DNA from: Acidobacteriota bacterium
GTDB lineage: Bacteria > Acidobacteriota > Blastocatellia > Pyrinomonadales > Pyrinomonadaceae
Assembly: GCA_019639175.1 (NCBI GenBank)
Contig: JAHBSK010000002.1
Span: 186,001 to 250,000 of the forward strand
DNA length: 64,000 nucleotides
Direction of reading: 5' to 3'
The notes beneath the pieces were generated by a model. That model searched no databases. It had not been told where the DNA came from and saw nothing but the letters and a program-made list of their open reading frames with translations. A program made the position numbers and the translations under genes. Below are positions 1 through 64,000 of the stretch, one piece after another. Every line of letters starts with the position of its first letter. Position 1 is the first letter of the stretch.

Positions 1-732
1 TCGACGACGGCCTGGTTCTTTGAACCATATCTGGACGCCCCGAATACGAGCGGCCTGCCGATGGGCGACGTGATGACCACAATGAAGACCGACATCATCG
101 AGGCAGACAAGGCTGGTTTGCAGGTCAACATCCACGCCATCGGCGACCGGGCAAATGCGACGCTGCTTGACTATTTTGCAGAGGTTGACAAGGTGAACGG
201 CCCTGCTGACCGCCGTTTTCGCATTGAACATTCCCAGCATCTGCGGTATGACGACCTCAAACGTTTTGGCTCGCAAAAGGTCGTGGCGTCAATGCAGCCC
301 TTTCACGCTATTGATGACGGACGCTGGGCATGGAAGCGCCTTGACGAAGGCCGCCTTCGCGGAACTTATGCCTTTCGCACCATTTTGGACACGGGCGGTG
401 TGCTTGCCTTCGGAACGGATTCGCCGGTTGCTCCGCTTGACCCGATTCTGGGCGTTTATGCCGCGGTGACACGCCGGACATTGGACGACAAAAATCCCGG
501 CGGTTGGCTGCCCGATCAAAAGGTCACGGTCGATGAAACGATACGTGCATACACGTGGGGATCGGCATTTGCCGAATTTCAGGAAAACGAAAAAGGCACG
601 CTTGAAACAGGGAAACTGGCGGACTTTGTCATTCTTTCAGAGGATATTTTTACCATCGATCCCGTGCGGATACGGGATGCAAAAGTGACGATGACCCTGG
701 TGAACGGCAAGGTCGTTTACGAGGCGAAGTGA
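1..732 (+). CDS. YtcJ-type amidohydrolase, C-terminal part (cut by window start)
   Basis: The frame is open from base 1, so the 5' end lies outside the window and the ATG at 61 is internal. What remains is the C-terminal half of a metal-dependent hydrolase of the amidohydrolase superfamily, YtcJ/imidazolonepropionase-like branch. Visible metal-site motifs are [11 protein letters not shown] (His), FRIEHSQH (His) and AFGTDSPV (Asp), followed by the C-terminal [10 protein letters not shown] and [10 protein letters not shown] strands typical of this fold. The substrate cannot be told from sequence. The stop overlaps the GTG start of the next gene (GTGA), so the two homologous genes are translationally coupled. 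The family call is firm; function beyond hydrolase is not. Confidence 0.9.
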
Positions 733-2189
733 GGTTTTTCGCATCATTTCTTTTTGTTCTGATCGTCGGCTGTTCGGTTTTTTCACAAGACCGGACAGCC
801 GATCTTGTTATCCTGAACGGCAATGTGCTGACGATGGACGAAAAACGCCCGCGTGCCGAGGCGATAGCGGTCACGGGAAACATAATAAGCGCGGTCGGGA
901 CGAACGCAGAGATCCGAGCGGTTGTCGGCGAGACAACTAAGGTCATTGATGCAAAAGGCGGAACGGTGATGCCCGGATTCAACGACGCTCACGTGCATTT
1001 TATGGCCATCGGCAACACGTTCTCTTCGATGGATATAAAGGATGTTGATACGCCTGAGAAATTAGTAGAGAGAATAAAATATTACGTCCGTTTTCTTCCG
1101 AAAGGGCGTTGGATATTGGGCAGCGGCGGCAGCGAAGCGCTGTGGAAAGCCGATGCGGCTGTGCTTGCAAAAGCTCTGGATGAGTCGGCCCCTGACAATC
1201 CTGTTTTTCTTTACAACACCGATCCGGCGTCGGCTCTGGCAAATGCTGTTGCCATGAAAAAGGGCGGAGTAAAACGCGCCGAGGGCGGAATAGTAGGCGA
1301 CGGAGCATTGGAGCGAGTACGCTTTGCCGTCCCGAGAGACCACACGAGCCGCTGGGCCGAGATAGCAGAGACGGCGACCAACTACGCGGCGTCTTTTGGC
1401 ATAACCAGCGTTCAGGATGTTCATTCGGACGATATGGCGGAGGCCTATCGCGAACTGGAACGCGCCGGTAAATTAAAGACGCGGGTCTATGACTGCATCT
1501 CGCTCAGCGATGCCGTTGCGAAAAAACTTTCGCCGCCAAAGAACGATCCGGCGTCGATGGTTCGCACGGGCTGTGTAAAAGGAACGCACGAGGGCGATGA
1601 CGAATCGACGCCGAAGCTGCTGGCTGATGTCATCGCGGCGGACAAAGCGGGCTGGCAGGTAGCCGTTCACGCGATAGGAACACGAACATCGTACGAAGTT
1701 CTGGACGTTTTCGAGGCGACGATCCGCGAGAACGGCCCTCGCGACCGCAGATTTAAACTGGAACACGCCGAGGGCATCAGCGCCAATGACCAGAAACGTG
1801 CCGGCAAAATGAACATCATCGCTTCCATTCAGCCATATCTTTTCGGCGGCGGTGCCGGGTTTGGTTCAGGATATTATCTCGGCCTGCAAAACGCAGGGAT
1901 GAAACTCGCATACGGCTCTGACGCACCGATGACGGCGTTCGATCCGATGCTTACGATGCAGGCCGCTGATCAAACCTCCGGTATTTCCGTTTATGACATT
2001 ATCAGAGGCTACACCGTTGGCTCCGCTTACGCTGAGTTTGCGGAAAAGAACAAAGGCACAATATCTTCGGGAAAGCTGGCAGATATCGTTATCCTTTCTG
2101 AAAAGGTATCGGAAGAGAAGGCTAACGTGGGCAACGGGGCAAAGGTCATTGTCACCATAGTCAACGGAAAGATCGTTTACGGTTATTAA
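729..2189 (+). CDS. secreted/lipoprotein YtcJ-type amidohydrolase, divergent paralogue
   Basis: This 486-aa protein starts at a GTG that overlaps the previous stop by 4 bases. Residues 1-20 form a signal peptide; a Cys at residue 15 could be a lipobox, so export is likely. The N-terminal DAHVHF motif (HxH), VAVHAIG, FKLEHAE and the AYGSDAP Asp make up a metallo-hydrolase site. The central segment is unusual for YtcJ proteins: the usual DGHA and DG-(S/T)-G-SRTA signatures are not recognisable, and [11 protein letters not shown] takes that place. It is shorter than the usual 530-560 aa. It is probably a tandem duplicate of the upstream gene that has diverged, with altered substrate use. The substrate is unknown. 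Confidence 0.88.
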
Positions 2190-2319
2190 AACACTTCTGC
2201 AAGGCTTTTGCTGGAGTGACGAATGGGTTAATATTTGTGTGTATATAGCAATATTTATCTTCCATGAGGCAATGGCTTTCACGGAAAATAATGTAATTAA
2301 AGTCAGGGAGTTAATAAAA

Positions 2320-2856
2320 ATGAAAAGGATATTATTGTCGATGACGGCGGTTCTGCTTTTTGCGGGAATCACGATGGCCCAGGAAGAATTGAACAGCAAG
2401 GGCGATCCGGTTCATCGCGGAAAGGACAACGCACCGGTTGAATTGAGCAAAGGCGAGAGCATCACACGTGGTGAAGCTCTGGCAAAGGGCGTGAAAAAGG
2501 CAAAGATCGAAAAGGTTTTTGCGGAACCGGATAAGTTTGCCGACCAGACGGTCGAGCTTGAGGGCATTGTTGTCCGCTCGTGCAAAAAAGAAGGCTGCTG
2601 GGCAGAGATCGCCGACAAGGAAGGCGGCAAGAGCGTCCGCGTGACGTTTGGCGACCACGCTTTTTTTATTCCTCTGAACGCAGCGGGAATGAAGGTAAAG
2701 GCCCAGGGCAAATTCGTCACGAACGTCCTGCCAAAGGAACACGTCGATCACCTGATAAACGACGATGGTGCGAAATTTGACAACCGCAACCCGGACGGAA
2801 CCGTCACCGAGGTCTCTTTTGACGCAACCGGCGTGGTGCTGACAAAGGCCGAATAA
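2320..2856 (+). CDS. secreted DUF4920-like protein
   Basis: I start this at the ATG preceded by CAGGGAG (2304-2310); the frame is open further upstream, but that stretch lacks a signal sequence. Residues 1-22 form a clear signal peptide ending MAQ. The mature part matches the DUF4920 pattern: a beta-rich domain with the paired cysteines of SCKKEGCWAEI, then VRVTFGDHAFFIP and a VKAQGKF strand (residues about 75-145). Family members are small periplasmic or secreted proteins, often with OB-like folds, and the C-x(4)-C-W motif suggests metal or redox chemistry. No function is established. It stands alone, in the same direction as the amidohydrolases, with 130 bp between. Confidence 0.75.
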   Translation: MKRILLSMTAVLLFAGITMAQEELNSKGDPVHRGKDNAPVELSKGESITRGEALAKGVKKAKIEKVFAEPDKFADQTVELEGIVVRSCKKEGCWAEIADKEGGKSVRVTFGDHAFFIPLNAAGMKVKAQGKFVTNVLPKEHVDHLINDDGAKFDNRNPDGTVTEVSFDATGVVLTKAE

Positions 2857-3048
2857 CCTTACTTTTTTCGGAGATCTATCCGCGAACAACCCGGATACCG
2901 CCCAAAATGACGACATTTTTGTCGAGCGGTTTGGGAGGTTCGCGGATATTTTTTTCGGTGGATACCGACGGTTCATTGGGAAAGTATGCTAATCTGCTTC
3001 GTGAAAATAAAGAGCTATACCAACTAATTTTACGGGAGAAGATTCTAT

Positions 3049-3276
3049 ATGTTTTGGAAGATCGTGTTGGTTTTAGGTATTTTGGGCGTTTTACTTGGTT
3101 TGGCGGTGACAGGTGTCTCCATTGCCCTGCCATTTATCTCAAACGGCGTAAGCTGGGATGAAGCCGCCCTGGGCATCGCCCCCGGAGCGTTCGTGCTGAT
3201 CGTCTCTTTTTTCATGTTTGTAATAGGCCTGATATTTGTATTAAAAAACAGGAAAAAGAAGGTCAATACCGCCTGA
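3049..3276 (+). CDS. small two-helix membrane protein (copy 1 of a tandem pair)
   Basis: This 75-aa protein has two hydrophobic segments (about residues 4-29 and 42-66) and ends in a basic KNRKKK tail. ACGGGAG lies about 12 bases ahead of the ATG. It is clearly homologous to the next gene: both begin M-x-WKIVLV, share LLGLAVTG and end in a GLIFVLKNRK or GLVFVIKNRK segment. That pairing is the main evidence that both are real genes. I do not recognise a named family. The short hairpin topology with a basic cytoplasmic tail would suit a small membrane-anchored modulator, but no function can be assigned. Confidence 0.6.
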   Translation: MFWKIVLVLGILGVLLGLAVTGVSIALPFISNGVSWDEAALGIAPGAFVLIVSFFMFVIGLIFVLKNRKKKVNTA

Positions 3277-3319
3277 TCGTCAAAAACTCAAAGATGTTGA
3301 CCTCTTGAAGATGGCAAAA

Positions 3320-3547
3320 ATGATCTGGAAGATAGTTTTGGTCACAGGAGTGACAGGCGTTTTGCTCGGGCTTGCGGTGACCGGCACATTGATCGCCCAA
3401 CTGTTAATGACCGAGGAGACGGTCGGGCTGGGGCCATCGACCGCCACCGGCATTATTGCCGGCATACTCATTCTGATAGTCTCATTCCTGATGCTCGCGG
3501 CCGGGTTGGTGTTTGTGATAAAGAACAGGAAGAGCTACAAAGCATAA
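3320..3547 (+). CDS. small two-helix membrane protein (copy 2 of a tandem pair)
   Basis: This 75-aa paralogue of the preceding gene lies 43 bp downstream of it. The start was chosen so that MIWKIVLV aligns with MFWKIVLV of copy 1; an ATG at 3311 and a TTG at 3305 are in frame and possible. It has two hydrophobic segments (about residues 4-27 and 42-67) and a basic KNRKSYK end. The loop between the helices differs (EETVGLGPS against SNGVSWDEA), so the copies have diverged while keeping both helices. It ends 9 bp before the next gene, so the three probably share a transcript. Function unknown. Confidence 0.58.
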   Translation: MIWKIVLVTGVTGVLLGLAVTGTLIAQLLMTEETVGLGPSTATGIIAGILILIVSFLMLAAGLVFVIKNRKSYKA

Positions 3548-3556
3548 TTCAGCAGT

Positions 3557-4684
3557 ATGAAAAACCGTTTAGTCTTGATTCTGATAGGTACGATATTTGT
3601 TCTGGCCGGCACCGAAACGGTGCTAGGCTGCTGGTGTCGCCATGTTACGGATTGCGAAGCGGCAAATCGCTCGGAAGCAGCCTTCGTCGGGACAGTGCTT
3701 GAAATAAAATCGATTGAGAGCAAAAAGGCCTATTATGGATCGCCTAAGACAATACATTTCCAGGTAGATGAACCTTTCTTTGGTGTGCAGACACGGCAGA
3801 TCACAATTCAAACCGGAAGCGAGGAAGGATCAGACTGCTCCTATTTTCCTTTTCAAGTTGGAGAAAGATATATTGTTTTTGCCGCCAAAGTTGAAGACAA
3901 TATTTTGTACGCGGGTTTGTGCGGAGGCACAAAGGTTTTTCCGAAAGCCAAGAAAACTCTTGAATATCTGCGCAGTTTGCCGGATAGCACGAACAATGGC
4001 CGGATATATGGAAGTGTTCATGGGGTTAGGTTTAATAATGGAGCCGGGCTATTCGAAGGGACATATCTGAACGGCATTCGCTTGAGTTTAGAAGGAAATG
4101 GGCTAAATGAGACGATCTTTACTGGCGGCAAGTACAGAGATCTTGAATTCGGGGATTTCTCGATAGATAACCTAAAAGCCGGAAAATACCGATTACAAGT
4201 TTTTCTCCCTTCATATTACGGATTTAAGTATGACGATGGTTTTGTTCGCGAGATCAACTTGAATGGCCGCGGCTGTTCCCACCAATATTTCTCGGCGGAT
4301 GTTGAAAACTCGATAGAGGGAACAGTCACCGATCAGAATGGCAACCCGCTAAAAGAGGTTGAAGTATCTCTTGTGCCCGCGACAAAGCGCGAGGACGACA
4401 CCGCCGATGATACTTATTCCGTCTCGACCGATAGCCAGGGAAGATTTTCGATCAACTATGTTTTCCCGCGTGAGTATCATCTTGGGATAAACATCGTCGA
4501 ACCGGACGATGACGAAGAGACGTGCGGCAAAGACGAAGAATGCGAGGAAGAAGGATCTCAACCGATGGCCGGGCTGTATTATCCGAACACATCAGATAAG
4601 GCAAAAGCCAAATGCATCTCATTCGGCCTAGGACAAAAATATAATGGTTACGATCTGGTTTTGGAGAAAAGCGCGAACAAATAA
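3557..4684 (+). CDS. secreted protein, TIMP/NTR-like head plus carboxypeptidase-regulatory-like domain
   Basis: This 375-aa protein has a signal peptide (residues 1-24). The mature protein starts at once with GCWCRHVTDC, the Cys-x-Cys beginning typical of tissue-inhibitor-of-metalloproteinase (netrin-like) folds. Residues about 25-145 hold the rest of that domain, with further Cys residues at SDCSYF and GLCGG. A beta domain follows, then at about 255-300 a carboxypeptidase-regulatory-like/CnaB sandwich (IEGTVTDQNGNPLKEVEVSL). A Cys-rich acidic stretch lies near 320-335. It is homologous in layout to the next gene. Such proteins are presumed extracellular binding modules; whether this one inhibits proteases is unknown. 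Confidence 0.72.
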   Translation: MKNRLVLILIGTIFVLAGTETVLGCWCRHVTDCEAANRSEAAFVGTVLEIKSIESKKAYYGSPKTIHFQVDEPFFGVQTRQITIQTGSEEGSDCSYFPFQVGERYIVFAAKVEDNILYAGLCGGTKVFPKAKKTLEYLRSLPDSTNNGRIYGSVHGVRFNNGAGLFEGTYLNGIRLSLEGNGLNETIFTGGKYRDLEFGDFSIDNLKAGKYRLQVFLPSYYGFKYDDGFVREINLNGRGCSHQYFSADVENSIEGTVTDQNGNPLKEVEVSLVPATKREDDTADDTYSVSTDSQGRFSINYVFPREYHLGINIVEPDDDEETCGKDEECEEEGSQPMAGLYYPNTSDKAKAKCISFGLGQKYNGYDLVLEKSANK

Positions 4685-4766
4685 ATACGGCCATTAAAAA
4701 TTAGAAACATTGAAACAAACTCGCTGTTAAGACCTTTGTCGGTTAACTAAAGATACGTGAAATATT

Positions 4767-6356
4767 ATGAGGCGTAGAATTTTGACATTGCTTTTTTCGT
4801 TATCCCTGATCTTGGGATTTGGGTATATTGAACAGGTTTATGCGTGTTCGTGCATGCCTACCGCGCCATGTCAATCATTTGCTCGTGCTGATGTTGTTTT
4901 TATCGGGAAAGTAACGGGTTCAAAACTGCAGAGAACAACCACTGAATATGAACAGGTCAATGCCGGGACACCGGAAGAAACATATATCGAGAAAGCGGTG
5001 ACTTACGATGTTGGAGAAATATATTTCGAGGTAATTGAAGGAATTAAAGCGGCTGAGAAAGGTTCAACCATCACAATAAATTCAAGCACAGGCGGCGGAG
5101 ATTGCGGAGCTTGGTTCAAACGGGGCGATACCTATGTTGTATTTGCGAGCAAAGAAGGATCGACGGCACAGACAGGTATCTCAAGCCTTACGTACGGAGG
5201 TGACATGGCAATAGAGAGAAAACCCGATCCGGAACGGCTCTGGACCACTCTTTGTGCAGGCAACCGCGAATTGGATCACGCCGAAGATGAATTGGTATAT
5301 CTTAAAAACTTGCCAAAACCGGGAGACGGTGCTCAGATAGTCGGAACTATATTTGAATCTATAAATGATTATTCCGAAGAGAACCTAACAGGCAAGCCGA
5401 TGCCGGCTACGAAGATAAGAGTAAAAAGACGATCAGGCGGAAATGACGAATATGTAGGGATTAGTGATGCTAAAGGGAAGTTTTCTATAACTGTACCACC
5501 AGGTAAGTATATTGCCGAGCCTGTAATAGACGATACTTTGTCTTATTCTGATCGCTACTCAAAAGATCCTATTGAATTTGAAGTTACTGACCTTAAATGT
5601 GAGGTCAAAACTTTCTGGGTGGAGAATAATAGTAGAATTGCAGGAAAGGCTGTTGACCATAGAGGGAAGCCTGTAAATGACATCACACTACGTCTTACAC
5701 CGGTTGAAAAACACAGAGGAGATAGCGGATTTAATAAGCACTGGGCCGGGATATATGAAAATGGAGAGTTTGAATTCAACGGTATTCCCGCCGGTAAGTA
5801 CCATTTATCACTTAATTATACCGAAAAACCTGATGAAGAGGCTCCCTATTCCACAACGTTTTATCCGCTAAAACATGACCGTAAAGAAGCACAAGTCATT
5901 GAAATAGGCCCAGGGACTAAAATAACCGGTTTGAAGTTTGCAGTGCCTCAAAAGCTAAAGAAACTACCGTTAAAAGGAACCGTAGTTTGGAAAGACGGGC
6001 AGCCGGCAGTTGGAGCGGAAGTTGATCTGATAGATGTGGAATTTGATCGTAATGTGTTTTTCAACACACCTGTGGCTGATGTTTCGGGACAATTTCAGAT
6101 GGAATGGTTTGCCGGACGTAAATACAAACTCAAAGTGATAGTGTGGGAAAAAGAAGCTGATGGCAGCGGATATGGGATCGGTCACGCTGAAACTGAAGAG
6201 TTCATCTTAACAAACGATACTCAGGAATTTAGAATCGTATTGGACACGACCGATCCGCGCAAGGATTTGAATTTCAGGACAGTGGTAGAACAAACAGCAT
6301 GGACGACCCGCTTTTGGGAACTTTTAACATTACTTTTCAGCTATAACAAACACTAA
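4767..6356 (+). CDS. secreted protein, TIMP/NTR-like head plus several beta-sandwich repeats
   Basis: This 529-aa protein has a signal peptide (1-26) and a mature N-terminus ACSCMPTAPCQSF, again the Cys-x-Cys start of a TIMP/netrin-like domain (about 27-175, with GGDCGAWF and TLCAGN cysteines). Three carboxypeptidase-regulatory-like or CnaB-like sandwiches follow: about 190-270, 290-365 (AGKAVDHRGKPVNDITLRL) and 395-480 (KGTVVWKDGQPAVGAEVDL). It is a longer paralogue of the gene 80 bp upstream. The gene is noticeably AT-richer than its neighbours, as is the following intergenic stretch, which could mark acquired DNA. The last 20 residues are hydrophobic in part, but there is no sorting signal. 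Function is unknown; surface adhesion or binding is a guess. Confidence 0.72.
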   Translation: MRRRILTLLFSLSLILGFGYIEQVYACSCMPTAPCQSFARADVVFIGKVTGSKLQRTTTEYEQVNAGTPEETYIEKAVTYDVGEIYFEVIEGIKAAEKGSTITINSSTGGGDCGAWFKRGDTYVVFASKEGSTAQTGISSLTYGGDMAIERKPDPERLWTTLCAGNRELDHAEDELVYLKNLPKPGDGAQIVGTIFESINDYSEENLTGKPMPATKIRVKRRSGGNDEYVGISDAKGKFSITVPPGKYIAEPVIDDTLSYSDRYSKDPIEFEVTDLKCEVKTFWVENNSRIAGKAVDHRGKPVNDITLRLTPVEKHRGDSGFNKHWAGIYENGEFEFNGIPAGKYHLSLNYTEKPDEEAPYSTTFYPLKHDRKEAQVIEIGPGTKITGLKFAVPQKLKKLPLKGTVVWKDGQPAVGAEVDLIDVEFDRNVFFNTPVADVSGQFQMEWFAGRKYKLKVIVWEKEADGSGYGIGHAETEEFILTNDTQEFRIVLDTTDPRKDLNFRTVVEQTAWTTRFWELLTLLFSYNKH

Positions 6357-6487
6357 GTCTTAACTGAATAGAGGATTGCATTTCTAATTCTTAGAAACTG
6401 GCTTGTGATATAGTTTTAGTTATTATGGGAGTGATAACCATTGAAGTGCTGTAGCGGGTTGGCAGGAAGTATCAGATCGATTCTGAA

Positions 6488-6585
6488 ATGAAAGCTAAGG
6501 AATTGATCGAGACCCTCGACAAAATGAGGCCAAAAAGAAAAAACTGCGGGAGCTGAGCGATGTTGCCGGTATTTGGGCTTTATAA
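6488..6585 (+). pseudogene. frameshifted remnant of a small antitoxin-like gene
   Basis: Reading from the ATG at 6488 gives MKAKELIETLDKM, the usual opening of short antitoxin/AbrB-companion ORFs. The frame then goes off at an A-rich run near 6532-6545. One shift away it continues KKLRELSDVAGIWA and meets TAA at 6583-6585. A D-V-A-G-x-W end is common in such small antitoxins. The break falls right where the palindrome starts. This is a reading of a very short piece; it could be chance. Confidence 0.35.
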
Positions 6586-6616
6586 ATTGCCACTAGCTGA
6601 AGCTAGTGGCAATTTA
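6583..6616. repeat. perfect 16-bp palindrome with 2-nt loop (REP-like)
   Basis: TAAATTGCCACTAGCT, then GA, then the exact reverse complement. There is no T-run on either side, so it is not a standard terminator. It resembles the REP/RAYT-type palindromes of many bacteria. It abuts the end of the antitoxin-like remnant and lies 21 bp ahead of the DUF4926 gene. Confidence 0.7.
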
Positions 6617-6637
6617 AAAACAGGCAAAAATAGTGTT

Positions 6638-6859
6638 ATGGATACTTTCAAGTTACTTGATGTGGTCGCTTTGACAGAGGATATCCCCGAATATCATCTG
6701 CGGCGTGGCCAGGTGGGAACTATTGTTGAGATATTTGAGGGCGGCAAGGCGTACGAGGTTGAGTTTGCTGATAAAACAGGCCGGACATACGAGTTGATCG
6801 GCATTGAGCCTTCTAAATTGATGGTCCTGCAATATGAACCGGAATCTGTTGCTGCTTAA
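6638..6859 (+). CDS. DUF4926 domain protein
   Basis: This 73-aa protein is read from the ATG at 6638; the open frame reaches further up through the palindrome, but the conserved domain starts here. The pattern FKLLDVVALTEDIPEY, GQVGTIVEIF, YEVEFADKTGRTYEL and the final IEPSKLMVL covers nearly the whole protein and fits DUF4926, a small SH3-like beta barrel. In other genomes this family often sits beside DUF6883-type or toxin-like partners. Here the only neighbour of that sort is the degraded fragment just upstream. The function of the family is not known. Confidence 0.8.
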   Translation: MDTFKLLDVVALTEDIPEYHLRRGQVGTIVEIFEGGKAYEVEFADKTGRTYELIGIEPSKLMVLQYEPESVAA

Positions 6860-6946
6860 CCAGACAATGATCGGCTTTTTGCTCTGTTCACATTGTAGTT
6901 GCCGTTTTGAACTGACCCGCCGCTTATGCAGCGGGTTCTGACTTTA

Positions 6947-8008
6947 ATGAAACCGTTCAAGATCAGAGACATTGAGATAAACCCGCCGTTGATATTATCG
7001 CCGATGGCGGGTGTTACTGACTATACATTTCGCCGGCTGATAAAGCGGCGGGGCGGTGTTGGTCTGGTCGTTTCCGAGTTCATTTCGGTCGAAGGGCTGA
7101 CGCGGCACAATCCCAAATCAAAGCGGCAGATGCATTTCGACGAAGAAGAGCGGCCGTTCGCGGTGCAGATATTCGGTGGGCGGCCTGAGCGGATGGCGAT
7201 GGGCGCCGAAATGGCCGAAGAGGTCGGGGCGGACATTCTGGATGTAAACTGTGGCTGTCCGGCTCCAAAAGTGGTCAAAAACGGCGGCGGTTCGGGTTTG
7301 CTTCGCGAACCGGCATTGCTTGAGACGATATTGAAAGAGATCAAAAAGAGCATTTCGATACCGCTGACGCTAAAATTGCGCACCGGTTATTCGGATGCCT
7401 CGATAAACGTTGTTGACGTTGCAAAAATGGCCGAGCAATGCGGCGTTGAGCATATTCAGGTCCACGGCAGAACGCGCGAACAGGGCTACAAAGGATTGGC
7501 AAATTGGGATCTGATCCGTCAGGTCAAAGAGGCCGTCAGCATTCCGGTGTCGGGCAACGGCGACATCACCACGCTCGAATACGGCTTTCAAAAATGGCGT
7601 GAATCAGGCGTCAACGGCATTCTTATCGGGCGCGGAGCGATGCAGAATCCGTGGATATTTCGCCAGTTCAATGATGTTTTGAACGGCCGCGAACCGTATC
7701 AGCCTGATGTCGAGGAGAAAAAGGCGGTACTGCTGGAATTTTTCGGGATGTGCCTTGAGCAAATGCCGGAACTTCCCGCATTGGGCAAGATGAAACAGCT
7801 TGCGGGCCAATTCACCAAAGGACTGCCCGGCGGAGCGCAGTTTCGCCAAACGCTGTATCACTCACATTCGGTTCAGGAAATACTGGACAATATCACGTCG
7901 TATTTCGCAACACTTGCTGAAAGACGCGTTTACGGCGACGGCATGGTCGAAGCAGACGCCGACATTGAGCTCACATCATGCGAAAGCGGCATGGGAGCGG
8001 TTGGCTAA
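6947..8008 (+). CDS. dusB: tRNA-dihydrouridine synthase
   Basis: This is an FMN-dependent enzyme that reduces uridine to dihydrouridine in the tRNA D-loop. I use the ATG at 6947 because MKPFKIRDIEI aligns with the usual DusB N-terminus; an ATG at 6926 adds seven residues. Motifs seen are LSPMAGVTDYTFR (FMN binding), DVNCGCPAPKVV with the catalytic Cys, the NGGGSGLL loop, the LTLKLRTG strand, VHGRTREQGYKG, and SGNGDI. The helical tRNA-binding domain occupies the last 100 residues. Length (353 aa) is normal. It appears to be a single-gene unit. Assignment to DusB rather than another Dus subgroup rests on overall similarity. Confidence 0.93.
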   Translation: MKPFKIRDIEINPPLILSPMAGVTDYTFRRLIKRRGGVGLVVSEFISVEGLTRHNPKSKRQMHFDEEERPFAVQIFGGRPERMAMGAEMAEEVGADILDVNCGCPAPKVVKNGGGSGLLREPALLETILKEIKKSISIPLTLKLRTGYSDASINVVDVAKMAEQCGVEHIQVHGRTREQGYKGLANWDLIRQVKEAVSIPVSGNGDITTLEYGFQKWRESGVNGILIGRGAMQNPWIFRQFNDVLNGREPYQPDVEEKKAVLLEFFGMCLEQMPELPALGKMKQLAGQFTKGLPGGAQFRQTLYHSHSVQEILDNITSYFATLAERRVYGDGMVEADADIELTSCESGMGAVG

Positions 8009-8162
8009 GTACCGCAAAGTCCTTTTTATATGTACGGTATCTCTGTTATTATTTCTTCACCCAATAAAGTAATGACTTTAGGTAGATTTTAGGTAAATGA
8101 GCAAAGCCCGATCAGTTGGCATATTTGGTGGTCGTTTTTTAGCTCACAAATAGGAGGATACG

Positions 8163-8990
8163 ATGAAATACACGCTGTTGGTGACCGTGATGCTGCTTTC
8201 TGTCATGGTCACTGTAGGTCAAAAACTCAAACCGGAAGAGATCATTGCCAAACATATTGAGGCTATTGGTGGAGCGGAAAATCTCAATGAGGCCAGAACG
8301 CGAGCTGCCGCAGGAACCGCGCATTTTCGTTCTAAGTTGCCTGCCAGGGAAACGGATGGCCGTGCGGTCATCGCGTCGGATCCAAACAACATGATGTTCT
8401 TTTTGCAGTTGAACTCGCAGGAATATCCTAATGAGAAGATCGGATATTTTGACGGAAAAACCTCACTGCCTTTCGTGACCGCAGGGGCCAGATCTCCTTT
8501 AGGAGCATTTATAGCAGATCATGACGCAATTCTTAGCAACGGTTTGTTTCTCGGGGCAATTACCGGACAATGGACGCTCAGCGACCTTCAAAAGAACAGG
8601 GCTGTGTTCACCGGGGCCGGCGGGAAAAGGATAAACGGCAGGAAAACCCTTGGTATTGAGTATGCTCCTCGTGGCAGTTCGATCCAGGAATTTTCGGTAA
8701 AGCTATATTTTGATGCCGAGACATTTCACCATCTGGGAACTGAATACCGTCGCCAGCTTCACTCAACGCAAGACAGATTTGGCCAGTTGGGAAGGCAAGC
8801 CGGCGTAAAACTGACCCTTACAGAGACCTTCGGAGATCATAAAAAAGTGGATTCACTGACATTGCCTCACAGCTATACGGCACATTACCTGACAGATAGT
8901 AACAGTGGTGTTTACGAGTTTACCTGGAAGGTCAATGTCGAAGAGTATCGGCTCAAAGCCGAATTTGTCGATAACTTTTTCAAATTCTAA
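8163..8990 (+). CDS. secreted LolA-like protein of unknown function
   Basis: This 275-aa protein starts at an ATG six bases after a strong AGGAGG (8152-8157). The signal peptide is residues 1-19 (ends VTVGQ). The opening KPEEIIAKHIEAIGGAENL is the hallmark of a large group of acidobacterial periplasmic proteins resembling the LolA/outer-membrane lipoprotein-sorting fold. The rest is beta-rich with few conserved polar residues, as expected for a lipid-binding half barrel. No lipobox Cys is present. It stands between dusB and a converging foldase gene, with a shared terminator at its end. A role in the envelope is inferred; the exact ligand is unknown. Confidence 0.7.
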   Translation: MKYTLLVTVMLLSVMVTVGQKLKPEEIIAKHIEAIGGAENLNEARTRAAAGTAHFRSKLPARETDGRAVIASDPNNMMFFLQLNSQEYPNEKIGYFDGKTSLPFVTAGARSPLGAFIADHDAILSNGLFLGAITGQWTLSDLQKNRAVFTGAGGKRINGRKTLGIEYAPRGSSIQEFSVKLYFDAETFHHLGTEYRRQLHSTQDRFGQLGRQAGVKLTLTETFGDHKKVDSLTLPHSYTAHYLTDSNSGVYEFTWKVNVEEYRLKAEFVDNFFKF

Positions 8991-9014
8991 TCAGCCGGCT
9001 TGGGTACAAACAAT

Positions 9015-9048
9015 AAAAGGCAGGTGAGATCGCTCTCCCTGCCTTTTT
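9015..9048. terminator. bidirectional rho-independent terminator
   Basis: AAAAGGCAGG, a 13-nt loop region, then CCTGCCTTTTT. It sits between two converging genes (the LolA-like gene and the SurA-like gene) and has A and T runs on the correct sides for both. Confidence 0.85.
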
Positions 9049-9065
9049 ACCATTTTTTTAGCGCG

Positions 9066-10127
9066 TTAATTACCGGATCTTTCCTTGCGTTCATCGGCAA
9101 AGAGTACCGGAGCGACGATCGGCCTGTAAGATTCGTTGATCTTTATATAGGCATCTGTGCGAAGCGAACTCATATATTTTTTGCCTTCGGCTTCGGCCTT
9201 TTCAGACATGATTGCCATGCGGATGGCGTTTTCGTCAAAATGCGACTCGCTGCTGGCCGCCGAGCGTTCATCAACACGCAATATCGAAATGCCGACCTGA
9301 TCGGCCTCGACCGGTTCGGCATAACCGCCGGCTTTCACGTCCTTGATAGCGGCGGCATAGTCAGGAAATCCTTCGGTAAATTCGGCTACCGATCGTGTGC
9401 CGATCTTGCCTTTATCCTGTGCAACGCTGGGACGGTCTGAATTTTCGACAACGATCTTTTCCCAATCGGCTCCGCCGCGAAGCTGGGCGAGGAGTTCTTT
9501 TGCTTTATCTCTTACTGAGGCTTCAGAGCGTCCGGCAAAGCTAAGAAAAAGCTCGCTTAAAGTAACGGTCTCGGGTTTTGTGAACTTCTGCTTGTTGGCT
9601 TCGAAATAGTCCTTCAGCACTTTTGAGGAAGGTTCCCAATAGAGCTTTCTGTGAACTTCCTGCTGAATGACATATTCCCGTGTCAGTTGTTTTCGCCACA
9701 TGTCTCTGACGTCATCAGGGTTCACACCCGTTTTACGCATTTCTTCAAACAGGCCATCGAGGGTCTTGATGTCATACTGCTTCATCATTTCAAGGAATCT
9801 CTGGTTCACGGCGGCCTCGACCTCGCGCTCCAGGCCCAATTCCTTGCCACGCTGCATCAACAGTTCCTCATTGATGAGGTTTGCTATCAGTTCGCCCTGT
9901 TTTTCATCCACCTCACGCTGGGCGTCCTCGCGCGAACGGCCCTGTTCGACCTGAGCATCAATAAGCAGCCTGATCTCTTTCTTGATTCGCGAAAGCGTTA
10001 TAACACCGTCGTTTATCTGAGCGACGACCTCGTCAACGACATATTCTTCAGTTTCCTGGGCAAATACAGGAGAAACCAGTATCGCGGCGGCTAATATGAT
10101 AAACAGTGATCTACAATAACGGAACAT
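9066..10127 (-). CDS. SurA-like periplasmic chaperone / PPIC-type peptidyl-prolyl isomerase
   Basis: This 353-aa protein is read from the ATG at 10127, which has GGAG about nine bases upstream and a signal peptide right after it (residues 1-23, ending VFAQ). Residues about 28-170 form the helical SurA N-terminal region (VVAQINDGVITLSRI, LIANLINEELLMQRG). A parvulin-like PPIC domain spans about 190-300 (VTLSELFLSF, ADWEKIVVENSD, GYAEPVEADQVGISIL). It would fold outer-membrane or secreted proteins in the periplasm. There is one parvulin domain where E. coli SurA has two. It lies downstream of mfd with 204 bp between, so it probably has its own promoter. Confidence 0.85.
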   Translation of the reverse strand: MFRYCRSLFIILAAAILVSPVFAQETEEYVVDEVVAQINDGVITLSRIKKEIRLLIDAQVEQGRSREDAQREVDEKQGELIANLINEELLMQRGKELGLEREVEAAVNQRFLEMMKQYDIKTLDGLFEEMRKTGVNPDDVRDMWRKQLTREYVIQQEVHRKLYWEPSSKVLKDYFEANKQKFTKPETVTLSELFLSFAGRSEASVRDKAKELLAQLRGGADWEKIVVENSDRPSVAQDKGKIGTRSVAEFTEGFPDYAAAIKDVKAGGYAEPVEADQVGISILRVDERSAASSESHFDENAIRMAIMSEKAEAEGKKYMSSLRTDAYIKINESYRPIVAPVLFADERKERSGN

Positions 10128-10331
10128 AAATAACTCCAAATATGGGGCAAATGTCTTAAAAATCTTCCTTACGGGCATATATGATGCTATCGCAATGAAA
10201 TTGGTTTTATGCCGACAGCTTTTTCTCCAAAAACCGGCATTTATAAACAACGGAGCATTTTATCAGGTTTTGACAAATTTTCGCATCTTGCAGGCGGAAT
10301 ATTGCGGGAATCGTTGAAAACTCAATGCTTA

Positions 10332-13300
10332 TTATCCTCTGATCATTCTCATTGTTTCCAGAAGGGAGTTCAGCATATCTTCGTCGCCCAACGGAAACCG
10401 CAAAATGCCGTTGGCTGAAAATTTGATGTCCGCGTTTTCCTGCACCATCGTCATCAGCTTTTCAGGATCGACCCTGCTCCTTTCTGAAAGTTTGATAGCG
10501 ACACCATCGGCAGACCGGTCTATGGAGATAACGCCCATCTCGTCCGCCAGCCGCCTGACCCGTGCATAGCCGAACAGCGAATCGACCGATTCGGGAATGC
10601 TGCCGTATCGGTCACGAAGTTCCGAATGGATACGCGAAAGCTCCTCTTCGGAACCGGCCGAGGATATCCGTTTATAAGTTCTAAGCCGCTGGCTTGCCTC
10701 GATCATATAATCCTTCGGGATCGAGACATCTATGCCAAGATTTATCGAAACGCTGGTTTCGTCAGCAACTTCCTCGCCCTGAAGTTCAGCAATTGTGCGT
10801 TCCAGCATTTTTGTGTAGAGGTCAAAACCGAGGGCGTCCAAATGGCCCGATTGCTGGCCGCCAAGCAGATTTCCCGCTCCGCGAAGCTCCAGATCGAGAG
10901 CCGCGATGCGGAAACCTGCGCCCAGATCGGAAAATTCGCGTATTGCCGAAAGCCGCCTGCGGGCGATCGGCGTCAGTTCCAATTCCGCAGGGATCAGCAT
11001 GTACGCATAAGCCCGTCTGTTGGAACGCCCGACGCGTCCGCGAAGCTGATAAAGCTGTGACAGGCCGTAATTGTCGGCACGGTTTATCAGTATCGTGTTC
11101 GCACGCGGAATATCGATGCCGTTCTCTATTATCGTGGTGGCGACCAGAACATCGTATTTATAGTCAATGAAATCCAGCATGACCTTTTCCATTTCCTTTT
11201 CGTTCATCTGGCCGTGGCCGATGGCGATGCGGGCATTCGGCACGATCTTTTGCAGCAATGCGGCTATCGCTTCGATGGTCTCCACGCGATTGTGGATGAA
11301 AAATATCTGCCCGTTCCTTGCAAGTTCAAGGTCGATGGCAGAGCGGATGACGCCTTCTGAAAATTGAACGACCTGAGTATTGATCGAAAGCCGGTCGCGC
11401 GGAGGCGTTTCTATAACGGACATATCACGCATCCCGAGCAGCGACATATTCAGCGTTCGCGGGATCGGCGTGGCGGACAGCGTCAGGACATCGACCCGTT
11501 TGCGGAGCTGCTTTAATTTTTCCTTGTGGGCGACACCAAAACGCTGTTCCTCATCAACAATGACAAGGCCGAGTTTTGGCAGCGAAACGTCGTTTGACAG
11601 GATGCGGTGCGTTCCTATCAGGACATCGACATCACCTTTTTCTGCGGCAGCAACGACGTTCTTTTGTTCTTTCGGACTGCGAAATCTGGAGAGCAGGTCT
11701 ATCTTTGCGGGAAATGCAGCAAACCGGCGCGAGAACGATTCAAAATGCTGATATGCCAAGATGGTCGTCGGGGCCAGAACGGCGACCTGTTTGCCGTCCA
11801 TTATCGCCTTGAATGCCGCCCGCATTGCCACCTCGGTCTTGCCATAGCCGACATCGCCGACGATCAGGCGGTCCATCGGCTCGGCGGTTTCCATGTCGGC
11901 CTTTACGTCCTCGATGGCCTTTCCCTGATCTGTTGTCAGTTCAAACGGGAATGCGTCCTCAAACTCATGCTGCCACGGCGCATCGGGCGAAAAGGCGTAA
12001 CCTTTGACCAATTTGCGCTCGGCGTAGAGCTTAAGAAGCTCATCCGCCATATCGCGCATCGCTCGTTTTGCCCTGGCCTTTGTTTTTTGCCAGCCGATGC
12101 CGCCAAGACGGTCAAGCGACGGCGACGTAGCCTCGCCCGAGGAATATCTGGACACAAGATCCATCCTTTCCACCGGAACAAAAAGCTTGGCGTTGTCGGC
12201 ATAGACCAGGAGCATGAACTCGCGTTCCGTCCCTTGCGTCGAAATGGTTTGCAGCCCGTCAAAACGTCCGACGCCATGATCGACATGAACAACGTAATCA
12301 CCCGGTTTCAGGTCGCGAAAATCGGAAACGAACGCCCCGAGCTTTGACCGCTTTCGCCGGGGAACGGAACCTGATTCTCTGACATCCTCTGTCACGTTCG
12401 GGCCGAAAACGTCGGTTTCGGTAAAAAAGCGGAGAGCGAGTGACGGCATCTCAAAACCCGATGACAAACTGCCGACAATGACCGCGTCCGCAGGAAGCGA
12501 GGCGTTCATTTCGCGTGAGAGATCTTCAAAGCGTTCGGCCAGGCCTTGCGTCTGCATCACGATCCGCGTTTCGTCTTTTTCGTGTTTTGCAATTTCTGTG
12601 ACAAAACTCTTTATATCGCCTCTGAATTTTTGTGTCGGGCGGGATGTAAGTTCGATCTCTTTTTGTGTGGATGCGGAAACAGGAAATAAGAACAGTTGCC
12701 CCGTTGCCGATGTTTCGGTCACTGACAGGTCATCATCGGTAACGGCGGCCTGCCGCCCCAAAGCACGAAGCTCGACAAGTCGGTGAGGGCTGAGCCGCTC
12801 CCGCAATTCCTCGGGCGAAAGAAACAACTCCTCAGGTTTCAAACCGATCTCACCGTTTTCTGATAAAGCAGCATGGCGTCGTTCCAAACCATCCAGAAGA
12901 TCGGTTATCGCCGCCTCGGCCTCAAGCGGTTCGTCAATGACAAGGATCGCATCTTTGAGATAATCGAACGCCGAACCTGTGCGAGGTTTTGAAAGCGGCA
13001 GGAGAAATTCCCAGCCGGAAAATGTCTCACCCTGTGCGGCAAAGTCCGTGCGGTCTTTCAGGCTGCGGGCAAATTGGCCGTCGGAAAAACGACCTTCGGC
13101 TGCGGCGGCCCAATCACCAAGCTCCTGTTCGGAAACCGCAAACTCACGCATCGGTGCGATGGAGACCTCTTTCACGTGGCCGGTCGATAACTGAGTTTCC
13201 GGGTCAAATTGGCGTATGGAATCGACCGTGTCACCAAAAAATTCTATTCTCAGCGGCATTTCAGAATTTGCAGGCCACACATCAACAATGCCTCCGCGTG

Positions 13301-13832
13301 AGGAAAACTGTCCGACGTTGAAGATCGGGTCTTCGCGGACAAAACCCGATGCACGCAGGCGTGCGATGACCAGATCAGGCGAAATATCCGCATCGACTTT
13401 GAGCTTTACGCCCAGGCTTTCTATCTGACCGGGTTCGATCGTTCTGAATGCCAACGATTTGGACGAAAGCACCGCCACGTCGTATTTGTCCGCCGCGAGG
13501 TCCCACAGGGCGAGTGCTCGCTGTTCCTGCGTTTCGGCGTGAGGCGACATTGACGAATATATCTCCGTTTCAAATGACGGAAGCCCGACGACGCGGCGGC
13601 CATGTTCGTTTATCTCATTCCAAGATCTAAGGTCAGAGACCCATTCGCCGAGAGAGGCGTTGTTTCCGGTAATTACCGCGAACCGACGGCCCGTCACTAC
13701 GGAAAGGTGCGATAGGACGAAGCTCTTGGCCGAAACCGATGTCAGCCCGCCAAGCTGAATGACGCGCGATCCGCCATTCAAGCGTCCCGTTACTTCGCTG
13801 ATGAAGTTTTTAAGTGCGGCCCTGCTTCCCAT
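10332..13832 (-). CDS. mfd: transcription-repair coupling factor
   Basis: This large (about 1166-aa) ATP-dependent translocase frees RNA polymerase stalled at DNA damage and recruits UvrA. The UvrB-like N-terminal part carries RGGIVDVWP and PLRIEFFGDTVDSIR. The RNA-polymerase-interacting domain (DYVVHVDHGVGRF) follows, then the SF2 motor: GDVGYGKTEVAMRAAF (Walker A), DEEQRFG (motif II), LSATPIPRTL (motif III), TTIIENGIDIP and QLRGRVGRS. The TRCF C-terminal domain ends the protein. I chose the ATG at 13832; a GTG two codons upstream is possible. Length is normal and all motifs look intact. Confidence 0.97.
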   Translation of the reverse strand: MGSRAALKNFISEVTGRLNGGSRVIQLGGLTSVSAKSFVLSHLSVVTGRRFAVITGNNASLGEWVSDLRSWNEINEHGRRVVGLPSFETEIYSSMSPHAETQEQRALALWDLAADKYDVAVLSSKSLAFRTIEPGQIESLGVKLKVDADISPDLVIARLRASGFVREDPIFNVGQFSSRGGIVDVWPANSEMPLRIEFFGDTVDSIRQFDPETQLSTGHVKEVSIAPMREFAVSEQELGDWAAAAEGRFSDGQFARSLKDRTDFAAQGETFSGWEFLLPLSKPRTGSAFDYLKDAILVIDEPLEAEAAITDLLDGLERRHAALSENGEIGLKPEELFLSPEELRERLSPHRLVELRALGRQAAVTDDDLSVTETSATGQLFLFPVSASTQKEIELTSRPTQKFRGDIKSFVTEIAKHEKDETRIVMQTQGLAERFEDLSREMNASLPADAVIVGSLSSGFEMPSLALRFFTETDVFGPNVTEDVRESGSVPRRKRSKLGAFVSDFRDLKPGDYVVHVDHGVGRFDGLQTISTQGTEREFMLLVYADNAKLFVPVERMDLVSRYSSGEATSPSLDRLGGIGWQKTKARAKRAMRDMADELLKLYAERKLVKGYAFSPDAPWQHEFEDAFPFELTTDQGKAIEDVKADMETAEPMDRLIVGDVGYGKTEVAMRAAFKAIMDGKQVAVLAPTTILAYQHFESFSRRFAAFPAKIDLLSRFRSPKEQKNVVAAAEKGDVDVLIGTHRILSNDVSLPKLGLVIVDEEQRFGVAHKEKLKQLRKRVDVLTLSATPIPRTLNMSLLGMRDMSVIETPPRDRLSINTQVVQFSEGVIRSAIDLELARNGQIFFIHNRVETIEAIAALLQKIVPNARIAIGHGQMNEKEMEKVMLDFIDYKYDVLVATTIIENGIDIPRANTILINRADNYGLSQLYQLRGRVGRSNRRAYAYMLIPAELELTPIARRRLSAIREFSDLGAGFRIAALDLELRGAGNLLGGQQSGHLDALGFDLYTKMLERTIAELQGEEVADETSVSINLGIDVSIPKDYMIEASQRLRTYKRISSAGSEEELSRIHSELRDRYGSIPESVDSLFGYARVRRLADEMGVISIDRSADGVAIKLSERSRVDPEKLMTMVQENADIKFSANGILRFPLGDEDMLNSLLETMRMIRG

Positions 13833-13942
13833 AAACACAACTATCCGCAGAAAAAGTTCCCTGACGGGGCTTTCTCATACGGTGTTCTAATTGTCGCATA
13901 CGAGCGCCGCCTATTCCGAATCACGAACGTGAAAACGGCGGA

Positions 13943-14848
13943 TCAGGCTTCGCGGCTTTGCTCGGTGCGAAAAACATCCGGCGGCGGAATGTGGCCGCGA
14001 ATATTTATATCACGCTGCGGGAAAGGCATTTCGATGCCGTGTTTGCGAAAGTTTTTCAGGATGACATAGTTCAGCGAACTCTTAAAGAAACCGGGCCGCT
14101 GAAGCATCGTCCGGCTCCACGCCCGAAGCTCAAAGTGCAGCGAACTGTCATCAAAGCGGATAAATCTGACCGACGGCGCCGGTTCCTTCAGCACGTCGTC
14201 GAGTTCGTTGGCGGATTCGACCAGGACCTTTGTGACAAGATCAACGTCGGAATCATACGACACGTCTATCGGGATGCGAAAGCGGACCATGTCCGAGCCA
14301 AAACTCCAGTTGGTGACGTTTTCGGAGATGAATTTGCTGTTCGGGACGATAATGGCAATGTTGTCATTTGTCCTGATACTGGTGCTGCGGGCGCCGATGG
14401 ATTGCACGCGGCCATGAACCGGGCCGACCTCTATGCGGTCGCCGACCTTTATCGGGCGTTCGAGCAGGATGATAAGGCCGCTGATAAAATTGTTGGCGAT
14501 GTTTTGCATACCAAAACCGATGCCGATGCCGACCGCACCGGCAAGGACATTCAGCGTTGTCAGGTCGATGCCGACCGTCTGAAGAAGTATCAAAAAGCCG
14601 ATAAAAAGCATCAGATACCGTGTGATCGTGCCGATGGCCTGCTGTGCCCCGACATCGAGCTTGGTTCGCTGAAGCAGTTTAGAGATAAGCAGATTTTTCA
14701 GCTTTCCTGAGATGTAGATGATGACGATCGCAAAAATAAGAATGTAGGCGATACTAAGCGGAGTTATCCTGGCCTCGCCGAGGGCGAAGATATTGTAATT
14801 CAGAAGATCGAGTATCTTTTTAAGATATGCGTCAAAGCTTTCGTTCAT
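13943..14848 (-). CDS. MscS-family mechanosensitive channel
   Basis: This 301-aa protein has AGGAGACC ahead of its ATG. Three membrane helices (about residues 28-50, 72-92 and 95-118) lead into the pore-lining and beta region: LAGAVGIGIGFGMQNIANNFISG is the glycine/alanine-rich TM3 typical of MscS, followed by ERPIKVGDRIEVG and VQSIGARSTSIRT. A C-terminal alpha-beta domain completes it. It would open under membrane tension to release solutes during osmotic downshock. It is transcribed toward mfd (110 bp) and divergently from lysS. Size is close to the short E. coli MscS (286 aa). Confidence 0.92.
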   Translation of the reverse strand: MNESFDAYLKKILDLLNYNIFALGEARITPLSIAYILIFAIVIIYISGKLKNLLISKLLQRTKLDVGAQQAIGTITRYLMLFIGFLILLQTVGIDLTTLNVLAGAVGIGIGFGMQNIANNFISGLIILLERPIKVGDRIEVGPVHGRVQSIGARSTSIRTNDNIAIIVPNSKFISENVTNWSFGSDMVRFRIPIDVSYDSDVDLVTKVLVESANELDDVLKEPAPSVRFIRFDDSSLHFELRAWSRTMLQRPGFFKSSLNYVILKNFRKHGIEMPFPQRDINIRGHIPPPDVFRTEQSREA

Positions 14849-15018
14849 CTATGGTCTCCTGTTTTTGAATTTGATCGTTTAGACATTCTAAGTTATCTGC
14901 TGAGTTCGCCCAAATTTTCAAATTCGGGTCAGGCGATACGTCTGCTAATGCTGTGACATATTGCGCAATAACGGGTATGTTTGCTTTAATCAAAAATTCA
15001 GCAAAGTTTTGAAAGGCT

Positions 15019-16671
15019 ATGAACATTCCTTCATTTGACGAAATAATTGAACCCAACGACCAGACAGAAGCCAGACAAGAGCATCTGGCAAAGATCGCTG
15101 AACTTGTCGGCAACGTGTATCCGAATAAATTTGCCCGCACTGCGATAAGCGGCGGCGAAGATACAATAACGTCGATAAAACATTTTGAAGGCGTAACGGC
15201 GGTCGAGGCCGAGATGGCGGCGATCAAGGCAAATTTGGCCGATGGCGAACGTCCGCCGGCGGAAAAGAAAGATGCGATGAACGAAAGGCTGAAAGCCTTT
15301 GGCACGGTGCGGATAGCGGGACGGCTGACCACGCCGCCGCGCGGCAATTTCGTTCACCTTACGGACGGGCTTAACAAACTGCAAATATATTGCAACAAAA
15401 AAGGGCCGCTGGCATTGATCCGCAATGACGCCGAGAACACCATCGATGAAGCGAACGGCTGGACGCTTTGGCAACTGGTCGATCACGGCGATCTGATCGG
15501 CGTAGAGGGCTATCTGTTCGTGACGAACACCGGTGAGGTTTCGGTACACGTAGAAAAGCTGCAATTTTTGGCAAAGGCATTGTTGCCGATGCCGGACAAG
15601 ATGCACGGCATCGCCGACCCGGAACTCAGGCGGCGTTACCGTTACGCCGACCTGATCGCGTCGAGTTTGCAGGTAGAGCAGGACGGCCTGACGACGCGCG
15701 AGGTCTTTGAACGCCGGGCAAGGCTCATCAGCGGAATGCGGCGTTATCTGGACGATAACGGCTATGTCGAGGTCGAAACGCCGATGCTCACGCCAAAGGC
15801 GACCGGAGCGGCGGCAAAGCCTTTTGAAACGCATCACAATGCTCTGGACATACCGCTATATGCACGCATAGCGCCCGAGCTTTACCTCAAAAGGCTGGTC
15901 GTCGGCGGTTTTGAAAAGGTCTATGAACTGAACCGAAATTTTCGCAACGAAGGCCTCTCGCAAAAGCATAATCCCGAGTTCACAATGCTCGAATTTTACT
16001 GCGCCTATATGGACGTCAACGGCATGATGGACTTTGCCGAAAAGATGATCCGGGAAGCGGTCGCCAAAGCCAACAACGGCAGCCTGATCGTGAACTACGG
16101 TGAGAATGAGATAGATTTTGGTAATTTTGCTCGTATAAGAATGTCAGATGCGGTGTCAGAACCGGAAGCGGTAGCGACCGGGTCACAAAATACAGACAAA
16201 GAAAACCCCGTCACTACCGTTCCGGGTTCTGACTCGACCGATGTCGAAGTCCTTCAATATTTTGAGGAACACGTTGAACATACATTGATACAGCCCACAT
16301 TCATCATCGACTATCCAAAATCCATCTCTCCTCTTTCAAAGGCATCGCCGGAGAACCCGAACATTGCCGAGAGGTTTGAGCTGTTTATAAACGGAATGGA
16401 GGTCGCGAACGGTTTTAGCGAGTTGAATGATCCGAAAGAGCAATACGAGCGTTTTGTCGATCAGATGAAAGAACGCGACGGCGGCGACGAAGAAGCAATG
16501 GTGTTGGACGAAGATTATGTCCGTGCGCTCGCGTACGGAATGCCGCCCGCCGCCGGCATCGGCATCGGCATCGACCGGCTCGTGATGCTGCTGACCAACA
16601 AACATTCGATCCGCGATGTCATTCTTTTCCCGCACATGCGGCCGGAGAAGAGAGAGGGAGAAGGGGAGTAA
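15019..16671 (+). CDS. lysS: lysyl-tRNA synthetase, class II, with repeat-derived segment
   Basis: This 550-aa protein charges tRNA-Lys. It has an OB-fold anticodon domain (about residues 90-185, VRIAGRLTT), motif 2 ([20 protein letters not shown]) and motif 3 ([13 protein letters not shown]). An N-terminal extension of about 60 residues precedes the usual start region. Between MSDAV and [14 protein letters not shown] the usual roughly 35-residue segment is missing. In its place is a Ser/Thr/Glu-rich stretch (residues about 379-405) encoded by an inverted pair of a dispersed repeat (16155-16233). The last codons ([10 protein letters not shown]) run into a purine-rich repeat that continues past the stop. 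Catalytic motifs are intact, so the enzyme should work. Confidence 0.95.
16155..16233. repeat. inverted pair of a dispersed 29-bp repeat inside lysS
   Basis: The left arm (16155-16183) begins GTCAGAACCGGAAGCGGTAG. The reverse complement of the right arm (16205-16233) begins GTCAGAACCCGGAACGGTAG. By eye 24 of 29 positions agree. A 21-bp A-rich spacer lies between. The left arm matches copies in copA at 22091-22121 and 22339-22369. The whole unit is in frame. Confidence 0.85.
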
Positions 16672-16697
16672 GGGAGTAAGGGAGAAAAGAAGTAGAG
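16643..16697 (+). repeat. purine-rich repeat over the lysS 3' end
   Basis: An almost pure A/G run with imperfect copies of GGGAGTAA and GGGAGAA. It supplies the last lysS codons and extends about 25 bp past the stop. Similar purine-rich strands occur inside the isoaspartyl peptidase gene (20768-20809) and the NagX-like gene (34350-34428). Confidence 0.55.
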
Positions 16698-16706
16698 TTC
16701 TTTATT

Positions 16707-16734
16707 TATAGGACCTATGTGTCCTATATGACAT
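16707..16734. repeat. TATAGGAC-type short repeat
   Basis: TATAGGACCTATGTGTCC followed by TATATGACAT: overlapping inverted and direct copies of ATAGGAC/GTCCTAT. A related block lies at 56689-56729. It sits between the converging lysS and umuC genes. Confidence 0.6.
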
Positions 16735-16743
16735 ATTCTCCTT

Positions 16744-18051
16744 TTACAAAAACCTTACCGAGCGGCTGAAGGTTTTGCCGAGGCCGAGGCGTTCGCGTTC
16801 GACGTTGTGGTTCGCGTCGTTTGAACGGTGCGTGCTTTGGCTTTGCCAGCCGCCTTTGTCATGCAAAATGGCCGGGCGTATGACATCGCGTCCGTATCTG
16901 AGGTTAAGCTCGTCGATCGACCGATTCAGCCGGCTCCACCGCTCAAAATCCGCCTGGTCATATAGCCTTATGGATATTGTTTTGGCAGGTGCCAATTCAT
17001 GCAGGACAATGCCCGCCCGCCTGTATTTGAGGCCGGGCCGATATGCCTGTTCAAAACAGCTTGCCACCCAGCGGTATATTTCGCTTGTCACGTCGGAATG
17101 ATAGATCGATCTGTAAGAGCAGGCATTTGAGTAATAATACGGATCGGGCCTGTGGCGGTCGGTCTGCAGAAATACCGAGACAGACCTTGTTGCCAATCCG
17201 TTCCAGCGCATCTTTTCCATTGCCCGCGTTGTGAAAAAAAAGACCGCGTTCCTGATCTCTTCTCTGCTGCTGAGAGCTTTGCCAAAGGTGCGCGTATGAG
17301 CGATCGACTTGTTATCGCGTTCGGTCGTTTCCAGCGGCAGGCATTTTATGCCGTTCAGTTCCAGAACCGTTCTCGCGCCAAAAACATTCAGATAACCTCT
17401 GATCTTTTCGGGGTCGGCAAGTTTTAATTCAAACGCGGTATTTATCCCGCGTTCTTTAAGTTTGACGGCGGAGCGTCTTCCCACGCCCCATACATCTCCT
17501 ATCTCGGTTCGTTTGAGGGCTACGTCCGTGTAGGGCGAATGATAAAGGTCAAGAACACCTTTGGTTTTTGCGGACTTTTTTGCCAGATGATTTGCCACCT
17601 TTGCCAAGGTCTTTGTTTCGGTTATGCCGACCGAGACCGGAATATTTGTCTCTTTCAATATCCTGTCGCGGATGTGAGTGCCGAAAAGTTTCAGCTTATC
17701 GGGCGGCCCGGCATCCAGAAAGGCCTCGTCTATCGAATAAAGTTCGACCGAAGATTCGCCGACCTCATTTATCAGGATATTCAGTATCCTGTCAGCAAAG
17801 CTGTGATAAAGGGCATGATTGCAGGAGATAATGGCCGTGTTATGGGCCTCAAGCAGTTCGCGTACCTGAAACAGCGGCTGTGCCATCTGTACGCCCATTT
17901 GCTTTACCTCATCGCTTCGGGAGATTATGCATCCGTCGTTATTGGACAACACCACGACCGGACGTTCTTTCAGTTTTGCATTGACCGCTCTTTCGCATGA
18001 CACGAAAAAGTTGTTGCAGTCCACAAGGGCGATGGCATTGTTCTCCGACAT
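16744..18051 (-). CDS. umuC: Y-family DNA polymerase, UmuC subunit type
   Basis: This 435-aa translesion polymerase is of the Pol V catalytic-subunit type. I use the ATG at 18051; a GTG at 18066 is in frame. Motifs are ALVDCNNFFVSCER (first catalytic Asp), VVVLSNNDGCIISRS, ELYSIDEAFLD (catalytic Asp-Glu), PVSVGITETKTLAKVANHLAKK and the WGVGRRSAVKL helix-hairpin-helix. The little-finger domain covers about residues 240-350. The C-terminus does not show the SPRYTT-type ending usual in UmuC; it reads GGWQSQSTHRSNDAN and then basic residues. No umuD lies next to it, so any partner must be elsewhere. Confidence 0.93.
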   Translation of the reverse strand: MSENNAIALVDCNNFFVSCERAVNAKLKERPVVVLSNNDGCIISRSDEVKQMGVQMAQPLFQVRELLEAHNTAIISCNHALYHSFADRILNILINEVGESSVELYSIDEAFLDAGPPDKLKLFGTHIRDRILKETNIPVSVGITETKTLAKVANHLAKKSAKTKGVLDLYHSPYTDVALKRTEIGDVWGVGRRSAVKLKERGINTAFELKLADPEKIRGYLNVFGARTVLELNGIKCLPLETTERDNKSIAHTRTFGKALSSREEIRNAVFFFTTRAMEKMRWNGLATRSVSVFLQTDRHRPDPYYYSNACSYRSIYHSDVTSEIYRWVASCFEQAYRPGLKYRRAGIVLHELAPAKTISIRLYDQADFERWSRLNRSIDELNLRYGRDVIRPAILHDKGGWQSQSTHRSNDANHNVERERLGLGKTFSRSVRFL

Positions 18052-18141
18052 ATCAATAAATGACACAATGTATTAACAATGAAACGAATCAATGTTAATG
18101 TCAGCAGTATAAAAAAGCAAGGAGTTATATTTAGCCATGTA

Positions 18142-19017
18142 TCAGGCCAATGAACGATATTGAGAAGGTGAGAGGCCCGTTCGCCGCTTAAAAGCGGTCG
18201 AAAGATGGCTGTGGTCGGCAAATCCGGTCTCCATCGCTATGGTGGTTATGTCCTTATTGGTGCTGCCGAGCAGATGGCGGGCGCGCCTAACACGTTGTGA
18301 GAGCATGTGTTGGGCCGGTGTCGAGCCGAACGCGTTGCGAAACGCCCACAGGAAACGATGAGGCGTTTCATCAGTGATCGAACACAATCTTTCCAGCGTT
18401 ATCTGCTCGGACAAATGCTCGAGGATAAAGGCCTCAAGCGCCGCCCTGGTCTCAGGTGAGAAACGGACATTGCGCAGGGTTTTTGGCGTCGGCTCCAGAG
18501 AAAACTTTTCCGTTATCCTGTCGATGATGTCAAAAACGATCTCGTTTCGCCTGACAGCGGAAAGTTCGTCCTGTTCGTCGTTCAGCCCGTAAAGTTCAAT
18601 GACCATTTCCGCCAGCGGCCTGTCAAAACCTCCGGCGACAGGGGTCAGCCGGCCCATACCCTTGCTCGCAGCTCCTCCATTCACCGCCGGGCCGATCAGC
18701 ATCTCTATATAGCTTGCAGAATCGCCTTTTACGCGGGTCGCGTATTTGACGCCAGCAGGAACAAGCCATATCTCGCCCGACATCGGCGGATCGAGCTTTA
18801 CACCGCGCCCGTCAAATTCGGATTCGATCTCGCGGATAGCACCGCCCAGGTGAAGCACCAGCAAAACAGGGTTGTCCTTTTCCTGCCATTCCAGCGTTCC
18901 CGGTATCGATTCGTTCTTTCCTGAGATCTTGTAGCCGTCGCCGCAGACCACGGGCCGCCCGGAAATAACGATCTCGGAAAGCCTGTTTTGCGGCTTTGCG
19001 GAGAATTTAAAAGACAT
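18142..19017 (-). CDS. AraC-family transcription regulator
   Basis: This 291-aa protein has a C-terminal double helix-turn-helix (about residues 190-290) with AFILEHLSEQITLERLCSIT, HRFLWAFRNAFGSTPAQHML and FADHSHLSTAFKRRTGLSP, all typical of AraC/XylS proteins. The N-terminal half is a cupin-like sensor with no recognisable ligand signature. It is divergent from the NTF2-like and SDR genes with about 105 bp between starts, the usual layout for an AraC protein and its target genes, so control of that pair is likely. The 3' end is 90 bp upstream of umuC on the same strand, but a link to umuC is not evident. Confidence 0.9.
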   Translation of the reverse strand: MSFKFSAKPQNRLSEIVISGRPVVCGDGYKISGKNESIPGTLEWQEKDNPVLLVLHLGGAIREIESEFDGRGVKLDPPMSGEIWLVPAGVKYATRVKGDSASYIEMLIGPAVNGGAASKGMGRLTPVAGGFDRPLAEMVIELYGLNDEQDELSAVRRNEIVFDIIDRITEKFSLEPTPKTLRNVRFSPETRAALEAFILEHLSEQITLERLCSITDETPHRFLWAFRNAFGSTPAQHMLSQRVRRARHLLGSTNKDITTIAMETGFADHSHLSTAFKRRTGLSPSQYRSLA

Positions 19018-19122
19018 ACGTCCATTTTAATACCTACACTTGGTTCAAAACAATCCCAATGTCATTGGTATGAATGCTCTGCCGGCTATCGGCGACAGCC
19101 GCCTGTGACGACAAGGAAATAT

Positions 19123-19470
19123 ATGACAACAAAACAAGAGGATGTTCTGCTCATATCGCCGGTGCGCGATTTTGTTGATGCCGTGAATGCAGGCAGCGAA
19201 GAGGGATTTCTTTCGTTTTTTGATGAAACGACGGGCGTTATCAATGATTGGGGCCGCATCTTTACCGGACATGTAGAGATCAAAAAATGGAGCGATAAGG
19301 AGTTTATCGGGGCGAAAGGCACCATTACTCCGCAGCGGGTCGAAACAAACAACGGGGAGATCAGCCTCTGGGCGGGCTGGAAGAGCAATTATTATTCGGG
19401 CGACAGCAAATTTGTATTCGTCGTTGACGGCGATTCGATAAAAGAGATGCGCATCGAAAGCGCAAAATGA
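19123..19470 (+). CDS. SnoaL/NTF2-like small protein
   Basis: This 115-aa protein is read from the ATG at 19123, with AAGGAA about six bases upstream. It has the cone-shaped alpha+beta NTF2-like pattern: an N-terminal helix (ISPVRDFVDAVNAGSEEGFLS), then TGVINDWGRIFTGHVEIKKW, and strands ISLWAGWKSNYYSG and SKFVFVVDGDSIKEMRI. Proteins of this fold are small binding proteins, isomerases or dehydratases. It is followed 31 bp later by an SDR with its own good ribosome site, and both lie divergent from an AraC regulator. The pair may act on one substrate. No catalytic residues can be named with confidence. Confidence 0.75.
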   Translation: MTTKQEDVLLISPVRDFVDAVNAGSEEGFLSFFDETTGVINDWGRIFTGHVEIKKWSDKEFIGAKGTITPQRVETNNGEISLWAGWKSNYYSGDSKFVFVVDGDSIKEMRIESAK

Positions 19471-19501
19471 CCATTTACATAATTTAAGGAGAGATCATTT
19501 A

Positions 19502-20275
19502 ATGTCAGACAATAGTTTAAAAGGAAAATCGGTGGTTATCGGAGCAGGGGCTAAAAATCTTGGCGGCTTGATCGCCCGTGAACTGGCAAAGGAAGGCGTT
19601 AGCGGTATTGCCGTGCATTATCACAGCGACGCCACACGCGAAGCGGCCGAGCAGACCGTGGCGGACGTAAAAACCGCCGGAGCGGACGCGTTCGCCATAC
19701 AGGGAGACCTGACAAAACCGGCTGAGGTGGCGAAACTCTTTGACGCCGCGGTGGAAAAATTCGGCGGTGTCGATATTGCTATCAACACGGTCGGGTTGGT
19801 GCTGAAAAAGCCCATTGTCGATGTGACCGAAGAGGAATTTGACACGTCCTTTGACATCAATGCAAAATCTGCGTTTTTCTTTATTCAGGAATCGGGTAAA
19901 AAGCTGAATGACGGCGGTAAACTCTGCACGATAGTTACGTCGCTTCTCGGTGCATTCACGGGTTATTATGCTGCTTATGCAGGTTCAAAAGCTCCGGTCG
20001 AGCATTTCACGCGGGCCGCGTCAAAGGAATTTGGAGCGAGAGGCATCTCAGTCACCGCGGTCGCTCCGGGGCCGATGGACACGCCGTTCTTTTACGGCCA
20101 GGAATCACCCGAAGCGGTTGCTTATCACTCATCGGCGGCTGACCTCAGCAAATACACCAAAACCGGCCTGACCCACATCGAGGACATTGTTCCGTTGGTC
20201 AAATTCCTCGTATCGGACGGCTGGTGGATAACCGGCCAGACGATACTAGCCAATGGCGGATATACAACGAAATAG
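19502..20275 (+). CDS. short-chain dehydrogenase/reductase
   Basis: This 257-aa NAD(P)-dependent oxidoreductase has AAGGAGAG ahead of its ATG. The cofactor loop is VVIGAGAKNLGG in place of the common TGxxxGIG, a variant seen in some SDR subgroups. NTVG replaces NNAG, the active-site Tyr and Lys are in YAAYAGSKAPVEHF, and the preceding Ser is in VTSLLGAF. PGPMDTPFF follows. The histidine after the second strand (VHYHS) suggests NADP use, but this is only a hint. It is co-directional with the NTF2-like gene and probably regulated by the AraC protein. Substrate unknown. Confidence 0.9.
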   Translation: MSDNSLKGKSVVIGAGAKNLGGLIARELAKEGVSGIAVHYHSDATREAAEQTVADVKTAGADAFAIQGDLTKPAEVAKLFDAAVEKFGGVDIAINTVGLVLKKPIVDVTEEEFDTSFDINAKSAFFFIQESGKKLNDGGKLCTIVTSLLGAFTGYYAAYAGSKAPVEHFTRAASKEFGARGISVTAVAPGPMDTPFFYGQESPEAVAYHSSAADLSKYTKTGLTHIEDIVPLVKFLVSDGWWITGQTILANGGYTTK

Positions 20276-20284
20276 GGTTGTAAT

Positions 20285-20309
20285 AGAGCGGTTCAGGCCG
20301 CTCTTTTTT
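20285..20309 (+). terminator. rho-independent terminator after the SDR gene
   Basis: AGAGCGG, loop TTCAGG, CCGCTCT, then a T-run. It lies ten bases past the SDR stop and its T-run touches the end of the converging isoaspartyl peptidase gene. Confidence 0.85.
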
Positions 20310-21309
20310 ATTTGTATATTTCAATATTGAAAACACCGTCGGATGTCACCGAGCCGCGATACATTCCTTCGGAATTGAACGGCAGGGCGATGTTGCCGTG
20401 AGCGTCCACAGCGATGAGGCCGCCTTCGCCGCCGATCTTGGTGAGTCGGGAGATGGTCTCATTCGCAGCGGCGTCGAGTGAAATATCTTTGTATCTCATG
20501 CGGGCGGCAACATCGTAGGCAGAGACGCCGAGCATGAAAAATTCACCGTGGCCGGTGCATGATACTGCGCAGAGGTCGTCAGCATAGGTGCCGGAACCGA
20601 TTACCGGCGTGTCGCCGATGCGGCCAAATTTTTTGTTCGTCATACCGCCGGTCGATGTCGCAGCGGCAAGGTGGCCTTTAACATCGCAGGCGACGGCGCC
20701 GACCGTGCCGAGCGATCTTTGATCTTTGACCTTTGATCTTTGATCTGCATAATTCGATACCAACTCTGTCTCCTCCACTCCTTCACTCTCCTTCTCCCCC
20801 ACTCTCGCCGAATGATCCAACTGAACGCGTCCGGCGGCGATGGCGTCCTGAAGCTGGAGCCAGCGGTGTTCGGTGAAAAAATATTCGTCCGGGGCGGTTT
20901 CCACGCCGAGTTCCGCCGCGAAACGGTTCGCGCCCTCGCCCGCCAGCAGAACGTGTTCGGTCTGCTCCATGACGAGGCGGGCAACGCGTATCGGATTTTT
21001 TATATTTTTGACAAAGGCAACCGCACCGGCCTTGAGGGTTTGGCCGTCCATTATCGCCGCGTCCATTTCGTTCTTGCCTTCGGCGGTAAATACCGCGCCG
21101 CGGCCTGCGTTGAAAAGCGGGAAGTTCTCAAGCTCGACAACGGCAGCCTCGACCGCATCAAGCGACGAACCGCCGGAACTGAGTATCTGCCAGCCCGCTT
21201 TTAATGCGGCCTCAACCCCGCTCTTGTATTCACGCTCGAGGTCGGGGGTCATCTGCGAACGTAAAATGGTTCCGGCTCCGCCGTGAATCGCTAGTGCAAG
21301 TTTTGACAT
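20308..21309 (-). CDS. iaaA: isoaspartyl peptidase / type III L-asparaginase
   Basis: This 333-aa Ntn-hydrolase precursor cleaves isoaspartyl dipeptides and asparagine. The alpha part carries LAIHGGAGTI and SSLDAVEAAVVELENFP. The autocleavage site lies at GTVG, making Thr202 the likely nucleophile, and GSGTYADD and STGGMTNK shape the pocket. The linker just before Thr202 (residues about 168-200) is unusual: GEKESEGVEETELVSN followed by NYADQRSKVKDQRS. It is encoded by a purine-rich tract and four 7-bp repeats. This linker is naturally variable and is trimmed or disordered in relatives, so function should survive. The gene converges on the SDR gene. Confidence 0.93.
   Translation of the reverse strand: MSKLALAIHGGAGTILRSQMTPDLEREYKSGVEAALKAGWQILSSGGSSLDAVEAAVVELENFPLFNAGRGAVFTAEGKNEMDAAIMDGQTLKAGAVAFVKNIKNPIRVARLVMEQTEHVLLAGEGANRFAAELGVETAPDEYFFTEHRWLQLQDAIAAGRVQLDHSARVGEKESEGVEETELVSNYADQRSKVKDQRSLGTVGAVACDVKGHLAAATSTGGMTNKKFGRIGDTPVIGSGTYADDLCAVSCTGHGEFFMLGVSAYDVAARMRYKDISLDAAANETISRLTKIGGEGGLIAVDAHGNIALPFNSEGMYRGSVTSDGVFNIEIYK
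20714..20741. repeat. four 7-bp repeats inside iaaA
   Basis: On the + strand GATCTTT x4 (third unit GACCTTT), 28 bp, so GATCAAA-type on the coding strand. It is in frame and encodes DQRSKVKDQRS just before the nucleophile Thr. A sister array of four GATCGTT units occurs in copA (23593-23620). Confidence 0.85.
20768..20809. repeat. purine/pyrimidine-skewed tract inside iaaA
   Basis: Almost pure C/T on the + strand (A/G on the coding strand), encoding GEKESEGVEETE. It resembles the tract at the lysS 3' end. Confidence 0.5.
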
Positions 21310-21320
21310 AAGACAATATT

Positions 21321-21445
21321 ACCGCAGAGACGCAAAGACGCAGAGTATGGCCAATACAGTTTCAAGGGCATGGAAAATTTCCATAGACCACTGCTATGCC
21401 GGATATTACTTCAGATCCTTCTCCGCGTCTTGGCGACTCAGCGGT
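21321..21445. repeat. inverted-end repeat element between iaaA and copA
   Basis: The left end (21321-21345) begins ACCGCAGAGACGCAAAGACG and the right end, reversed, begins ACCGCTGAGTCGCCAAGACG. By eye 21 of 25 positions agree. The 70-odd bp between them show no gene. The right end reaches the copA stop codon. Relatives lie at 23669-23695 and 53292-53420. Confidence 0.75.
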
Positions 21446-23911
21446 TTATAATCTCGCGTTTCGCAGCCTCAGTGCGTTGGCGATGACCGAGACCGAGCTG
21501 AACGTCATGGCTGCGCTGGCGATCATCGGCGACAGCAAAACACCGAATATCGGATAAAGCACGCCTGCCGCTATCGGTACACCGATGATGTTGTATGCAA
21601 ACGCAAAGAACAGGTTTTGCCTGATATTTCGCATTGTCGCCTTGCTGAGGTTTCGCGCCTTTAGGATGCCGTCGAGGTCCGGTTTCAGCAGCGTAATGTC
21701 CGCAGATTCGATAGCGACGTCCGTGCCGCTGGCAAAGGCGATGCCGACATCAGCCTGTGCCAATGCCGGTGCGTCGTTCACGCCGTCACCCGCCATCGCA
21801 ACGATCTTGCCTTGAGCCTGAAGTTCCTTGACCTTTGCTGCTTTGTCTTCGGGCATCACCTCGGCAAAGACATGGTCGATACCTATCTGTCGAGCTACGG
21901 CCTTTGCGGTTAATTCATTATCTCCGGTCATCATGATGACCTCGATGTTCTGTCGGTGAAGCTCGTCAATGGCGGCTTTGGCGGAAGGTTTTATCGCGTC
22001 GGCAACGCCGATCATTCCCGCAGGTTCTCCATCTAGGGTAATGAACATCACGGTCTGGCCTTTGGTACGCAATTGCTCGGCGGCGGATAAGAACCCGGTC
22101 GCTATCGCTCCCGGTTCTGACTTTGTTACTTCCGCAGTTAGAATTTTCTGGCTGCCGATCAAGACCGTTTGCCCGTCGATCACACCTTTTATGCCGACTG
22201 CGGTGATGGATTCAAAGTCTTTCACGGATACCGTTTTTAAGTTGCGATTTTCAGCTTCGGCAACGATAGCGGTTGCCAAAGGATGTTCGCTGTGACGTTC
22301 GAGGCTTGCGGCGAGCCGCAGTATTTCACCTTCGGAAAGAACCCGGTCGCTATCGCTTTCGGCTCTGGCAGGAACAATTGCCTGCACGGCGGGTTTGCCT
22401 TCAGTAAGCGTGCCGGTTTTATCGACAACTATCGCATTGACTTTTTCGAGCGTTTCGAGGGCTTCGGCTTTTTTGATGAGGACGCCGTTCTTTGCACCGT
22501 GGCCGGTGCCGACCATTATCGACATCGGCGTAGCAAGACCTAATGCACACGGACACGCTATTATCAGCACCGAAACCGCAGCGACTATCGCGTATGTAAG
22601 GCTGCCGAATATCATCCAGACCACGAACGCGATCACGGCAACAAGAATTACCGCCGGGACAAAATAAGCTGAGACGACATCTGCCAGACGCTGTATCGGC
22701 GCGCGGCTGCGTTGTGCTTCGCCGACCATTTTTACGATCTGTGCAAGGAGCGTTTCTTTACCGACCTTCTCGGCCTTCATCAGGAAACTGCGGTTGGTGT
22801 TGATCGTTCCGCCGATGACCTTGCTGCCTGTCCGTTTTTCAACGGGCATTGATTCGCCCGTGACCATTGATTCGTCTATCGAGGTTTCGCCCTCGATGAT
22901 CTCACCGTCGGTCGGCACTTTTTCATTTGCCTTTACACGGAGCGTCTGCCCGGCATGTACATGGCCTAGATCGACAACCTCTTCGCTGCCGTCATCAAAC
23001 ACGACCGTTGCGGTTTCAGGAGCAAGTCTTAATAACTCCTTGATCGCGGACGATGTTTGCGACCTTGCCCGCAATTCCAGCACCTGCCCAAGCAAGACAA
23101 GCGTTGTTATGACCGCTGCCGCCTCAAAATAAGCCGGAATGATGCCGGAGTGTGCATCGCGCATCGCGTCAGGGAACAACTGCGGAGCAAACAACGCCGC
23201 GATGCTGTATATCATGGCGGCTCCCGTTCCGATAGCTATCAGCGTGAACATATTTGGGCTGGCGTTTTTGACCGATGCCCACGCCCGCTCAAAGAACGGC
23301 CAGCCGCCCGACAGAACGACCGGTGTCGCGAGCAGGAATTGTATCCAAATGGAAACACGCGGCGAGACGATATTGTGAAACGCAGGGAACATTTCGCCCA
23401 TTGCCAGCACGAATACCGGCAAGGTCAGCACGGCCGATATCCAAAATCGGCGTTTCATGTCCGTGTATTCCGGATCGGGCTGGTCATCGAGGCTGATCTC
23501 CTTCGGCTCAAGCGCCATTCCGCATATCGGACAGCTTCCGGGGCCGATCTGCAAAATTTCCGGGTGCATCGGGCAGGTGTATTCGATGGATTGATCGTTG
23601 ATCGTTGATCGTTGATCGTTGGTATGGCCGCTGATGTCATCTGCGCCTGAACGTGTTTCTGCCTCTAATTCTCCGTGACTCTGCGTCTCTGCGGTGGACA
23701 AATACCTCTCAGGGTCGGCGGCAAATTTTGTTTTGCAGCCGGGCATACAGAAATAGTAAACCGTGCCGGCGTATTCGTATTTTGCCGCGGCGGTTTCCGG
23801 CGTGACCAGCATTTTGCAGACCGGGTCGATGTGCGGCTGAGGTTCCTCAACGACAGGTTTTCTGCCTAATTGAACAAGTCCTGATGTGTTTTTTGGTTGT
23901 TTGTGTTCCAT
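21446..23911 (-). CDS. copA: Cu(I)/heavy-metal P1B-type ATPase with YHS and metal-binding N-terminus
   Basis: This 821-aa metal exporter has an N-terminus without a classic HMA domain. Instead there is a YHS/TRASH-like Cys domain (residues about 28-70, DPVCKML, YFCMPGCK) and a heavy-metal-binding CPMHPEI...CPICGM motif (about 110-137). The core has TGES (phosphatase loop), the CPC ion site (residues 453-455, IACPCALGLATP), DKTGTLTEGK with Asp497 phosphorylated, SEHPLA, MMTGDNELTAKAVA and MAGDGVNDAPALA. CPC points to Cu(I) or Ag(I). Four dispersed-repeat segments sit in frame at about residues 73-81, 98-107, 515-525 and 597-607. Start follows GAGGGTGAG. It is 47 bp downstream of merR. Confidence 0.95.
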   Translation of the reverse strand: MEHKQPKNTSGLVQLGRKPVVEEPQPHIDPVCKMLVTPETAAAKYEYAGTVYYFCMPGCKTKFAADPERYLSTAETQSHGELEAETRSGADDISGHTNDQRSTINDQSIEYTCPMHPEILQIGPGSCPICGMALEPKEISLDDQPDPEYTDMKRRFWISAVLTLPVFVLAMGEMFPAFHNIVSPRVSIWIQFLLATPVVLSGGWPFFERAWASVKNASPNMFTLIAIGTGAAMIYSIAALFAPQLFPDAMRDAHSGIIPAYFEAAAVITTLVLLGQVLELRARSQTSSAIKELLRLAPETATVVFDDGSEEVVDLGHVHAGQTLRVKANEKVPTDGEIIEGETSIDESMVTGESMPVEKRTGSKVIGGTINTNRSFLMKAEKVGKETLLAQIVKMVGEAQRSRAPIQRLADVVSAYFVPAVILVAVIAFVVWMIFGSLTYAIVAAVSVLIIACPCALGLATPMSIMVGTGHGAKNGVLIKKAEALETLEKVNAIVVDKTGTLTEGKPAVQAIVPARAESDSDRVLSEGEILRLAASLERHSEHPLATAIVAEAENRNLKTVSVKDFESITAVGIKGVIDGQTVLIGSQKILTAEVTKSEPGAIATGFLSAAEQLRTKGQTVMFITLDGEPAGMIGVADAIKPSAKAAIDELHRQNIEVIMMTGDNELTAKAVARQIGIDHVFAEVMPEDKAAKVKELQAQGKIVAMAGDGVNDAPALAQADVGIAFASGTDVAIESADITLLKPDLDGILKARNLSKATMRNIRQNLFFAFAYNIIGVPIAAGVLYPIFGVLLSPMIASAAMTFSSVSVIANALRLRNARL
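22091..22121 (-). repeat. dispersed palindromic repeat in copA, copy 1
   Basis: The coding strand begins GTCAGAACCGGGAGCGATAG and continues CGACCGGGTTC. It matches the lysS left arm at 27 of 29 positions by eye and is read in the same frame (SEPGAIATG against SEPEAVATG). Its ends (GAACC/GGTTC) are inverted, so it can fold as a hairpin. Confidence 0.85.
22339..22369 (-). repeat. dispersed palindromic repeat in copA, copy 2
   Basis: The coding strand begins GCCAGAGCCGAAAGCGATAG and continues CGACCGGGTTC. It agrees with copy 1 at about 27 of 31 positions but is read in another frame (ARAESDSDRVL), which shows that the DNA and not the peptide is what is repeated. Confidence 0.82.
23593..23620. 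repeat. four 7-bp repeats inside copA
   Basis: GATCGTT x4, 28 bp, encoding NDQRSTINDQ in the linker between the YHS-like domain and the CPMHPEI motif. It is the same length and unit size as the array in iaaA. Confidence 0.88.
23669..23695. repeat. CGCAGAGACGC-family repeat inside copA
   Basis: Reversed it begins ACCGCAGAGACGCAGAGTCA, matching the ends of the element at 21321-21445. It encodes TAETQSHGE in the N-terminal linker. Confidence 0.75.
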
Positions 23912-23930
23912 GATCTCACCCTCAGTAACT

Positions 23931-23962
23931 ATCTTACAACCTGTTAGCAGGTGTCAGGTCAA
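23931..23962 (-). promoter_or_regulatory. MerR-type promoter/operator for copA
   Basis: Read on the - strand: -35 TTGACC (23957-23962), a 20-bp spacer, -10 TAAGAT (23931-23936). The spacer contains the dyad ACCTGCTAACAGGT (23939-23952). The overlong spacer with a central dyad is the mark of promoters twisted open by MerR-family activators. The -35 overlaps the merR stop codon. A transcript would start near 23924, just ahead of copA. Confidence 0.78.
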
Positions 23963-24381
23963 GCGGAGTGTTCGGCTTCTGCAAACGATTCGATCAAACG
24001 GCAGACCGAAGTGCCGTCCGGGGCAGTGTCTTCCATCATTGTCCACATATTGCGGGCGTCCTCAAGCCGTTTTTGCAGGCGTTTCATCTCACGGATCTTT
24101 TCCTTATTTTCTTTTATCCTGTGTTCCACAATGTCGCGAACCATCGGACACGGCGAATCGCCATGGACGGCGTGGTCGAGTATTTCCTGGATCTCGGCCA
24201 GTGTGAAACCAAGTTCTTTTGCGGAATTTATGAACCGCAGGCGGTTTCGGTCAGAAGCCTTATAAACGCGATAGCCGTTCCTGATGTCGCGGGAAGGCTT
24301 CAGCAGCCCGATGCGCGTGTAATAACGGACGGTGAATATAGGTGTGTCGGTCCGTTTTGCAAGCACGGCTGCGGTTATCAT
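23959..24381 (-). CDS. MerR-family metal-responsive regulator
   Basis: This 140-aa protein has the winged helix-turn-helix TVRYYTRIGLLKPSRDIRNGYRVY near the N-terminus (residues about 17-40), then the FINSAKELGFTLAEIQEIL helix and a long dimerisation coiled coil (about 80-115). Cys residues at SPCPM and TSVCRL (near 77 and 126) could bind metal and resemble the CueR/HMR layout, though the usual C-x(7)-C loop is not obvious. It lies directly ahead of copA, with a MerR-style promoter between them, so it most likely senses Cu or another soft metal and switches on copA. Confidence 0.9.
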   Translation of the reverse strand: MITAAVLAKRTDTPIFTVRYYTRIGLLKPSRDIRNGYRVYKASDRNRLRFINSAKELGFTLAEIQEILDHAVHGDSPCPMVRDIVEHRIKENKEKIREMKRLQKRLEDARNMWTMMEDTAPDGTSVCRLIESFAEAEHSA

Positions 24382-24530
24382 AAATGTTCCTCACATCGGG
24401 TCTCTCGCAGATGGTTTGAGTCGATTTTATCATTTACGGCAAATATTTTGGGAAAATCAGGCGAAATGGACATTTCTCAATATGAGGGCTGTTGCTCCGC
24501 CTTGCGGGCGAAGCTCCTTTATTTTAAGAC

Positions 24531-24620
24531 CTTATCCGAAAAGGCAACCGCCGCATAGACGGCGGACGCAAAGCCAGTAGTCATCGCAATATTATATGAC
24601 CGTCCGGCTGCCGAAGTGAG
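24531..24620 (+). ncRNA. cyclic-di-GMP-I (GEMM) riboswitch aptamer
   Basis: The signature parts are in order. GAAAAGGCAACC enters P2. A 6-bp hairpin CCGCCG/CGGCGG follows with an unusual 6-nt loop in place of the GNRA tetraloop. GGACGCAAAGCC closes P2. The P3 stem is GTCAT/ATGAC (24580-24584 with 24596-24600), followed by CCGGCTGCCGAAG. A short P1 can form between CTTAT (24531-24535) and GTGAG (24616-24620). In known c-di-GMP-I aptamers the GGCAA-CC and GGACGCAAAGCC parts surround the ligand. The P1 3' strand overlaps the ribosome site of the next gene, so control of translation is plausible. Identified by eye, not by a covariance search. Confidence 0.82.
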
Positions 24621-25214
24621 GTGGATTTGTTCAAAAAGACCGTTTTCCCGATCATTTTTCTCGTAACGCTGATATTGTCAGTGTCTGCCTCGGCGCAGCT
24701 TTCTGCCGGAAACAGACAGGCGGTTTCCGTTGATCAAAACGGCAAGATCAGCAGCGTGCGGCCTCGCGGCGAGGCTCGCGGCTCCGTCGTAAAAGCAGAG
24801 TATGCGGTTTCGGACGACATTCGCCGCATAGAGCGTGCGGTATTTGACCTGATGAATGCCGAACGTTCTGCAAAAGGGCTTACCGGATTGAAATGGAGCG
24901 ACGATGTCGCTCGTGCGGCCCGCCAACATTCATCAAACATGGCTGCCGAAAAATTCTTCAGCCACAGAGGCAAGGATGGAAAGATGGTCGATGACAGAGC
25001 GGATCTTTTTGGCATCCGCTGGGCATCGATAGGCGAAAATATTGCCTTTATGAAAGGATTTTCCGAACCGGAGAAAAAAGCGATAAAGACCTGGATGGAT
25101 TCGCCGCCGCACAGACGTAATCTTTTGGGTCAGCAGTGGACCGAATCTGCAATAGGCGTCGCCCAGGGCGAAGACGGAAGCTATTATTTCACACAGGTTT
25201 TCATATCAAGATAA
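24621..25214 (+). CDS. secreted CAP (SCP/PR1-like) domain protein under a c-di-GMP riboswitch
   Basis: This protein is up to 197 aa. The start is either the GTG at 24621 or the TTG at 24627; GAGG at 24618-24621 suits the TTG, which gives a compact signal peptide (MFKKTVFPIIFLV...SASAQ). The CAP domain covers about residues 70-197: FDLMNAERSAKGL, ARQHSSNMAAEKFFSH, GENIAFM, WMDSPPHRRNLL and YYFTQVF, including the His and Glu residues of the CAP cavity. Bacterial CAP proteins are secreted and of mostly unknown activity. The riboswitch just ahead ties its expression to c-di-GMP, so a role in surface or biofilm life is likely. Confidence 0.9.
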   Translation: MDLFKKTVFPIIFLVTLILSVSASAQLSAGNRQAVSVDQNGKISSVRPRGEARGSVVKAEYAVSDDIRRIERAVFDLMNAERSAKGLTGLKWSDDVARAARQHSSNMAAEKFFSHRGKDGKMVDDRADLFGIRWASIGENIAFMKGFSEPEKKAIKTWMDSPPHRRNLLGQQWTESAIGVAQGEDGSYYFTQVFISR

Positions 25215-25268
25215 AAGAGCAGCATGCCCAGCGTGGACTTTGGCAGATATGCGGTTTAATCTGTTCAA

Positions 25269-26165
25269 ATGCGGCCTGACGGATTCATTCTCCCATCATT
25301 TGCGAAGATAAATCTGCACCTTAAGGTGATCGGTAAGCGGCCTGACGGCTATCACGAACTGTGTACCGTCTTTCAGGCCGTTTCGTTGTGTGATGAGATA
25401 GAGTTTCGCACAGCCGACAGCCTGGAACTGACCTGTGATGACCCAAATATTCCGACCGATGAGAACAACCTGATAATCCGCGCCGGAAAATTGCTTCAGG
25501 ATGCCTATAAGGTCGGTCATGGAGCAAAGGTCCATCTTGTGAAGAACATACCTTCTCCGGGCGGATTGGGCGGCGGTTCCTCAAACGCAGCGGCGGCGAT
25601 GCTTGGCTTTCGCAGGCTTTGGGATCTGAAGTGTTCAATTGCGGAGCTTAGTGATCTCGCGGCGGAGCTTGGGGCCGATGTCCCGTTCTTTTTTCACGGC
25701 GGAACGGCTCTCGGAATAGGCATCGGTGCAGAGATCGACGAACTGCCTGACGCAGAGATCGAAAACCTCGTTATTGTCACGCCTCCGGCCGATATTTCAA
25801 CCGCTGAGGCTTATGAAAAGCTTGGGGCGCCAAACTTGACAAAAAATGAGGCGGAGCATAATCTTATTGTTTGCCGAAAATGGGCTGAAACTGCCTGTTT
25901 TCAGGACGGGCCGGTGATAAACGATTTTGAGGCCGCGATCTTTCCAATGTACCCGGAGGTCGCAAGAGTAAAGAGCACATTGCTCGGACTCGGTGCGGTG
26001 ACGGCGGGCATGAGCGGCAGCGGAGCAAGCGTTTTCGGCATTTTTGATAATAGAGAGACACGGCAAACAGCAATGAAAGCCCTTGGTGAGATACCCAACT
26101 GGCGAAGTTTTGCCGTAGCGGCTGTTTCACGGAAAGAATACCGTGAACGCCTCGGGATAAGCTGA
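25269..26165 (+). CDS. ispE: 4-diphosphocytidyl-2-C-methyl-D-erythritol kinase
   Basis: This 298-aa GHMP-family kinase phosphorylates CDP-methylerythritol in the non-mevalonate isoprenoid pathway. It shows the N-terminal SFAKINLHLKVIGKRPDGYHEL, the ATP-binding PSPGGLGGGSSNAAAAM (about residues 95-111), and GAVTAGMSGSGASVFGIF near the C-terminus. Length is normal. It leads into tRNA-Gln and prs, a neighbourhood (ispE-prs-rplY-pth) common to many bacteria. The start lies 55 bp after the CAP gene. Confidence 0.95.
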   Translation: MRPDGFILPSFAKINLHLKVIGKRPDGYHELCTVFQAVSLCDEIEFRTADSLELTCDDPNIPTDENNLIIRAGKLLQDAYKVGHGAKVHLVKNIPSPGGLGGGSSNAAAAMLGFRRLWDLKCSIAELSDLAAELGADVPFFFHGGTALGIGIGAEIDELPDAEIENLVIVTPPADISTAEAYEKLGAPNLTKNEAEHNLIVCRKWAETACFQDGPVINDFEAAIFPMYPEVARVKSTLLGLGAVTAGMSGSGASVFGIFDNRETRQTAMKALGEIPNWRSFAVAAVSRKEYRERLGIS

Positions 26166-26214
26166 AAGGCTTTTTCCGGGACGGCCGTTTCCGAGTACAC
26201 AGAGAAATTAGCTT

Positions 26215-26289
26215 TGGGGCGTCGCCAAGTGGTAAGGCACCGGGTTTTGGTCCCGGCATTCGTAGGTTCGAATCCTTCCGCCCCAGCCA
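26215..26289 (+). tRNA. tRNA-Gln (anticodon TTG)
   Basis: The acceptor stem TGGGGCG pairs with CGCCCCA. The anticodon arm is CCGGG-TTTTGGT-CCCGG with TTG at 26247-26249, the T-loop is GTTCGAATC, the discriminator is G, and CCA is encoded. It lies between ispE and prs. Confidence 0.96.
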
Positions 26290-26304
26290 GTTTCCAGAAT
26301 TCGG

Positions 26305-26338
26305 AACGGTTGTCCTGTCAAATTGGGCAACCGTTTTT
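26305..26338 (+). terminator. rho-independent terminator after tRNA-Gln
   Basis: AACGGTTG pairs with CAACCGTT (extended inward by CC/GG), followed by a short T-run. It lies 16 bp past the tRNA. Confidence 0.75.
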
Positions 26339-26375
26339 CATTTGAGGCCGGAAGCAGTTCCGGATTCGTAAGAAA

Positions 26376-27332
26376 ATGAGCGTAACTGGCAATATCAAGA
26401 TCTTTGCGGGCAATGCGAATCGACCATTGGCCCAGGAGATCTGCGGACATTTGAACCTTGATCTGGGCCGTGCCACGACCGGAAGGTTCTCTGACGGTGA
26501 ATTCAATTTTCAGATAGAAGAGAATGTTCGCGGCACCGATGTTTTTATCGTTCAGCCGACCTGTCCGCCGAGCGACCGCCATCTGATGGAACTGCTGATA
26601 ATGCAGGACGCTTTTATGCGGGCGTCGGCAGAACGCGTTACGGCCGTGATCCCGTATTTCGGGTATGCCAGATCGGATAAAAAGGACCGTCCGCGTGTCC
26701 CGATAGCCGCAAAGCTGGTGTCGAACCTGATCGCAAAGGCCGGTGCCGACCGTGTGCTGACGATAGACATGCACGCTTCGCAGATACAGGGTTTCTTTGA
26801 CATTCCGGTCGATCACTTATATGCGGCTCCGATAGTGGTCGATTATTTTGCCGCCAACCCGATCGATAACCTGATCGTGGTCGCACCGGACACGGGCGGA
26901 GCAGAACGTGCCAGAGCTTATGCAAAGAGGCTGAACGCCGGCCTGGCGCTTTGCGACAAAAGGCGTGAAAGAGCGAACGAGGCCGATGTGATGAACGTTG
27001 TCGGCGATGTGGACGGCAAGAATTGTCTGATCGTTGACGATATGTGCGACACGGGCGGAACGATCTGCAAGGTCGCAAAGGCGCTTCATGAGAACGGCGC
27101 CAATGAAGTTTACGCGTGTTTCACTCACGCAGTTCTTTCAGGGAATGCCGCAAACAATATCGCGGAATCGTATCTGAAAAAAGTGATCGTCACTAACACC
27201 ATCCCGCTGGGCGATAACATGAAGCCCCTGGTTGAAAGCGGGAGAATAGAGGTTTTGAGCGTTGCAAAATTGCTTGCATCTGCTATCAATTCGATACATG
27301 ACGAAACGAGCGTTTCGTCGCTATTCATATAA
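26376..27332 (+). CDS. prs: ribose-phosphate pyrophosphokinase
   Basis: This 318-aa enzyme makes PRPP from ribose-5-phosphate and ATP for nucleotide, His and Trp synthesis. Motifs: FSDGEFNFQIEENVRG, the ATP-binding flexible loop region YFGYARSDKKDRPRVPI, TIDMHASQIQGFFDIPVDHL, DTGGAERARAYAKRL and the PRPP loop IVDDMCDTGGT. Length matches the bacterial class I enzyme. It sits between tRNA-Gln and rplY. The ATG at 26376 has no strong ribosome site, but the conserved N-terminus (IKIFAGNANRPLAQEI) starts right after it. Confidence 0.97.
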   Translation: MSVTGNIKIFAGNANRPLAQEICGHLNLDLGRATTGRFSDGEFNFQIEENVRGTDVFIVQPTCPPSDRHLMELLIMQDAFMRASAERVTAVIPYFGYARSDKKDRPRVPIAAKLVSNLIAKAGADRVLTIDMHASQIQGFFDIPVDHLYAAPIVVDYFAANPIDNLIVVAPDTGGAERARAYAKRLNAGLALCDKRRERANEADVMNVVGDVDGKNCLIVDDMCDTGGTICKVAKALHENGANEVYACFTHAVLSGNAANNIAESYLKKVIVTNTIPLGDNMKPLVESGRIEVLSVAKLLASAINSIHDETSVSSLFI

Positions 27333-27337
27333 GGGGC

Positions 27338-27425
27338 GTGAGTCTTGAGTCCTAAGTCCAAAGCCGGAAAAAGCGGAGACTTACGGATCTTGATTTACGA
27401 CCTATGACTCAAGACTCAGGACTTG
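27338..27425. repeat. inverted GAGTCTTGAGTC-type repeat before rplY
   Basis: GTGAGTCTTGAGTCCTAAGTCC at the left and, inverted, ATGACTCAAGACTCAGGACTT at the right, both built from GAGTCtt/GAGTCct heptamers. About 40 bp lies between. It fills the prs-rplY gap. Confidence 0.7.
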
Positions 27426-27440
27426 AAACTGATTAAGATT

Positions 27441-28088
27441 ATGGCTGAAAAAATTGTAGTAAAGGCTGAAAAGCGGGAAGAGCTTGGCAAGAATGCCAAT
27501 CGTCGGCTGCGGGTTGCCGGAAAGATCCCGGTGGTCATTTATGGCGGCGGAACTGAGAGCGTCGCGGCCGCGGCGGACATCAAGGACCTTGCCGCGATAC
27601 TCAGAACCGATGCCGGGGTGAACACCGTGTTCTCGCTGGACGTTGACGGTGATGTCAACGACGTTATCTTTCAGGATCGGCAGATCGATCCGATACAGGG
27701 CCGATTGATACACGCAGATCTGAGACGGTTCGCAAAAGGTGAAAAGATCGAGATGACCGTTCCGGTGCATCTTGTTGGCGAGCCTTCGGCACCGTTGGAG
27801 GAAGGAGCCGTCGTGACGCAGGCCCTCCGCGAGATAAAGGTTCTTTGCGAGCCTGCCAAAACGCCGGATGCGATCGAACTGGACGTTACCGACATGACAG
27901 TGGAAAAATCACTGCATGTTGCCGACATCAAGGTCGGAGCCGGTGTGGAACTGCTTGATGATCCTGAAACAGTGGTTGCTTCCATATCGGTCGTCAAGGA
28001 AGTCGAAGTGGAAACCGAAACAGCCGAAGCTCCTGCGGAGGGCGAGGCTGAACAGGCTGAAGCTCCGGCCGAGGAATCGGCGGAATAG
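27441..28088 (+). CDS. rplY: 50S ribosomal protein bL25 (CTC form)
   Basis: This 215-aa 5S-rRNA-binding protein is of the long TL5/CTC type. I start at ATG 27441 (MAEKIVVKAEKREELGKNANR); an ATG six codons upstream is less likely. Residues 1-95 are the L25 domain (VAGKIPVVIYGGG, HADLRRFAKGEKIEMTVPV) and 96-190 the C-terminal beta domain (TQALREIKVLC, DVTDMTVEKSLHVADI). The last 25 residues are an Ala/Glu/Pro acidic tail. It is followed 35 bp later by pth, as in many genomes. Confidence 0.95.
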   Translation: MAEKIVVKAEKREELGKNANRRLRVAGKIPVVIYGGGTESVAAAADIKDLAAILRTDAGVNTVFSLDVDGDVNDVIFQDRQIDPIQGRLIHADLRRFAKGEKIEMTVPVHLVGEPSAPLEEGAVVTQALREIKVLCEPAKTPDAIELDVTDMTVEKSLHVADIKVGAGVELLDDPETVVASISVVKEVEVETETAEAPAEGEAEQAEAPAEESAE

Positions 28089-28123
28089 CTTCCGGTTTTC
28101 GGGCATTCCGGCCTATATCGGTT

Positions 28124-28702
28124 ATGAGTTCGCTGCTTGATAACGATTGGATGGTCGTCGGGCTGGGCAATCCCGGCCCGGAGTATGCGAAGACCAGGCA
28201 CAATCTGGGTTTCATGACCGTCGATCTGCTGGCTTATGAAGAGCAGACGCAGATAAAGCGTGAGGAATGCCGGGCATTGGTCGGGCGGGCCGTGATCGGC
28301 GGTAAAACGGTTGAGCTTGTAAAGCCGATCACATATATGAACCTCAGCGGCGATGCCGTCGGGTGCCTGATGAAAAAGCCGGAAAGGTCGGCGGAAAGAT
28401 TGATTGTTATCTCGGACGACCTGGCACTTCCACTAGGAAAGATCCGGATCAGGCCCAAAGGTTCACACGGCGGCCACAACGGCTTGCGGTCGATCTTTGA
28501 CCATTTGAAAACGAATGAGGTTATCCGCGTGAGGATCGGCATAATGCCGGATCATCCTGTCGGGAACACAAAGGATTTTGTGCTGCGGCCTTTTGCAGGA
28601 AGCGAAAGGGAAGCGGTCGAAAACGCAATAAAGGACAGTGCTGACGCGATAAGGGCCATTTTGGGCGAAGGCGTCGAGGCTGCGATGGCAAAATTTAATT
28701 AA
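28124..28702 (+). CDS. pth: peptidyl-tRNA hydrolase
   Basis: This 192-aa esterase frees tRNA from prematurely released peptidyl-tRNA. Motifs: VVGLGNPGPEYAKTRHNLGF (Asn and catalytic His), KPITYMNLSGDAV, VISDDLALPLGKIRIRPKGS with the catalytic Asp, and GGHNGLRSI. Length matches the family. It lies between rplY and the rpsF-rpsR-rplI group. Confidence 0.96.
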   Translation: MSSLLDNDWMVVGLGNPGPEYAKTRHNLGFMTVDLLAYEEQTQIKREECRALVGRAVIGGKTVELVKPITYMNLSGDAVGCLMKKPERSAERLIVISDDLALPLGKIRIRPKGSHGGHNGLRSIFDHLKTNEVIRVRIGIMPDHPVGNTKDFVLRPFAGSEREAVENAIKDSADAIRAILGEGVEAAMAKFN

Positions 28703-28801
28703 GAACGGTTATTACGCTGTCAGCGGATATGCCGAAAAATGACAGACCTTCTTGTCCGGTTCAGCATCGAGCCGGGCCGAAGAGCCAAAAGGAGGAAAAA
28801 A

Positions 28802-29209
28802 TTGGCAAACAGAACATACGAAGTGATGTATATAGTTGATCCGGAAACTGCACCGGACAAGATTGCGAAACTTAACGAAGCGGTCGGCAAACTTATCGAA
28901 AAAGAGGGCGGAACCGTCGTCAGAATGGACGACATCGGCCGCCGCCAGTTTGCATATCCGATCAACAAAAAGAACGAAGGATACTATGTCCTTTTCGAGA
29001 TCGAAGGCACGGGACAGGAGATCGCCGAGCTTGAACGCCGCATGCGCGTCAACGACCTGATCGTCAGGTATATGACGGTCCGTGTGGATGAGGACAGAAA
29101 ACTTGCTGATAAACTGCGTTCAAAGCGTGAAAAGAGAACGGCACAGCGGGCCAGTTTCCGCCAGTCAGCCGAAGAAGCGGCAACAGCAGCAGAAGAGAAC
29201 GCGGGATAA
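28802..29209 (+). CDS. rpsF: 30S ribosomal protein bS6
   Basis: A perfect AGGAGG (28790-28795) six bases before a TTG fixes the start at 28802 (Met-ANRTYEVMYIV); the open frame upstream encodes an unrelated basic stretch. The product is 135 aa. The ferredoxin-like fold covers residues 1-100: ETAPDKIAKLNEAV, MDDIGRRQFAYPINKKNEGYYVLF and RVNDLIVRYMTVRV. The last 35 residues are a charged/Ala-rich extension (RKLADKLRSKREKR...). It partners bS18, encoded 12 bp downstream. Confidence 0.95.
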   Translation: MANRTYEVMYIVDPETAPDKIAKLNEAVGKLIEKEGGTVVRMDDIGRRQFAYPINKKNEGYYVLFEIEGTGQEIAELERRMRVNDLIVRYMTVRVDEDRKLADKLRSKREKRTAQRASFRQSAEEAATAAEENAG

Positions 29210-29221
29210 ACGGAGGAAATT

Positions 29222-29506
29222 ATGGCAGATAAAGATATAGATGTAAGAGAAGACCGTGACGTGGCTGTTGAAGAGGACTCGTTCACAGAAAAGATGCCGC
29301 GCCGCTACCAGCGTCGCCGCCCGCGTCAGGTGGTGCCGGATTATGTTGACTGGAAAGATGCTGAATATCTCAGACAGTTCCTGCCCGAACGTGGGAAGAT
29401 CATGCCGCGCCGCATTTCCGGCATAACGGCCAAGGACCAGCGACGCATAGCCACGGCCATCAAAAGGGCCAGAATAATGGCTTTGCTGCCGTTCGTAACG
29501 GAATAA
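29222..29506 (+). CDS. rpsR: 30S ribosomal protein bS18
   Basis: This 94-aa protein has a GGAGGAAATT site just ahead of the ATG. The core is [26 protein letters not shown] and [21 protein letters not shown]. It lacks zinc-type cysteines. The first 25 residues are an acidic extension ([17 protein letters not shown]), opposite in charge to the basic core that follows. It binds bS6 on the 30S platform and lies between rpsF and rplI. Confidence 0.96.
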
Positions 29507-29524
29507 GGCGGGAGGAATTTAATA

Positions 29525-30100
29525 ATGGCAACTACAACAATCTTATTAAGAGAAGATATAGAAACGCTCGGCGGCCGGGGCGAGATCGTCAAGGTCAGGG
29601 CCGGTTATGCGCGCAACTACCTTCTGCCGCAGGGCCTTGCAACCCTTGCTACAAAGGGCAACCTGAAGCAGATCGAGCAGGAGCGCGAAGCATTGCTGAA
29701 AAAGGCCGCGGTTGAAAAAGCAACCGCTGAGGCACAGCGTGACCAGATGGGTTCGATAGAACTTGCATTTGAACGCAAAGCGGGCGAAGGCGGAACGCTT
29801 TTCGGTTCGGTCACGTCGATGGACATAGCCGAAGCTTTGCAGGCAAAGGGATATGAAATAGACCGCCGCCGCATTGTCCTGAAGGACGCCATCAAGGAAA
29901 CCGGTGAATACACCGTCAAGGTAAAGCTTCATCGTGAAGTGGCTTTGGAAGTTCCTGTAACGGTCACGGCTGAAGGTTCCGAAGATGAACCGAAAGCGGA
30001 AAAGAAACCGCGCAAGGCAAAGGCGGAAACGGAAGAAACCGCTGTTGAGGAACAGGTCGAGGGATCGGCAGAAACTGTTGCTGAACAGGATAGTGAATAG
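29525..30100 (+). CDS. rplI: 50S ribosomal protein bL9 with charged tail
   Basis: This 191-aa protein has an N-terminal rRNA-binding domain (ILLREDIETLGGRGEIVKVRAGYARNYLLPQGLA, split here as one conserved block), a long connecting helix (about 45-75) and a C-terminal domain (to about 150, TGEYTVKVKLHREV). The usual length is near 150; here about 40 extra residues of Lys/Ala/Glu (PKAEKKPRKAKAETEE...) follow. It ends the rpsF-rpsR-rplI group, and a strong terminator comes 24 bp later. Confidence 0.96.
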   Translation: MATTTILLREDIETLGGRGEIVKVRAGYARNYLLPQGLATLATKGNLKQIEQEREALLKKAAVEKATAEAQRDQMGSIELAFERKAGEGGTLFGSVTSMDIAEALQAKGYEIDRRRIVLKDAIKETGEYTVKVKLHREVALEVPVTVTAEGSEDEPKAEKKPRKAKAETEETAVEEQVEGSAETVAEQDSE

Positions 30101-30123
30101 CAGTATTCAAATTTAGCGCTATT

Positions 30124-30156
30124 ATGGCTATGATCTGTGATCGTAGCCATTTTTTT
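30124..30156 (+). terminator. strong rho-independent terminator after rplI
   Basis: ATGGCTATGATC, loop TGT, GATCGTAGCCAT, then a run of T. The 12-bp stem has one non-Watson-Crick position. It separates the ribosomal genes from dnaB. Confidence 0.92.
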
Positions 30157-30272
30157 GCTTCTTTCCAATATTTATCGAAGGTTCATTTAAATGAACTTTT
30201 CTCTTTCGACATTCCCGACGGTAAACTCTAAAATAACATCTCCATATTAATTTTTCGGAGTTTAAGTTTTTA

Positions 30273-32933
30273 ATGTCTTCGTACCCCGAGGCAAAACGCG
30301 AACAGTTTTTGGAACGTCCGCTTCCTTCAAGCGAGGACAGCGAACGAGCTATTCTTGGAGCGATCCTTCTCGACAATTCGCTGATAACGCAAACGATAGA
30401 ACATCTGCGGCCGGAGGACTTTTATTCTCCGCTGCATCGCCGAATCTATGGTGCGATGGTGTCGCTTTTTGATGCTTCGCGGTCGATAGACCCGATACTG
30501 ATCGGCGAAGAACTGAAAAAGAACGGATCGGTCGAATCGATAGGCGGCGTCGCGGCTATTGCGAACCTCACTTATGGTTTGCCGCATTTTTCCGACCTTT
30601 CGGAGTACATAAAGGTCGTTCGCGGCAAATCGCTGATGCGAAGCCTGATCCGCACCTGCAATGAGATAACCAGCGAGGCTCTGGACGAAGAAGATGACGC
30701 AGAGGTCATCATTGACCGCGCCGAGCAGATGGTCTTTGCCCTTGCCGAACAGAAAGACCGTCAGGGTTTTGAGGGCATTCGCCCGATAGCGGAAAACGTT
30801 TTTTCAAAGATACAGGATTTTGCCCAACGTGAATCTCACGCGCTGACCGGACTTGCCACAGGCTATCGCGATCTGGACAACATCACATCGGGGCTTCAGA
30901 GCGGAGACCTCATTATCGTTGCCGCCAGGCCCTCGATGGGTAAAACGGCACTTTGCCTGAATATTGCACAGCGTGCGGCGGTTCGCGAAAATGCCGTGGT
31001 TGCGGTATTTTCATTGGAAATGTCCAAGGAACAGCTTGTGATGCGTATGCTGAGCGCTCAGGCCTCGGTTGACGCACGCAATCTTCGGCTCGGCATACTA
31101 TCGGCACAGGATTGGGGAAGGCTGGCGGAGGCGATAGCCGATCTTTCATCAACACGGCTTTTCATTGACGACACGCCGGGCATTTCCGTCCTTGAGATGC
31201 GTGCAAAGCTGCGCCGCCTGGCCGTTGAGCAAAAGAGCCTTGACCTGATAGTTGTGGATTATTTACAGCTTATGGGCGGCGGCGGAAAACGCAATGAGAA
31301 CCGCCAGCAGGAAGTGTCGCAGATCTCGCGCGACCTCAAGGCCCTAGCCAAGGAATTTAACTGTCCTGTCATTGCTCTTTCACAGCTTTCGCGTGCGCCC
31401 GAGGCTCGAAATCCTCCGCGCCCGATGATGTCCGATCTTCGCGAATCAGGCTGCTTAGTTGGCGATACGCTTGTAACAATGGCGGATACCGGAGAACGTG
31501 TTCCAATAAGGGATCTTGTCGGGAAAAAGGGCTTTTATGTTTGGTCATTGGATCAAAATACGTGGAAGATCAAAAAAGGTGCAGTCACCAACGCATTTTC
31601 AACCGGTATGAAGCCCGTGTTTGACCTCACGACCCGTTTGGGACGGAGCATCACCGCAACAGGGAATCACAAGTTTCTGACGTTCAATGGATGGAAGCGT
31701 TTGGATCAGCTTAGCCCTGATGACCTGATAGCCATTCCTCGCCATATACAGAATACGACGTCTCAGTCCATGTCGAATAGTGAACTGGCTCTGCTTGCCC
31801 ACCTTATAGGTGACGGGTGCCTTCTCCCGAATCATGCGATCCAGTACACAACCCGTGAACATGATCTTGCCGTTATCGTCTCAGATCTTGCATCCGAGGT
31901 TTTTGGCGACAAAATTAAACCACGTATCAACCCTGAACGAAATTGGTATCAGGTATATCTGGCCTCAACAAGGCACCACACTCATAACACACGCAGTGCC
32001 TTGGCAATTTGGGCTGATGAGTTAGGCGTCTGGGGGCTAAGGTCCTATGAAAAATTTGTTCCAAAGAAGGTTTTCTTTCAGCCGCCGGATGCCATAGCTC
32101 TTTTCTTAAGGCATTTATGGGTAACAGACGGCTGTATCAAGAAACCCAGGACTCAATCTGCCCCGGCAGTTTACTATGCATCGAGCAGCCGGAATCTGGC
32201 AAGCGATGTCCAGCATCTGCTGCTGAGGTTGGGTATAAACGCAACGCTCAGGCGAATCCCGCAAAATGGCAAAGGCAGAGATCAGTATCACGTTATCGTT
32301 ACAGGTAAGGCAGATCTGGAAATTTTTGCCGGACAGATCGGAGCGGTCGGAGCATATAAGTTGGGTGATCTTAATGCGATCAAGGACTATCTGCGAATAA
32401 CAAAAGGCAATACAAACCGTGATGTTATTCCGAAAGGAATTTGGCAGGAAATGGTTTTGCCCAGAATGAGCAGTCAAGCGGTGACACACAGGCAGTTCTC
32501 AAAGATGATAAACACTCAGTATTGCGGCAGTTCACTTTATAAACAGAATATCGGTCGTGATCGGGCCAAAAGGGTCGCGGATGCATTGGATTGTGAAGAG
32601 ATCCGACAAATATCACAGAGTGATGTCTATTGGGATAAAGTTGCGGAGATCGTGCCTAAGGGAGAGGCCGAAGTATTTGATCTTACGGTTGAAGAGTTTG
32701 CCAATTTTGAGGCAGACGGCATCGTTGTTCACAATTCCATAGAGCAGGACGCAGACGTTGTGGCATTTATTTTCAGACAGGATTATTATTCGAAAAATCC
32801 GGACGAGATACCGGAAAACGAACAGAACATTGCCGAACTGATAATAGCAAAGCAAAGGAACGGCCCGACCGACACCATAAAACTTGCTTTCCTCAAGCAG
32901 TTCACACGGTTTGAGGATGTGTATTTCGGCTAA
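30273..32933 (+). CDS. dnaB: replicative DNA helicase DnaB with intein
   Basis: This 886-aa precursor has a host part of about 458 aa after splicing, the normal DnaB size. The N-terminal primase-binding domain (AILGAILLDNSLITQTIEHLRPEDFY) is followed by the RecA-like motor: VAARPSMGKTALCLN (Walker A), VVDYLQLMGG (Walker B), VIALSQLSRAPEAR. The intein lies after MSDLRESG, and the host resumes at SIEQDADVVAFIFR, so Ser822 is the +1 residue. This is the DnaB-b site, the same place as the Synechocystis DnaB intein. It opens the ring-helicase function only after splicing. Starts 173 bp after rplI. Confidence 0.97.
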   Translation: MSSYPEAKREQFLERPLPSSEDSERAILGAILLDNSLITQTIEHLRPEDFYSPLHRRIYGAMVSLFDASRSIDPILIGEELKKNGSVESIGGVAAIANLTYGLPHFSDLSEYIKVVRGKSLMRSLIRTCNEITSEALDEEDDAEVIIDRAEQMVFALAEQKDRQGFEGIRPIAENVFSKIQDFAQRESHALTGLATGYRDLDNITSGLQSGDLIIVAARPSMGKTALCLNIAQRAAVRENAVVAVFSLEMSKEQLVMRMLSAQASVDARNLRLGILSAQDWGRLAEAIADLSSTRLFIDDTPGISVLEMRAKLRRLAVEQKSLDLIVVDYLQLMGGGGKRNENRQQEVSQISRDLKALAKEFNCPVIALSQLSRAPEARNPPRPMMSDLRESGCLVGDTLVTMADTGERVPIRDLVGKKGFYVWSLDQNTWKIKKGAVTNAFSTGMKPVFDLTTRLGRSITATGNHKFLTFNGWKRLDQLSPDDLIAIPRHIQNTTSQSMSNSELALLAHLIGDGCLLPNHAIQYTTREHDLAVIVSDLASEVFGDKIKPRINPERNWYQVYLASTRHHTHNTRSALAIWADELGVWGLRSYEKFVPKKVFFQPPDAIALFLRHLWVTDGCIKKPRTQSAPAVYYASSSRNLASDVQHLLLRLGINATLRRIPQNGKGRDQYHVIVTGKADLEIFAGQIGAVGAYKLGDLNAIKDYLRITKGNTNRDVIPKGIWQEMVLPRMSSQAVTHRQFSKMINTQYCGSSLYKQNIGRDRAKRVADALDCEEIRQISQSDVYWDKVAEIVPKGEAEVFDLTVEEFANFEADGIVVHNSIEQDADVVAFIFRQDYYSKNPDEIPENEQNIAELIIAKQRNGPTDTIKLAFLKQFTRFEDVYFG
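31452..32735 (+). mobile_element. DnaB-b intein with LAGLIDADG homing endonuclease
   Basis: This 428-aa intein spans Cys394 to Asn821. Block A begins CLVGDTLVTMADTGERV, block B is TATGNHKFLTFNGWKRLDQL, block F is AEVFDLTVEEFANFEADGI, and block G is VVHN before Ser. Between lie both dodecapeptide motifs of a DOD endonuclease: LLAHLIGDG and LRHLWVTDG, each with its acidic residue. Splicing residues Cys1, the block-B His, the penultimate His and the terminal Asn are all present. The intein ends closely resemble the Synechocystis DnaB mini-intein, but here the endonuclease is retained, so it may still be mobile. Confidence 0.95.
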
Positions 32934-32947
32934 CGGAGCATAAGCCT

Positions 32948-33463
32948 ATGGACACGGATCTTCGATATCCTATCGGTGAATTTGACGAAGCGAATTGGCC
33001 CGATAGAGAGCAAAATATTGCTGTCATCGCCGCGCTGCCGGAGGAATTGAGAAAGGCGGTTTCGGGGCTTGATGACGAGATGCTGGATACGCCCTATCGT
33101 GAAGGCGGCTGGACGCTGCGTCAGACGTTTCATCACATGGCGGACAGCCATATCAACGCTTACTGCCGCTTCAGGCTGGCATTGACCGAAACAGAACCGG
33201 AGATCAGGCCGTATGACGAAAAGCTGTGGGCCGAACTGCCGGACAGCAGCCTGCCCGTTGAGGTTTCGCTGAATATTCTTGACGGTGTTCACGCTCGCTG
33301 GGCGGCGATGCTTGCGGCAATGAGCGACGCCGACCTTGCCCGCCGGTTCGTTCATCCCGAATCAGGGTTATGGACGATCGAGCGGTCGTTAGCGATGTAT
33401 GCGTGGCATTCGCGGCATCACACGGCTCATATAACTGTCACTCGGCAGCGTTACGGCTGGTAG
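32948..33463 (+). CDS. DinB/YfiT-like (BstA type) metal-dependent protein
   Basis: This 171-aa protein begins YPIGEFDEANWPDREQNI and forms a four-helix DinB-like bundle. Three His ligands are plausible: TFHHMADSH (about residue 61) and WHSRHHTAHI (about 155-160). This matches YfiT/BstA, which bind Ni or Zn and, in Bacillus, transfer bacillithiol; which thiol is used in acidobacteria is not settled, so a thiol-transferase or hydrolase role is inferred. It starts 14 bp after dnaB, and may be cotranscribed with it. Confidence 0.85.
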   Translation: MDTDLRYPIGEFDEANWPDREQNIAVIAALPEELRKAVSGLDDEMLDTPYREGGWTLRQTFHHMADSHINAYCRFRLALTETEPEIRPYDEKLWAELPDSSLPVEVSLNILDGVHARWAAMLAAMSDADLARRFVHPESGLWTIERSLAMYAWHSRHHTAHITVTRQRYGW

Positions 33464-33518
33464 AATGCCCATATTGGTGGAATTTCACTCTTGTTCGCGG
33501 TAGTAAAGCGTTTTTGTT

Positions 33519-34886
33519 ATGTCCAATCAGGAACGGCTTATTTCCCTTGACGTGTTTCGCGGAATGACCATCGCGGGCATGGTGCTTGTCAACAATCCCG
33601 GCTCGTGGTCACACATCTACGGGCCGCTGAAACACGCTCCGTGGCACGGCATCACTCCGACGGATTATATCTTTCCTTTCTTTTTGTTCATTGTCGGCGT
33701 TGCCGTCCCCATAGCTTTGGGCAAACGCATGGCCGAGGGAATAACGCGTGATGTGTATGTAAAGATACTGTCACGCTCCGCCGCCATTTTTGCGACCGGG
33801 CTGGCGCTGTCGGCCTTTCCGCTTTTTGACATCGGCAAAACGGCGATACCTGCATTTTTCAAATGGACGGCGGTTTTTGTCATCATCGCCGGGCTGTTCT
33901 TTCTTTTTCTTCGTAAGTTCAAGATCGCTGCGGCGCTTTTTGGCGTCTGGGCATTGATCCTGATCATCTCATATTCTTCCGGCTACGAGATCGTTCCGTA
34001 CAATTTCGGCACGATGCGCATTCCCGGTGTGCTGCAGCGGATAGCGGTCTGTTATCTGATAGTGTCGCTGATATATCTGCATACGGGCTGGGTAAAACAG
34101 CTTTTTATCGGCATCGGTTTACTGCTCCTTTATTGGCTGCTGATGACGGCGGTTCCGGTTCCGGGTTGCGACATTACAACGATAGACGACAAGGCGTGCA
34201 ACCTTGCGGCGTGGCTGGACCGGACGATACTGACCGAAGCCCACATCTGGCGTTCGGCAAAGGTCTTTGACCCCGAAGGCATCCTGTCCACGCTGCCCGC
34301 CATTGTGACCACGCTTTCCGGCGTCCTTACCGGAACATGGCTGATGCGAAAGGAGGAGACAGGGAGACAAGAAGATCGAGATGTTAGTGAGCATGAAGAA
34401 AAGGAAACCAACGTGTCTCGTCGTGACAATAGTCCGCTCAACAAGGTCGCGGGCATGTTTTTTTTCGGGACGGTCCTGCTTGCTCTCGGCTGGTCGTGGA
34501 GCCTTGTTTTTCCGCTCAATAAATCGCTGTGGACAAGTTCATATGTTCTTTACACAAGCGGCCTGGCTTTGCTGACGCTTGCCTGCTGCTATTGGCTTAT
34601 CGACATCAAAGGCTATAAGAGATGGTCGAAGCCTTTTGTGGTCTTTGGCGTCAATGCTCTTGCTCTCTTTGTCTTTTCAGGATTTATGGCACGCATTCTC
34701 GGCATCATAAAACTCGCCGGCCCTGACGGCAAAGAGATCTCTCTGCAAAAATGGATCTTCGATAATCTTTTCCTTACGTGGGCCGAGCCTGTCAACGCTT
34801 CGCTTGCCTACGCCTTGTGTTTTATCGCATTCTGGTGGTTCCTGATGCTGTTCCTGTACAGAAGGCGAATTCTTATCAAGTTTTAA
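33519..34886 (+). CDS. NagX-like acyltransferase membrane protein (DUF5009)
   Basis: This 455-aa polytopic protein has about ten to eleven membrane helices. It opens RLISLDVFRGMTIAGMVLVNNPG and carries HAPWHGITPTDYIFPFFLF, both typical of the heparan-alpha-glucosaminide N-acetyltransferase/DUF5009 family. These proteins move acetyl groups across the membrane onto amino sugars. The loop at about residues 278-305 (KEETGRQEDRDVSEHEEKE) is longer than in relatives, which go almost straight from LMR to SPLNKVAG, and its DNA is a purine-rich repeat. The sugar acceptor is unknown. It lies between the DinB-like gene and pheA. Confidence 0.85.
   Translation: MSNQERLISLDVFRGMTIAGMVLVNNPGSWSHIYGPLKHAPWHGITPTDYIFPFFLFIVGVAVPIALGKRMAEGITRDVYVKILSRSAAIFATGLALSAFPLFDIGKTAIPAFFKWTAVFVIIAGLFFLFLRKFKIAAALFGVWALILIISYSSGYEIVPYNFGTMRIPGVLQRIAVCYLIVSLIYLHTGWVKQLFIGIGLLLLYWLLMTAVPVPGCDITTIDDKACNLAAWLDRTILTEAHIWRSAKVFDPEGILSTLPAIVTTLSGVLTGTWLMRKEETGRQEDRDVSEHEEKETNVSRRDNSPLNKVAGMFFFGTVLLALGWSWSLVFPLNKSLWTSSYVLYTSGLALLTLACCYWLIDIKGYKRWSKPFVVFGVNALALFVFSGFMARILGIIKLAGPDGKEISLQKWIFDNLFLTWAEPVNASLAYALCFIAFWWFLMLFLYRRRILIKF
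34350..34428 (+). repeat. purine-rich segment inside the NagX-like gene
   Basis: AGGAGGAGACAGGGAGACAA at the left and GTGTCTCGTCGTGAC at the right, with inverted GAGACA/TGTCTC ends. In frame, in a cytosolic or periplasmic loop, encoding a Glu/Lys/Arg-rich insert. Confidence 0.55.
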
Positions 34887-34949
34887 TTTAGATAACCTCT
34901 GACAACTTGCCGAAACACACCGCAAGGCTTTAGTCTTTAGTTTTGACGC

Positions 34950-36128
34950 ATGTCCGATGCTGCCATAAATAACCCAAGAGCGGAGATCGACGCCATCGAC
35001 CGCGAGATACTCAGGCTGCTTAATCGCCGGGCCGAGATAGCCCTGCGCGTCGGGGCGGCAAAAGCGGAAGCCGAGGCATCCTTATGCGATCCCGTCCGCG
35101 AGAACGAAGTGATAAAGAACATCGTTGCGGAAAATCCGGGGCCGTTCGATGACCGAGGCGTTGCCAATATCTTTCACCGGATAATCGACGAATCGCTCTA
35201 TTTGCAGCAGAACACGTATCGCAGTCCCGGTTCGCAGCCTGCGGTCTCTGCTGGCGAAGAGATCACCGTCGGCAGCCAGCGTGTTCGTGTGGCATTTTTG
35301 GGTGAACACGGAACATTCAGCGAAACTGCCGCCATCGGAATACTTGGCGCTGACGCGGAGTATGTTTCTTTTCCGACCTTTGAAGAACTTTTCCGGGCCG
35401 TTGCTCAGGGAAAGGCTGACTGCATAATCTCGCCGCTTGAAAACAGCCTCGTCGGGTCGATCCAACGCTGCTATGACCTGCTTTTGGAAAGCGATCTGAG
35501 CATTATCGGAGAAATAATTTTGCCGGTGTCGCATTTTCTGATCGGCTGCGAATCGGCAAGTATCGAAACGATCCGCACAGTGGAATCACATGTTGCCGCA
35601 TTGGGACAATGCGAAAGATTCTTTGCGGCACACCCGCATATACAGAGAGTTGCGGCAGACGACACCGCCGGAAGCGTAAGACGCGCGGTCGAGAGCGGCG
35701 ATCCGACATTGGCGGCAATCGGCGGGCGGCGAACGGCGTCAATTTACGGCGGCAAGATAATACGTGAACACATCGAAGATCACCGCGAGAACTATACAAG
35801 GTTTGCCCTGCTCGCCGCCGAGCCGGACGAGGCGAACAATGGCGGTAAGATCTCGCTGGTCATTCGGCTAAAGAGCGAGCCGGGTTCGCTGCACAACGCT
35901 CTCAGGCCGTTTGTCCGACGCGGCATAGACCTCGTTAAGATAGAGAGCCGACCGATAAAGGGCGAGCCGTCAAAATTCAATTTTTATGTCGATCTTCAGG
36001 CCCCGATGAACGACCGCGATCTTCACGGAGCGCTGGATGAGATAAGGGAGCATGCCGAAACGGTTCGATATCTTGGCAGATATCCGGCAGTGAGGCTGAC
36101 CGATGAACAGATCGAAAAAATAAACTGA
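34950..36128 (+). CDS. pheA: chorismate mutase-prephenate dehydratase (P-protein)
   Basis: This 392-aa bifunctional enzyme turns chorismate to phenylpyruvate. The AroQ mutase domain is residues about 5-85 (AEIDAIDREILRLLNRRAEI). The dehydratase is about 110-290 (VAFLGEHGTFSETAA, ENSLVGSIQRCYDLL, and ENYTRFALLA with the catalytic Thr). The ACT domain is about 300-385 (SLVIRLKSEPGSLHNAL and IESRPIKGEPSKFNFYVDL), so feedback control by Phe is expected. All three domains look complete. It is 24 bp ahead of aroF; the pair covers the first and the Phe-specific steps. Confidence 0.95.
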   Translation: MSDAAINNPRAEIDAIDREILRLLNRRAEIALRVGAAKAEAEASLCDPVRENEVIKNIVAENPGPFDDRGVANIFHRIIDESLYLQQNTYRSPGSQPAVSAGEEITVGSQRVRVAFLGEHGTFSETAAIGILGADAEYVSFPTFEELFRAVAQGKADCIISPLENSLVGSIQRCYDLLLESDLSIIGEIILPVSHFLIGCESASIETIRTVESHVAALGQCERFFAAHPHIQRVAADDTAGSVRRAVESGDPTLAAIGGRRTASIYGGKIIREHIEDHRENYTRFALLAAEPDEANNGGKISLVIRLKSEPGSLHNALRPFVRRGIDLVKIESRPIKGEPSKFNFYVDLQAPMNDRDLHGALDEIREHAETVRYLGRYPAVRLTDEQIEKIN

Positions 36129-36152
36129 AGCAATTTTGTTTTTAGCACCAAA

Positions 36153-37259
36153 ATGATCATAATCCTAAAACCGGAAGTAACCGTAGAGTCGCGCGAATTT
36201 CAGCGCATAGCTGCACATTTGGCGAATTTTCGCGAGGTAGAGGCGCGTGTTCATCACGTGCAGGGAACCGGACAAAAGCTGACCGAGATATATCTTATCG
36301 GCAACACGGCGCAGCTTTCGCTGGAAGAGATACGCTCGTTTCCCGGAATAGATTATGCCGTTCGCGTTTCTGAGGCGTATCGGGTGCTTGGACGGCACAA
36401 GGAGGACTCGCGTCCGTGCGGGTTTACCTATCAAGATGTTGAATTCGGCCAGAATAATCTGAATATCTTTGCCGGGCTTTGCGCGGTGGATTCGCCGGGA
36501 AGTGTCGAGGCGATGATGAAGATGCTGCAGGAACACGGGCAGGTATGCACCCGCATGGGCGCCTACAAACCGCGAACGAGCGCGTATTCGTTTCAGGGAC
36601 ACGGCAAGCATTGTCTTCAGTACGTGTTTGAGCTTGCCGGAAAATACGGCATCAGGGTCATAGCCATGGAGGTGACGCACGAATCGCACGTAGATGAGAT
36701 AAATCAGGCGCTTGACCGGACAGGCCGTCCGACGGGCGTGATGCTCCAGATAGGAACGCGGAACACGCAGAATTTTGAGCTGCTAAAAAGCGTCGGGCGC
36801 CAGCAGGAATTTCCCGTTCTGCTAAAACGCGGTTTCGGCATCACGCTGGACGAATCGCTCCACGCGGCGGAATATCTGGCGAGCGAAGGCAATCAAAAGG
36901 TCGTCTTTGGCCTGCGGGGAATGAAGACGAACATCGGCGATCCGCACCGCAACATGGTCGATTTCGCACACGTTCCCGTGGTCAAACGGTTGACGCGAAT
37001 GCCGGTCTGCATCGATCCGTCACATTCCGTCGGCAGCCGCCATCGCAGTTCGGATAATATTCTGGACGTGATGCACGTAACGGCGCAAGGCGTCATTGCC
37101 GGAGCGAATATGATATTGGTCGATTTTCACCCTGATCCAAGCGTTGCTTTGGTCGATGGCCCGCAGGCGCTCCGGCTTGAAGAACTTCCTGTTTTTCTCG
37201 AAGATGTGAGGATATGCCGCGAGGCGTATGAAAAACGCCTCGCAAACTATCAGGTGTAA
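36153..37259 (+). CDS. aroF: DAHP synthase, type I-beta, with altered motif
   Basis: This 368-aa enzyme condenses PEP and erythrose-4-phosphate in the first shikimate step. An N-terminal ferredoxin-like regulatory domain (residues about 1-90) precedes the barrel (KPRTSAYSFQG, LQIGTRNTQNFELL, PVLLKRGF, PVCIDPSHSVGSR, HPDPSVALVDGPQ). The usual GPCAVES reads GLCAVDS here, and RGGAYKPRTSPYSFQG is varied to RMGAYKPRTSAYSFQG. The metal-binding Cys is kept. It is probably active, perhaps with changed kinetics. It shares an operon with pheA. Confidence 0.92.
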   Translation: MIIILKPEVTVESREFQRIAAHLANFREVEARVHHVQGTGQKLTEIYLIGNTAQLSLEEIRSFPGIDYAVRVSEAYRVLGRHKEDSRPCGFTYQDVEFGQNNLNIFAGLCAVDSPGSVEAMMKMLQEHGQVCTRMGAYKPRTSAYSFQGHGKHCLQYVFELAGKYGIRVIAMEVTHESHVDEINQALDRTGRPTGVMLQIGTRNTQNFELLKSVGRQQEFPVLLKRGFGITLDESLHAAEYLASEGNQKVVFGLRGMKTNIGDPHRNMVDFAHVPVVKRLTRMPVCIDPSHSVGSRHRSSDNILDVMHVTAQGVIAGANMILVDFHPDPSVALVDGPQALRLEELPVFLEDVRICREAYEKRLANYQV

Positions 37260-37267
37260 ATGCCGGG

Positions 37268-38323
37268 TTAATTTTCAGGCTCAGGTTCCGCAGTCTCTAT
37301 CTTTAAAGGGCCTTCGCGAAGGCCTTTTATCCATAGCCGCAAATTTTCTTCATCAGATGACCACACCAGCAGAACGGCCAAGGCACCGTAGATCGGCAGA
37401 TGCCCGACCAATTCTGTCCAGTTGAAAATGGTCAGGGTCATATTTATCGGTATCCATGCGATCAATATGATCTCGCGCGGAAAGATGCCGAGGAGTATCC
37501 ACAGGCCGACAAGGAGTTCCACTGAACCGGCACAGAGAATGAAGAGTTCGTTCGACATCGGGATGCCGAAAAACGATGTGAAATTGAGCGGATGATCGAC
37601 CAGAAAGCTTTCGGCGAGAGGTATATTCGCAAGTTTTTCGGTAAATGCCACCACGATCAGGCTCAGCCCGACGCCGATTCGCAGAAAGGGAACCGCCAGT
37701 TTCATCAGATCGGCTGACGGTTCGAGCTTTGGTATTATAAGGCGGTCAATGCTGACCGGGCCGCGTCCGGCACAATAAAAGAACGCGGCAAATCCGAGAT
37801 AGAAGATGTTGTCCAGCATGGCCTCGAGGCCGACGATGAAGATGCCCAGAAACCATATTATCGCAAGGGCGACAGCCGAAAGCCTGGTCAAAGCGCCGTA
37901 AAAGAACGACAATGCGATACCTGTCAGAGCAAGCCCGACAAAATATATCCAGATACCGGTAAGCCTGTTATTCGGCGAGAAAAGCTCGCCCTGAACCGAG
38001 CCGACAAATAGCGGAACGGCCAGATGCAGCCCCAATATCAACGGCACAAGGCCATAGAAAGCCGCCCGCCTTTCCTCTGTCGCACCGAGTTCCTTTGGCC
38101 CCGGAACAAAACTGACTTTGCGCTTATTCCAAAAGAACCACGCAAGAGCCGTCACCGCAAGTATTGCGGCGGTGAATGCAAGCGGCATCGGCCGAAAGAA
38201 CAGATCCCATCTCAGGTGAAAACCATCGGTCGATGTGAACCATTTTTCATGGGCAAAGACCGCTGAATTCAATACCAGAAGCAACGTGAAAACAGACGAT
38301 ATTCGTGTGACGGAGAGGCTCAT
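37268..38323 (-). CDS. DoxX-like polytopic membrane protein
   Basis: This 351-aa protein is read from ATG 38323, with an upstream in-frame ATG at 38329 possible. It has an N-terminal signal-like segment (ends VFAHEKWF) and about eight membrane helices. The second half (GVGLSLIVVAFTEKLANIPLAES, FFGIPMSNELFILCAGSVELLVGLWILLG) resembles DoxX/TQO-small-subunit helices. DoxX relatives take part in quinone-linked oxidation, but the family is broad and mostly uncharacterised. The N-terminal half has no clear match. It converges on aroF with only eight bp between stops. Confidence 0.7.
   Translation of the reverse strand: MSLSVTRISSVFTLLLVLNSAVFAHEKWFTSTDGFHLRWDLFFRPMPLAFTAAILAVTALAWFFWNKRKVSFVPGPKELGATEERRAAFYGLVPLILGLHLAVPLFVGSVQGELFSPNNRLTGIWIYFVGLALTGIALSFFYGALTRLSAVALAIIWFLGIFIVGLEAMLDNIFYLGFAAFFYCAGRGPVSIDRLIIPKLEPSADLMKLAVPFLRIGVGLSLIVVAFTEKLANIPLAESFLVDHPLNFTSFFGIPMSNELFILCAGSVELLVGLWILLGIFPREIILIAWIPINMTLTIFNWTELVGHLPIYGALAVLLVWSSDEENLRLWIKGLREGPLKIETAEPEPEN
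37305..37330 (+). terminator. hairpin terminating aroF inside the converging gene
   Basis: AAAGGGCCTTCG pairs with CGAAGGCCTTTT (one mismatch) and is followed by a short T-run. It lies about 45 bp past the aroF stop, within the DoxX-like gene's last codons (KGLREGPLK on the other strand), so one sequence serves as both coding and terminator. Confidence 0.65.
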
Positions 38324-38389
38324 AATCACGCATTATAAGCCCTCTTTATCCTATTGTCATTGCTGTAGGTTTAGAACGGCGAAATTGAT

Positions 38390-40780
38390 CTATTTAATTT
38401 CAAAATTCCTTATTTCTGCGGCGAGTTCACGCTCCAGCCTGTTCTTTTCTGCCTGAACAGCTTTCGTCTCTTTTTCGATCTCTTCCAGCCGCGATTCCTG
38501 CTCATTTGCCTTTGCGATATAGCGTGCGATCAGTTGTTTTGCCTCTGCGGTCTTTGCCAGGGCCTCAATGTTCTCACGCAGTCTTTCCTGATCATCAGAG
38601 ATACCTTCCGTTTCGTTTTCGAACGAATGAAGTTTTGCATTTATCTGATCGATCTGTGAACGAAGCTCGATCAGTTTTTCAAGACGAGTGCGGACGCTGC
38701 TGTCTATGTTGTTTCGCGACAAAAACAGCGATAGCTGGTCACGGGAAAATGATGTCAGTTGGTAACTGTCTTTCAATGGCTGTTTTTCGGTGACTTTAAG
38801 CTCGGTTTCTTCGAAAGGTGCAAGTTCCACGCGAAACCTGTAAAACCTTTGAGTTGTGATATCAGGTTTCGGCGTATCATCCAAAAGTTCCCATCCGGCG
38901 CGGATCGGATGCTCTATGTACAGCACCTTTTGTTTATCGCTTTGATTTGATATGACGTATCGCTTTTCCTCTGTCCGAAAGTAATGTGCTTCAAATACGC
39001 CATTGACCACCTTGACCATTTGCGCGGGCTGCCTGTCCTGGCTTTGTCTTTCAAACACGTGTGTGCCAAGGTCGAGGGCAAAAGATATAAGTCTCTGCTC
39101 TTTCGGCTTCAGGCGTTCCATAAGAGCTTCGCCGGCGTAAGCGTTGCCGTCCAAAACCGTCAGGCTTCCTGATTCAAGCGTAAGATCAGTGTGATTTTTC
39201 AACAGCACCCCGCTCATAGGCCGTTCAGGCCGGATCGATCGATTGTAGATCGCTACTCTCTCACCGTCCATTTTTGTTTGAATTATCGGTATCAGGGCCG
39301 AGCGGTCTCTTGATACCGATACAGGATGGTCAATGCGATATTCAAAAAGGTCGCCTATCTGTCCACCTGTCGCGGCCGCCCGTATGCCCGACGTTTCTGA
39401 GACCAAAGCCTCGCTGACCGAGGTTTCAACAGTTGCCGGGCCGATGTAGTTGCTTGCAGCACCCGGCTGCATGGCGACCAGGCCAAGGGCATTCCTTCCC
39501 TGAATAGGCAGGTCGGCGATAGCCTGAGCGCTTACCGTGACGGTTTCGCTCACGCTTCCGACCTCAAGCTCAACACGTAAACTGGAGCCGGAGCGAACGC
39601 CCCTTACGATCATATCCTTAAAACCGGGTGATGATACGTTCAGGGAATAGGTTCCCGTTCCGACGCTGCTCCGAAAAAAATTGCCGGAACCGTCAGATGA
39701 AAATGTTGAGCGCTGTCCGGTCGAATCGTTGATCAGCGTCAACGTCGCGCCCGGAATTACCGCGCCATTCGCATCGGTCACAATTCCCGATATTGCATTT
39801 GAGGTCGTTATGCCTGATTCATGAAGCTGCGGACGGAGCTGAAGGTCCGCCGGGGCAGGGACAACGGGCCGATAACGATAAAAAGGCTGTTGAAGATTTT
39901 GAATGAATGAGACAGGAGACCCAGATACGAGCGAAAGTTGCACATTATTCCAATCTTCTTCGCTTACATTGTCAACAATTGCCCAGCCCTGAAAGAACGG
40001 CTTGCCTTCGGTGTCAAGAACAACACGATAGGTCGTTTTCCAAATAGGGGCAGCTATCGTATAGCTGACGACCATCTCTCTCTGTCCGCTTCCTTCGCTG
40101 GTAACGGTAATTGTTTTTGCATCGCGGCGACGCGTTGACGCCGCGGCGCTTGCAAATTCAAGCAGGTCCCGTTTAGCTTCATCGTCCAGCAGCCTGACGC
40201 CGCGAACGTCACTGAGGTCGATATGAGAGATATCACCATTTTCGCTGACCAATACAAGAACGCTTGATGTAAAGTTCTCTTTTTCAGTCCTTATCTGTTT
40301 TCGTTCCAATGTGAGGATGGAACCGGTGTGATTTCCTCTTGTTGAAGACACCGCGACGTTTGCTCCCTGTAACTGGCTCAAAACGGATGCGATGCCTCCT
40401 CCGTCCGCAGTTGATGCGTTAACGGAGAAAGGTATTTCGGACATCCGTGCCGAAGCGGGTTGTGACGAGTTATATGAGACCGCGCCGATCCTGCCCTGGC
40501 CGAGGTCGAGGACGACCATTGATTTCAGGACGTCATCAACCTGTGATTGCTTGAACGACAGGTCGATCTCGGCATTGCCGGAGACCGTTCCGCGACGCTC
40601 GATGTAAGCAACGCCGTTTGAATACAAGATGACGCGCCTGATCGGCAGCGATGCCGTTTTGGCCGCAACCGGTGTTCGGGCCACTCCGTTAGCGGGCGTA
40701 ACCCGTGTGTTCCCATACGTTTGCGAATAACCGAGATCTGCGCACACCAATACCGCGAGGAGAAGAAGTCCTTTTCTCAT
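38390..40780 (-). CDS. DUF4139 protein with an inserted carboxypeptidase-regulatory/TonB-plug-like segment
   Basis: This 796-aa secreted protein has a signal peptide at residues 1-19. A DUF4140/DUF4139-type region (about 45-300: RRVILYSNGVAYIERRG, SYTIAAPIWKTTYRVVLD) is broken near 325 by a foreign block. That block has a regulatory-like sandwich (ISGIVTDANGAVIPGATLTL, about 328-405) and a piece reading SETVTVSAQAIADLPIQGRN and ALGLVAMQPGA (to about 445), just as in the N-termini of acidobacterial Oar-like TonB receptors. DUF4139 resumes near 475 and ends in a coiled coil (about 700-790). It lies after sucC and its terminator. Confidence 0.85.
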   Translation of the reverse strand: MRKGLLLLAVLVCADLGYSQTYGNTRVTPANGVARTPVAAKTASLPIRRVILYSNGVAYIERRGTVSGNAEIDLSFKQSQVDDVLKSMVVLDLGQGRIGAVSYNSSQPASARMSEIPFSVNASTADGGGIASVLSQLQGANVAVSSTRGNHTGSILTLERKQIRTEKENFTSSVLVLVSENGDISHIDLSDVRGVRLLDDEAKRDLLEFASAAASTRRRDAKTITVTSEGSGQREMVVSYTIAAPIWKTTYRVVLDTEGKPFFQGWAIVDNVSEEDWNNVQLSLVSGSPVSFIQNLQQPFYRYRPVVPAPADLQLRPQLHESGITTSNAISGIVTDANGAVIPGATLTLINDSTGQRSTFSSDGSGNFFRSSVGTGTYSLNVSSPGFKDMIVRGVRSGSSLRVELEVGSVSETVTVSAQAIADLPIQGRNALGLVAMQPGAASNYIGPATVETSVSEALVSETSGIRAAATGGQIGDLFEYRIDHPVSVSRDRSALIPIIQTKMDGERVAIYNRSIRPERPMSGVLLKNHTDLTLESGSLTVLDGNAYAGEALMERLKPKEQRLISFALDLGTHVFERQSQDRQPAQMVKVVNGVFEAHYFRTEEKRYVISNQSDKQKVLYIEHPIRAGWELLDDTPKPDITTQRFYRFRVELAPFEETELKVTEKQPLKDSYQLTSFSRDQLSLFLSRNNIDSSVRTRLEKLIELRSQIDQINAKLHSFENETEGISDDQERLRENIEALAKTAEAKQLIARYIAKANEQESRLEEIEKETKAVQAEKNRLERELAAEIRNFEIK

Positions 40781-40865
40781 TTTCTTATGTCCTCATTGTT
40801 TGAAGTTTGTCAGTGACTAGCCTAAAAGATGAGGTGAGGCAGGGAAATGGTTGCTTTGCTGTGAT

Positions 40866-40925
40866 AAAAGATAAAAGAGCCTGCTTGATCTGTATAACGC
40901 GATCGTTCAGGTTCTTTTATCTTTT
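40866..40925. terminator. long-stem terminator downstream of sucC
   Basis: AAAAGATAAAAGAGCCTG and its near-perfect inverted copy CAGGTTCTTTTATCTTTT (17 of 18) around a 24-nt loop. On the - strand it follows sucC by 13 bp and ends in TTTTATCTTTTATC. The AT-rich ends make it fit both directions. Confidence 0.75.
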
Positions 40926-40937
40926 GTCTGTTTTGAA

Positions 40938-42098
40938 CTATGCAGCGGCTGCGACGACCTTTTGGGCGGCGTCGGTCATGCCTTCGGCGGTGATGATGCC
41001 GATGCCGGATTCGGCGAGGACACGGCGGCCTTCTTCGACGTTGGTTCCTTCGAGCCGTGCGACGATCGGTATCGAAACGCCGAGGTTCTTTGCTGCGGCG
41101 ACAACGCCGTTGGCGACCATGTCCGTGCGGACTATGCCGCCGAAGATGTTGATAAGAACTGCCTTTACATTTTCATCCGAAAGCAGGATGCGAAATGCCT
41201 GTTCGACGCGTTCCTGCGAGGCACCGCCGCCGACATCGAGGAAATTTGCCGGTTCGCCGCCGTGGAGCTTGATGATGTCCATCGTTGCCATCGCAAGTCC
41301 GGCACCGTTGACCATACAGCCGATGTTGCCGTCGAGCTTGATGTAATTGAGGTCGTATTTTGACGCTTCTATTTCAAGCGGCTCTTCTTCATTGAGGTCG
41401 CGAAGCTCGGCATAGTCTTTATGACGGAACATCGCGTTGTCGTCGAAATTTACCTTGGCGTCGAGAGCGATAAGCCTGTCGTCCTTGGTCAGCAGGAACG
41501 GGTTTATCTCAAACAGCGATGCGTCAGAGCTTTGATAAGCTTTGTACAAAGCAAGCATGAATTTTGCCGCCTGATTGACGAGATGCGGGGGAATGCCGAT
41601 GCCAAAAGCGAGCTTTCGTGCCTGAAATGCCTGAAAACCGACCGACGGGTCGATGGTCTCTTTTACGATCAGGTCTGGTGTTTCCTCTGCAACCTTTTCG
41701 ATGTCCATTCCGCCTTCGGAAGACGCCATGAAAACGTCACGGCCCGTCACGCGGTCAAGCGTGATGCCGAGATAAAATTCCTTGTCAATCGGCAGGCCTT
41801 CCTCGATAAGCAGCGTTTTTACCTCGCGGCCCTCAGGGCCGGTTTGATGCGTGACAAGCTGCATCCCGAGCATCTCTGAGGCGATCTGTTTTGCTTCTTC
41901 GGGCGACTTTGCCAGCTTTACGCCGCCGCCTTTTCCGCGTCCTCCGGCGTGTATCTGCGCCTTGACCACGACAACATCCGTGCCGAGTTCTTTCGCGGCC
42001 GATTCTGCTTCCTCAGGCGTTTTTGCGACAATGCCGCGCGGCACGGTCACACCAAATTCTTTCAAAAGGGCCTTGCCCTGATATTCATGGATCTTCAT
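40938..42098 (-). CDS. sucC: succinyl-CoA synthetase beta subunit
   Basis: This 386-aa subunit makes succinate and NTP from succinyl-CoA in the TCA cycle. ATP-grasp domain: [56 protein letters not shown]. The CoA/phosphohistidine part has [20 protein letters not shown] and [10 protein letters not shown]. Length is normal. The partner alpha gene sucD is not next to it, which is unusual; it must be elsewhere. Confidence 0.97.
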
Positions 42099-42155
42099 AT
42101 TGATTTATGGAAAGTGTTCTTTCCCTAAAGTTTATCGCCGCATCGCCCAAAATGC

Positions 42156-42183
42156 AAAAAACTCCGGGCATTGGCCCGAAGTT
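42156..42183 (-). terminator. terminator after the small lipoprotein gene
   Basis: On the - strand AACTTCGGGC, loop CAAT, GCCCGGAGTT, then a T-run. The 10-bp stem has one mismatch. It lies 24 bp past the gene ending at 42207. Confidence 0.75.
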
Positions 42184-42206
42184 AATTGCGAAAGCAGATA
42201 CATTGT

Positions 42207-42806
42207 TTACTGTATCTTTACGATCAGTTTCAGCAGTTTCCATTCGCCGTTGCGAGAGACATATTCATTTTCCAGCCGGACGGGGAACGGTTTGGTCGAG
42301 AATTTTCCGTCAACGACGAGAATGCTGAGGCCGTTTTCGGTGCGGATCCGAGGATCGCTCGTCATTTCCAGTTTCATATCTCTGGTCCTTTTCAGTATCG
42401 GCACAACGCGGCTCTTTTGGTCTGTGAAGACCTTGAATGCGTTCTTCATAGACTCTTCGGTATAGCTGGCCTGAAAATCGGGCGATGACTTTTCGTAGAT
42501 CTCCGAAAAGTCCTTTGTGTCGATGGCTTGGGTAAAGTCTTCCATCGTTTCCTGTATCAGGGAGCTGATAGCTGCCTCGGAAGGCATACTGCCGTCAGAC
42601 TTCTCAGTGTCCCGGTAAGTGTTCGTATCAGTGTCGTCGCTCGTTCTTGACGTATTGGACGGGCGGTCGCCACTGCCGCCGGAGTTTCCAAAGTCCATGT
42701 TTTTGCAGTTGCAGCCAAGAACGATAAGCATCAATATGCTCAAAGCTATAAGCCCGTTGGCCTTTCCGCTGCTTCCGATCAAGACATTCTCTAAAAGCTT
42801 TTTCAT
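42207..42806 (-). CDS. lipoprotein with NTF2-like C-terminal part
   Basis: This 199-aa protein has a hydrophobic helix at about residues 17-32 ending in IVLGCNCKN, a lipobox, so it is an acylated periplasmic or outer-membrane lipoprotein. The next 45 residues are a Ser/Asp/Thr-rich linker (residues about 35-80). The C-terminal 120 residues (LIQETMEDFTQAIDTKDFSEIY, FKVFTDQKSRVVPI, EYVSRNGEWKLLKLIVKI) resemble the NTF2-like fold. No activity is known. It is 24 bp downstream of a second lipoprotein on the same strand, so the two likely share a transcript. Confidence 0.65.
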   Translation of the reverse strand: MKKLLENVLIGSSGKANGLIALSILMLIVLGCNCKNMDFGNSGGSGDRPSNTSRTSDDTDTNTYRDTEKSDGSMPSEAAISSLIQETMEDFTQAIDTKDFSEIYEKSSPDFQASYTEESMKNAFKVFTDQKSRVVPILKRTRDMKLEMTSDPRIRTENGLSILVVDGKFSTKPFPVRLENEYVSRNGEWKLLKLIVKIQ

Positions 42807-42830
42807 ATATTCTCCTGAGGTAGGTTGTGG

Positions 42831-43709
42831 TCAGTTCTTTCTCCACGGTTCCAGCAGCCGCATCCAACTGTCAACGTTCTTTCTGTATTCATACTGACAA
42901 CGGTCGGCCCTCTCTCTTGGCAAATAGTTTTCCTTCACCAGATCTGAATGCTTTGCAGGATCGGAACCATATATCATGCAAAGCGAATTATAAAAGCGTT
43001 GTTCCTGCAGGAGATGTTCGTCGGCCAGGTGCTTTTTGGCCGGTTTCGCCTGCTTGGATTCTATCGCAAAAGCATCGGCCGCCGCCAACACGGCCTGAAC
43101 GCCATCTTCGCCTAATTCGCGTAAATTCACAAATGCCGAAAGGCGGTCTGCGGCATCTTCCTCGTTCCCGGTTATCGGCACGTTGTATGCGTCGATCAGC
43201 GCATGGCCGACCTCGTGCAGGAATACGAAGCGTATGGCGTGGAACATTTTCTCATTGGCCTGTTCTTCGGGCATTCCCGACAGCCGAAAGGTCTGGTGGA
43301 ACCTGTCCATCAGTTCATAGCATATCGTCACGGAACGGTCCTTTGGGTCGTAGAAGGCATTTTGCTCACCGCATTCTTTTGTTCGGAGCGGAATGTCATG
43401 AGGCAGGCTCAGCGACCGGTTAAGTTGGTCGGCCGCTTTTTCAAGCAGCTTTTCCGCCCTGACGCGGTCGTCTATTTCACGAAAACGCGACGTTCCGGCG
43501 GTGCTTTTCTCAACTAAAAAATCCCCGTTGTCTGCTCTTTTCTCTCCGCTTCCGGGAAGTGACGGCAAAGGGGTCGGTGTCGCGACGGCGATATTTTTCG
43601 GCTCGGCGGCCGGAGCTTTTACGGTTTCGCGGTCAGATCGGCAAAAACAGGCTGTTACAAGGAACAGCGCCGTTATGGCGATCATCATATTGACAATGTT
43701 TTGCCGCAT
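42831..43709 (-). CDS. DUF4344-type putative metallopeptidase, lipoprotein
   Basis: This 292-aa protein is read from ATG 43709, giving a signal peptide with a lipobox (LFLVTACFC). The upstream frame up to 43829 lacks a signal and was left out. The domain has RTKECGEQNAFYDPKDRSVTICYEL, then FVFLHEVGHALIDAYNVPITG and EEDAADRLSAF: HEVGH is a zinc-binding HExxH site, and the downstream Glu in NEEDAAD is a plausible third ligand. The pattern matches DUF4344. The substrate is unknown. It shares a direction and a short 24-bp gap with the lipoprotein that follows. Confidence 0.8.
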   Translation of the reverse strand: MRQNIVNMMIAITALFLVTACFCRSDRETVKAPAAEPKNIAVATPTPLPSLPGSGEKRADNGDFLVEKSTAGTSRFREIDDRVRAEKLLEKAADQLNRSLSLPHDIPLRTKECGEQNAFYDPKDRSVTICYELMDRFHQTFRLSGMPEEQANEKMFHAIRFVFLHEVGHALIDAYNVPITGNEEDAADRLSAFVNLRELGEDGVQAVLAAADAFAIESKQAKPAKKHLADEHLLQEQRFYNSLCMIYGSDPAKHSDLVKENYLPRERADRCQYEYRKNVDSWMRLLEPWRKN

Positions 43710-43810
43710 AGACTGTTTACGATCAAATGGTTTATTCCGGGTTGGGTGAGGCCCGGAAAGTGCACGCAGAGACCATAATATAGACGAAAACGCCGTCCGA
43801 ATTTTGCAAG

Positions 43811-43843
43811 AAAAAAGCCGGCGAAACACGCGTCCCGCCAGCT
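43811..43843 (-). terminator. rho-independent terminator after pepA
   Basis: On the - strand AGCTGGCG, loop, CGCCGGCT, then six T. The 8-bp stem has one G-U pair. It lies about 30 bp past the pepA stop. Confidence 0.82.
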
Positions 43844-43872
43844 AGGATTGTAAAAGCTAAAAGGGGCAAAGT

Positions 43873-45372
43873 CTATTGCGACCTTTCAACATATTTGATG
43901 AGCGTTCTGAGAGCGACGGCAGTCGGGCCTTTTGCCTGATGCGGCTTTGCGGAATCATTCCACGCCGTACCCGCAATGTCCAGATGCGTCCATTTCGCCT
44001 TGTCGATGAACTCCTGAATAAATGCCGCTCCCATAATGGTACCGGCCTTCATTCTCGGGCCGATGTTCTTGACGTCGGCAATGTCGCTCTTGATCTGTTT
44101 GCTGTATTCCTCTGACAACGGAAGCTGCCAGAAGTTTTCGCCGACCTCTTTTCCGCAGGCGATGACGTCTTCCAACTGCGCCTGGTCGTTGCCCATGATG
44201 CCTGTGTTGTGTTCACCCAGAGCGATGATGACCGCTCCGGTCAGCGTCGCCATGTCGATGATCCGCGTCGCGCCCTGTTTTTCGGCATAGGCAACCGCGT
44301 CAGCCAGGACAAGACGGCCTTCGGCGTCGGTGTTGAGTATCTCTACCGTCTTGCCGTTCATTGCCGTGACGACATCGCTGGGGCGCGTCGCCCGGCCGTC
44401 AGGCATATTCTCAACCGCGGCGACGATTCCCAGAACAGGAACTGAAGGCTTGAGCAATCCGATTGCCCGCATCGTGCCGAGAACCGTGGCTCCGCCGGAC
44501 ATGTCGTATTTCATCGCGTCCATGTTCTCGCCGGGTTTGAGCGAGATGCCGCCGGTGTCGAATGTGATGCCTTTTCCGACCAATGCCAGCAGGTCGCCTT
44601 TTTTCGCGGTGCTTTTCGCAGGCGTGTATCTGAGGACGATAAGTTTTGCGGGCTGTTCAGAACCGGCAGAAACGCTGAGCAGGGAACCCATCCCAAGCTT
44701 TTTCATCTTTGCTTCGTCCAGAGCCTCAAATTTCAGTCCGGCTTCCTTCGCTATCTTTGAGGCACGGTTCGCCATTTCGGTTGGCGTCAGGATATTCGGC
44801 GGCTCGTTTGCAAGGTCGCGCGTGAAGTTCATCGATTCGCCGATGATCTGTCCGCGCGAAATGCCTTTTTTCAGATCGGCCGGTTTTGCACCTTCTACAA
44901 AGACGGCAAATTTCTTTACTTCCTTGGTTTCCTTGTCCGCGGTCTTGTATTTATCAAGCTCGAACTGACTGGTAACGGAACCCTGAGCGGATTGCTGGGC
45001 AATCTCTACCGCGTCGCCGTCAAACCGAGGAGAAAATGCCACCGATGTCAGATTCAGCTTTCTGACGCACCGCGTTGCAGTGCCGGCGGCAATGGCAACG
45101 TCGGACAATTTGAATTTATCCTTTTCACCGCAGCCGATGACCAGCAGACGCGACGCCTTGATGCCGCCGCCCGCTTTCAGCCTGAAAATGGCCGTTTCTC
45201 CCGAAGCGCCCTTGATCTCACCGTCTTTGATAGCAGCGGCGATCTGTCCGCCGGTCAGCCCATCAAGTTCTTTTATTCCCGCGGCTCCCGCTTTTTCGCC
45301 CTTGAACACTACAACGGCAAGAGCATCGGCGTTGCTTTTCGGGAAATCTGAAGATATGCCTTGAAATTCCAT
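43873..45372 (-). CDS. pepA: leucyl aminopeptidase (M17)
   Basis: This 499-aa cytosolic di-metal aminopeptidase has KGITFDTGGISLKPGENM with the Lys and Asp metal/catalytic residues, MKYDMSGGATVLG, and NTDAEGRLVLADA with Asp and Glu ligands. A non-catalytic N-terminal domain covers about residues 1-165. The C-terminal AAFIQEFIDKAKWTHLDIAGTAW completes the active domain. Length is standard. It follows smpB by 58 bp on the same strand and has a good terminator after it. Confidence 0.97.
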   Translation of the reverse strand: MEFQGISSDFPKSNADALAVVVFKGEKAGAAGIKELDGLTGGQIAAAIKDGEIKGASGETAIFRLKAGGGIKASRLLVIGCGEKDKFKLSDVAIAAGTATRCVRKLNLTSVAFSPRFDGDAVEIAQQSAQGSVTSQFELDKYKTADKETKEVKKFAVFVEGAKPADLKKGISRGQIIGESMNFTRDLANEPPNILTPTEMANRASKIAKEAGLKFEALDEAKMKKLGMGSLLSVSAGSEQPAKLIVLRYTPAKSTAKKGDLLALVGKGITFDTGGISLKPGENMDAMKYDMSGGATVLGTMRAIGLLKPSVPVLGIVAAVENMPDGRATRPSDVVTAMNGKTVEILNTDAEGRLVLADAVAYAEKQGATRIIDMATLTGAVIIALGEHNTGIMGNDQAQLEDVIACGKEVGENFWQLPLSEEYSKQIKSDIADVKNIGPRMKAGTIMGAAFIQEFIDKAKWTHLDIAGTAWNDSAKPHQAKGPTAVALRTLIKYVERSQ

Positions 45373-45430
45373 TAAGTTCCTCTTTGATAAATTTATGTTA
45401 TGCGGTCAAAACTACTGTAATATCTATAAC

Positions 45431-45889
45431 TTATCTCATGCTTTCTTTCAACTGTTGACGCGTTTCTTTCTCGATAGTTTTTTTCATTTCAGACTCGCGC
45501 TTATCATACAATTTCTTACCTTTTGCGACGCCGATCTCAAATTTTATCCGCCCGTTCTTCCAATAGATCGCCGTGACGACAAGCGTCATGCCTTTCTGTG
45601 TCGTTTCGCGTTCGAGTTTTTCGATCTCTTTTCTGTGAAGGAGCAGTTTTCGCGTCCTCAGCGGTTCATGATTCTGCTTGTTGCCATGTGAATAAGGCGA
45701 GATATGGGCGTTCGTCAGCCAAACCTCGCCGTCGCGCACCGTGACGTACGAATCCTTTAACTGAATACGTCCGGCCATGATGCTTTTTACCTCAGTGCCG
45801 AGCAGAACGGCGCCCGCTTCGTATTTATCAAGTATGTGATACTCATGAAACGCCTGGCGGTTATTGATTATCTCTTTCGGTGACGACAT
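45431..45889 (-). CDS. smpB: SsrA-binding protein
   Basis: This 152-aa partner of tmRNA is needed for rescue of stalled ribosomes. Motifs: NRQAFHEYHILDKYEAGAVL, GTEVKSIMAGRIQLKDSY, ISPYSHGNKQNHEPLRTRKLLLHRKEI, and the basic tail VAKGKKLYDKRESEMKKTIE. The tmRNA gene itself was not found nearby. The gene is followed by pepA. Confidence 0.97.
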   Translation of the reverse strand: MSSPKEIINNRQAFHEYHILDKYEAGAVLLGTEVKSIMAGRIQLKDSYVTVRDGEVWLTNAHISPYSHGNKQNHEPLRTRKLLLHRKEIEKLERETTQKGMTLVVTAIYWKNGRIKFEIGVAKGKKLYDKRESEMKKTIEKETRQQLKESMR

Positions 45890-46024
45890 AAACCTTTTAT
45901 TTTGCTCCTATTTTGCCGGTGAATCAAGCCGTTCACCGCATTGCCGGAGGCCGTAACGAGCACATTGCAGGCCGGCGGCTGAGTTGACAAAGATCGGTTT
46001 AGAACCTTAGATTAGTAATAACGC

Positions 46025-46098
46025 TGGGAGATCGTCTAATGGTAGGACTGCAGTCTCTGGATCTGCCTATCGGGGTTCGAATCCCTGTCTCCCAGCCA
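46025..46098 (+). tRNA. tRNA-Gln (anticodon CTG)
   Basis: The acceptor stem TGGGAGA pairs with TCTCCCA. The anticodon arm is GCAGT-CTCTGGA-TCTGC with CTG at 46057-46059 (one unpaired position next to the loop). The T-loop is GGTTCGAATCC, the discriminator G, and CCA is encoded. With the TTG tRNA at 26215 it covers both Gln codons. Confidence 0.94.
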
Positions 46099-46194
46099 AA
46101 TTTTCAGTAGGCAGATGGCCGTTCGCGGCAGGCAGCAGCTTTATTAAGTTCAGGCCAAAACCGCCGCCGACCGCCTGCATACTGCCGACAGCTT

Positions 46195-46641
46195 ATGGAC
46201 GTCTGGCACGAAACCGAATTACGGGTTAGGTATGCCGAGACCGATCAGATGGGGATAGTTCACCACTCGAATTATCTTATTTGGTTCGAAGCCGGCAGAA
46301 GCGATCTGTGCCGTGCAAGAGGCTTTTCCTACAAGGACATGGAAAAGGACGACGGTGCCCTGATGGTCGTCGCCGAAAGTTACGTCCGATACAAATCACC
46401 CGCATTTTACGAAGACATTGTGGTCGTCAAGACCAACGTCGCCGAAGTTCGCAGCCGTTCCATCCGTTTTGTTTATGAGATCGTGCGCCCCGCAGACAAT
46501 ATGCTGCTGGCCGAAGGCGAGACCGTCCACCTCGTAACGGATGCCGATAAAAAGGTCCGTTCCGTTCCTGAAATATACAAGCGCCTGCTCCTTGCCGATC
46601 AGGCAGGACAGGCATTTCCAGCCGGACAAGCACCCAGTTAA
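46195..46641 (+). CDS. acyl-CoA thioesterase, YbgC-like hotdog fold
   Basis: This 148-aa protein opens HETELRVRYAETDQMGIVHHSNYLIWFE, the signature of the YbgC/4-hydroxybenzoyl-CoA thioesterase group with the catalytic Asp in TDQMG. The rest fits the fold (FYEDIVVVKTNV, SIRFVYEI, LLAEGETVHLV). It hydrolyses an acyl-CoA thioester. The chain length is not known. The last 15 residues (AGQAFPAGQAPS) are an added tail. It starts 97 bp after tRNA-Gln and begins a forward run of genes. Confidence 0.9.
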   Translation: MDVWHETELRVRYAETDQMGIVHHSNYLIWFEAGRSDLCRARGFSYKDMEKDDGALMVVAESYVRYKSPAFYEDIVVVKTNVAEVRSRSIRFVYEIVRPADNMLLAEGETVHLVTDADKKVRSVPEIYKRLLLADQAGQAFPAGQAPS

Positions 46642-46707
46642 TAACCTTTTCAGAGCCGTCAGTTTCCCAAACTTGAATACATACACCGCGGCGTCTAAAC
46701 TGGATGT

Positions 46708-46920
46708 ATGCCCGGTTCCGCCACTGCTGAAATATACTTCATCGCTTCGATGATGATCCTGATACTGCTGATAAGCGGTGTGACCGTTTTTTTCTTTGCA
46801 AAGACATATAAAAAGGAAATGGCGGAGCGGGCAAAACGCGTCAATAAGGCCAAAGAGGACACGTCTTCTGAAAACACCTCGCCGCCGAACATGAGCGAAA
46901 ATAACACTGTCGGAGAATAG
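46708..46920 (+). CDS. small single-helix membrane protein
   Basis: This 70-aa protein has one hydrophobic segment (about residues 8-30, IYFIASMMILILLISG and VTVFFFA), then a basic stretch KTYKKEMAERAKRVNKAKED and a Ser/Asn-rich tail. It ends 4 bp before the next gene, so it is probably part of that unit. No family is recognised. A role as a membrane-bound accessory is possible. Coding is supported by position and the clean helix-basic-tail plan only. Confidence 0.5.
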   Translation: MPGSATAEIYFIASMMILILLISGVTVFFFAKTYKKEMAERAKRVNKAKEDTSSENTSPPNMSENNTVGE

Positions 46921-46924
46921 TAAA

Positions 46925-47482
46925 ATGGGAACATCAAGGCTTCTTACGGCGTCCGAAGCCGTTCTTGTCGTCATTGACGTCCAGGAGGCGTTCAGAACGG
47001 CGATACCTGATTTTTCGCAGATCGCGGCGCGTATCGCGACGGCGATAAACGGTTTTGAGATATTGGGTTTGCCGATAATGGTGACGGAGCAATATCCGAA
47101 AGGGCTGGGGCGCACGGCTGAGGAGCTGATGATGAGTTTTGACACGCCGCAGAGCGTGATCGAAAAAACGACGTTCAGTTCTTACGGGTCTGAAGAATTT
47201 GTCACAGAGCTAAAAGCAACGAACGCCCGGCAGGTTCTGCTGTGCGGCGTCGAGACGCACGTTTGCGTCAACCAGACGGCGCATGACCTGTTGGCGGCGG
47301 ATTACGAGGTTCATCTGCTGACGGACGGCGTGTCGTCGCGTTTTGAATCGGACAAAAAGGCCGGATTGGAGAAAATGTTTACGAGCGGTGTAGTTCCTTC
47401 GTCGGTTGAGATGGCACTGTTCGAACTGATGCGAGATTCGCGTCACGATAAGTTCAAGGAGATACAGGCGCTCGTCAAATAG
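46925..47482 (+). CDS. isochorismatase-like hydrolase
   Basis: This 185-aa cysteine hydrolase has VLVVIDVQEAFR (Asp), VTEQYPKGLGRT (Lys) and LCGVETHVCVNQTAHDL with the nucleophile Cys, and a VVPSSVEMALFELM tail. The pattern fits the YcaC/isochorismatase-like group of uncertain substrates and not a true siderophore enzyme, since no siderophore genes are near. Size is normal. It precedes the helicase gene by 17 bp, so the two are probably transcribed together. Confidence 0.9.
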   Translation: MGTSRLLTASEAVLVVIDVQEAFRTAIPDFSQIAARIATAINGFEILGLPIMVTEQYPKGLGRTAEELMMSFDTPQSVIEKTTFSSYGSEEFVTELKATNARQVLLCGVETHVCVNQTAHDLLAADYEVHLLTDGVSSRFESDKKAGLEKMFTSGVVPSSVEMALFELMRDSRHDKFKEIQALVK

Positions 47483-47499
47483 CATCGGCAAAAGATAAT

Positions 47500-49938
47500 A
47501 TGGACATCCTTTCTTCATTGAATCCGCAGCAGCGTGAGGCCGTAGAAGCGACCGAAGGGCCGCTTCTAGTGCTTGCCGGAGCGGGTTCGGGCAAAACACG
47601 CGTAATAACGGTCCGCATCGCGTATCTTATTGCGGAAAAAGGAGTTTTGCCGCACAACATTCTTGCCGTGACTTTTACGAACAAGGCCGCAGGCGAGATG
47701 CGCGAGCGCGTCGTGGAATTGCTGAAAGGGCAGCCGATAAGCTCATTTCCGCTGATAACGACGTTCCACAGTTTTTGCGTTCGCATATTGCGCCGTGACA
47801 TAGAGGCGTTGGGCGAAGGATACAAAACCAATTTTACGATCTACGACACTGACGATTCGCAAAAGGTCATCAAGGCATGCATAAAAGACCTCGGGTTTGA
47901 TGAAAAGCAGATCAATCCCCGAATGGTCAGGTCGGCGATCAGCAACGCAAAGAACAAAGGCGAGGACGTTGAACTGTTTTCGTCACGGATAGAGCATACC
48001 GACGAAAAACGTACGGCGACGGCAAAGGTCTTCAGAATGTACGAACAGCGTCTGCGGACGGCGAACGCTTTGGATTTTGACGACCTGCTGATAAAGACCG
48101 TCCGGCTTTTGGGCAGATCGCCGGAGATACGCGAAAAATACAACGACCGATATAAATACATTCTGGTTGACGAATATCAGGACACAAATCCGCTCCAGCT
48201 TTCGCTGATCCGCTATCTGACCGAAAAGCAGGAAAATATCTGTGTCGTCGGTGACGACGCCCAGAGCATCTACGGTTTTCGGCAGGCGGACATCCGCAAC
48301 ATTCTGGAATTTGAGTTGCACTATCCGACGGCGAAGGTCATCCTGCTGGAGCAAAATTATCGTTCGACACAGACGATCCTCGATGTTGCCGATTCGATCA
48401 TATCGAACAACATAAATCAGAAAAAGAAAAAGCTATGGACATCCAATATGGGCGGCGAACGCGTTTTTTACTATCAATCGGGCGACGCCGACGGCGAGGG
48501 AAGGTTCGTTGCCGGAAAGATCGAGGAGCATTTAAGGCGTCAGCCCACTGAAAAGATCGCCGTGCTTTACCGCACAAACGCTCAGTCGCGTGTGTTCGAA
48601 GAAACATTGCGCCGATCACGCATCGGGTACAACATTGTCGGCGGATTTTCGTTCTACGAGCGGCAGGAAATAAAGGACATCATCGCGTACCTGAAACTCG
48701 CGCTGAATCCGTTTGACGACATCGCGTTGCTGCGTGTGGTGAACACGCCGGCGCGCGGCATCGGGAAAACATCGCTGGATGAACTGGCGGCACAGGCCAG
48801 GAGTTTGGGTTCGTCGCTGTGGGAAGCCGTCGGGACGATCACCGATCCGGCATTTGCCGGACAAACGACACTGACCAACAGAGCAAAGGATGCGCTTCGT
48901 TCATTCAAACGCGTTGTCGAAGGACTTCAGCAAAAAACGGCGGAAGCGGCGGAATCGTCAAAGAAGGTTTCGGATGTCGTGATAGCGGCGATAGACGACA
49001 GCGGTTATTCGTTGATGCTGCGGTCGGACAATTCGGATGAGGCCGAGGCACGGCTGGAGAACCTTGAGGAACTGGTGAACGCGGCCGCCGATTATGACGT
49101 CATGAAAGACGCGAACCTGCGTGATTTCATCGACCACGCCGCTCTTACATCTGACACGGACAAATTTGACCGCAACGCAGATGTCACGCTGATGACAATT
49201 CATGCCGCAAAAGGGCTGGAGTTTCCGGTCGTGTTTCTCGTCGGGCTGGAGGACGGCATCTTTCCGCACTCGCGCAGCATCAATGACGCAAAGGAATTGG
49301 AAGAAGAGCGCCGCCTTGCGTATGTGGCGATAACACGCGCCGAAAAGGTGCTGTACATAACGCATTCCATGCGTCGGCGTGTTTATGGCGAAGAGATGGC
49401 TTCGGAACCGTCGCAATTTCTAAACGAGCTTCCGCTTGAACTTATCGAGGATCTTTCATACGGCCCGTCGTGGCTTTCGTTCGCGCGAAGCCCGGCAACG
49501 CGTTCAAATGCGTATGCGGCAGCCGCTCTGCGGGGCGAGACAAAAAAGGAAAAGCCGCGGAACCTTTACACAGGCAAGACGTATAACAGCACTGAGGCGA
49601 TAGCTGAATTTTTCAAGAAAAGGGAATCAACGAAAAATGATGTGGCCGTTTCTCATAACGCTGAAACCGGCGGTGACACCGGTGAACAGTCGGACAGATT
49701 GACAGGATATGGTAAGCTGAAAGCTTTGGCATCCCGCGAAAAAAGAGAGGATGACAAGCCGCCTGTATCTGCCGGCGGAGCGTTTGTTCCGGGTTCTCAT
49801 GTCCGTCACGAAAAATACGGACGCGGCCTGGTGCTCAGAAGAGAAGGAAGCGGCAACAACGTAAAATTGACCATCAGCTTTCCCGGTTTCGGGCAAAAGA
49901 AGATGATGGAAAAATATGCCAATCTGCAAAACGCCTGA
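47500..49938 (+). CDS. UvrD/PcrA-family DNA helicase
   Basis: This 812-aa SF1A 3'-5' helicase acts in repair and replication restart. Motifs: NPQQREAVEA (Q motif), LAGAGSGKTRVITVRI (Walker A), FTNKAAGEMRERV, VDEYQDTNPLQLSL, VGDDAQSIYGFRQADI, EQNYRST, TIHAAKGLEFPVVFLVGLEDG, and EERRLAYVAITRAEK. The C-terminal 50 residues (GSHVRHEKYGRGLVLRREG) form the Tudor-like domain of PcrA that binds RNA polymerase. It is called PcrA-like for that tail; UvrD is the other name for the same role. Confidence 0.95.
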   Translation: MDILSSLNPQQREAVEATEGPLLVLAGAGSGKTRVITVRIAYLIAEKGVLPHNILAVTFTNKAAGEMRERVVELLKGQPISSFPLITTFHSFCVRILRRDIEALGEGYKTNFTIYDTDDSQKVIKACIKDLGFDEKQINPRMVRSAISNAKNKGEDVELFSSRIEHTDEKRTATAKVFRMYEQRLRTANALDFDDLLIKTVRLLGRSPEIREKYNDRYKYILVDEYQDTNPLQLSLIRYLTEKQENICVVGDDAQSIYGFRQADIRNILEFELHYPTAKVILLEQNYRSTQTILDVADSIISNNINQKKKKLWTSNMGGERVFYYQSGDADGEGRFVAGKIEEHLRRQPTEKIAVLYRTNAQSRVFEETLRRSRIGYNIVGGFSFYERQEIKDIIAYLKLALNPFDDIALLRVVNTPARGIGKTSLDELAAQARSLGSSLWEAVGTITDPAFAGQTTLTNRAKDALRSFKRVVEGLQQKTAEAAESSKKVSDVVIAAIDDSGYSLMLRSDNSDEAEARLENLEELVNAAADYDVMKDANLRDFIDHAALTSDTDKFDRNADVTLMTIHAAKGLEFPVVFLVGLEDGIFPHSRSINDAKELEEERRLAYVAITRAEKVLYITHSMRRRVYGEEMASEPSQFLNELPLELIEDLSYGPSWLSFARSPATRSNAYAAAALRGETKKEKPRNLYTGKTYNSTEAIAEFFKKRESTKNDVAVSHNAETGGDTGEQSDRLTGYGKLKALASREKREDDKPPVSAGGAFVPGSHVRHEKYGRGLVLRREGSGNNVKLTISFPGFGQKKMMEKYANLQNA

Positions 49939-50011
49939 CGCTGTTCCGTCCTTCTTCTTGGAACCGCGGCCTCGCGGTCAACAGGCATTACTCATAAACA
50001 ATGTGCTTATT

Positions 50012-50434
50012 ATGAAAAACAAGATCTCGTTCTTATTGGTTTTGGGTTTACTGACAGCGGCCGTTTTGGGCTGTGGCGGCCTTAATCCTTTTTCCGACGG
50101 AAAGGAAAGCGCGAATACTTCCGAAAGAACCAAGCCGGACACGGTAGGTGACAAGGCCGTCGATGTTGCTGTCGGCGAGGAGAAGATCGGAATACCGGAA
50201 TGTGATGCGGTCGTCGATGAACTTGTCGGCCAGACCAAAAGCAAAAACGATGACGAGGGCTATGTAGCCAAGGCGTTTCGCCAGTATTGGGAGAACATGA
50301 TCCGCGAAGCGATCCGCAAGAGCGTTGAGGAAAACAAGAACGATCCGGAAAAGCTCGCAACCGAATGCAGGAAGATCATGGTCCAGCTTGAGAAATTCAA
50401 GAAAGAGGAAGAAGCCAAGAAAGCAGAGCAATAG
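50012..50434 (+). CDS. small lipoprotein of unknown function
   Basis: This 140-aa protein is read from the ATG at 50012, which starts a signal peptide with a lipobox (TAAVLGCGG). A Ser/Glu/Lys-rich linker follows, then a helical part (ECDAVVDELVGQTKS, YVAKAFRQYWENMIREAIRKS, ATECRKIMVQLEKFKKEEE). Two Cys in the mature chain (PECDA and ATECRK) may pair. No known family. Its last codons form half of the shared hairpin at 50422-50450, and it converges on the large secreted protein gene. Confidence 0.65.
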   Translation: MKNKISFLLVLGLLTAAVLGCGGLNPFSDGKESANTSERTKPDTVGDKAVDVAVGEEKIGIPECDAVVDELVGQTKSKNDDEGYVAKAFRQYWENMIREAIRKSVEENKNDPEKLATECRKIMVQLEKFKKEEEAKKAEQ

Positions 50435-50450
50435 GCCTTATTGCTCTGCT
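50422..50450. terminator. hairpin formed by two converging gene ends
   Basis: AGCAGAGCAATAGG and CCTTATTGCTCTGCT, one base bulged, spanning both stop codons (50434 and 50438). Both proteins end in ...AEQ because their last codons are the two arms of one hairpin. No long T-run on either side. Confidence 0.7.
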
Positions 50451-53179
50451 TCCTCACTTATAAGTTTTCTGGTCCACGGGCTGTTGGGATAACGTCTTTT
50501 CAACAGCTCGCCTATCTCTTTCTGAAGCTCAAAATTACCGCCGCAGCTCCATTTTGACCAGCCGTTCGCCGTGTGCATTACGTAGAGACTTTCGGGTATT
50601 CTGGCATCGTTCGGTGAGCGGCGCGCCCATTCGAGGACGCGGTTGCCGAGATATGTGGTTGCGTCGCCAAAGCCTTTTAATTTCTCTCTTTCCCTATCCA
50701 CAGCAGCCTTGTGGGCCGGTGTTATAAATGCCGGCGGCTTTATGGACGAACGGTTCACCGTGTTCTCGGTCTCTTCGTCATAGACCTCGTCATATGGTTC
50801 GCACCACCAGTTATCTGTATCCCACGGATCGGGGTCGTTGTTGGCCTTTCCGAGGCCTCCTTCGATAAAGGGCGTCAGTTTTGGATTTTTGACCAGCATA
50901 TACAGCGTTGCGTTTCGGCGGGCCGCTGGGCCGTTCGCTATCTGTATGAACCGGAGCGATTCGGCAAGGTCAGGATGGTATTTTACGACCTCGGGAGCAA
51001 GCCTTGTCGCCGTTGCCGTGTCGTCCAAAAGTACGGCCCGCGTCCACGCGGCGACGACAAACCTTTCACGCAGATAAGGCGGCAGACGGTCAGAGTTTGA
51101 CGCTTCGATAAGCAGCGAAAGCGAAAAGAACTGATTGATGGTGTTGACCGTTCTGCCGTCGAACATCACACGGTCGCGCCATTCTTTTTCATTGCGAAAC
51201 TGTTCCTCGACCTCACGTTCATAAGCCTCGCGGCCTTCCTTGTTGTATTCGGGGTTGTAGTTTCGCTTCATCTCCTCGATGATCTCATCAACCGACCCGA
51301 AGCTGCCGCTGAAATCAAAGGTGAAAGGACGGCGAAGAGAAAAACGAAGGAAATCATCCAGCGTTTCCGCAAGTCCCTGACGCAGGTTGTCCAGTTGGTT
51401 GGCGGAGGAAACAGGGATATCGGCCGAATAGGCAAATATATCCTCGATCAGCTTTTTCGCCTCGGCACTTTTGCCCTGTTCAATAAGAAGCCGGGCGGCG
51501 TGATAGCCGATGGTCGGATACGACGGCGAGTGGCGGTCAGCACGCTCGGCGTCCTTCAAAAGCAGCTCCAGTTCGGCGGATGATCTGTTCGCCTTGGAAA
51601 GAGCCGTCATCAGCCAAAGCGGTGACGACGTTTGCCTGTATCGTTCCAGCGAATAACGATATGCCTCGTCACCCTGTATCTGATAAGCAAAGAGCCAATC
51701 GGTCAGGTCGTTGTTTTTGAGAAAATCCGGGAGCATGGCGATGCGGAGGCTTTCGTCGCTATAAAGATAGTTTCTGCGTCCTGAAGATCTTCGCTGGGAA
51801 AACTGTCCGGTGTAGGCATTTTGCCTTCCACGGCGGACCTCATCTTTCATACGTTCCGATAAAGGCTCACCAACGACCCTTTCCGTTTCCGCCAGTGCAT
51901 CAGCGTCATTTGCGTCGGTCGAAACGTATATCCGCCATGATCTGGAAAAATCCTCGGAATGAATGATGAAAACAAGGTCTGTGTCACTTTTTTTCTCGGA
52001 CGAGGCAGTGACGTTCATCGTTTCTATATACTGCGGCCCCGGCGTTCTCTCATTCACCTCCTTTAGCCGACGCAGAGCATTCTGCTGTTCGGGCGTGAGC
52101 TTTGGTTCTTCTCCGTTCGATGCCGGTTTTATCGTCGCGACGATCTCTTGGAGGCGGTCACGTTCGCGGTCGCTGAGAATTTTTTGCTCAAATCCGCTCA
52201 AGAGCCAGGTTAAATCGATGAGTTCCTGTCTGAAGTTTCGCGAACCGGAGCTTCTAAGTATGTTCGCAAGCTCCTGAACACGTTCCTCCGGACGGAGGCG
52301 GTATTTGATCATTCCGAGCATGCCTTCGACCGAATCGGTGAACTTGTTGGTCGAGGGAGAAAAGCTGCGAAAATGCTCTTCGGCTTCCTCGTAATATCGT
52401 TTGACCCGGTCGGGATCTTCGGTCATGCTTGCCTGCCGGATGAGCGTTCGGCCGACAAGGTAATCGGCGGTTTCCCGCCATGGTGAATCGTAGTCCAAAG
52501 CGATCTCTCTGAAGATGCTTTTGGCTTTTTCAAAATCGAGCGAATAGAATGCGGCGGCGGCAATTTGGTAAGCGCGGTCTTTTTGCAGCCATTCGGGCAT
52601 GCCGGGAACGAGCGGTTCGGGAGACTGTTTTCCGCTGGCACAATTTGCGAAAACGATGTCCTGTGCCGTAAGCCAGTGTTTGACGTTCACGTCTTCCGCA
52701 CCGTAAGATCCGATACGTGATGAAAGGGTCTCGGTTGCCGTCTCAAAGGCGTTGGCGGCACAGTTCGGGAAAAAATCATAACCGCCGTACTCGCGTTCGA
52801 CATATATTTCCGGCAGCTTTTCTTCCTTGTCGGCAACGTCCTTTCGTTTTTCCACCCATGCCTTGACCGCTTCATCGACGCTGCGGTCGTCAGTGCCTTC
52901 GTTGCGGAACCTGGCCTTCCAGATGTCGATCAGGGCCTTCTGCTCATCCGCCGAAAACGCTCCGCCATTGATGTAACGATACGCCGCGAATAATACGGAA
53001 CGTTCGAAGGTCGGCTTTATGATGCCGAGATTGCCGGCGGCAAAATCGGTGTAGGGAAATTCGGGAGCTCGTCTGACATCAAAGACCGGGGAAACATAAC
53101 CCGGGCCGCAGGGCAGAGCATTTGCGAACAATGCAAAAAGAAGAAACAGACAAGAGAGCAGACGTATCGTTTTTTTCAT
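50438..53179 (-). CDS. large secreted helical-repeat protein of unknown function
   Basis: This protein is up to 916 aa; ATG 53179 is preferred over the TTG at 53188. A signal peptide (about residues 1-25, LFALFANALPCGPGYV) precedes a long mature part with no named domain. Repeated helical stretches look like TPR/SEL1-type (YQIAAAAFYSLDFEKAKSIF, YLVGRTLIRQASMTED, ARLLIEQGKSAEAKKLIEDI). Several Cys residues occur (FFPNCAANAF, FANCASGKQ, NWWCEPYDE, WSCGGNFELQ). The region near 480-510 is Arg-rich. I recognise the type from acidobacterial genomes but not a function. It may be a scaffold for envelope complexes. Confidence 0.6.
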   Translation of the reverse strand: MKKTIRLLSCLFLLFALFANALPCGPGYVSPVFDVRRAPEFPYTDFAAGNLGIIKPTFERSVLFAAYRYINGGAFSADEQKALIDIWKARFRNEGTDDRSVDEAVKAWVEKRKDVADKEEKLPEIYVEREYGGYDFFPNCAANAFETATETLSSRIGSYGAEDVNVKHWLTAQDIVFANCASGKQSPEPLVPGMPEWLQKDRAYQIAAAAFYSLDFEKAKSIFREIALDYDSPWRETADYLVGRTLIRQASMTEDPDRVKRYYEEAEEHFRSFSPSTNKFTDSVEGMLGMIKYRLRPEERVQELANILRSSGSRNFRQELIDLTWLLSGFEQKILSDRERDRLQEIVATIKPASNGEEPKLTPEQQNALRRLKEVNERTPGPQYIETMNVTASSEKKSDTDLVFIIHSEDFSRSWRIYVSTDANDADALAETERVVGEPLSERMKDEVRRGRQNAYTGQFSQRRSSGRRNYLYSDESLRIAMLPDFLKNNDLTDWLFAYQIQGDEAYRYSLERYRQTSSPLWLMTALSKANRSSAELELLLKDAERADRHSPSYPTIGYHAARLLIEQGKSAEAKKLIEDIFAYSADIPVSSANQLDNLRQGLAETLDDFLRFSLRRPFTFDFSGSFGSVDEIIEEMKRNYNPEYNKEGREAYEREVEEQFRNEKEWRDRVMFDGRTVNTINQFFSLSLLIEASNSDRLPPYLRERFVVAAWTRAVLLDDTATATRLAPEVVKYHPDLAESLRFIQIANGPAARRNATLYMLVKNPKLTPFIEGGLGKANNDPDPWDTDNWWCEPYDEVYDEETENTVNRSSIKPPAFITPAHKAAVDREREKLKGFGDATTYLGNRVLEWARRSPNDARIPESLYVMHTANGWSKWSCGGNFELQKEIGELLKRRYPNSPWTRKLISEEAEQ

Positions 53180-53291
53180 AGGACGCAAGCAAGCTGAGGA
53201 AAATGCCGCTAAAAACAGAACGCTTCAAATATACCTCAAATGCACTTTTCATCAAAGAATTTTTATGCAGGAGGTCACGCCTTTGGAAACG

Positions 53292-53420
53292 GCTTCGCGG
53301 TCTTAGCGGCAATATCTCAAATAAGACAGCCACAAAGCCGCAAAGACACAAAGAACCGCTAAGAGAAAGAAACTTTGCGTAACTTAGTGTCTTCGCGTCT
53401 TGGCGGCAAGACCTCAAATA
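53292..53420. repeat. long CGCAAAGAC/GTCTTTGCG-type repeat block
   Basis: Direct copies of GCGGCAATATCTCAAATAAG and GCGGCAAGACCTCAAATAGG flank a centre with AAGCCGCAAAGACACAAAG and its inverted relative ACTTAGTGTCTTCGCGTCTT. It belongs to the same family as 21321-21445 and 23669-23695. Confidence 0.75.
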
Positions 53421-53430
53421 GGATCGTCCC

Positions 53431-53462
53431 AAAATAAAGAGGCCGCCTTATCGGGCAGCCTC
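53431..53462 (-). terminator. terminator at the end of the rpsB-frr operon
   Basis: On the - strand GAGGCTGCC, loop CGATAA, GGCGGCCTC, then TTTATTTT. It lies 35 bp after frr. Confidence 0.85.
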
Positions 53463-53496
53463 CGTGATCTTTCGCGATGAAAATTTTGATGCCAGT

Positions 53497-54057
53497 TCAG
53501 ACGCTCATTATTTCCTGCTCTTTGGTCTTTGCGAGTTCATCTATCTTTGCCACAAAGTTGTTGGTCAGTTTTTGAACTTCGTCCAATCCAAAACGCTCGT
53601 CGTCCTCGGATATTTCCTTGTCCTTAAGCATCTTTTTCAGAGCGTCATTGGATGCGTGGCGGACATTGCGAATTGCAACGCGGTGGTCTTCCGCGATCTC
53701 GTGCACCTGTTTTGCCAACTGCTTTCTTCTTTCTTCATTCAGCGGCGGTATCGGCAGGCGTATGATCTTGCCGTCATTGGAAGGATTCACACCGAGGTTG
53801 GCAGCGGTTATCGCCTTTTCAACCGCGGCAAGCTGAGAGATGTCCCACGGCTGTACCGTAATAAGCTGCGGTTCGGGAACGGCGACCGATGCCATCTGGT
53901 TCAGCGGCGTCGGCGTTCCGTAATAATCGACGACGACCGGATCAAGAAACCCGACTGTGGCACGGCCCGTTCTGACATTTGCCAGTTTTCGCCGAAGGTC
54001 CTCGACGACCAGTTCCATTTTTGGTGAAGTTTCAGATGTTACAGTATTTACACTCAT
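53497..54057 (-). CDS. frr: ribosome recycling factor
   Basis: This 186-aa protein is read from ATG 54057; a TTG at 54063 is in frame. It releases ribosomes after termination together with EF-G. Motifs: LVVEDLRRKLANVRTGRAT, VDYYGTPTPLNQMA, DGKIIRLPIPPLNEERRKQLAKQ and the VRHASNDALKKM helix. The three-helix bundle and beta domain are complete. It is the last gene of rpsB-tsf-pyrH-frr. Confidence 0.97.
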   Translation of the reverse strand: MSVNTVTSETSPKMELVVEDLRRKLANVRTGRATVGFLDPVVVDYYGTPTPLNQMASVAVPEPQLITVQPWDISQLAAVEKAITAANLGVNPSNDGKIIRLPIPPLNEERRKQLAKQVHEIAEDHRVAIRNVRHASNDALKKMLKDKEISEDDERFGLDEVQKLTNNFVAKIDELAKTKEQEIMSV

Positions 54058-54086
54058 TTCCAACAGATCTCCGACAAATTTTCGGC

Positions 54087-54827
54087 CTAGCCGGCGGTTG
54101 TGACCGCTTCGTCCATGCTTACAAGCGTTCCGACCGAAAGATCGCCCTGGACCGCCTTGAGAATATTTCCCGGCTCGGTCATATTGAACACCATTATCGG
54201 CAGGTCGTTCTCCATACAGAGTGATATTGCCGAGGCATCCATTATCTTCAGACGCTTTTCCAGAACTTCCTGATAGGTTATCCGGTCATATTTTTCGGCG
54301 CCGGGCTCGAGTTTCGGGTCAGCCGAATACACACCGTCAACCTTTGTCGCCTTGAATATAACGTCCGATCCCAATTCACACGCTCTGAGGGCAGCGGCCG
54401 AATCGGTCGTAAAATACGGGTTGCCCGTACCGGCCGCAAAAATGACCACGCGCATCTTTTCCAGATGGCGGATCGCCCTGCGGCGAATGAACGGTTCGGC
54501 AAGCTGCGGAATGTCTATCGCGGACATTACCCGCGTAAAAACATCCAGTTTTTCCAGAGCGTCCTGCAATACGACGGCGTTCATCACCGTTGCGAGCATT
54601 CCGATATAATCGGCTGATGCCCTGTCCATATTGCCTGCCGATTTTGAAACGCCGCGAAAGATATTGCCGCCGCCGACGACAATGGCAACCTCGACGCCAA
54701 GGTCGTGAACGGCCTTTACTTCGCGGGCGACCTCTTCCGCAACCTTTGTGTCAATGCCGTAAGTCTGGCTGCCCATAAGGGCCTCGCCGGACAGTTTTAG
54801 AAGGATGCGTTTGAATGCTGGTTTCAT
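54087..54827 (-). CDS. pyrH: UMP kinase
   Basis: This 246-aa amino-acid-kinase-fold enzyme makes UDP from UMP. Motifs: [45 protein letters not shown], and [20 protein letters not shown], then [13 protein letters not shown]. Length is normal. It lies between tsf (66 bp) and frr (29 bp), the usual order. Confidence 0.97.
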
Positions 54828-54893
54828 ATAAGGTCAGGGCTGTCGGGCCGCCACATATGATATGTTCACGGCCCGGCACTTTGCCCGTTTCTA

Positions 54894-55556
54894 TTAACCG
54901 ACCATTGATGCGACCTCTGCCGCAAAATCATCCGCTTTCTTTTCGATGCCTTCGCCCATTTTATAACGGGTAAAGCGGCGAACGGTGATGTTTTCCTTGA
55001 TCGAGGCGATCTTTTCCGTGACAAGTTCGCCGATCGTCCTTGCGGGATCCTTGACGAAAGGCTGGTCAAGAAGAACGACCTCTTCGTAGAACTTGTTCAG
55101 GCGGCCTTCGATGATCTTGTTGAGGACATCCTCCGGCTTTCCGGCATTTTTAGGATCGTTCTTTAACTGATCCATCAGGATCTCGCGTTCCTTGTTGATG
55201 TCATCCGCCGGAACGTCCTCACGGGTAAGATAACGCGGGTCGGCAGCGGCGATGTGCATTGCCACATCCTTTACAAGCTGCTGAAACTCGTCGCCGCGTG
55301 ACACAAAATCGCTTTCGCAATTTATCTCTACCATGACGCCGACCTTACCGCCCATGTGGATGTAAGAACCGACGGCGCCTTCCGCCGTTACGCGTCCGGC
55401 CTTTTTACCGGCCGTCGCCATTCCTTTTTTGCGGAGAATTTCGATAGCTGCTGCCTCGTCGCCATTTGCCTCGACGAGGGCGTTCTTGCAATCGACCATT
55501 CCCGCACCTGTTTTTTCACGCAGGGATTTTACCGCGCTTGCTGTAATGTCTGCCAT
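54894..55556 (-). CDS. tsf: elongation factor Ts
   Basis: This 220-aa guanine-nucleotide exchange factor acts on EF-Tu. The start is the ATG at 55556 after GGAGC. The UBA domain has [19 protein letters not shown] (TGAGMVDC in place of TDVPMMDC), then [26 protein letters not shown], and dimer helices. It is shorter than the E. coli protein (283 aa) and nearer to the Thermus length. In the rpsB-tsf-pyrH-frr operon. Confidence 0.96.
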
Positions 55557-55664
55557 AACTTGCTCCAAAAATATTGCTTATATCCTATTGGTCATAAAAA
55601 AGCGTAGCCGATTTCACCTGTTACAGGAAAAAAGCCACGCTTCGAGAACGAATATTGATTTATC

Positions 55665-56618
55665 CTAGCTTGCCGTCGCTTCGCTACTTTCTTCCGTGGT
55701 GCCATCCGATGCATTTTCAGCCTCGGCGGCCTCTGAATTATTTTCCGCTTCTGCATCAGCTTCGAGCGTTTCCGCCTCTTCCTCGGCCTCAGCGTCATCC
55801 TCGCCTTCGTCAGGATCGGCGATGCCCGCTTTTGCCATAGTTGCCGAAATATCTATCTGATCTTCCTTTTGCTCTTCTTTTTCCTCACCGGCATCTTCCG
55901 CTGCTGCGGGGATGACGCCGCCTTCGGTTCCGACCTGACGGCCTTCGATAATGGCGTCGGCCACTCTGGATGCAAAAAGTCGTATCGCACGCAGGGCGTC
56001 GTCATTGCCCGGAATTACCTGGTCTATGCCTTCCGGCGAGCAGTTCGTGTCCACAACGGCCACGATCGGAATGCCCAAACGGTTCGCTTCCTTGACCGCA
56101 ATGTCCTCTTTGCGGACATCTATGATAAAGAGCATGTCGGGAGTGCCGCCCATGTCCTTGATGCCGGCCAGGTTCTTCATCAGGCCTTCGTGTTCGCGGT
56201 CGAGTTTCAGACGCTCTTTTTTGGTGAGCATCTCAAAACGGCCGTCCTCACGCATCGCCTCAATGTCCTTGAGCTTTTTGATCGACTTCTGAACCGTCTG
56301 ATAGTTGGTCAAAAGGCCGCCTAGCCAGCGGTTGTTCACATAATATTGTCCGCAGCGTTCGGCTTCTTCCCTTATCGCATCCTGAGCCTGACGCTTGGTG
56401 CCGACAAAAAGGACCTTTTGATTGGGCCTTTCGGAAAGCGATTCCTGAACGTATGCCAGTGCGTCCCTAAAAAGCTTTTGTGTTTTCTGAAGGTCGATGA
56501 TGTAGATGCCGTTGCGTTCTCCAAAGATATATTCCTTCATCTTTGGGTTCCACCGGCGGACCTGGTGACCAAAATGAACTCCGGCTTCGAGGAGTTCTTT
56601 CATTGTAACTGTAGCCAA
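55665..56618 (-). CDS. rpsB: 30S ribosomal protein uS2 with long acidic tail
   Basis: This 317-aa protein has the core [84 protein letters not shown], covering about 1-240. The last 75 residues are a Glu/Ala/Asp/Ser-rich extension ([15 protein letters not shown]...), longer than in most bacteria. The role of the tail is unknown. It heads rpsB-tsf-pyrH-frr. Confidence 0.97.
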
Positions 56619-56688
56619 AACTTTATATCTCCTTGGTTTTTGTACTCAACAGGGCTGACAATAAACCAAAGCGCCCTGTTAATGGTTT

Positions 56689-56729
56689 ATATAGGACGTA
56701 TATGACCTATCAGACCTATACGTCCTATT
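56689..56729. repeat. TATAGGAC-type repeat between rpsI and rpsB
   Basis: ATATAGGACGTATATGACC then TATCAGACCTATACGTCC, inverted and direct copies of ATAGGAC-like units. Related to 16707-16734. It lies in the rpsB leader, where it could form a hairpin. Confidence 0.6.
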
Positions 56730-56750
56730 TCCTTGATCAAAAACAGCAAA

Positions 56751-57143
56751 CTATCTCTTAGAGAACTGGAACCGCTTGCGAGCTCCCTTTTGTCCGTACT
56801 TCTTGCGTTCTTTTTGACGCGGATCACGCGTGACCAGGCCTGCTTTTTTAAGCGTCGGCCTGAGGTCTGCGTTAAATTCCATAAGAGCGCGTGTTATGCC
56901 GTGACGAACCGCTCCGGCCTGGCCGGCGGTTCCGCCGCCGTCAACCGTGACGAGGATGTCAAATTTGCCCAGCGTATCCGTCAGGCTGAGCGGCTGGCGA
57001 ATGATCATCTGCAAAGCTTCATTGGGGAAATATTCCACAAATTCGCGCTTGTTGATCTTGATCGCTCCCGCGCCGGGACGCAGATAAACACGTGCTGTTG
57101 AGGTCTTTCTTCGGCCTGTGCCGTAGTATTGAATGTCTGCCAT
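56751..57143 (-). CDS. rpsI: 30S ribosomal protein uS9
   Basis: This 130-aa protein has the core [42 protein letters not shown], and the basic C-terminal [17 protein letters not shown] that reaches the P-site tRNA. It follows rplM by 74 bp, as in almost all bacteria. Confidence 0.98.
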
Positions 57144-57217
57144 ACTTGTTCAGTTCGCGGTTTGCGGTTGGCCGTTAGCTGTCGAAAACCGAGAGCCTTC
57201 TGCCTACTGCCACCTGC

Positions 57218-57652
57218 CTACAATTCTATTGTCTCCGGTTTCTGTGCGGTGTGTCGATGGTCGCTGTCCGCATAAACCTTTAATTTCTTTGCCATTGCCT
57301 TGCCCAGCTTGGTCTTCGGCAGCATTCCCTTTACCGCAAGTTCAATGATGCGCTCAGGGTGCTTTTCATACATATCCTTCAGGGATATTTCGCGAAGTCC
57401 GCCCGGATAAAGCGTGTGGTGGCGATAGACCTTCTGGTCAACCTTGGAACCCTTAAAGTTTGCATGGCGGGCATTTATCACAACAACGTGATCGCCCATG
57501 TCCAGGAACGGGGTCCAAGCCGGATTGTTCTTGCCGGAAAGAATTCGCGCCACCTCTGTTGCAAGGCGGCCAACTGTTTTATCTTTGGCGTCAACGACAA
57601 ACCACTTACGGTTGTCAGCCAGATCCTTTCCGCTCGGAAAATAAGTACTCAT
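57218..57652 (-). CDS. rplM: 50S ribosomal protein uL13
   Basis: This 144-aa protein shows [66 protein letters not shown] and [15 protein letters not shown]. It is the first gene of rplM-rpsI, with a plausible promoter at 57697-57725. Its product binds early in 50S assembly. Confidence 0.98.
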
Positions 57653-57696
57653 ATCTGCCTACACTAATAGGTATTTTCGCAAAAAAGCGAACTGAT

Positions 57697-57725
57697 AGAC
57701 TATCGAAAATGCCAGCAGAGGTCAA
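57697..57725 (-). promoter_or_regulatory. putative sigma-70-type promoter for rplM-rpsI
   Basis: On the - strand TTGACC (57720-57725), a 17-bp spacer and TAGTCT (57697-57702), about 45 bp ahead of the rplM start. The -35 is good, the -10 weak. TTCGC-T6-GCGAA, a short hairpin, lies in the leader. Confidence 0.45.
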
Positions 57726-57814
57726 GTTCTGTCAGGGGATTATCAGATCGGCGGGGATGGAGAGCGTAAAACGGATCAGAAAGCCGACGTTCTGTTGAGG
57801 ACGACTGTGCCGCG

Positions 57815-58738
57815 TCACATGCCGAAAACAGCAAGTCCGGCGGGTGCGGCCAGATCGGCAAAACTCAGGCCGCCCGGCGTGACAAAGCCAACATCACGAG
57901 GCTCCATTACGTTTATTTCGTATCCCAGAGCTTCTTTTGAGATCTGCCGGAGTTTTTCGGGGGCGATCTCGCCCACGGCAAGGATGCGTTCGAGCGGTGT
58001 TTCACCGGCATTGGGAACAAATCTGTCCTGATAGAACATCAAAAGGCGGTAGATCTCGTCATCGCGTTCGCCGGGCGAGCATGTGACCGAGCGGACGACG
58101 CTCGGCTCGTCTCCGCGAAGAACGACCGCCGTAAAGCCTTCGTCATTTGAGCTTATCAATAATGAATCGGCATAGGACGCGGTCGATATCAGCCAGTTGG
58201 ATTCGCAGATGGCACGCGGAAGGATCAGGCCGGCGCTAACGCCCATTGATTCGAAAACAAGCTCAAATTCCTCGATAACTGACAATTGCACCGCAGTCGC
58301 AAAGTAACGGGCCTTTCCGCTTTCTGACGTGATCTTTTCGCGTGTTATACGCAAACGGTCGGCGGGCAGGCCAAATGTCTGTTCTGCCTTCCAGTCCAGA
58401 ATATTTTCGCTGTCACCTTTTTGCAGGGCCGTTTCGTCAAGCGTGATGATCGCCGAACGTGCCGAACTGCTCGGCAGGGAAACCGACCACGAACGCTGTC
58501 CCAAAAGGCCTGCGGCGGTCATCACTTCTTCGACCGATGCGCGAAAACGTTCCGGCGAATGTATATTGCGATCGGTGAAACTCGGAGTAAGCAGGCCGGG
58601 CGGCAGTTCGATCACCGCTCCGTTGCGAACGCCAAAGGCTCCGCCTCCTTCACGCGAAAGCGAGATGGCGGTGAGGCGATCCTTTTCGATGCCGAGGGCG
58701 GTTTGCGGAAATTTTGGCTGTGTCAGAAAATCCAACAT
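57815..58738 (-). CDS. PilM-like actin-fold protein
   Basis: This 307-aa protein opens FPQTALGIEKDRLTAISLSR and has SWSVSLPSSSARSAII (the PilM-like strand), ILDWKAEQTFGLPADRLRI, VSAGLILPRAICESNWLI and DSLLISSNDEGFTAVVLRG, ending with GLSFADLAAPAGLAVFGM. This fits the PilM/GspL actin-like cytoplasmic part of type IV pilus or type II secretion machines. No membrane helix is seen, as for PilM. It is the last gene of the secretin-pseudopilin cluster (transcribed right to left). No PilN/PilO genes follow. Confidence 0.72.
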   Translation of the reverse strand: MLDFLTQPKFPQTALGIEKDRLTAISLSREGGGAFGVRNGAVIELPPGLLTPSFTDRNIHSPERFRASVEEVMTAAGLLGQRSWSVSLPSSSARSAIITLDETALQKGDSENILDWKAEQTFGLPADRLRITREKITSESGKARYFATAVQLSVIEEFELVFESMGVSAGLILPRAICESNWLISTASYADSLLISSNDEGFTAVVLRGDEPSVVRSVTCSPGERDDEIYRLLMFYQDRFVPNAGETPLERILAVGEIAPEKLRQISKEALGYEINVMEPRDVGFVTPGGLSFADLAAPAGLAVFGM

Positions 58739-58763
58739 TATTAAAATCTAAGCTCAAAAGTGA

Positions 58764-59204
58764 CTAATATTCAGAATACGAACGTCCCTCGCCGTCCTGT
58801 CCACCGGCAAGGCTCTTTACGTCCTTCAAACCCTGCTCGCCGTCCGGCGACATCGAATCCTCGCCGTATATCTCTTCCCATTCGGGCTTTTCGGTGACGG
58901 GGTCGATGGGCATATCGCGCAGATATTTTGCATCGACAACTTCCTGCAAAGAAGCAGGCAGACGGCCTTTGTCAGCAGAGAACTGGTCAATGGCCCGACG
59001 CATCTGCCAGAGATTTTCCTTGAGGACGGTCTCGCGGGCGTGCTGGACGTTTCGCTGATATGTCGGCAGGGCAATGGACAGCAGAATGACCAGAATGAAC
59101 ATCGCTATCAGCAATTCCAGCAGAGAAAAGCCCTTTTCAGCCTGCTTTACAGCAGGAACAGGCCTGTTCTTTTTTAAGGATGATAATGCTTTCAAAATGT
59201 TCAT
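58764..59204 (-). CDS. type II secretion/type IV pilin-like pseudopilin (GspG-like)
   Basis: This 146-aa protein has a long prepilin leader (25 residues) ending in EKG|FSLLELLIAMFILVILLS, with the processing Gly, Phe+1 and Glu+5 all present. The globular part (VLKENLWQMRRAIDQFSADKGRLPASLQEVVDAKYLRDMPIDPVTEKPEW) fits GspG-like minor or major pseudopilins. The last 20 residues are Gly/Ser-rich. It is 26 bp downstream of a second pseudopilin. Confidence 0.88.
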   Translation of the reverse strand: MNILKALSSLKKNRPVPAVKQAEKGFSLLELLIAMFILVILLSIALPTYQRNVQHARETVLKENLWQMRRAIDQFSADKGRLPASLQEVVDAKYLRDMPIDPVTEKPEWEEIYGEDSMSPDGEQGLKDVKSLAGGQDGEGRSYSEY

Positions 59205-59229
59205 TATTTTTAGAACGGGGAAACTTTCT

Positions 59230-59880
59230 CTACCATTCGCTGTATTTCTGTCCGTTCATCGCCTCAGCGTCGGACGCCGACCTGATATCAAAGACGTTTA
59301 TGTTGTCCCACGAACCGTCGTCGCCCGCCTGATATGACGAACGCAGACGCCAATCAGACCTGCCGGTCATCGGGTCAACGGGCATTTCCCGCAAATATAC
59401 TTTTGTGACCTCTTCGGTCGAATTTATTTCTGTTGCCTGACGTGTGCCGTCACGAATGCCGCTGCCGCCCTGCATGTTCATCCCGCGTTGTTTTACGCGG
59501 ACACCTTCGACCAGTGTTTCCAGCGACGGCGGATAACGGTCAAGATTTTCCGTGTCAAATATCGTGCAGTCATCTATGACGACCCGGCTTCGCGGATCGG
59601 GGGCGACGTTGGCTCCCTGTCCGGGACGCGACGGATCGCCCGTCATGATCGATCCGGGAGCACATGCCCCGATGGTGTCGCGCTTGAACTCATCAATAGC
59701 GTTCCGTACCAGCCTGAGTGTTTCGCGAAGCCGCAGTTCACGCTGGCGCTGTATCGCCCGCTGAGCGATCGGGACAGTGCCGAGCACAAGCACGGAAAGC
59801 ACGGTCAGCGTGACGATCATCTCAAAGAGAGTGAAGCCGTGCTGGCGTGACCTTAATGCTTTTTTACGTTTCGCGAACAT
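59230..59880 (-). CDS. second pseudopilin with extended body
   Basis: This 216-aa protein has a leader of 15 residues ending RQHG|FTLFEMIVTLTVLSVLVLG, with Glu at +5. The body (LRLRETLRLVRNAIDEFKRDTIGACA, YPPSLETLVEGVRV, YLREMPVDPMTGRSDWRLRS) is a longer GspG-like form. Cys at IGACA and DDCTIF could bridge. It shares the PVDPMTG/PIDPVTE block with the previous pseudopilin. It sits 24 bp after the secretin gene. Confidence 0.85.
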   Translation of the reverse strand: MFAKRKKALRSRQHGFTLFEMIVTLTVLSVLVLGTVPIAQRAIQRQRELRLRETLRLVRNAIDEFKRDTIGACAPGSIMTGDPSRPGQGANVAPDPRSRVVIDDCTIFDTENLDRYPPSLETLVEGVRVKQRGMNMQGGSGIRDGTRQATEINSTEEVTKVYLREMPVDPMTGRSDWRLRSSYQAGDDGSWDNINVFDIRSASDAEAMNGQKYSEW

Positions 59881-59903
59881 TTTCTGATCTCAAAAAAATC
59901 CGA

Positions 59904-62360
59904 TCAATACTGGACACTAAAGCCTTTTCCGTCGGCTGACAGGACGTTCAGCACATCCTTTTCAAATTGGATGACAGGAACGCCGTCTGAGAGTGCCTCA
60001 AATTCTATTATCGCCAGCGTGCCTTTGCCGGCATTGGCCGTTCCGCCGAGCATTGCCAGCGAAACGAACATCCTGCCGCCGTTATTGACGAAGGGCGACG
60101 CGACCGAGCCGGTCAATGCCGGGCCGAATACCTCGCCGTGCGAAACGGAACGGACAGCAAGCCGCGAATGGTCAAACGACAGGCCGAGAATTGCTGAACT
60201 GAACGGCGATGAAGCATCTATCATCACCGGCACTTTTATCCGCTGGCCTGCCTTAAGGTCCGGCATTTCTTCTGAAACTGAAAGCGTTGCGGACGGTGTA
60301 TTTGCAACAGAAGACAAGACCGAGGCAATGCCGTTCGGTTCCGACTTCAACGAAGTCTCTGCGATCTGGAGCGTCCGCGCCGATGTATCTATCGGGCGAA
60401 GCCCAAGAGCCTCAGAAAGCCTGTTCTGCGGCGAAGCGGTGACGGGCGGCTGTTGTGCCGTAACCTGTTCTGCGGGTGTTGTTGCGGCAGGCGACGGAAC
60501 AGACGTTCTGACGTATTCCGGCGTCGAAGGCTGATCGGGGAGCTGAACGTTTGAATCCTTGGGAAGACGGCGTATCGAAGCGAGATATTCGTCGCGCTCT
60601 TCCTGTATCACCATTGCCTCGAGCGAGCCGCCGGTCGGCGTCGAAACGCTTCCGGTCGGGCGTTCTATTTCATCCTCAGGCATGATCGCGGGTGCTCTGA
60701 TGACCCTTGGTGTAATGGCGATAACAAAATCCACCTGACGATTGTCACGCGTCGGAGCGGTGAAGAGCCTGCCGAGGATCGGGATCAGGCCGATGAGAGG
60801 CAAACCGGTCCTGCCGCGAGCCTCAACTTCCTGTGCGGCGCTTGCCAGCAGCAATGTCCTGTTGTTCTGAATACGGGCCGTTCCCATAATGCTGCGTTCG
60901 ATAAAAACCGGTGTCAGGGTAGCTGCTCCGGCGACGTCCTTTGATTCAATGGACATTTTTACCTGAACATCCTGATTTGGGAACACGGTCGGAGTGAATT
61001 TCAGCGTCAGACCCACCTGTTCGTAATTGATAACATCAGAGACGACGCCGCCGATGGTTGTATTGCCTGTCTGATAGCTGGCTGTTCTGACAGGAACTCG
61101 TTGTCCGATACGTGCTGTTGATTCCTCGGTGTTAAATGCGTGTATCTGTGTGGAAGCAAGAAGTTTTGTATTGTTTTTTGTCTGTAACGCGGCAAATGTA
61201 CTTATCGGCAAGCCGAGAGCAATGCTGGCAATGTCGATATTGGGAAATCCCATTCCGCTCGTGATGGGTTCGGTCGAGCCGCGGCGTCCGAACGGCAGGC
61301 CCACGCCGCCAAGGTTGAGCAGCGTCCCGTTCTCTCCTCCGGTTCCTATCTGATTCCCGAATTGTAAAAGATCGCTCTTGTTGACCTCATATATCGCAAC
61401 GTCCATCACGACCTCGGCGCGGTCCTTGTCCAGAGACTGGATAAGCCTGCCGATGAGTTCTACGTTCTCGGTCGTGTCACGGACGGTTACGCTGTTTGTC
61501 GCCGCGTCTTCCAGAACGATGGTCTGGGCACGGCCCTGCTGTGCCGGGATCGCGGTCTGGATGACCGTTTTTATGTCCTTCGGGCTGGCATTTGCCAGGA
61601 AAAATGTTTTTAGCACCAACTGCTGCAGCAAAGGACGACGAGATGTTTCTGCAACGAGGATCGTCCTTGGGCCGACACGCTGAAAGAAAAGCCCTTCCTG
61701 CAGAAAGATATAGTCCAAAGCCTTTGCGGCCGTCACATTTCGCAATTCTATTCTGACGGTCCGGTTTTCCATCGGTCGTGCTCCCGCACCCGAATCGAAA
61801 AGCACATTCAGATCAAGGTCTTTTGCCAACTCCTTTATGATAAAGACCAGATTGACACCGCTCGGGAACGGCACGTCGCGCAGCTTTTCCAGCTTCTGAG
61901 GTATCTTGAACCCGTCGGCGGACACGTTGTCACCCGCCGGTATGAACCTTACATCGCCGGCCTCAGTCTCGCCTTTGGCTTCTTTTTGCAGGCGCAGCAT
62001 CCTGTCCATCTCGGATTTAGCAAGCTGGTTGACAGGGTCGTATGCATAAGCCCGGCGAAACGCGATATAGGCTCCCTCGTAATCCTTTTCTTCGGCGGCG
62101 GCTTTGCCCTTTCGTACATACATCTGCGAGGCGTTAAAAAGCGCCCGCCGCAGATGAAGCTGATATTCAGGATTTTTGGGATTATCGTTGACCGCGATCA
62201 GGTAAGCCTCTACGGCCTTGTCCCATTCCTCAGCCGCCTCGTGTTTCATTCCGCGTTTGAAGCTCTTCTTGCCCTCACCGGCGGCAAGCGCCGAGGCGGG
62301 TGACAACAATGCGATCATCACGAACAGGCTCAATGAGATACGATATATGGAGTTTTTCAT
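59904..62360 (-). CDS. secretin with C-terminal cohesin-like domain
   Basis: This 818-aa protein has ATG 62360 (a second at 62366 is in frame). The signal peptide ends SALAA. Residues about 35-130 are TPR-like (EEWDKAVEAYLIAVNDNPKN). About 165-330 hold N-domain repeats (VRIELRNVTAAKALDYIF, TNSVTVRDTTENVELIGRLI). The secretin beta-barrel core is about 330-570 (TLLLASAAQEVEARGRTGLPLIGLIPILGRLF). A Pro/Thr-rich linker leads to a cohesin-like domain (about 690-818, AGQRIKVPVMIDASSPFSSA and ILGLSFDHSRL). Secretins form outer-membrane channels. A cohesin-like end is known from acidobacterial relatives; its partner is unclear. Confidence 0.88.
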   Translation of the reverse strand: MKNSIYRISLSLFVMIALLSPASALAAGEGKKSFKRGMKHEAAEEWDKAVEAYLIAVNDNPKNPEYQLHLRRALFNASQMYVRKGKAAAEEKDYEGAYIAFRRAYAYDPVNQLAKSEMDRMLRLQKEAKGETEAGDVRFIPAGDNVSADGFKIPQKLEKLRDVPFPSGVNLVFIIKELAKDLDLNVLFDSGAGARPMENRTVRIELRNVTAAKALDYIFLQEGLFFQRVGPRTILVAETSRRPLLQQLVLKTFFLANASPKDIKTVIQTAIPAQQGRAQTIVLEDAATNSVTVRDTTENVELIGRLIQSLDKDRAEVVMDVAIYEVNKSDLLQFGNQIGTGGENGTLLNLGGVGLPFGRRGSTEPITSGMGFPNIDIASIALGLPISTFAALQTKNNTKLLASTQIHAFNTEESTARIGQRVPVRTASYQTGNTTIGGVVSDVINYEQVGLTLKFTPTVFPNQDVQVKMSIESKDVAGAATLTPVFIERSIMGTARIQNNRTLLLASAAQEVEARGRTGLPLIGLIPILGRLFTAPTRDNRQVDFVIAITPRVIRAPAIMPEDEIERPTGSVSTPTGGSLEAMVIQEERDEYLASIRRLPKDSNVQLPDQPSTPEYVRTSVPSPAATTPAEQVTAQQPPVTASPQNRLSEALGLRPIDTSARTLQIAETSLKSEPNGIASVLSSVANTPSATLSVSEEMPDLKAGQRIKVPVMIDASSPFSSAILGLSFDHSRLAVRSVSHGEVFGPALTGSVASPFVNNGGRMFVSLAMLGGTANAGKGTLAIIEFEALSDGVPVIQFEKDVLNVLSADGKGFSVQY

Positions 62361-62549
62361 AAGCATTTCTTTTCGGAGAATATCCGGCGCGAAAGGTGCC
62401 GCCTCATTTTTACACGAGACTTCGCCCGTAAAGTTCCAAAATTAAGACTTGGCCGTGCGGAAAGCCGCAGCTTAAAGAATTTTCGTCGTAAATCCCTTAA
62501 AAAGCAAGCGATTTATCCGTTTTATGTTCATTTTCGTCGCAGCGGCTTG

Positions 62550-63272
62550 TTAGTTTTCGGCCACGGCGTCGTTCAGCGTAACCCGATCAAGTGCTCTCCG
62601 GCTGAGATAAGCAATGACAACGACCGAAAGTATAGTTGCGGCAATGCCGATCACAAGGGTCGTAACCTCAGTGGTGTTTTTGACATCAAGGGCCGACAGG
62701 CCGGACCCGACATATGCCATTGCAGCCGAGCGCGGCAGCATCCCTCCGCCGGTTCCAAGAAGAAAAGCTCGGACGGGGACCTTTGCCGACGCCAAAAAGA
62801 AATTGGTGAACGCAAAGGGAGTTACTACTGAAACGCGCAGCAGGAAAATGATCAGGGTCGTCTTCCAAAACTTTTCCCTTAAAAGGGCCTTGTATATCGC
62901 CGATGTTCTTGGGTATTTTTCAGCTACTTCGGGAAGGCGTTTGCCGCTGATACGCGAATTTATCAAAAATGAAATAAAAGCCGACCCGACAATGCCTATT
63001 ATCAGCACGAGCAGGCCAAGCCAAAAGCCAAAAGCCCATCCGCTGACAATGCCTATGACATTGGTCGGCAGCAATGCCAGCCCGCAGAAAAAGAAGGTCC
63101 CGGCAATAAAGACGAGCGTTCCGGCCTGCCAGTTTTCCTGCAGCCAGTTGCCGATCGGAACTATAAAAATAATAAGAGCAGCACTGCCCAGCATCGGCAA
63201 AAACATCGACACAAGGGCCATTGGCGTAAGGTGGCCGAGTTCACGAATATGTTTTACTATCCGGTCAAACAC
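62550..63272 (-). CDS. TVP38/TMEM64 (DedA-like VTT) membrane protein
   Basis: This 240-aa protein has about six membrane helices. The VTT pattern is visible: FFFCGLALLPTNVIGIVSGWAFGFWLG (split by helix ends), GSAFISFLINSR, TTLIIFLLRVSVVTPFAFTNFFLASAKV and GTGGGMLPRSAAMAYVGSG. Members of this family act in lipid scrambling or undecaprenyl-phosphate recycling, though the exact role of this branch is not fixed. It is followed by the secretin gene on the same strand, 190 bp later. cinA is 7 bp upstream. Confidence 0.88.
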   Translation of the reverse strand: MFDRIVKHIRELGHLTPMALVSMFLPMLGSAALIIFIVPIGNWLQENWQAGTLVFIAGTFFFCGLALLPTNVIGIVSGWAFGFWLGLLVLIIGIVGSAFISFLINSRISGKRLPEVAEKYPRTSAIYKALLREKFWKTTLIIFLLRVSVVTPFAFTNFFLASAKVPVRAFLLGTGGGMLPRSAAMAYVGSGLSALDVKNTTEVTTLVIGIAATILSVVVIAYLSRRALDRVTLNDAVAEN

Positions 63273-63278
63273 TAAGAA

Positions 63279-64000
63279 CTAAACTTTATCACGACCGCCT
63301 TCTTTCAGCATCTGGCGGCGAAGGTAATCAAGCGCGGCCTGGCTCGCCCGCCAGCGGACAAGGTAGCGGTCGCCGGGCAGATTCAGCCGTATCGAGCGTG
63401 TGCCGTTCGCGTCAGCGTAGCCGATATAGACCGTTCCGACCGGCTTTTCATCGGAGCCGCCGTCAGGCCCGGCGATTCCTGTCGTGGAGATGCCGTAATT
63501 AGTTCCGGCACGTTCCCTTATGCCCGCTGCCATTTCCTCCGCCGTCTGTGAACTGACCGCGCCGTGAGCGTCGAGCGTATCGGCAGAAACACCCAGAGTG
63601 CGCATCTTCGCCTCGTTGGAATATGTTATCGCTCCTTCCATATAGTAGGCGGACGAGCCTGCGACCTCGGTGAAACGCCGTCCGACCAATCCGCCGGTGC
63701 AGCTTTCGGCCGTGCTGACGGTCTGGCCTCTTTCCAGCAGCATTTGGCCGACGACCTCTTCCATTGTCTCGCCGTTGGTCGTGAAAACCGCGATGCCAAG
63801 CGCCTCAGCCATCCGCGCGGTCATTTCTTCGAGAACAGCCTCGGCATCATCACCATTTTCCGCTTTTAGATAAAGATGTATCTCGACCTGAGTTTTATTG
63901 AAAAGTACCGAGGTGCGGACGTCTTTGTATTCGGTATAGATCGGAGCAACAAGTTCGTCTATCGCAGATTCGCCCATGCCGGAAACGCCGATAATGCGAC
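63279..64000 (-). CDS. cinA: CinA-type competence/damage-inducible protein, C-terminal part (cut by window end)
   Basis: The frame is open to base 64000; the N-terminal MoaB-like half lies outside the window. The upstream in-frame residues (RIIGVSG before MGES) match the CinA core, so the ATG at 63977 is internal. The C-terminal nicotinamide-nucleotide amidase domain has STAESCTGGLVGRRFTEVAG (nucleophile Ser), AITYSNEAKMRTLGV and ISTTGIAGPDGGSDEKPVGTVYIG. It deamidates NMN in NAD salvage. It ends 7 bp before the TVP38 gene. Confidence 0.95.
   Translation of the reverse strand, partial: RIIGVSGMGESAIDELVAPIYTEYKDVRTSVLFNKTQVEIHLYLKAENGDDAEAVLEEMTARMAEALGIAVFTTNGETMEEVVGQMLLERGQTVSTAESCTGGLVGRRFTEVAGSSAYYMEGAITYSNEAKMRTLGVSADTLDAHGAVSSQTAEEMAAGIRERAGTNYGISTTGIAGPDGGSDEKPVGTVYIGYADANGTRSIRLNLPGDRYLVRWRASQAALDYLRRQMLKEGGRDKV

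Follow-up and report, generated by a model that had tools for sequence, protein, structure and literature searches.

A predicted class I c-di-GMP riboswitch whose P1 helix would mask the ribosome-binding site of a CAP-domain protein gene in Acidobacteriota

A gene for a CAP-domain protein in an acidobacterial genome raises a question: does the short leader before it hold a genuine c-di-GMP riboswitch, and by what means would such a switch govern the gene? We examined the locus within a stretch of 64,000 nucleotides, here called the window (contig JAHBSK010000002.1, positions 186,001 to 250,000), for which an earlier note had proposed a GEMM-I aptamer directly before the CAP gene. The covariance search bears this class out: RF01051 (c-di-GMP-I, Rfam) matched the plus strand at 24533-24615 with 46.6 bits (E 5.7e-6; gathering score, 35 bits), and all 87 model positions were covered. 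The aptamer motifs listed in the note were all found, in the order claimed (Table 1); its span, 24531-24627, omits two bases of the P1 5′ strand. The site is the only c-di-GMP-I match in the host's 3.8 Mb genome. It occupies the predicted 5′ leader of the CAP gene, with 11 nt from the end of the aptamer to the start codon, a spacing that is kept in relatives.

Table 1. Features of the riboswitch-CAP locus, in window coordinates
Feature	Position	Strand	Basis
P1 5′ strand, ACCUUAU, anti-Shine-Dalgarno	24529-24535	+	pairs with 24616-24622 in minimum-energy fold; anti-SD motif counts
Class I c-di-GMP (GEMM-I) riboswitch aptamer	24533-24615	+	cmscan RF01051, full-length model match, 46.6 vs 35 bits
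Motif GGCAACC	24543-24549	+	sequence
G, specificity base (c-di-GMP vs c-AMP-GMP)	24543	+	model position 11 of RF01051 alignment
P2 hairpin, CCGCCG (24548-24553) with CGGCGG (24560-24565)	24548-24565	+	Rfam alignment, fold
Motif GGACGCAAAGCC	24564-24575	+	sequence
P3 region, GCC/GGC base, GUCAU (24580-24584) with AUGAC (24596-24600)	24573-24608	+	Rfam alignment, sequence
Motif CCGGCTGCCGAAG	24604-24616	+	sequence
P1 3′ strand, GUGAGGU, holding Shine-Dalgarno GAGG (24618-24621)	24616-24622	+	sequence; P1 pairing across 60 leaders
CAP-domain (SCP/PR1) protein, 195 aa, signal-peptide-like N-terminus, TTG start	24627-25214	+	PF00188; start matches relatives
ispE (GHMP kinase), 54 nt 3′ of CAP gene	25269-26165	+	PF00288/PF08544

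Might the match be fortuitous, a motif-like sequence that does not regulate the CAP gene? The minimum-energy fold of the window leader is of ordinary stability for its composition (z -0.12), as would be expected of such a sequence; for this reason, the evidence for the aptamer is taken from the covariance match and from conservation, not from fold energy. Both weigh against chance: the match is of gathering level, and dozens of species-level genomes have the aptamer in this same place, ahead of an orthologous CAP gene. We thus regard a chance match or a wrong target as already refuted, its probability being negligible. As far as sequence comparison can establish it, the predicted class I c-di-GMP riboswitch of the window is confirmed as genuine.

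The distribution of the riboswitch was followed through the family (Pyrinomonadaceae and relatives, Acidobacteriota), where c-di-GMP-I matches occur in 79 of 119 genomes, at 144 sites. The flanking sequence was read at 143 of these sites; a CAP ortholog follows the aptamer at 49 of them, in 46 cases within 50 nt, and at most CAP-linked loci the start codon falls 10-11 nt past the aptamer. Sixty riboswitch-CAP leaders were readable within the family, and every same-genus CAP ortholog with a readable leader has the riboswitch (37/37). Fifteen same-genus genomes seemed to lack it, but in 11 of them the leader does have it: the absence was an effect of the score threshold, most such leaders falling below the Rfam cut-off of 35 bits. 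The other four genomes lack a complete CAP ortholog. A covariance model built from the 60 CAP leaders (R1) matched 53 of 77 CAP loci of named genomes at E 2e-13 or better, a set in which many are training genomes, so that the test mainly adds names and negatives. R1 served only as a finder because its automatic consensus structure omitted P1. The nearest named relative is Acidobacteria bacterium ACE_ACI3 (89% CAP identity); the named set also includes OLB17 and an Aridibacter famidurans assembly (L219), a cultured relative in which the leader is present.

The 24 CAP loci without the leader belong mostly to one ortholog group, which includes Pyrinomonas methylaliphatogenes K22 and in which ispE is still the next gene. 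Since this leaderless group exists, the CAP gene can evidently live without the switch, and about four gains or losses of the leader are required to account for its distribution on the CAP tree. Outside the family, none of 13 RF01051 matches in other families of the class was linked to a CAP gene. A motif scan with incomplete coverage, taking in seven loci from the phylum outside the family and one from within it, found the aptamer pattern at one locus, without a CAP gene.

The earlier note's target also stands: the next gene encodes a PF00188 protein (70.8 bits vs a gathering score of 21.1, full domain 1-117) with a signal-peptide-like start. GTG at 24621 is disfavored as the CAP start; the starts of relatives lie 10-11 nt past CCGAA, and GTG would overlap the Shine-Dalgarno (SD) sequence. 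Three close relatives (L032, L045, L047) have CTG as the apparent start at the conserved position, while TTG is used in the window and some others. Residues H101, H113, E137 and H162 are invariant across 45 CAP orthologs and may be the conserved cavity His/Glu of the superfamily. By sequence, the closest solved structure is 4ifa, an extracellular SCP-domain protein (E 3e-22). The NCBIfam models for YkwD (TIGR02909) and DalA (NF052539) share the CAP domain with the window protein and align with it at 86.5 and 55.3 bits, far under their cut-offs of 171 and 200 (the latter an equivalog cut-off), making it a relative and not a member of either group. The outer-membrane lipoprotein DalA binds peptidoglycan, and normal division requires it (PMC10470522). 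From the 4ifa match, the likeness to YkwD and DalA, and the peptidoglycan and division role of DalA, a periplasmic or surface role in the envelope is plausible for the window protein.

The ispE gene follows the CAP gene closely and is possibly co-transcribed with it, and the switch may affect ispE as well. This neighbor is next in 40 fetched aptamer loci; of 77 related CAP loci, 71 show an ispE homologue within the flanking sequence fetched. A tRNA (26215-26286; anticodon TTG, Gln by inspection) separates ispE from a ribose-phosphate pyrophosphokinase-like gene, and the order CAP-ispE-tRNA is common to many relatives, whether the riboswitch is present or absent. Upstream of the riboswitch, a MerR regulator and then a P-type metal ATPase are divergently oriented. 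The host genome has eight GGDEF domains. An Acido-Lenti-1 RNA (49.2 bits; gathering, 37) was found at 686-731 of L169 (G000 contig C2), about 270 nt upstream of that genome's second CAP paralog, which itself has no riboswitch.

We then come to the expression platform. GAGG lies 5 nt from the TTG start, inside the 3′ strand of P1, in agreement with the overlap of P1 and ribosome site described in the note, and P1 is present in the unconstrained minimum-energy fold of the window. Across the 60 CAP leaders, 86.9% of P1 cells hold standard pairs, as compared to 29-59% after the opposite strand is shifted by 1-3 columns. The cognate 5′ and 3′ flanks of 150 family aptamers pair with a mean of -6.67 kcal/mol vs -5.12 kcal/mol for permuted flanks (z -11.1; 0/10,000 permutations, with genome relatedness left in). 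The 5′ flank carries an anti-SD motif in 53/60 CAP leaders vs 1/67 aptamers remote from a start codon, whose P1 is of other sequence (e.g., GAUUGC with GGCGAUC). Where the SD has drifted (to GAAG in G002, G003 and G006, and to UAAG in G042), the 5′ strand is altered to match, and the cognate pairing of these four leaders comes out first to third of 58. When the CAP leaders are taken by themselves, both P1 strands are nearly invariant, and the strict permutation gave consequently modest support (434/10,000 or 166/10,000, relatedness again left in), and column-wise covariation of P1 in these leaders was not above that of shuffles.

In ligand-free folds of the CAP leaders, the SD is paired with the P1 5′ strand with a mean probability of 0.36 (0.78 in the window), and P1 without ligand is marginal by these calculations. 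Just 5′ of P1, most same-genus CAP leaders (e.g., L153, L154, L155) have a small hairpin of variable sequence, which in the window lies at 24493-24515. Its stability has a mean z of -2.5 over 36 same-genus leaders and is weak in the window (z -1.1); it may mark the 5′ end of the transcript or stack on P1.

How would such a leader act? A transcription-terminator platform was rejected, as the start codon is only 11 nt from the aptamer; the sole plus-strand terminator-like site (24608-24624, 5 pairs, tail ATTTGTTCAA) overlaps the start region. The note's argument that the leader has no room for a terminator and acts on translation is thereby supported, as it is by the position of the SD within P1. 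We propose that the expression platform is the aptamer's own P1, with the 5′ strand serving as anti-SD and the 3′ strand carrying the SD of the CAP gene. Without ligand, a P1 of 6-7 bp with G-U pairs would be marginal, and ribosomes would load; upon binding c-di-GMP, the aptamer would close on P1, GAGG would be hidden and translation of the CAP gene would be turned OFF. The prediction of an OFF switch follows from the SD sitting in P1, the helix that closes the ligand-bound aptamer, and we hold it quite likely that this class I riboswitch works in this manner.

The direction of the switch cannot simply be assumed, because V. cholerae has class I switches that work in opposite directions without terminators (PMC6366702). 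With class I switches of both signs known (PMC6366702, PMC4744006), the same riboswitch might have the opposite sign, the ligand rearranging the leader and freeing the SD. A secreted CAP protein might be required at the cell surface when c-di-GMP is high; moreover, GAGG is already paired somewhere in ligand-free folds (mean probability 0.80), partly with partners outside P1. That the SD belongs to the very helix that closes upon ligand binding speaks against an ON switch, which we consider improbable. With the OFF direction, low c-di-GMP would allow CAP to be made and the sessile state would repress it, the reverse of how a biofilm-induced factor behaves. Of the link to surface or biofilm behavior that had been suggested from the letters, the pairing of c-di-GMP-I with CAP stands, but the OFF reading would have the protein repressed in that state.

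The identity of the ligand was considered through the specificity base, a G in the window. We equate this position, by our own count of the numbering, with G20 of Vc2, and we take position 20 to be the pocket base that differs in c-AMP-GMP responders. In such responders, a single base of the pocket is commonly different (PMC9481103). G is present in 58/60 CAP leaders, the exceptions being A in G007 and C in G004; a truncated site in G005 also has C. These three belong to one sub-lineage (L063 2960-3054, L064 and L066 for G004, G005 and G007, respectively), and their bases hint at a possible ligand switch there. In G004, the ATG start sits in the P1 3′ strand where the SD would be. In several CAP leaders the aptamer is weak or off-consensus (C in G004, A in G007), so some of them may not bind c-di-GMP. 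These exceptions, together with low Rfam scores for several same-genus aptamers, would accord with an aptamer that binds c-AMP-GMP, or with one that has lost binding and persists as a relic or a constitutive SD-masking hairpin. We deem this very unlikely for the window, which has G at the specificity base along with the invariant GCAA and CCGAA; these two motifs are conserved over the 60 leaders, though the sequences of P2 and P3 vary freely. Accordingly, c-di-GMP would be the ligand of the window aptamer.

A GEMM-I variant also occurs in leaders of pilM (type IV pilus) in other families of the class (L249 991-1079 on the plus strand, L250, L251, L253). It has A at the specificity base (CAGAGCAAA), of the c-AMP-GMP type; in the window's family, the pilM leaders carry G. 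This difference suggests a putative ligand switch for the pilM operon between families of the class.

What is new here is the target: the riboswitch class is known, and the CAP gene is a new target of c-di-GMP-I for which we found no earlier description. The literature searched, whose coverage is incomplete and does not prove absence, contained no paper joining a c-di-GMP riboswitch with a CAP-domain or cysteine-rich secretory protein; the one paper to bring together c-di-GMP, riboswitch and Acidobacteria surveys candidate RNAs in general. CAP proteins occur widely in bacteria, and most have no established role; the riboswitch would supply one of them with a signal, a predicted direction of control and a phenotype that can be tested. 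The roughly 60 natural leader variants, which include some with a changed specificity base, are on hand for questions of ligand choice and P1 strength. More tentatively, a lineage-wide c-di-GMP OFF switch might repress a peptidoglycan-associated CAP protein (perhaps ispE as well) and so tie envelope remodeling or division to low c-di-GMP in Acidobacteriota, with the specificity change in G004, G005 and G007 hinting at a ligand switch; this is a proposal that we would sooner doubt than assert.

The aptamer architecture and the conserved core of the window are those of Vc2, the type member of RF01051. Vc1, upstream of V. cholerae gbpA, promotes expression (PMC6366702, PMC4744006); it shows neither terminator nor anti-SD, and how Vc2 acts was described as unknown in 2016 (PMC4744006). 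The window differs from both in its target, a CAP gene, and in having the SD built into P1. P1 acting on the SD would be an explicit translational mechanism for c-di-GMP-I, a point that had not been settled for the V. cholerae examples (PMC4744006).

Tandem c-di-GMP-I riboswitches have been counted at 347 doublets (PMC9481103). The CAP leaders of a few relatives (G026, G027, G028) resemble these in having tandem aptamers, the second with the SD in P1, whereas the window has a single aptamer. Tandem aptamers about 270-480 nt apart were also observed before genes for large secreted proteins (L083, L087, L095, L104, L106, L143, L144 and others). These targets are of 800-1000 aa, one of them read as beta-helix plus DUF4214, and in many of these pairs the SD lies in P1 of the second aptamer.

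In the predicted sign of its output, the window comports with the class I OFF switches of Clostridioides difficile (e.g., Cd1 of flgB), whose output is lower at high c-di-GMP. The C. difficile switches act by transcription termination (PMC6366702), whereas the window has no room for a terminator and its SD would be masked. The closest likeness in this respect is to anti-RBS translational riboswitches, in which an anti-SD of the leader gates ribosome access (PMC9481103), as is predicted here; in contrast to those, the window's anti-SD and SD are the aptamer's own P1 strands, with no separate platform stem.
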